NCBI GenBank assembly: GCA_000310025.1
Contig: FN648187.1
Span: 314,560-341,256, forward strand
Source: Ectocarpus siliculosus
Taxonomy: Eukaryota > Sar > Phaeophyceae > Ectocarpales > Ectocarpaceae
Length of the DNA: 26,697 bases
Direction of reading: 5' to 3'
The notes beneath the pieces were generated by a model. It was not told the origin of the DNA. It made no database searches and saw nothing but the letters and a program-made list of their open reading frames with translations. The translations under genes were made by a program, and so were the position numbers. This document shows, piece after piece, positions 1 through 26,697 of this stretch; position 1 is the first letter of the stretch; each line of letters opens with the position of its first letter.

Positions 1-1
1 C

Positions 2-3000
2 GGGAGCCGGGCGGCGCCGACGCGCGCCGCCGGAGGTGGCGCGAAGGAGGGGACCTCCGGGGGCGGAGGCGGCGAAGCCAGCACGGCGCCCCCGGCGTTG
101 TCGGGGATGACGGAAATACGAGGCGGGGGGAGGGGGCGGGCGGGTTATCCTACCCCTTGCCCGCCCGGGCTTGAGGCGGCGAGGGAGCGGCGGCGGCTGA
201 GGAGGGCCGACCCAATGTCGATGGTTTCCGACATCATGGCGATGTTGAGCCGGGTGTCGTGGACCGCGCGCGTGGAAGAGGCCGCCCAGAAGACCAAGCG
301 GGAGCTGTCCGAGCTTCAGTCGCTGATTACTGCGGAGAAGGCCTTGGTTGAGGAACGGCGCAGTGCAAATTGGCTAGACGTGAGTGTGGTTTTGTCTAAT
401 CCACGATTCCCATGCTCGCCTCTCTGCGACAGTCTCTATCCAGGCTCCACAAGTTTGTCGAAGGTAGTCAATTCGTGAGCAGACCTCTTGCCCGGTTCAA
501 CTCGGAACGTCCGGATACAAAAAAAAAAAAATCGATACCCGACGCTCGTTTGGGCAGCAGGTGGGCTTGTATCGCTTGCGAAAGTCCCTCGCGGAGCGGC
601 GGGCGTCCGCACATCGTTCATGTTCCGGTCGAAACCGCCCCCCGCCCTTTCCTTGCTTTGCCGCGAAAGCTTCATTACCCGTGCTCCCGTTTTTCACTCT
701 TCGCCCTTGTACCTAAGCACTCCCCCCCCCCCCCCGGCCTATCGCACCCGCGTCCCCCCTGCAAACCCACTCGCACCAATAAATGCGAAACGAGAGCAGA
801 CGCGTCCTTTTGACGGGATAGCCGTCTGTGCGCTGGCTTCTGCCTCGATCGGCCTTTATTGCGCGCTGCACGAATTCTCGGAACTGCTACGCGTTGGCAG
901 GGAGGTGGCAAACTGCACTTATCGCTGCCCTGGACTCGCGAGAGTAAGTTGTTGTTTCCATTGGGGGGGGGGTGCTCATGATTTGCATGCCTTAGTGGTT
1001 AGACCATTGACCACGCGTCCTCGAGCGGACGGAGCAATGTTCCCACAGGACCGGTCACCGATGTCCAAAAGTGTGTATGTGTGTGTGTGTGGAGACGTGC
1101 CGTTTTCGTGGGAGGGAGAATGGGAACCCGTTTTTTTCCATGGATGGCATGTCTACGACAAGAACGAAGATTCTTGTGCGCGAAGTGTTGTTGTTAGTGG
1201 GGGCGGACATGCTCGCTCCAACGCGGAGTTGCTCGTCCCCGGTTGCGTACCCCCCTGCCCCCGGCCAATGTACCTTCGACACCAATGAGGTTGATTATGC
1301 GTGAACAAGGTTATCTATGAAGTATTTCATCTATCGGTGTTGACCATTGTTGCGGGTTCACACTTCGTGTTACGCCGCTTGTTGTTTCCTTTCTTTGAAT
1401 AGATGTGTACCCTAGCTTGTACCCTAGCTTGTTTTTTGGTCCCTCCTCTTTTTCAGGTACCTGGTATTTAGTTACATTGAATTGGGTGAATGGAGACAAG
1501 CAATGTAATTGGCAATCCTTGAAAAATGGCGCGGCTGTGGCATGCATAACACCGACCCAATCCGGCCTCAAAAGCACAAAAACTGGTTGTTTAACCTTGC
1601 CCTCTCGTCACTCCCCACCACGCACACTTCCTCGTCAGTATCAACCCCACGCCTTCCACGCGGCTCTGGTGATACTAGCGGCGTTCGGGAAGCGCCCGGA
1701 GTTCGAGCTTCTGTTGGCGGTGGCGCCGAGGGAGCTCCGGCTCTCGGAGTCCACCGGGCGGCCCTTGACCTACGACGAACACGCGGACACCTGCTCGCAC
1801 GCCGTCTGTCGGAGACACGCCAAGGTTATCGTGGAGATGAGCAAGGGACTGGCGAGGGAAGAAGCCACGGTGGGGACGGCGGTGGACGCGGGCGAGGAGG
1901 GGGAGGAGGAAGAAGAAGAAGAGGGCGGTCGTCGCCGCTCGTTTTCTTCCGGAGAGGTTGGATCCACCGCGGCGGTTACGGCCGACTCCGGAGAAGGCGG
2001 CGACGACAATCACCCGATGACGACGACGACGACGACGACGACACGAGGAGAGAGAAAGTCGGCGGCGGCCACCGCCGGAGCAGCTCCACCGATGACACGG
2101 GCACCGCAGGGCGAGAGAAGCTCGGCCCTTGTTTTGCGGTCGCCGCCTCCCTCCCCGCCGGAGGATCACCTTTCTTCTCCGCAAGACTGTCGCATGCCGG
2201 ACGCGGGGCCTGCTTCGGCGGCGCCGGTCGCCGCCGTCATGCCCGCGGGTCGACCAGGTCTCGCCGAGCAGCAGCAGCACCCCTTTGCCGCCGTTTTGCC
2301 GGGGAGTGCGGCGGCGGGACCCCAGGAGGCAGAAGGAGCGGCGGCAGCGGCGGCGGCGGCGGAGGCGGGAGAGCGGCGGTGGGCGCAGGAGTACCTCCCT
2401 TGTTGGCCGACGCTACCACCGACCTCGGGGGGGGGGCTGTCCCCCAACGGCGCCGGTGGTGCGGCAACGATGATCGGTTCTCGTAACCCCGCGGTGCCCG
2501 CCTGCCAAGCAGATGATGGCGTAGCACCGCTTAGGGGGGGGGGCACCGGCGACCAGAACCCGCCGCCGTCATCGTCGTCGCCGCTCCAAGTCCCGTCGTT
2601 CGGGCACCGCCAGGACATGCGCCTGGGGGTGTTGTCCGCCGCGGCGACGGCTATTACGGCCCCGGCCGCTCGCGGTGCGGCGGAGGTCAGGCGTGGTGGG
2701 GACCGAAGCGCTGGCGGCGCCAGCGCCAGCAGCCGCCTGCCCGTTGGAAGTAGGCCGAGCCAAGAGCAGTGTGGTGCCACGACTTCGACGTACAGCTTGT
2801 CCGCGTCCGGAGACGACCTGGGGTTGGTGGGATTGGCGGCGGCGCGCCACGGGCATGGCGACCCCGCCGCGCTCCAGGCTACCCTCGGGAACAGCAGCAG
2901 CAGCAGCAGCAGCAGCACCCCGCCTCAGGCTCCCGTATTCTACGGCCCCCACCGTGCACAGCAGCAACTCGGCATGCCCACGCCCGTTGCCGCGTCGCCT

Positions 3001-3840
3001 CAGCACGAGGCCGCGGCGCTGGCGATGGCCATGCAACAACAGCAGGTGTCGCCGGTGAGGGTCGCGGTCCCCGGAGGCGTCCGAGCAATGCAGGCGGTCG
3101 CGCCCGCCGCTGGCACGCTCACGTCGCGACTCTGGGGCATGCCGCCGCAGCAGCAGCAGCAGCCGGGGGCTCAAGCCAGCGGCAGCCCGTCCGCCCCCGC
3201 CAGCGGCGGCCAGTTTGTTCCCTCGCTTCCCGTCAGCGCGCTGGGAGCGCCCCGTCCTTGCGGCAGCGTAGGACTTGGTGCGCCCCCGTGGCAGTGGCAA
3301 GTCGGCGGCGGCGGCGGCGGCGGCGGCGGGGCCCCTTCGGCTGGCGAGCCGCGCCCTCCGCCCGCCGCTCCTCCCTCCGCGGCATCAAGCGACCTGCAGC
3401 TCATGAGCAACGAGATGCTTCTCGAAGACGACGCCACCCCTGACATGTCCCAGCGGTGTGCGCGACAAGGGTCACCGGCGGCGGCGGCTGCGGCGGCGGC
3501 AGCGGTGGCGGGTCCAGCCGTTGGATTGGAGGCGCCTCCGGCGCCGCCCTTGCCGTTGCCGCGTGAGGGGCGGGCGGCGGCAACGACCGGCGGCCCGTCG
3601 GGGATGACCGCGGGCGAGGCTTCTGCCGCCGCGATCGCTCTGGCGACCCTCTCTGGTGGCCCTGCCACCCTCTCTAAGACTCCGAGCGCCGCCGCGGCGG
3701 CGGCGGTGGCTGTAGGCAGAGGCGCTACTGCGGCGGAAGGGGGGTGGTTTGTGGGGGAGGTCGGCGGCCGGGAAAGGAGATCGTACGAGGAAGAAATGAT
3801 TGCCTTGTGGGAGCTCATAGCGACGGGTGACTCAGAGTAG
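2..3840 (+). CDS. Low-complexity protein of unknown function, 3' part of gene (two exons visible)
   Basis: I see two exons: 2-379 (open from the window edge, so the true start may lie upstream; the first in-frame ATG is at 107) and 1639-3840 (TAG stop). The donor at 380 (GAC|GTGAGT) and the acceptor at 1638 (CTCGTCAG|TAT) are both phase 0, so the frame joins cleanly to at least 859 residues. Exon 1 ends in a charged, probably coiled-coil stretch (VEEAAQKTKRELSELQSLI). Exon 2 starts with the only well-mixed segment, including GKRPEFELLLAVAPREL and a Cys/His cluster (HADTCSHAVCRRH) that could bind zinc. The remaining ~640 residues are low complexity: poly-Glu (about 1897-1923), poly-Thr (about 2018-2044), poly-Ser (2890-2916), poly-Gln, poly-Gly (3304-3330) and several poly-Ala runs. 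I recognise no family. Such composition is common in brown-algal nuclear proteins. Confidence is good that this is a gene, low on function. Confidence 0.72.
963..1062 (+). repeat. tRNA-related dispersed repeat (SINE-like), copy 1
   Basis: A G10 run is followed by about 90 bp that align with a second copy at 26566-26677. Shared blocks include TGCATGCC, ACCATTGACC and ACGGAGCA. The core GCCTTAGTGGTTAGACC resembles the D-arm/A-box of a Ser or Leu tRNA. It lies inside the intron. No poly-A tail or target duplication is clear, so calling it a SINE is inference. Confidence 0.45.
1074..1092. repeat. TG microsatellite
   Basis: Alternating TG/GT dinucleotides, with one TA interruption, directly after the SINE-like copy in the intron. 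Confidence 0.7.
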
Positions 3841-6217
3841 TAAGATGTTGGTCTTGTTCGTGGACAACAACACCGTGTTTGTGTTTCTCAGAAATTGAGA
3901 GCGTTTGTTGACGTTAGAGCGCGTTTGCAGGAGGCGGCGTGATCTTTGCGATTTCATGGCTCGCGTACGCGTAGTCTGATGAGATATGTATGTGCGCCGC
4001 GCGTGTGCGTCGCCTGGTAGGGGGGGTTAATTTGGTGGGTGGGGCGAAATACCAGATTGAAAACACTTGTGCTTTTAAAACATTTTTGCTGTGCGTGAGA
4101 GCTATCACCGTTGTATGTTTTTGTTTGGCGGGAGGGATGAGTGCTAGTTTTTGCTTGTTTGTGGTGCTCTCCATCCCGGGATCGTACGTATAAGCTGATG
4201 CCAGCGGTTGACTTGTTTTTTCCCCTATCTTTTCAGCCTGGGTTTGTCTGTATGTGCTAAACAGGCGAGATATGCGCTTACCTTTGCCGAGGGGAACAGA
4301 GAGTCCGGGTGTGGCAAAGTAAGGCACCCGAAGTGCATACATACGTTGGTACCGCAATGCGGCGTTTGGCTTGATCGGGCTACTCATCGGGGTAATGCCA
4401 AGGCGCACGCAAACTGCTTGTGTGCTACCTGACGGCCGTTCTTTGCTGGTGCTGCGGTCTCCACAAAGATGTGGTACCAAGCATGGGGAGAAATTTTGGG
4501 GCAGGTATTTGTTCCAGGTTGTGACTGTAGATGTTTTAAGCGACGACTGGCACGTCGGGCTGTTGTAGACGCCGGTGATTTTTTTTGCATGTCTGGTGAC
4601 AACAAACTACCTACCAACGCCGGCAATAGATAGATGCAAAAAAACGAAAAACGTCGATTGCTGCGACTACATCTGCTACTGTTTCCGATTAGGCGGCAGT
4701 CGTTGGGTGTCGAAGACCCGACGCACGTTGCCGTATTTCATACCACACAATTGCATCATCCGAGCCTTGCTCGGGTTGCAGTATTTTTGTGTCCCTTTTG
4801 TAGAGCTTGTAGATGATCCCAATTTGCGCTAGGTTTGTGTATGCCGTATCGGTTCAGGTACTATGGAGTGCGAGGATAGCTTCCTCGGGTTTAATATATA
4901 TTTTTGGTGGTACTCCTTGTTAGGATTTGTGAGAAACTCAGCTCACGAGTGAGTGGAGCAGCACTGAGCTCTCCTGTTCTTTTTGCTGTTCGTTCTGTCA
5001 GGCCTTGTCGTCTCCCTCCTCTGCTTGTTCTCTGTAGATTCCCTAGTTCATTGCGAGTGTTTTCGGGCTTTTCCCGGGAGTCGGTTGACTTCTTGTACCT
5101 ACCTGTTGTGCGGTAGCATGTGACTTACATCAATTCGCAGGGGAGAAAAGGCTCTGAATAGATTTCAGTAAGTTCTGAATGTTAGAATAACAACGTAAAT
5201 GACATAAAAACATACCATGGTATGCGGGAAGTTCATGTACGTACGGAAGATGTCTTCGGGGGGAACCACGCTTCATACGAAGCTCGACTTACCGTCTCCC
5301 CGGCCCACCCGTTTGGTTTTCACCACCTTGAACCACCCCCTGCGTGCAGATGCACGACTAAAATACTTTGCGCGATGTACATGCTCCATCGGAAACGGTA
5401 TCATCACAGGGCAGCGCTCGACTGGTAGCACCTACCTATACCATGGTATCACATCCCTACAACTGTTCGCAAGAAGCATACGGTGAGAGAGGAGGATCTC
5501 GAACATCTCCGAAGGCGCTTCCCGAAATACGTTTGCGCCTGGCACACTTGTTCCCGGCAGTTTTTCAGTACAGGTGCGACTGGGACACGGAGAAACATGT
5601 TGAGAGTTCGAATTGAATAGAGATGTAGGAGGTAGGCGCCCATGATTTGCCCTTCCTTCTCCGACCTGCGTGTTGAACTTTCCAACTTCTCAGACATCTT
5701 GCTCCCTTCTTTAGTGTCCGATGTTAACCGTCTGTTTGAATAAATCGTTGCGCTGTGGTGGCCGTGCTCCACCTTCAGGTGTGCCTGAATTATTTTTTTC
5801 CAATCTTCGGTGGCGCCTGTCATCAAATGAATCGCGCTACCAAACGTTCCATTTCCACGGTGACGAAAACACCGACCACTCTGTCCCGGAACATAGTGCA
5901 CATTTGGTAGTGTGCACAACTCTGAACACCCGTCGATTTTCTGGACGCGGGTTCGAAACCCGGCACGACCACTTATTTCTTCGCGTTTTTCGCACTTTTT
6001 TTTTTTTTTCCTCAGCGTGTCATCCTGTCCCAAAGTGGAAACTTTATTTTCCTTTATTGTAATTCACCGGTTGAAAGTTAGTGCTTGACTTCAACAGTTG
6101 GGGCTGGTAAGGAAGCCAGAGGGCTGACGGACAACGCAAAAATGAACTGGTAAAAAAGAACAAGTCTTGGCCGCGTTGGAGCGTTTTGAAAAATGGGACT
6201 TTTTCCTTACTGGAGAG
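3841..6217. other. Intergenic region without a supportable gene
   Basis: ORFs here are short, overlap on both strands and have no recognisable motif or splice-site logic. The stretch should hold the 3' UTR and polyadenylation region of the upstream gene, but I see no clear signal. Notable contents are a pair of identical palindromes (5211-5224 and 5438-5449), a tRNA-like relic (5894-5970) and a T14 run (5996-6009). It ends at the left LTR boundary at 6218. Confidence 0.6.
5894..5970 (+). other. tRNA-like Pol III element (tRNA pseudogene or SINE head)
   Basis: An A-box-like sequence (TAGTGCACATTTGG, 5894-5907) is followed 42 bp later by a perfect B-box (GGTTCGAAACC, 5950-5960), which forms a T-arm with 4 of 5 stem pairs. 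An acceptor-like tail CACGACC-A follows, and then a T14 run (5996-6009) suitable as a Pol III terminator. The 5' acceptor strand does not pair with the tail and the anticodon stem does not form. A working tRNA is therefore unlikely; a tRNA-derived relic is the best reading. Confidence 0.4.
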
Positions 6218-6514
6218 TGTTATGGAGGAACAGAGAAACAAAAGAGGGAAGGGAGCAAGTTCGTTGCTCCTGGCTTCGGGTACTCACAGTTGTTGTTTGA
6301 TCTCTTGTTTTAGCCTTCTTAGACCAGGTCCGCTCAGCGCCCACTCGGAGAGTGAGGGAGCGGGGCTGGGATCTTGATCTTCCTTCAAGCTACTTCAGTA
6401 TCCCTCAACGTCGCCAAATATCCATATCCAAAGAAAATTCAAATATCCAATAAGCGCTCATACAACGCTCATGAAACGTTCGTACAATGCAAATACACTA
6501 GTTGCTCCATTACA
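6218..6514 (-). repeat. 3' LTR of the retrotransposon
   Basis: 297 bp, starting TGTTATGG and ending CCATTACA on the plus strand. It matches 19007-19304 except for 5 substitutions and one missing A. It contains a 7-bp inverted repeat GGAGCAA...TTGCTCC and three tandem 11-bp-spaced copies of an AACGCTCAT-type unit near the plus-strand right end. The upper boundary is set by loss of similarity to the other LTR beyond 6514. Confidence 0.96.
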
Positions 6515-6528
6515 TTAGCCCACCCTGG
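6515..6528 (-). promoter_or_regulatory. Candidate polypurine tract (plus-strand DNA primer)
   Basis: On the element strand AGGGTGGGCTAA abuts the TGT start of the 3' LTR. It is purine-rich but imperfect compared with typical AGGGGGAG-like tracts. Position is the main support. Confidence 0.35.
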
Positions 6529-6901
6529 GAAGTCGTAGATGCAGATGCTTTATCTTCAATCCAATACTCAACCTCAAGTAAAGATCGAAGATGCGACTTT
6601 CCAAATCAGACAAAAATAAGATAAAATAAAAGCAACTAGGGTCGGAGAAAATAGTTCATCCCCGACAAATACTCAAAACCATCCCCACACCACACAGTGA
6701 TGACTACTGAGAATCACATCGCCAACGACGGAACCAGTCTGAATCAAAACGGGGTTCGGTCGCGTTGGGCACGCAAAGGTCGGGGTGACTATTGCAACAA
6801 TAGAAGAAGCTCACACCACCCAAACACGCGCTAGCGTACCACTGCGTACGATGCAGAACAAAACACAAAAAAACATGTAGCGGCCCGTAGGCGGCATGAT
6901 A
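6515..6901 (-). other. 3' untranslated part of the retrotransposon
   Basis: Between the TGA of the last pol ORF (6902-6904) and the 3' LTR. No coding potential is seen. Beside the LTR, the element strand reads CCCAGGGTGGGCTAA, the only purine-rich stretch in position to be a polypurine tract. Confidence 0.6.
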
Positions 6902-8190
6902 TCAAAGCACAGTTCCAGATGGGGCAACAGCCAGCTGTGCCACAACGCCTGGTGTTCGCGACGTAACGCCATCATCCGTGGAAGGGTTGGTCAAACCACG
7001 AGTACGGTGTTTTTGCAAGCACCAAGAACCACAAGGAGCATCCAAAACCGTGGAGTAACTATACTCCGGGAGAGAAAGCTTTCGAGGGCCGGGGGTGTCC
7101 AAAAATCGAACAATGTACAGGCCTGTTACGAAACTACTAATCTGCCCAAGCCACAAAAGTCCATCCAAAGCTTTGTACCAAATGTGGGCTCCGACAGGCA
7201 AAACAGAAACAGAGAAGTGAGCCAACCAAGTGTCACCCGAAACCAACTCGTACCCGGGAGCAATGAAACGTTCGGCCTGATTCCGAGCAAGTTCTCGGTT
7301 GGCCGAAGCTATCCGAGCATTACGATAAGCTCGGTTTCCTTGTACGCGCAGACTAGCGTTACCAGACCAGTACAGCAGAATGTGTTTTCTGTATTCCTGC
7401 AAATCAGACTCCCTTTCCCACGACGGTGTCAACAAACCCATCCAATGAGTCAGGTACAAGACGGCTACCACACCACCGCGTCCACGTACAATTTGGTGTC
7501 CTGAAATATTCTCAACATCCAGACGACTAGACTCCGCTAAAATATCATCAGCAGTCAAATTATACGGGGGAGACTTGTTTCTATGCGAGTGCAAAACATA
7601 TTTCGACAGATTGGCCGGCATATACTTAGGCAGGCCATCCGTGTCGTATGGGGTGGTACACGGTTTACACCGCAAGACTGAGACACGGTTGCGGGATTCT
7701 GGTCCCAGCATGTCTGACGGCAAGTCCAAGTATAGAAGTTTGCGCTCCACAGGTTTCCTATCCGGTGAATCCTCCGCTTTGGCCGGGCCAAGGGCAAGGA
7801 TCTTATTCGGTCCGGTGTAGTTGAGCGAAAGCTCCGCTTTGAGCACCAAATCATCGGTGTGTTTCCGCACCCCCTGCCGAATAGTAGCGGCGGAGTTGTA
7901 GACCCAAGCCCAACCACCAACTTCGTACTTCGGGATCTGACGCAGACCGTCCAACAGAGCAGAGTTCCGAAGTTCGACACGCGACACCGTAATCGCATGT
8001 TGTTCCCGCACCAACGCGTAAGCTCGTCTCTGGCGTTCCACCGCAAGATTGCAGAAAGCGAGCTGGTCTCGATCCAAACTTTGATGGCCACCCACGCTAG
8101 GGTGGTCCAAAATAGAAAGCGGGAGACGGGGCAACCGTCCAATATGCACTTCATTTGGCGCCAAACCTGTGGCGGCGTTTACCGGTTGTT
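6902..8190 (-). CDS. Integrase C-terminus, chromodomain and Tudor-like module (end of pol)
   Basis: This ORF continues the integrase after a 1-nt loss near 8182. It runs in a new frame from VNAATGLAPNEVHIG to TGA at 6902. It has a GPY/F-like segment (NYTGPNKILALGP, about 7785-7834). A chromodomain (about 7367-7522) contains VRGRGG, the aromatic and Trp positions of LTHWMG, and SWERESDL. The region at about 7013-7195 reads as a small beta-barrel reader: WYKALDGLLWLGQI followed by YIVRFLDTPGP, like Tudor or Agenet domains. Chromodomains of this class steer integration to modified histones; the second reader is my inference. The C-terminal ~30 residues are unremarkable. The original start is not in this ORF; translation depends on the upstream integrase frame. 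Confidence 0.85.
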
Positions 8191-8937
8191 GTATGCAAAC
8201 TCGACATGGGGAAGATGGACGTCCCAATCGTCCTGACGCTCATTGACCACAATAGCAAGCATTTGAGCCATGGTGTGGTTAACACGCTCCGCCCCACCGT
8301 TAGTTTGGGGGTGATAGGAACTGGTGGTGACTTTCTTGATCTTCATCAGCTCGTAAATAGCCATGGACAACTTGCAAAACTGCATACCGTTATCCGAAAA
8401 AAGAGTCACCGGACAACCCCACAACGCCATGTAGCGGTTGACGAAAATGTTAGCAGTTCCCTCAGCGGTAAATTCCGCCTTGGTAGAGGCATACATATCC
8501 GCCCGTCGACTGAAACGGTCCGTAAACAAAAGTATATATGCATTCCCACGGGACGTGACCGGCAATGGCCCAAAAAAATCGACCCTCACTACAATACCCG
8601 GCCCATTGGGGAGGGGCAGAGTGAGCGTAGGCCAGCGATACGTTTGCCGGGAAGTCTTGCGCGCTTGGCAAATTAAACAGTGCCGAAGCCACCAACGAAC
8701 GGACAAGTCCATCCCAATCCTCCAGAAAAATCGCTCCAACATACGTAAAGTCCGAGCGGTGCCCAGGTGAAAAGACGCGGTGGCGTGACATGCTTGTAGG
8801 ACCCAAGGTCGCAACAGCATAGGCACGTATATGCGCGGAGTCTTCGAAGGCGGGAGGCGAGTGATACGCCCGCCCGAACTACCGAGAGGCAGTGGGGCAG
8901 AATTTCGCACCAACAATCGCGTACCATCGTCTCGTGT
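8179..8937 (-). CDS. Integrase: HHCC zinc finger and DDE catalytic core
   Basis: The frame is open from 8994 to a TAA at 8179; real coding starts near 8937, where the linker frame is left. The zinc-binding part has His, His (ACHATASFH), then CLICQ with the two Cys (about 8668-8787). The core has Asp in VRVDFFGPLP (about 8578), Asp in LFSDNGMQF (about 8394), and Glu in HPQTNGGAERVN (about 8289), with the last two 35 residues apart. All three catalytic acids are present. The ORF stops at HVEFAYNN because one base is missing; the family continues with S/P-VNAATG, found in the next frame. It acts in nuclear insertion of the element's cDNA. Confidence 0.92.
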   Translation of the reverse strand, partial: TRDDGTRLLVRNSAPLPLGSSGGRITRLPPSKTPRIYVPMLLRPWVLQACHATASFHLGTARTLRMLERFFWRIGMDLSVRWWLRHCLICQARKTSRQTYRWPTLTLPLPNGPGIVVRVDFFGPLPVTSRGNAYILLFTDRFSRRADMYASTKAEFTAEGTANIFVNRYMALWGCPVTLFSDNGMQFCKLSMAIYELMKIKKVTTSSYHPQTNGGAERVNHTMAQMLAIVVNERQDDWDVHLPHVEFAYNNR

Positions 8938-9895
8938 GCAGGCATGTTTTAGATGCGAGGGCGACAACATCAGACAACGCCGGCCGTCGCGCACAGGGCA
9001 AGCAATCCCAGAATGTATCCGGCAAAACCGCCGGGGATCCCAAAGACAAAAAATGTATAGCCGCTACACACTCACTTTCTGACAGCTGTTCTCGGGCCCA
9101 ATCGGCATGCGAGAATGTATGCACACAGTCGCGGAGGTGAGCTTCCTCAGCGGCCGTCGGCGGCACCACGGGAGCCGCAGGGCTAGTACCCGCGGGCGAC
9201 AACACTGGCGGCGTGGGCGCCGCGAGCGGCGGTGGCGCCGGGGTGGCGGCAGCAGGCGCGGGCGGCGGCGGCGGCGGCAATTCAGCCGGCGCCGAAGAAG
9301 GCAGCGGGCCAGAAGTAGGGCTACCCACGGCTCTCGTAGACCGCGCGACACCGCTCGACCGGGCCGGCGTTCGAGGAGGCCGCGGCGTTCTGGGCACCAC
9401 AACGGCCCGTGGTTGTTTCGGAAAATAATTGGGACGGCTGTGAGCCATGCCCGAGGCCGAATTCGTTCTCGCCCGAGTACGAGAAGAAATCAGAGGGCCA
9501 CGCGAAAGCGACAGGGCAGCTGAGGAGGTGCCGACGGCGGACGAGGGAGCGACGTCTGGCTCCGCAGAAACGGAAGCCGGAGGAGGTCCATCGGGCACAG
9601 AACTCTCGGGGGCTGCATCGCAAACGACAGCGAAAACACCAGGAGGCGAAAATTTCGACGAGTCAACTACGGAGGAGGGCGACGGAGCCGGCAGGACCAT
9701 TTGTGGCCCAAAACGGCGGAAATCCCCAAAGTCATCCTCCGTCAAAGGCGCGTGTGCCAACGCGTCTCGTTGATCGTCAATGTCGAGCCCACCCAAGCCG
9801 ATGTTCGGCGTCGAACTAGAGTGATAACTCCGTCCGCACGCACGAATGAGATAAACGCCCGCGGCGTCATCGACTGCGATACTGGTGTCACCGTG
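8879..9895 (-). CDS. Pro/Ala-rich linker between RNase H and integrase
   Basis: A separate frame, open from 10021 to 8879, that carries the sense sequence from about 9895 to 8935. It begins GDTSIAVDDAAGVYLIRACG, passes through Ser/Pro/Ala-rich tracts (poly-Pro near 9260-9285, PAPPPLAAPTPPV), and ends with a structured-looking part containing ADWAREQLSESECVAAIHFL. The frame then shifts by +1 into the integrase near 8935. Beyond ~9895 the ORF is only a shadow of RNase H. Linkers of over 300 residues are unusual here; most Ty3/gypsy elements have far less. No enzyme motif is recognised. Confidence 0.6.
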   Translation of the reverse strand, partial: HGDTSIAVDDAAGVYLIRACGRSYHSSSTPNIGLGGLDIDDQRDALAHAPLTEDDFGDFRRFGPQMVLPAPSPSSVVDSSKFSPPGVFAVVCDAAPESSVPDGPPPASVSAEPDVAPSSAVGTSSAALSLSRGPLISSRTRARTNSASGMAHSRPNYFPKQPRAVVVPRTPRPPRTPARSSGVARSTRAVGSPTSGPLPSSAPAELPPPPPPAPAAATPAPPPLAAPTPPVLSPAGTSPAAPVVPPTAAEEAHLRDCVHTFSHADWAREQLSESECVAAIHFLSLGSPAVLPDTFWDCLPCARRPALSDVVALASKTCLHTRRWYAIVGAKFCPTASR

Positions 9896-10330
9896 TCGCC
9901 GGCAAGGGCAACCGCGAAAGAAAATCTGCATTGGCGTTGGCAGTGCCTTTGCGGTAGACAAGGGTGTAATTGAACGAGGAAAGGAACTCGAGCCAACGTT
10001 GGACGCGGGCGTTGTGTTCACCCACCTTGATGATGCTCTCCAAAGCCTTGTGATCCGAATAAATCAGAAAGTGCGTAGACCAAAAATAACCGCGTAGGGG
10101 TTTGATTGCCCACACGATACTTCCAGCCTCCAAGTGGATCACTGTCCAATTGCGCTCGGATTCGAGCGTAGCGCGGCGAACGAACAGAATGGGGCGGACG
10201 GAACCATCGGCCTGTTCCTGTTCAAGGGCCGCACCAAAACCATCCACACAGGCGTCACAGCAAAGCCGGAGAGGGCGGCTGCCATCCGCGACAGCGTCCC
10301 AATCCGGGAAAGCCAAACCGGAGGTTCGGA
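9888..10330 (-). CDS. RNase H domain of pol
   Basis: In a different frame from RT. The domain opens near GLAFPDWDAVADG and ends ADFLSRLPLPATR, stop at 9888. Catalytic acids are visible: Asp in CCDACVDGFGAAL, Glu in VIHLEAGSIVWA, Asp in LIYSDHKALE, and Asp in ANADFLSR. The aromatic/basic VQRWLEFLSSFNYTLVYRKG matches the family's conserved end. The join with RT near 10319 requires one missing base. The job is to degrade the RNA strand of the RNA-DNA hybrid during cDNA synthesis. Confidence 0.9.
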
Positions 10331-13306
10331 CAATTTCGCCAAGAGTTCTTTGACAGTATCCGCCATAGCCGGCGTAAAACAAAACTTCGCGTCCTTACGC
10401 AAAAGGTCTGTGAGTGGTTTCACGCGCATGGCCATACCCTTGATGAATTTCCGGTAATACGAAAGCCCACCCAGCAAAGAACGCAGCTTTTTGACGTTGT
10501 TAGGCAGCGGAATTTTTGTGAGGGCTTCGACCTTAACGGCAAGAGGACTAACACCCGCAGGGGAGATGGTGTGACCTAAATAAACAGCCTCCTTAGAGCC
10601 GACGCGACTCTTGAAAGGAGCAAGCTTGAGGTTGAACTTGCGCAAACGCTCCAAAAATAACCGTATGTTGGCGACATGGTGGATGGGGTCGGCGTCAAAC
10701 ACAATCACATCGTCCAGGTATGCAAGCACATGGTCCAGACCTTTAACCACTTCGTTGATGACCATGCTGAACCACGACGGTGCCACGGAGCTTCCCTGAG
10801 GCATACGGAGCCACTCGAAAAGTTGCGTGGGCGTACAAAACGCCGTAAGCTGAACCGTGTCCTCTTCGACGGTGGTCTGGTGGAAAGCGGAGTTAAGATC
10901 GAAAATGGAAAACACCTTGCCCTTGTGCAGGGAATCGATGATGTGGTCAACTCGCGGCTGCGGTTGTTGACCAAGGCTGCACAATTTGTAAAGCTTTTCG
11001 TAGTTCACGGTCAAACGCAGATTGCCGTCCTTTTTAGGCATGACAACCAGAGGGCTCGCCCACGGCGATTGCGAGTGCTGAATAAGACCGGCAGCAAGGT
11101 ATTGATCGAGAATTGCGTCGACCTTTTTCTCCACCAGAGGGTTGAGCCTATAGGGACGCGAGGCCAACGGTTTCGTGCCCGGGGGCACTTCCAAACGAAA
11201 CGGTTTCACGGAACAGCAACCGAAATCGGACGGTGACCGCGAAAACACATCCGAAAAGTCACACAGCACATCCGCCAGGCTGTTGATGGCTTCTGGGGTC
11301 CAACCCGAGTCATGTAAATCAAAAGTGACATCGTGCAAATGTGCAGGCAAACGTTGCCACAACTCGCGAAAACTCACTCGCTGCCCTTCTGAGAGGCGTT
11401 CCAACAGGTCCGGTGGCGGCGGTTTCGGCGGCAGTGAGGCCGCGGGAGAGTCCGAGATCTCCGGATCCGCAACCGGGATGTTTGAATGCAAATAATTCAC
11501 GCGAGACGGCGGCCCATCCTCGGAACGGGCTGGCGGCGGAGGGTCACTCAACCCAACGCCCTCGGCCGTCTGCGGTGTAGGATCAATTGACGCAAGCGGA
11601 ATCTGCACAAGTGGGGCAGTCACCACTCCAAGCACCTCACCTGGCTCCAACTCGGCGCACCCTGTCAATGGGATGTGTTGAGCCCCGTCCGAAACAAACG
11701 CGTCCGACGCCGAGAGGGCGCCGTGTTTCGGTAAAAACGTGACAAGATAGTTGCCGGTGAGAGCGGGAGTGCCAGAGTTGCGAACGAGGTTCACCCTCGT
11801 CAAAGTGGGTTTATCGGAAAGGGAGACACCCTTCCTGCCGGCGTACCGCAGGAAGTAAGATGCCCCGGGGGCGGAGGGTCCAGCGACATACACGGAAGCT
11901 CCCGCCGCAAAATCCGATGACAGAGAAAGTTTCTCCATAATGCGTCCACCCGCCGACCGCGTGGGCAAAGTAGTGGACAAACGAGAGTTAAAACGCATCC
12001 AACTATCACGTCCAAGAAGGAGGGCGTGACCCATGGCGGCAGCTGGGACAACATACACCCACACCGCTAACGAAGCAGTGGCACTTTCACCATAAAAAAA
12101 TTGAACGGACAGCCGCACGGATGAGGTGGTTTCAAGAGCATTGCCAGAGCCAAAACCACCCCACTGCCGAACGGGCACCGAACGACGTGTGTGGACAGAC
12201 GCAGCTCCTGACGCCTCCATGGCTTCAAGAAAAGCATCACTAATGAAAGATGAAGGTGAGCCCGAGTCCAAAAGGGCTACACCAGGCGCTGTACACACGG
12301 CTCCGGTACCACTATGCACACCGACTCGCGTCGTAGAGGTATCACAATCTACTAAAACATCACCGCTCACCAAATCTGGGCCGTGTTCCGCCAACAGCGG
12401 CGGTGGGGAAGCGGCGGCTTCGCGAAAAGCAGCAGAGGCAATGTGCAGCACCTGTTTCGAGTGGTCCGCGGGCGTGTTGGCTGGCACGTCCAGCGGGCCA
12501 CGCGCGTCCTCGGGCGAGGAATCATTGGCCGAAGAGTCCTCACCCGGGGGCGCAATTTCGTGGATAGTGGAACACACGGGGGCAGGTTGCCCCGAGTGTT
12601 CAGGGCGTAAAGGCTTATCGGGTTCGACCGGGCGCACACGCAGAAGCGTGCGCGTCGCAACAAGCGCTTTGCCCAAGAGGTTTTTACCAGTCCACTTGGA
12701 GGGCGACGGCGCACGCGGATCGAAGGCATCAACACCAATGCCCCACAATCCGTCATAAGGACTGGCCTCCGCTATCTGTCTATTACCCGTAGCCAACAAA
12801 CGTTCACGCGCGTCAGCATTTTGGGGCGAATTTTGCATACAAAAGCGAAAAGACAACATCCTCGCGCCGGAGCTCCCATAGAGCATGGTCAAAACCGCGT
12901 GGCTTCCGACCAAGGGACTTGTGTTCTCTCGGGTCGAGGTAGCCATGATTTTGGCATAAGCGGCATCATCGCCGAAAATGCGGGCTTTCTCCGCCGTCAT
13001 GAACTGTTCGCCGTACACGTGGCGAATGCCGTGAACCGAGAACTCACAGGGCGTCCAGTTAGACAGAAAGGACGGCGGTTTCCAAAACAGGAAAACCTCA
13101 TCGTTATAGTATTCCTGACAACCGTCAAAAACAGGGGCCTGCCGCGCGGGTGCGCTTACCTTCCCCGAAGAAATATCATCAAGAGAAATGGCACCGGCAA
13201 CCGGCAGGACAATCTGGGTGCCGCCCGAAGGCGCCGGATTGTGGGTTACGAGGAGAGGCAGGCAAAAGCGGTGAACCAGCCGCAGAAGCGTGCGAAACCA
13301 AGCGGT
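10139..13306 (-). CDS. pol: Pol ORF: NADAR-like domain, aspartic protease, reverse transcriptase
   Basis: The frame is open from 13306 (after TAG at 13307-13309) to 10139. The 959-residue version starts at a GTG at 13018, but family similarity begins upstream near 13099, so there is no real start here; entry is probably by frameshift from the Gag extension. Order: NADAR-like domain (about 13099-12634), acidic/Pro linker, protease with LLDSGSPSSFIS (Asp near 12268) and HALLLGRDSW, a long linker, then RT (about 11197-10320). RT has FDLNSAFHQ (Asp near 10900), MPQGSSVAPSWF and YLDD (10709-10720). The usual VDYRKL is VNYEKL here. After SEPP (about 10319) the remaining ~59 residues are out of frame; RNase H continues in another frame. 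Confidence 0.92.
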   Translation of the reverse strand, partial: TAWFRTLLRLVHRFCLPLLVTHNPAPSGGTQIVLPVAGAISLDDISSGKVSAPARQAPVFDGCQEYYNDEVFLFWKPPSFLSNWTPCEFSVHGIRHVYGEQFMTAEKARIFGDDAAYAKIMATSTRENTSPLVGSHAVLTMLYGSSGARMLSFRFCMQNSPQNADARERLLATGNRQIAEASPYDGLWGIGVDAFDPRAPSPSKWTGKNLLGKALVATRTLLRVRPVEPDKPLRPEHSGQPAPVCSTIHEIAPPGEDSSANDSSPEDARGPLDVPANTPADHSKQVLHIASAAFREAAASPPPLLAEHGPDLVSGDVLVDCDTSTTRVGVHSGTGAVCTAPGVALLDSGSPSSFISDAFLEAMEASGAASVHTRRSVPVRQWGGFGSGNALETTSSVRLSVQFFYGESATASLAVWVYVVPAAAMGHALLLGRDSWMRFNSRLSTTLPTRSAGGRIMEKLSLSSDFAAGASVYVAGPSAPGASYFLRYAGRKGVSLSDKPTLTRVNLVRNSGTPALTGNYLVTFLPKHGALSASDAFVSDGAQHIPLTGCAELEPGEVLGVVTAPLVQIPLASIDPTPQTAEGVGLSDPPPPARSEDGPPSRVNYLHSNIPVADPEISDSPAASLPPKPPPPDLLERLSEGQRVSFRELWQRLPAHLHDVTFDLHDSGWTPEAINSLADVLCDFSDVFSRSPSDFGCCSVKPFRLEVPPGTKPLASRPYRLNPLVEKKVDAILDQYLAAGLIQHSQSPWASPLVVMPKKDGNLRLTVNYEKLYKLCSLGQQPQPRVDHIIDSLHKGKVFSIFDLNSAFHQTTVEEDTVQLTAFCTPTQLFEWLRMPQGSSVAPSWFSMVINEVVKGLDHVLAYLDDVIVFDADPIHHVANIRLFLERLRKFNLKLAPFKSRVGSKEAVYLGHTISPAGVSPLAVKVEALTKIPLPNNVKKLRSLLGGLSYYRKFIKGMAMRVKPLTDLLRKDAKFCFTPAMADTVKELLAKLSEPPVWLSRIGTLSRMAAALSGFAVTPVWMVLVRPLNRNRPMVPSAPFCSFAALRSNPSAIGQ
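12634..13099 (-). CDS. NADAR/YbiA-like domain inside pol, internally frameshifted
   Basis: The N-terminal part has EVFLFW, PPSFLSNWTPCEFSV and YGEQFMTAEKARIFGD. The C-terminal part has ARERLLATGN, EASPYDGLWGIG and WTGKNLLGKALV. These match the block order of the NADAR (YbiA-like) family. Between them the ORF reads family-unlike sequence. Another frame of the same strand instead gives SLGRKPRGFDHALWELRRED and YAKFA, the expected middle block. A 2-base excess in a GA repeat (12925-12930) and a 1-base excess in a G4 run (12823-12826, plus strand) explain both shifts and restore the frame. Known family members are N-glycosidases that act on riboflavin intermediates or remove ADP-ribose from guanine. 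This copy is probably inactive; what the domain does in a retroelement is unknown. Confidence 0.85.
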
Positions 13307-13958
13307 CTACGCGGGCGTTCTCGCCCAAAACGTCGGCGTAAGCCCGTTCATTAAAAGCGGCCTTCATCGCGGGCGCTCGACCAACATGGTTAGCGGCCGC
13401 GGGAGGCTCGGGACCGCTATTTCGTGACAAAGAACATGAACCTTCCGATTTGGGGAAACCGTTTCTTGCGCTCGGCAACGGCGGTGCAGTCAGCACCGTG
13501 CGACGTTGGTGCTCCGTAGAGGATCGTCGCGAGGGGTCCGGAGGGGGCGCGGTGGGTACAAGCGTACTCGAGCCACCGCGGCGGGACTGCGGCTGTCCCG
13601 AAGGTCCCTGTGCTCCAGCGTGGTTGACGAGGCCACCCGGAGCCGCCGAAACGGTGGGAGAAGCCGAAGCCATGCCTCCGGGGGGCGTAGACATCGGGGC
13701 GAGCGTCCGTGAGACACCCGAAGTCTGGTCGGCCCCTCGCCCACACCACAAGACTGTATTCGGCGCCGACGAGTCACGTCGGTCATCCAAAACAGGCTGT
13801 GATGAGGCGTGGGGCGACATCTGAGAAATAAAAGGTTGGGAAACTAACATAGGCGAACCCGAAGGCGTCTGTGTGATACGAACGTCTTGGGAACTAGTCG
13901 TACAGCGCACACCCGGTGCTGTTGACGGCGATGTGTGCAAAAGGCCGTCACCGGCGTG
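13179..13958 (-). CDS. Gag-Pol junction extension, Ser/Pro-rich, in the Gag frame
   Basis: This open stretch directly follows the Gag TGA (13959-13961) in the same frame and ends at a stop at 13179. It is Ser/Pro/Gly-rich (SPSTAPGVRCTTSSQ, SGVSRTLAPMSTPPGG) and ends with NERAYADVLGENARVDRLVSHA. It overlaps the pol frame over 13179-13306, so a +1 shift would be needed to enter the NADAR-like part. Readthrough of the TGA (followed by CAC) is possible, but ordinary decay is equally possible. No domain is recognised. Confidence 0.5.
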   Translation of the reverse strand, partial: HAGDGLLHTSPSTAPGVRCTTSSQDVRITQTPSGSPMLVSQPFISQMSPHASSQPVLDDRRDSSAPNTVLWCGRGADQTSGVSRTLAPMSTPPGGMASASPTVSAAPGGLVNHAGAQGPSGQPQSRRGGSSTLVPTAPPPDPSRRSSTEHQRRTVLTAPPLPSARNGFPKSEGSCSLSRNSGPEPPAAANHVGRAPAMKAAFNERAYADVLGENARVDRLVSHASAAGSPLLPASPRNPQSGAFGRHPDCPAGCRCHFS

Positions 13959-15704
13959 TCAGTTACCCCGCGAGTGAGGGGTTCCGGAACTCCGAGCGCA
14001 CGGAGTTCCAGGTACGGCGGCGGGCGCCGGGGTGGCGGCGGCTCCTACAGCTGGCGCCGGAGGTGGTGTGTGTGTACTTGAGTTTCGTTTCCCAGAGCGG
14101 CGGCCGTCGCCCTGTGTATGGCCGCTGCTCTTACCCGGGCCATTTTTATTGTGTACACGCGGGTGGTGAGACTTCATGCGGCTTTGCCAACGTTGAAAAA
14201 CCTGAACGCTATCAGCATGCGAAGCAATGGCCGGGTTTAAGAGGCCGGTGTAATTGGTGAAAGCATACGGGCAGGTTTTGAGACTGTGGCCCGCCTGCCC
14301 ACAGTTGAGACATTGGCCAGAAAATCGCCGCAGAGCTTGCGCTCGGTCGGCAGGGGTCAACAGCGGTGTAAACAAAGGGGGGTCCATCTTAGCCATACTT
14401 GCCACAACGCTGTACACAAAGCCGTAGTGACCACGCAACGGCCAGCAGTCGTAGTCCTGCTCGAATGGACATGTGTTATCGGACGGCACAGGGTCGATGG
14501 CCATCACCCCGGCGGGAAATTGTGTTCCCGGCGACCACGCGGACGGCTGCAGCGGCGGCGGCGGTGGCGGCCGCTGCTGCCCCACGGTCGCAGTCATGGC
14601 TCGTGTGGGCGCCGATGAAAACCCAGAGGTGACAGTGGTATAATAACGGTCGCCGTTGCAGGCGGGCGAGTGTTTTAGTGCTTCCTCCGACGACAAAGCA
14701 TCCCAAAGCTCATCCTGTTCACTAAACACCACGTTGTGGAGAATCTTATCTTTCAACGGCAAAGACGAGAGAACATTCGGGTACTGCTCCAACAAAGCGT
14801 CCCGAAGCGCACGCTGGACCATGCGCAGATCCGGCGCGAAAGCCCTATGCGAGGCCAACTCCGACATTGCTAACGCCTTAAACTTCGTAACGAATTTGCT
14901 GTACGGCGTGCCGTTGGGCACACCAAAATCCTGCAGCTTGTCGATGCCCCGGTCGAAACCTTTCGGTTCCCACTCATCCGCGAGCAGTTTGAGCAGCCGA
15001 CGGTATGCCGAAGGCCCCGACTTGTCCTTCGTCTCCAAGAAACGTTTCACCTGAGAAAACGAAGAATCCACCAATTCGCGGGTTGCGGCATTGGCGCCTT
15101 GAGGATTCGAAATGGCCATGAGGACACGCTTGTGGAAGGGAGCATACCATCCAGCCACCCATGAGGGCGACTTGATGGTCTGCTTGCCGGAGGGATCAGC
15201 GGCCGACAGGATTTCAGCCAACACACTTTCGGTCGAACGAGCGAAGGCAGAAAATTCTGCCGAGGGAAGCGGCACTACCGCATACAATTCGTTCACTTTA
15301 AGCTTGCCGTATCCTTTGCGCACGCTGAGGGCGTACGCCTCTGCGGCGGCAACGGCGTTTGCATCAAGCTGTGCCTGCGCGGTGCGTGCACCGGCAGACG
15401 ACAGGGGCAGTGCCCGGTCATCAGCGGAATCGCTTGCGGCCGCGTGCACGGCCGGCAGCGGTGGCCTCGCTACCGACACCGCGATAGCCGAGACCGGTGG
15501 TTCCTGTGGCAAAACACGTTGGGAGGGCGTCGGTACCACCCCAGAAACCTGTGTCGTCTCCGTTTTCACAACGGAGGCGGGGGGCGGTACCTCTGTTTTC
15601 ACAGCGGCAAATGATGTATGCGATGGCAAAGCGGAGGCTACTGACGGTGGCTCTGACTTTACTAACGGCACTGGCTGCTGTGGCATCACCGGCGGCTGCG
15701 GCAC
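13959..15704 (-). CDS. gag: Gag C-terminal half: capsid-like region and CCHC zinc knuckle
   Basis: 581 residues from a GTG at 15704 to TGA at 13959. The first ~90 residues are Pro-rich and continue the repeat of the preceding ORF; the GTG is probably not a true start. The middle (about 15360-14650) is a mixed, mostly helical stretch (GYGKLKVNELYAVVPLP, YRRLLKLLADEWEPKGFD, VQRALRDALLEQYP), in the place and size expected of capsid. The nucleocapsid knuckle CLNCGQAGHSLKTC (CX2CX4HX4C) is at 14271-14312 and is followed by a basic tail. Gag builds the virus-like particle and packages the element RNA. It is split from the preceding ORF by a single extra G (15704-15706). Confidence 0.88.
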   Translation of the reverse strand: MPQPPVMPQQPVPLVKSEPPSVASALPSHTSFAAVKTEVPPPASVVKTETTQVSGVVPTPSQRVLPQEPPVSAIAVSVARPPLPAVHAAASDSADDRALPLSSAGARTAQAQLDANAVAAAEAYALSVRKGYGKLKVNELYAVVPLPSAEFSAFARSTESVLAEILSAADPSGKQTIKSPSWVAGWYAPFHKRVLMAISNPQGANAATRELVDSSFSQVKRFLETKDKSGPSAYRRLLKLLADEWEPKGFDRGIDKLQDFGVPNGTPYSKFVTKFKALAMSELASHRAFAPDLRMVQRALRDALLEQYPNVLSSLPLKDKILHNVVFSEQDELWDALSSEEALKHSPACNGDRYYTTVTSGFSSAPTRAMTATVGQQRPPPPPPLQPSAWSPGTQFPAGVMAIDPVPSDNTCPFEQDYDCWPLRGHYGFVYSVVASMAKMDPPLFTPLLTPADRAQALRRFSGQCLNCGQAGHSLKTCPYAFTNYTGLLNPAIASHADSVQVFQRWQSRMKSHHPRVHNKNGPGKSSGHTQGDGRRSGKRNSSTHTPPPAPAVGAAATPAPAAVPGTPCARSSGTPHSRGN

Positions 15705-17214
15705 CCGGCGGCACCGGCGGCACCGGCGGTACCGGCGGCTGTAGCACCGACGGCGGCGGCACCGGCGGCGGCGGCACCGGCGGCGGCGGCGGCAGCTGCT
15801 GCTGCGGCGGCCGCTGCGGCACCGGCGGCCTCGGCACCGGTGGCGGCGGCACCGACGACTGCGGCACCGGTGGCTGCGGCACCGGCGGCTGCGGTACCTG
15901 CGGCATCGGCACCGGCGGCAACGGCACCGACGGCTGCGGCACCGGCTGCGGCGGCATCTTCAACGGCGGTACCGGCGGCGACGGCACCGACAGCGGCGAC
16001 ACCGGCGACGGCAGTCTCGACGGCGGCACGCCAAAAGCCGCTACCGACGGCGACGCCGTCGCCGACGGTTGCCGCTGCTGGGGAAAACTCGACAAAGACA
16101 TGCGATGCAATAGCTGTCGTGCACGTTCTAACTCAGGCTCGGGGTGGTCAACGATGGGTTGGATCGCTTTGACCGACGTTTCCGCGATGTGAGGCGGCAA
16201 AGTACTGACCGGGGGCATGGCGGCCGCAGACATTTGGGCAGAAGCGACAGTAATCGGGTCCTGCGGCATCGTCACCGGCCACGGGTGACCCCCAGGACCC
16301 ATGAACGGCGGCTGCAACGGGTACGGATTTCCAAGCGCATCTACGGCCCACGGCTGCTGAAAAAACGGCACATTTTGTCCTGCGATACCATACTGTACTT
16401 GCCTGCTATTAGTCGGACCATAGTAGGAGAGATGAGTGTGCCCGCCACGGTCAGAAGCCTCCCCCCCCCCGGCATTCCGGCGGCTATCTCCCCCATCATT
16501 CCGGTGGCTACCCCCGCCGGCACCCCGATGAGCATCCGTGCGTCCGCGGGAGTCATGTCCTCGCGAACGGCCTGCATCCTGCCTGAGGTATTTCTGTGTA
16601 TGCGGGCGGTCGTGAGTACGAGAGGAATGGTAGGACCCAGCAGACGCAGAAGTGCCCCACCCGGAAGGTTCCGAAGGTTGCCCCCCCATCTGAGAGCGGC
16701 GACCCCCCGAACCCCCCGAACCAGACCTCGAACGTGCAGAAGTGTCTACATGCGCCCTCGAACGCGCGGAGATGCCCAAATCCGCCGCCTGCACACGACG
16801 CAGATCAACCACCAGCCGCTCAAGCCGCCGACGTTTCGTGGACGACCAAACGGGGCGGTAAAGCAGACTTCCAATCGTTTCATTACGCTGAGAAACGAGA
16901 TCGACCGAGATCCTGTACACTAGCGCAGGGCCAGCATCCTTAGCTTCAGACGTCGCAAAAATGCTGGTGTTGACGAACTCGATTACTCCGTCAATGTTGA
17001 GACCTAGAAGTCTAGTGTCGAGAGAACTAGCCTCGAAATCACCTGCATCAGAAGACGATGAAGACGAAGAAGACGAGCTGGACGAAGAGGTGCTCGAAGA
17101 GGACGAGCTGGACGAGTTTTTGCGAGATTTCCGCCGTTTCCTGACGTGTCCCACTGGTCCACCGGCCGAGATGGTAGTGATCACGGAGGAGCTCCGACTA
17201 CGAGTCCTCCCTCT
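15704..17214 (-). CDS. Gag middle part: poly-Ser, RS/RG-rich and Pro-rich
   Basis: The frame is open from 17214 (after TGA at 17215-17217) and has sense down to about 15704. The ORF runs on to 15421 but is out of register there. It starts with a basic KRRKSRKN motif, then about 30 Ser (17040-17110). A mixed segment follows (LNIDGVIEFVNTSIF, VYRISVDLVSQRNETIGSLL), then an Arg/Ser/Gly-rich stretch with RGG-like spacing and a PPVPQPPVP-type repeat (15705-16040). The basic and RG-rich parts suggest RNA binding, which is inference. It overlaps the previous ORF by 34 bp (-1 relation) and could start by frameshift or reinitiation at GTGA. There is no matching domain family in memory. Confidence 0.7.
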
Positions 17215-18242
17215 TCAACAGGCATGGTGTTGGTCGCAACCGCAGCAGCATCACTGTCAAAACCAGTCGTATCGGCCGTAGCCACAGCAGCAGAGGCTAC
17301 TGCAGCAGCAGCAGCAGCAACAGCATTAACAGGCGCAGCATCTACACCAGTCGCAACAGGCGCGGCAACAGATACAGCATTTGCAACAGCAGACGCGTCA
17401 GCTACACCTGTCGCAACAGAAGCGGCAACAGGTGCAGCAGCAGCAACAGGCGCGGACGCTACAGCAGAGGTTACAGCGGCAGAAGCCGCAGCGGCAGCTG
17501 CAACAGGAGCTGCAACAGCAGCAGCAGGGGCAGCGGCGGCAGCAGCAGAAACTGCAACGGTAACGTCAGACGCGTGATCAACCGCAGAAAGTTCCGGGAA
17601 ATTTCCTGCGGCTTGCAAACGTGCCAACTGCTTTTCGAGATCACGGGCCGTCCCAGAAGCAGATGCCATCCATTCCGTGTGCTCACGCTGTGCCTCCGCG
17701 TCTTCTGCCAACAACGCGGTGTAACGCTGAGCCTCCAGCCGTTCCTCTTCTTCCCGTGCCTTACGCAGACGCTGCGCTCTTTCACGCGCAGCCGCCTCTG
17801 CCAAGGCGATTGCCTGTGCATGACGAGCATGGTGCTCGCGTGCTTTCTGCTGATCAGTCTCTCGGCGAGACGCACGTGCCTCGAGCTCAGCGGTTGAGAG
17901 CCGAGGGACAGCCACAGCAGCGGTCTCCTAAGAGACAGCAGCAAGCTGACGGGGGATGCCGCCGGAGCCAGTACCCTTACTGGCGCCAGGCGACACCGCG
18001 GTACTCGTACTCGGTGTTCCGAGTTGACCCCCAGCGGAAGAAGACAAAGTAGGTGTGCCGCCACCATCATCTGTCCCCCTAGACGCCGGGAGCGTGCCTG
18101 CAGCAGGAGAGCTCCCCTGCTCTCCTGCCGTGACCGGGCTGACAGGCGTGTCAGCCTGAAGGTCTTCCTTCAGTTTCGCCATCGCAGCGGGATCTGCGGT
18201 GGTGTCGAGATCAACCGACATGCATGCACCCTGTGTTGCCAT
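17181..18242 (-). CDS. Gag N-terminal part, interrupted by an in-frame TAG
   Basis: The first in-frame ATG is at 18242 (MATQGACMSVDLD). The frame runs to TAG at 17928-17930, then continues without break to TGA at 17181. The first part is Ser/Gly/Thr-rich. After the TAG comes a long charged helix, likely a coiled coil (LEARASRRETDQQKAREHHA through EEERLEAQRY). Then follow ~120 residues of Ala/Val-rich repeat coded by GCA/GCT-type triplets (about 17230-17560). Sense composition on both sides of the TAG shows a single original frame, so the stop is a mutation or a recoded codon. I recognise no family. Confidence 0.65.
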
Positions 18243-18904
18243 GGGTGACACATGTGTGTTGTCCCGAGGGGAAAAACAGACGACAGAACAGCAGCGGCAT
18301 CATCCGCAATAGGAAAAGAGGACGGCAATACAACCTCATCAGCGGGCGAGGCACTGATCGAGTGACTGGTCGAGACCCAATCGTGGAGAGAGTGCCGGCC
18401 CTCGCCATCCGAACTCTTCAAAGCGGCGAGGGCAAAAGGCATGAGCTGATCTTGAAAACACGAAATGCACGATGCAGCAGAAACACAATCTAGAAAGAAA
18501 AAATCGTGAGGCAAATGCGAAGAGCGAAATTTTTCGTCCGACAAAGTGGCCGTGCGCGGCCTTCTCTTCGATCGACCGGCCTTGACAAAACCGCGGTTCA
18601 GCAGACGTAACACATGGTCCGAAACCGGTGCCGGCAGAATGTCCTCCGGCCACAAATCGGTGGAGACAAGCCCCCGATCGAAATGCTCACAAACGGCACC
18701 TTTTTCGCGAATTTCTGAAATCCCTGTGAACGATTGTGCAAACGAGCGCAACCCACTACAACCAGACGGCAGCAAATCATGCCAGCAAAGCGGCCATTCA
18801 GCAGCCTGTCGCCGCCACGCGGAGGGGTAGCCAAGCGCGTGAGAAGCGTAAGGCTTTCCCCCGAAAGCAGGCAGAAAGGTGTCGTCTTGGGAGCAAAGGG
18901 GCAT
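18170..18904 (-). CDS. Leader ORF between PBS and Gag, unknown product
   Basis: The frame is open from 18958 to 18170; the first in-frame ATG is at 18904 (MPLCSQDDTFLPAF), giving about 245 residues. Composition is balanced and not low complexity (for example HLPHDFFFLDCVSAASC), unlike neighbouring Gag. It overlaps the Gag start in another frame. Other ATGs lie upstream between the PBS and this one, so usage is unclear. It could be an accessory ORF, a relic, or chance in a GC-rich leader. No motif is recognised. Confidence 0.4.
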   Translation of the reverse strand: MPLCSQDDTFLPAFGGKPYASHALGYPSAWRRQAAEWPLCWHDLLPSGCSGLRSFAQSFTGISEIREKGAVCEHFDRGLVSTDLWPEDILPAPVSDHVLRLLNRGFVKAGRSKRRPRTATLSDEKFRSSHLPHDFFFLDCVSAASCISCFQDQLMPFALAALKSSDGEGRHSLHDWVSTSHSISASPADEVVLPSSFPIADDAAAVLSSVFPLGTTHMCHPWQHRVHACRLISTPPQIPLRWRN

Positions 18905-18973
18905 GTCTTTTGTAACATGCACGTCATGCACAAGGTCGAAGCATTCATGGATGGATTCCTATTGTGATTTCAC

Positions 18974-19003
18974 GCGCAGGTTCGAGTCCTGCAGACGACG
19001 CCA
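18974..19003 (-). other. Primer-binding site, complementary to a serine-type tRNA 3' end
   Basis: On the element strand it starts TGGCGTCGTCTGCAGG, 3 nt after the 5' LTR. The plus strand reads as the 3' end of a tRNA: T-stem GCAGG, loop TTCGAGT, T-stem CCTGC, acceptor strand AGACGAC, discriminator G, CCA (19001-19003). The GCGCAGG...CCTGC arm and the G discriminator resemble eukaryotic tRNA-Ser. The match appears to run through the whole T-arm, about 28-30 nt, longer than the usual 8-18. Confidence 0.85.
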
Positions 19004-19006
19004 CAA

Positions 19007-19304
19007 TGTTATGGAGGAACAGAGAAACAAAAGAGGGAAGGGAGCAAGTTCGTTGCTCCTGGCTTCGGGTACTCACAGTTGTTGTTCGATCTCTTGTTTT
19101 AGCCTTCTTAGACCAGGTCCGCTCAGCGCCCACTCGGAGAGTGAGGGAGCGGGGCTGGGATTTTGATCTTCCTTCAAGCTACTTCAATACCCCTCAACGT
19201 CGCCAAATATCCATATCCAAAGAAAATTCAAAATATCCAATAAGCGCTCATACAACGCTCATGAAACGCTCGTACAATGCAAATACACTAGTTGCTCCAT
19301 TACA
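19007..19304 (-). repeat. 5' LTR of the retrotransposon
   Basis: 298 bp, TGTTATGG...CCATTACA on the plus strand. Since the element reads leftward, this is the 5' LTR and should hold promoter and transcript start. The element strand has tandem GAGCGTT-type units spaced 11 bp, an ATTGG (inverted CCAAT) and AT-rich GATATTTTGAA as promoter-like sequence, and a GGAGCAA...TTGCTCC hairpin near the PBS end. Promoter calls are tentative. Confidence 0.96.
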
Positions 19305-20709
19305 GAAGGCTTGGGGACCAGGGGGGGGGACGGCAACGCCTCATCCCCGCTTTACGTCGTGGTATTTTACATCCACCCATCTTATGTAGTCTGAAGGAGT
19401 ATTGTGGCCCACTTTTACGGGCCAAAACCGCTTACAACTGCAATCCTAGAAATGTGCACTATTTCCCTTTTTTCCTAAAGTGCACTATATTCCGGGACAG
19501 ACTGGTACATACTGTATGCATTAGGTACCATGATCTGACTAATTAAGTGGTGGTGTTCTATTCCATTTGTTTGGCGGGTGGGCCCCCCCGCAGGAGGAGA
19601 GGATTGTGCGCACTGCCTATTTGATTGGATCGCACGGGAAAGTTCAAGAAGACAAGCTGCGCTCCCGTTTCATGCGGTGGCATCTCTATCACCTATCTGT
19701 ATCACCTATCTATGTACCAATCCGGCAAACGAAGTGGACGTCCGGAAGGGGGAAAGAAAGAACCAACAAATCTAAGTTCCTCCATGCCCCTCACAACGGC
19801 TTCTCAACCCTCTGTTGACCAACCACAGGATCATATTAGGCGCTCGTACCCTTCCCGACGTACTCAAACGCCCGTTTTACAGTTACAGCGCCGATGGTGG
19901 CGCCACACTGCTTCATTCACCTTGTTCCTTCCAAGCACGGAGCCGTTCCCCGCATGTTGTTTGAGCCCTTGTGATACACTATGTCCACGAATTTCGAAAC
20001 GAGCCTTTTTGTTACATCGAGTCGGGTAAGCTACAAGCAGGAATGGTGCTACTGCTGTGACGGTCCGATTCTTGAACGCTCAAGCACGCAGCAGCAGTGA
20101 CCTCGAATCAGAGCCTACCCATACAGACATATATATTTGAGTGCGTGCGACCGTCGCCCAGCGCAGCTGTTCCCTCATAAATGTGTTGTGTATCTAGCCA
20201 TACACAAGGTGAGTGGATCGTTCGAACATCGGGTGAGCGCCACAGTTGTTGGACCTAGGACCCCGTCAAGAGTAGCGCGAGCGAGGCCTTGTGGACTTGT
20301 GGAGGGTGGGGTGCACTCTTATAGTACTGCGGTGGAACTTCGGCCCACAAGGCCGAAAATTATTCGCCGAACCGTTTTTTCCTCTGAGCCCGAACCACAA
20401 ATGCCTCCCTGATGTCCTGTTGCCATCTGGTTGAAGCGATCCCGGTCGATGTTTTTTTTTTTTGGCGCGTGGAGGCCAGCTTTGGGTGTGTCTCTCACGC
20501 GCTGAATCTCGCGCTGCTCCTGCTGACGTACCAAAAACTCTGTCGCTGAGATTTGACGTGGCCGTGAAATTACCAGTCACTTCCTGCTGTGTCTACAGGT
20601 AGCAGGGCACTAGCACAGCAGGAGAAAGAGGAAGGGGGAGAGCCAATCCATCGAGCGGGAGAGAGGAGAAACGAACGAGAGAGACAGCGTCTGTAGACCA
20701 ACTCTCAAG
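19305..20709. other. Upstream region of the methyltransferase gene
   Basis: Only short ORFs without motifs. Visible items are a G run near 19320, a TATATATTT stretch (20130-20138), a T run near 20451-20463, and a purine-rich stretch (about 20620-20700) ending just before the ATG that is probably 5' UTR. A CCAAT at 20643 is noted but unproven. No RNA gene is seen. Confidence 0.5.
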
Positions 20710-20845
20710 ATGAGGAGAGCAATCGTAGCAACAGCTCTCAGCTTCCTGTGCTCGGCCACCACGGCCTTCCACGTTAGGCCAGGGTTGCAGGGTAGCAGCT
20801 GGGTGCGGTCAGTGCCCACGTCCTCTTCGTCCGCGTCTCGAGCAG
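20710..20845 (+). CDS. Exon 1: signal peptide plus plastid transit motif
   Basis: 45 codons plus one base. The hydrophobic core IVATALSFLCSA is followed by TTAFHVRPG; cleavage is expected before Phe. The donor is AGCAG|GTGAGAG. Purine-rich sequence precedes the ATG, and no upstream in-frame extension is needed. Confidence 0.82.
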
Positions 20846-23800
20846 GTGAGAGAGCTATCTATGCATGCACACACGCACAGCAAAAGCCTCATCAGTTTTT
20901 CGCGTGCGCAACATCTCGAGGGAACAAATCGAAAGCCTGGCTGCATGTGGGGTCTCCCTACGTACCACATAGCATATGTTTTTTAGACGATTTACTTTCC
21001 TGTGGGATGGTGGAAGATCACAACTTGTTTCGTTTGCTGTGAGTGACTTGTGGAAGAGAGTGATGTGGGCCTCCACACCCCTTGCCTAGTTACCTGTGAC
21101 GCACCTACCTCCTTCGCGGCGGCAGCTTGCTTGCTTTCCGTCAACAATCGTAAAATCCTCGTTGTTTTTGTGAACGCTGTTTTCACAGAATTCGATTGCT
21201 CGGCCGGCTGCTGTTCCTCTCGAGAGCTTGTATCGCCATGCTGGCACATCGATGTAGCGCTGACATGCGCCTAGCTGGGACACCCAGAAGGCTTGGCCGT
21301 AGACGCTATCCCATCCCTACTACAAGTGCAGCATCTCGTGTCGGCTTTCTCTGCCTCTCATACACAGAAGTCTCGTGTGGGTGTTTGTCGAACCCCGGAT
21401 TTTTCAAGCCCGTGCTCGCTCTTTTTAGGAGGGTGACGGGTTCATGTTTCCCCGTTCATACCCGCGGCCAAACGGATGGAAGACTTCGCCTGCTATGCTG
21501 TGTCCTCTGCTGTATGGAGTAGCATCGTGAGAGTAATAGGCCGTGTCTGGGGAGCATGAGTTGTCTGTAAGTTGTAATCGGGTAAATTATTGTTTTTTCT
21601 CGACACGGTATGGCGCTGTAAAAGCGCCAAAGATGGATTTTGGCTCATGCATGTCGTGTATAAACATGAGCAAGCGTGCGGACACACGTGCCGGAGAGGG
21701 GCTATGCTTGTCGCTCCCCAAGGTATCATCCATCCCCATGCTCAGAGCTTGCCAAGATATTCATCTTTCTCTTTGTTTCGGAGCGATATTCTTGATTACG
21801 GTCTACTAGACAGAGCTGACGTCTCTGACGTCAGACTGGGCGGTCCAATCAAAACGTCGCATGGGGCGCGTTCTATTTGTATGCGTCTTTTTTTTTCTTA
21901 GGAACACTGCTGTTGCTTGTTTTGGGTTTTGGATACACTTTTACTTTTCAGTCCTCCGCTAGCTTTCATCGAACGCCCCCAAATAAGCCGACTCACCGCT
22001 GACATGAATTTGTGTCTTCGTGACATGTCTCGTGCGCGAAAATGAAACGACATGCTAATACACGTGCTTACTAAAAAAAAAAAAATCTGGATTCAAAACC
22101 CTTTCCTCCATCCCTCGCCCATTCGGTGGTCTGTATCTAGAGCGGCTATGATTGCGTCAGTAACATCTGCTCTGCGTCGGCTTATAAGGGAAATATTTTA
22201 TATGTGGGTTCTTCTCGCACGCTATCATTGCACACGAATCCTAGATTCTTCAAGACACATAACCACTAGAGATCTCGATGACACAATATATCTCATGGCC
22301 GCGCGAGTTTTCTACAAGCTGTAAGGCCTACAAGGAGTTGGGAGAACATGCACACTGCATTGAAGAAAGTCTGCTCTTTTCTTGTTCCGGTGAAAGCTTC
22401 TCGTTGTTAAATTTTTAGTTTGAAGCACGCTCATATCAGATCATACAAGGTCTGTCATATGCATTGCGGTACGGCGGCGTGCAAGACATAAAGCTCTTGA
22501 CATTTTGTCTCTCTTCGCGCGCTCACACCATCACCGTTATTCACGTATGGTGCATATGAGATCGCAAGCGTTCAGCGGAAAGCCCTCAACTAGCGTGGTA
22601 ACATGATATTGTCGTAAAAACGGCAAGAATGAATTTTCACGCCTTTTGACACCCAGCGTTCCTCGTTTCTTTTTCCATGCTCAAGAGACGCGTAAACCTT
22701 TTGATGGATCCTCTTGCTTGTTCCTCTGTCTCGCTCATGCGCAATCTGACCATTGCACTTCACCCAGAGTCTAGCCTCTATCTACGTACCAGGTACGTGA
22801 GTATCAGTACCCTTTGGATCGGCAGGTGGGCAGCAGCACCCAGACGCTACCGTAGTTTCCTAGTGCGGGAAAGCTGTAAATGTATGAGAAACATGATCCC
22901 TGCTTTAGTTGGGAGAGTCGAATTGTTGGCGGGACTCTATCCGTATCCCGCACAATAATCCTTTTTTGGGGGGGGGGATAATCTCGCTTCACTCCATTAC
23001 AGACCCGTTCATGCTCGTCGTGGTATGGTTTTACTCCTGCTGAGATGAACCGATGGATGCCGCCGTTCTAGGTCCGACGCAGGCTATGCTCTCTCTCTTT
23101 CTTTCTCCCCCCCCTCTAGTTGAAGAGCAGGCTGGCTGGCCCTCAGTGTCTGCTTGCTTATAGCACGGCGTCTAGTTCGGAGCAAGGCACATACATGCAT
23201 GGGTGACGGGCAAGCCTAATTTGCTGTGATGACCCAAGTAGCAATGGGTGGAGCAAACGTCTGCTTGGATCCACAGCAGGCATGCGAAGGGGGGGAGTCG
23301 GGAAGGGGGGTGTGTGTGTGCACGGTTCGCAACAATTTCGCCCTCGCCTCGAAGCTTCTCCGGGATGCGTGGGCAAAAGTTTACTCGCCTATGAACTGGG
23401 TACTTTTCCGCAGGGCGATGATGCTATTCGGTCACAGCCTTTCCGTTCCCGGGCCTTGATATCTACATTTTCGTCGATTAATTACCATTTCATACGATAC
23501 CTATTCGTTCCTCATGTCACGGTCGTCCTGCCCCTCTCCTCGCGCTTCGCCCGAAAAATCTGTCAATCCATCCATCCATCCATCTACCCGTTGTTCACAC
23601 GAAAAAAAAAAAAAAAAGCGCCCCGAGGTCGAAGCGTGGAGGCGCCGAGCATGGTGCTCATCACGCGGAACGAGCGAGTAACGAGCACCAACAACCGGGT
23701 GGACACCACCATCCCCAACGTTGACGGGGCGGCGGTGCTGGAGACGTGGCAGTTCAAGGTGTGCATTTTCTTTTTCTGTCTTGGGGGAACTTTTTTTTTT

Positions 23801-26478
23801 TTGGGGGGGGGGGGCTTGTGCGTGACCGAGGCGGGCGGTTGGTTGCCTCCGAAAGAGTGTATACCATGATGTTTTCGAAGAAGGGGGCAAAGAACGAGAG
23901 TTCCGGCTTAAGCCATGGTTACACGTACGTGGGTACGGTACAAGCTGTGTTCGGTGCGTCGAATTGATCGTGGTTGTTTGATTTCTGCTTCGAAGACACG
24001 GCATATTTGTGTAGCGAGAGCGTGGTGTGTTTTTTCTTTTTTTCGTCGCTGTTTACCGCTCTCCACTCCACCTTTCTGCCCCCCAAGTTTTCAGGGCGAA
24101 TTGTTAAACTTTCACCATGATCCCGCTCTCATCTTCCGTGTTGGATCGCACACACGTGTGCCGTCCGTTGCCGAAGAGCCCACGAAGCCTGACATTCGAC
24201 AGAAAAGCACAGCATATGGTTTCCGTAGGTTCCGTAACGTGGCGGTACTTGTGTGGCCCTCTATCCTGTCTAACAGCACGTCCTTGTTGTCCATGCCGTC
24301 ACTTTTGACACCCAGCGCTTGTAAAGTGGTACATGCGTAGACGTGTGGCGTCTTTAGTTCATCGCGTTTTTTTTTATGTGGTCTTTTTCTGTGTTTTTTG
24401 CCGACAATGTATGTATCTGATGACGTTGTTGTACCTTGATTTTAGCTCACGTCTACTATTTTACGTGTCCTACGGCAGTCTGTACGTTATAGCCTTGACG
24501 CCTGCGGAGTGCAGATGGGTTATTTACTGAGTAGCTCGAGGTAAACTCGGCTGTCAATGATGAGAACAAGAACCACCACAGTGACAGCGCGAACACCCGA
24601 CCACAACGCCCACAACACCAACACCAACAACGGCGGTGGAATCGACGTTGTTCCCAACGCAAACACCCTCCGCAAACACCGTCCGACCACCATCTCTGAC
24701 AACAACAAGACCGGTGGAATCAACGTTAATCCCGACCGGCAACAACGAAACCAATGTGTGACAGGTGCTGGATTACTTGTTCTCCATCCCGCTGTTCAAC
24801 GATGCGCTCTTCGGAGTGTACCGGAAGCAGCAGGTGAAGAAGGCGGAGGGCATGGGCATTAAGTGGACGGCTTTCTTGGACGACCTCAACAGAAACAAGG
24901 AGCGGCTGCTGTAAGTTTCTCAGTTGTAAAAAAAAAGAGTCCGTCCACCTGTCCATTGCAATATTTTGGTTTGGTTTGGATGAGTATTGTTTGGATGACC
25001 ATAACCACCTCGATAGGAGAAGAGGGTTTGTTTGTGTTGGAGGACCTGATTAGACTCTACGGGACAGATTCTCGTGAGTCATCAGATTCAGTTCACCTGT
25101 GTGATTTTTTTTTGTTTTTTTGGCGTTAGGAGGAGCTCAACATCAGAAACTCAAGGGCAGGCTCTTGTGAGTGGTGTCATGAGAGTCAGCCCTCCTGTTT
25201 TTTGCAGTCATGTTCGATAGTTTTGTCGGATTGTGGAAGAAAGACCGTAAGAGCTACAGCAAAGCTCTACTGGTGCACGGTAGATACAGTCTTTTTGTTC
25301 GTTTTTTTTTTCGTTTCTACATTTTTCCCGCATCTCCGAATCGACGTTGTCGTGATTTGGGTCCTTGTATTTATGTCTACCTACATACGTACCGAAAACG
25401 ACGTTTGCTTGGGTAACCTCTTCGAGGCATATCGAACAACTTGCTCATGCGTGTTTTTGTTGTGGTGGGAGGGGGCGAAAGACAGCGGCAGTTTGGCGCC
25501 TGCACTGCACAGCAGCGCTTAGCCTGAATATTGGACACACGTGTGTGGAGGTCTTGACAGGGGCAGTTAAGGGGAGAGGCGCGTGTAGTACAGTGTAGCA
25601 TACAGCGTGGCCGGCAGGGGCACCAAGAGCATTGTGTCGCGGCTTGGAACGATGAGGGGTCCATACTGCGGACCGTGGCTGTTGGTACGACAATGCACGA
25701 CACACCCCAACCTCGCCCCACCCGGTCTGAACCAGATCCCTGTATTTGGTTAAGGTGCGCAAGCCCTGGTGAGCGCCGGCATCACAGGGTACTGATTTCT
25801 CCCCTCTGCGACAATCCTTCGTGATGCTGTGTATGACAGGAACATTCAGTCTGAAATGACGGACGCGGCTCTGGACATCCCGGAGTATTACTACGCCCCC
25901 ATCCACGCCTACGCGGATGGAAACCTGTGCTGGGACAGCGCGATGGAGGTAACCTTAACTTTTAGCTCTGCTTGTGTGTCTGCCTGCCAACACCCGTATT
26001 ATCCTGTACCACTCCACTATCATCACAGAGAAATGGCCGTGCTGCCACTATCATTACAGAAATGACCGTGCTACCACTATCATCACGGAGATTTCTGTTG
26101 GGCCTCGAGATAAGCCCTCTCTACATAACGACCAACGAACACGCCAAGGAATAGAGTAAAGGCTTGTTTTTTTGTTCGGGATTCTCGCTGCTCCCTCAAC
26201 CCATTTTTGTATCTTGCTCCCGACTGCACTCTACCTTCACGCGCCCAAAGCGCACGCTTGGACAACTATTCCGCGCCCATGGGTTCGATTCACACGACCC
26301 TCCCTTGTTCCTTACTTGGCCTTGGTGCTCATGGCCTCAGGAGGACTTGTGGAGCAAGCTGATGATCGCACCGTTGTTCAACAACTCCATTCACGGCGAC
26401 GTTCTTATGAGGAAGGACTGGATCGACACGTGCCTCAAGTACAAGCCTCAGGGGGAGGTGAAGAACGTCATCGACTTG
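20710..26478 (+). CDS. Plastid-targeted putative SAM-dependent methyltransferase, 5' five exons (truncated by window)
   Basis: Exons: 20710-20845; 23628-23758 (start alternatively 23619); 24765-24910; 25840-25948; 26341-26478. All junctions are GT-AG and phases fit (1, 0, 2, 0, 0). Exon 1 codes MRRAIVATALSFLCSATTAF, a signal peptide ending at an Ala-Phe step, then a Ser/Arg-rich transit-like stretch: the bipartite presequence of stramenopile plastid proteins. Later exons read VLDYLFSIPLFNDALFGVYR, DIPEYYYAPIHAYADGNLCW and LMIAPLFNN, and end KNVIDL. IDL directly before a splice site is the lead-in to the methyltransferase motif I (IDLGCGTG), which would be in the next exon, outside the window. 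YYY-x-PIHAY-x-DGNLCW is familiar to me from plastid methyltransferases of plants and algae. Substrate unknown. About 220 residues are visible. Confidence 0.82.
20846..23627 (+). other. Intron 1 of the methyltransferase gene
   Basis: About 2.78 kb from a clear donor to an acceptor at 23627 or 23618. Both acceptors keep phase. It holds G/C runs (near 22968 and 23107), CT-rich sequence near 23090, an ATCC microsatellite (23566-23584) and an A16 run (23602-23617). A small extra exon cannot be excluded, but none is supported. Confidence 0.6.
23566..23584. repeat. ATCC microsatellite
   Basis: About five tandem CATC/ATCC units in intron 1, upstream of the A16 run. Confidence 0.75.
23628..23758 (+). 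CDS. Exon 2 of the methyltransferase gene
   Basis: Codes VEAPSMVLITRNERVTSTN and VDTTIPNVDGAAVLETWQFK; donor TTCAAG|GTGTGC. The 5' edge is uncertain: acceptors at 23618 and 23627 both give the needed phase, and both follow an A16 run instead of a pyrimidine tract. Confidence 0.65.
23759..24764 (+). other. Intron 2 of the methyltransferase gene
   Basis: 1,006 bp. It contains a T12G13 block (23791-23815) and, near its 3' end, an AC-rich stretch (24560-24760) with a degenerate ~78-bp repeat: GGTGGAATCGACGTT and GGTGGAATCAACGTT. No gene is seen. Confidence 0.75.
24635..24735. repeat. Degenerate AC-rich tandem repeat in intron 2
   Basis: GGTGGAATC(G/A)ACGTT occurs twice, 78 bp apart, embedded in CAACA-rich sequence. 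It lies just before the exon 3 acceptor. Confidence 0.5.
24765..24910 (+). CDS. Exon 3 of the methyltransferase gene
   Basis: 48 codons plus two bases: VLDYLFSIPLFNDALFGVYR through LDDLNRNKERLL. The acceptor is GTGTGACAG and the donor is CTGCT|GTAAGT. It continues the frame of exon 2 exactly. Confidence 0.82.
24911..25839 (+). other. Intron 3 of the methyltransferase gene
   Basis: 929 bp with GTAAGT donor and TATGACAG acceptor. It is T-rich in parts, and no RNA gene or repeat is recognised. Confidence 0.75.
25840..25948 (+). CDS. Exon 4 of the methyltransferase gene
   Basis: One base completing Leu plus 36 codons, including DIPEYYYAPIHAYADGNLCW, the most family-like segment seen. Donor ATGGAG|GTAACC. 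Confidence 0.82.
25949..26340 (+). other. Intron 4 of the methyltransferase gene
   Basis: 392 bp with GTAACC donor and GCCTCAG acceptor. It contains a short tandem repeat (26014-26094). Confidence 0.78.
26014..26094. repeat. Short tandem repeat in intron 4 (about 30-bp unit, 2.7 copies)
   Basis: Units start CCACTATCAT(C/T)ACAG at 26014, 26045 and 26074, each followed by GAAATG(G/A)CCGTGCT in the first two. Unit lengths are 31 and 29 bp; the third is partial. Confidence 0.75.
26341..26478 (+). CDS. Exon 5 of the methyltransferase gene
   Basis: 46 codons in phase 0, from EDLWSKLMIAPLFNN to GEVKNVIDL, donor GACTTG|GTGAGT. The next exon should supply the SAM-binding glycine loop. Confidence 0.8.
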
Positions 26479-26565
26479 GTGAGTAGTGAGCGTGGGCGTC
26501 GGTGACTCAAGGGAGATTCATGGGTGTCGCTTCTAGTCTTTTGTTCTCTTCTTTAATAATAGGTT

Positions 26566-26677
26566 GGGGGGGGGGGGGGGGACTCATAGTCGTGCATGCC
26601 GTAATCGTTAAACCATTGACCCCCCATCCCTACAAAGCCGGGACGGAGCACGCCGGTTTCTCACCGGACCAGGCTCT
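26566..26677 (+). repeat. tRNA-related dispersed repeat (SINE-like), copy 2
   Basis: It follows a G16 run (26566-26581) and precedes a G20 run (26678-26697) at the window edge. It shares TGCATGCC, GTTA-ACCATTGACC, ACGGAGCA and ACCGGACC-like blocks with 963-1062. It lies in the intron after exon 5. Confidence 0.45.
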
Positions 26678-26697
26678 GGGGGGGGGGGGGGGGGGGG

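Follow-up and report, generated by a model that had tools for sequence, protein, structure and literature searches.

The retroelement and its NADAR domain

The stretch of Ectocarpus siliculosus DNA analyzed here (the window; 26,697 nucleotides of contig FN648187.1) carries on its minus strand an LTR element that spans 13,087 bases (window 6218-19304). Its 5' LTR (298 nt; 19007..19304, minus strand) and 3' LTR (297 nt; 6218..6514, minus strand) have TG...CA ends and, when aligned to each other, differ by 5 mismatches over 297 aligned bases and one 1-base gap; since the differences are so few, the insertion is probably fairly young. Outside the two LTRs the flanking bases differ, so that no target site duplication is seen at these borders; it was either lost in this broken copy, or the copy has recombined. 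The primer binding site region (18967..19006, minus strand), read by eye, begins with TGG followed by about 26 more bases, and this stretch of about 29 nt reads as the complement of the acceptor 3' strand and the whole T arm of a tRNA, compared with the complementarity of 18 nt or fewer that is usual at such sites. No tRNA gene was matched to the tRNA-like stretch.

All coding features of the element lie on the minus strand. A Gag-like frame (13962..15704) was called from its position and from a CCHC zinc knuckle recognized by eye at 14315-14268; the knuckle is weak and scores below cut-off with both zf-CCHC (12.3 bits) and zf-CCHC_4 (13.1 bits). A second frame, open from 13306 to 10142, encodes a NADAR domain (12638..13087), then an aspartic protease with the motif LLDSGS (12221..12334; RVP_2 14.1 bits, below the cut-off of 20.3, with the motif in the open frame), and then the reverse transcriptase (10565..11038; RVT_1 89.8 bits). 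In the window copy, the RNase H (9972..10280; RT_RNaseH 97.9 bits), the integrase region (8308..8826) with its H2C2 zinc finger (8826-8650; Integrase_H2C2 48.5 bits) and catalytic core (8607-8308; rve 28.1 bits, just below the cut-off of 32.6), and a possible chromodomain 3' of the integrase (7370..7516; Chromo 14.7 bits, below the cut-off of 25.1) are found in frames other than that of NADAR, protease and reverse transcriptase. The order protease, reverse transcriptase, RNase H and integrase between the LTRs is that of Ty3/gypsy elements, with the protease and rve scores of this copy below their cut-offs. A sequence-only reading of this DNA had placed a NADAR domain between Gag and protease of a Ty3/gypsy element, and the arrangement holds: the Gag-like frame lies 5', and LLDSGS and then the reverse transcriptase follow downstream in the NADAR frame. 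The copy is interrupted at several places, some of which could be assembly errors; it is a broken member of a NADAR gypsy family.

The same reading had picked out four sequence blocks in NADAR order within 12634-13099, all of which we found in one minus-strand frame, and the profile search that it proposed gave a significant Pfam match (PF08719; cut-off 35.1 bits), at 86.1 bits for the whole frame (E 4e-24; 13303-10142) and at 91.4 bits for the segment 13120-12641 (E 1e-25). The window domain also matched NCBIfam TIGR02464 (80.9 bits; cut-off 73.7). In the whole-genome NADAR scan the window segment 12638-13087 reached 90.6 bits, well below in-frame copies elsewhere (up to 169 bits), because about 35 codons within the domain (about 12915-12810, by eye) read as NADAR in another frame only. 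Five of the eight ADP-ribose-contacting residues of the window copy are in frame and the other three fall inside this out-of-frame stretch. At the position of E125, Glu (not Asp or His) is present in 28 of the 28 in-frame family copies, and the window copy has EASPYD in frame; according to the portion of PMC11125620 that was available, Glu at this position marks the YbiA subfamily. The predicted structure of one family copy, L043 (pLDDT 88.6), matched best to 8bau, a NADAR with ADP-ribose (E 5e-10, TM 0.81), and then to YbiA, 2b3w (E 1e-6, TM 0.77), with no significant match beyond these two in the structure search. A motif FD...EY stands just N-terminal to NADAR in 29 of 30 elements (L001-L030), appearing as FDGCQEY at about 13120-13090 in the window copy; it may belong to the fold or lie close to a site cut by the protease.

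Distribution, descent and conservation

We scanned the genome (189.5 Mb, 492 contigs) for NADAR with a profile and scored 150 of 230 candidates, which yielded at least 150 matches. Among the 30 best-scoring elements, which are not a random sample, the protease region lay downstream of NADAR, in any frame, in 30 of 30; for 20 of these, longer sequence was available, and there the reverse transcriptase likewise followed, in any frame (20/20). One uninterrupted frame ran from NADAR to the protease motif in 20 of the 30 and to the YxDD of the reverse transcriptase in 8 of the 20. Six weaker or odd matches picked by hand had the protease region in five cases, the exception being L134. Three proteins from other records (P0068-P0070) have an identical architecture within single long chains, and the named Ectocarpus proteins P0001 and P0002 match at 49 and 52% identity. 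The NADAR domain was unbroken in 28 of the 30 best copies (2/30 were dropped for stops), and the fusion is carried by five families (9, 11, 4, 2, and 2 copies; the window copy belongs to family A) with between-family identities of 54-67% and synonymous sites near saturation. NADAR is thus shown to be fused in frame 5' of protease and reverse transcriptase in many copies, an order common to the five families. Related elements do carry the segment, as the sequence-only reading requires, and the 3' protease region in all 30 best copies bears this out. That just one element took up a fragment of a host gene, as the broken state of the window copy might suggest, is refuted by the number of genome matches and the common order in five families, with the architecture of P0068-P0070 also standing against it; the probability of such an isolated event is practically nil.

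In a tree of 68 NADAR sequences (11 short rows dropped), seven copies from the genome, P0068-P0070 and six fragments formed one clade (support 96/94). Families A and C grouped together both in the NADAR tree (99/90, with P0013) and in the reverse transcriptase tree (97/100), and family E grouped with P0070 in the reverse transcriptase tree (97/99) and weakly in the NADAR tree (89/0); much of the remaining branching of the reverse transcriptase tree was poorly supported. On these trees, the simplest reading would be a single capture of the domain before the five families split.

The exceptional match L134 (G000:C24:330700-333000) has a NADAR domain split by at least one intron and, within the 2.3 kb examined, no match to the protease or reverse transcriptase of the gypsy lineage; we take it to be, in all probability, the NADAR gene of the cell itself, and perhaps a close cellular relative of the element domain. 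Once this gene was added, support for the gypsy NADAR clade dropped to 68/86 and 80/90, and a clade of 18 rows that joins the gypsy NADARs with the cell's own gene and P0012 was supported at 91/81 in one tree and 68/84 in another. A tree constrained to place the elements and this gene alone together was not rejected (p 0.36). An origin of the element NADAR from the host gene is suggestive only, and a cellular algal gene is a possible source alongside the bacterial transfer proposed in the accessible passage of PMC12477816. PMC7922944 describes Esi0017_0056, an Ectocarpus NADAR protein induced by stress (391 aa, with two introns in its gene), which according to the title of that paper made Arabidopsis more tolerant of salt and heat. 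We guess that Esi0017_0056 and L134 may be counterparts. In the main text of that paper, as far as it was available, the word transposon has no occurrence and a relation to retroelement NADARs is not discussed.

We also considered a viral donor. Among the best 80 of 132 relatives in viral contigs, the NADAR open reading frame never exceeded 400 aa and the reverse transcriptase of the gypsy lineage was not matched. The 64 distinct viral domains were placed in the tree and none fell inside the gypsy clade (SH-aLRT 92), which rejects this source.

Substitutions counted on minimum spanning trees numbered 64.5 synonymous and 57.5 nonsynonymous, for a dN/dS of about 0.32 (p 1e-9) in copies chosen for a high profile score and the lack of stops, a choice that biases the ratio down; selection was not significant in families B and D taken alone (p 0.08 and 0.23). 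In the copies examined, NADAR evolves under purifying selection. Residues E43, K50, R79, W89, R93, E125, D130, and W133, whose numbering and roles in holding ADP-ribose are those given for the Phytophthora NADAR in the available text of PMC11543638, and whose positions we mapped on the alignment ourselves, are retained by all 28 in-frame copies. The domain is conserved and probably catalytic.

Relation to known NADAR proteins

The sequence-only reading had allowed that NADAR domains in retroelements might have been mentioned before, and this worry was justified. PMC12477816 (Genome Biol 2025) reports, in the passage available, NADAR in an Ectocarpus Gypsy lineage, e.g., Gypsy-12_Ec32, all families of which have the domain, with a putative chromodomain after the integrase. 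As described there, NADAR lies at the N-terminus of Pol, as in the window element, and a comparison with that description revealed no essential difference; the lineage of the window element appears to be the published one. The fusion of NADAR and Pol in Ectocarpus is therefore already known since 2025. The published account, in the part at hand, is a short passage without functional work, and what is added here is the intron-split cellular NADAR gene that may be a close relative, together with two more reverse transcriptase-bearing NADAR proteins. Among the matches listed we noticed no further paper on transposable elements with NADAR, and none linking macro domain, retrotransposon, ADP-ribose and gypsy were found, in searches for which most subscription literature lay outside reach.

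The Phytophthora nicotianae NADAR (8bau) and the DarT1-linked NADAR (PMC11543638, available in part) have their fold and ADP-ribose pocket residues in common with the element domain, and the Phytophthora enzyme also its YbiA-type Glu; both lie outside a retroelement Pol, whereas the element NADAR is a part of Pol. E. coli YbiA (2b3w) has a common fold (TM 0.77, as above) and the element domain matches TIGR02464, but YbiA is standalone and is known for riboflavin intermediates and for activity on G-ADPr in vitro (PMC11125620, same portion). The NADAR in ORF1 of an oyster Tx1 LINE is retroelement-borne too (PMC12477816), and RNA-virus polyproteins have NADAR beside the viral polymerase (PMC9503650, in its accessible text), but both differ from the window element in class and in the position of the domain.

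Possible roles of the domain

The likeliest role of the domain, we infer, is removal of ADP-ribose from guanines of the element RNA or cDNA. The sequence-only reading had suggested de-ADP-ribosylation of DNA, which fits the conserved pocket residues, and RNA would be an equally good candidate substrate in light of published biochemistry. In the available text of PMC11833690, guanosine in RNA is freed of ADP-ribose by every NADAR tested and by no tested macrodomain or ARH-type enzyme, leaving NADARs as the only hydrolases found with this activity; NADARs also act on DNA, and a YbiA-type NADAR was active on G-ADPr in vitro but failed to rescue cells from DarT1 (PMC11125620, in the portion seen). 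The enzyme that would write the modification was sought in the genome with profiles, the exons being searched singly so that intron-split genes can be missed: DarT and KptA/Tpt1 gave no match, PARP gave four fragments only (0/14 control genomes matched), and Macro gave one fragment. Since there was no DarT or KptA match and only these PARP and Macro fragments, a host writer of ADP-ribosylated guanine is the weak point of the nucleic-acid reading.

A mechanism can be outlined on this basis. NADAR would have been gained once, before the five families split; Pol would bring it into the particle, where the protease would release it from Pol, and in the particle or the cytosol it would hydrolyse the N-glycosidic bond that joins ADP-ribose to guanine in the element RNA or cDNA. 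Removal of ADP-ribose would clear lesions that block reverse transcription, on template or product. The proposal as a whole, i.e., a vertically inherited YbiA-type NADAR at the Pol N-terminus of one Ty3/gypsy lineage that deADP-ribosylates guanine in element RNA or cDNA, stands in our estimate about evenly between right and wrong. An analogous arrangement exists in some retroviruses, where a dUTPase next to the protease protects the cDNA; there, too, a small enzyme directed at nucleotides lies between Gag and protease, with a fold and chemistry unrelated to those of NADAR.

Other activities would account for parts of the same evidence. The intact ADP-ribose pocket of the family copies would equally serve an enzyme that clears not modified nucleic acid but small ADP-ribose derivatives, such as signals of the host or compounds left over from RNA repair, and phage NADARs have been argued to act on such derivatives (PMC9503650, accessible text); the same source argues that NADARs within RNA-virus polyproteins, beside the polymerase, act on macromolecules, and the element NADAR is embedded comparably, so we hold this alternative to be unlikely. 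Less probable again is a house-cleaning role, in which the domain would act as an N-glycosidase on damaged nucleotides or riboflavin intermediates and so keep the nucleotide pool usable for reverse transcription. It draws on the YbiA-type Glu and on the above-cut-off score for TIGR02464, the profile of riboflavin-intermediate N-glycosidases, but the kept residues are those that hold ADP-ribose in 8bau, and in the model of L043 the 8bau fold is closer than that of YbiA. This residue and fold evidence is weak, because YbiA also acts on G-ADPr in vitro (PMC11125620, as available).

The location of the domain at the border of Gag and Pol would also suit a non-catalytic part, for instance the binding of RNA or protein by Pol or simple spacing ahead of the protease, and C. 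elegans SNA-3 uses NADAR domains in trans-splicing with a chemistry given as unknown in the part of PMC9303266 at hand. Against it, all eight pocket residues are unchanged in every in-frame copy, across families only 54-67% identical, and we regard a non-catalytic part as very unlikely. The conserved pocket and the selection on the domain make it a good handle on whether eukaryotes ADP-ribosylate retroelement nucleic acid; should G-ADPr RNA or DNA prove to be its substrate, the existence of such a host modification could be tested directly in Ectocarpus.

NADAR domains in further reverse transcriptase-bearing proteins, one of them beside a Macro domain, point in the same direction. P0071, a distant gypsy Pol, has the order protease, reverse transcriptase, RNase H, Macro, NADAR, integrase, with the weak Macro and the NADAR in tandem at residues 1076-1382. 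Its Macro part scored 19.2 bits in the whole protein and 22.4 bits as a piece alone (cut-off 22), and a PDB sequence search with this part gave no match. P0072 (2839 aa) has NADAR 5' of the reverse transcriptase (residues 898-1055 and 1392-1520). The NADARs of both proteins fell outside the gypsy clade in the 68-sequence tree, and AU tests did not reject one clade with the window lineage (p 0.448 for P0071 and 0.141 for P0072). The position of NADAR within P0071 and its very distant reverse transcriptase speak for an independent acquisition, which is not proven. More broadly, unrelated retroelements may repeatedly have captured NADAR, once with Macro, because guanine ADP-ribosylation of retroelement RNA or cDNA is a common barrier to retrotransposition in eukaryotes, and the element of this alga may have taken the cell's own NADAR, so that host and element share one family of de-ADP-ribosylating enzymes; we offer this tentatively and consider it rather unlikely. 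By eye, P0072 starts like a cytosine DNA methylase and ends like a tyrosine recombinase, and Pfam supports neither assignment at these ends. P0071 combines two ADP-ribose-handling domains, placed differently from the NADAR of the window lineage.
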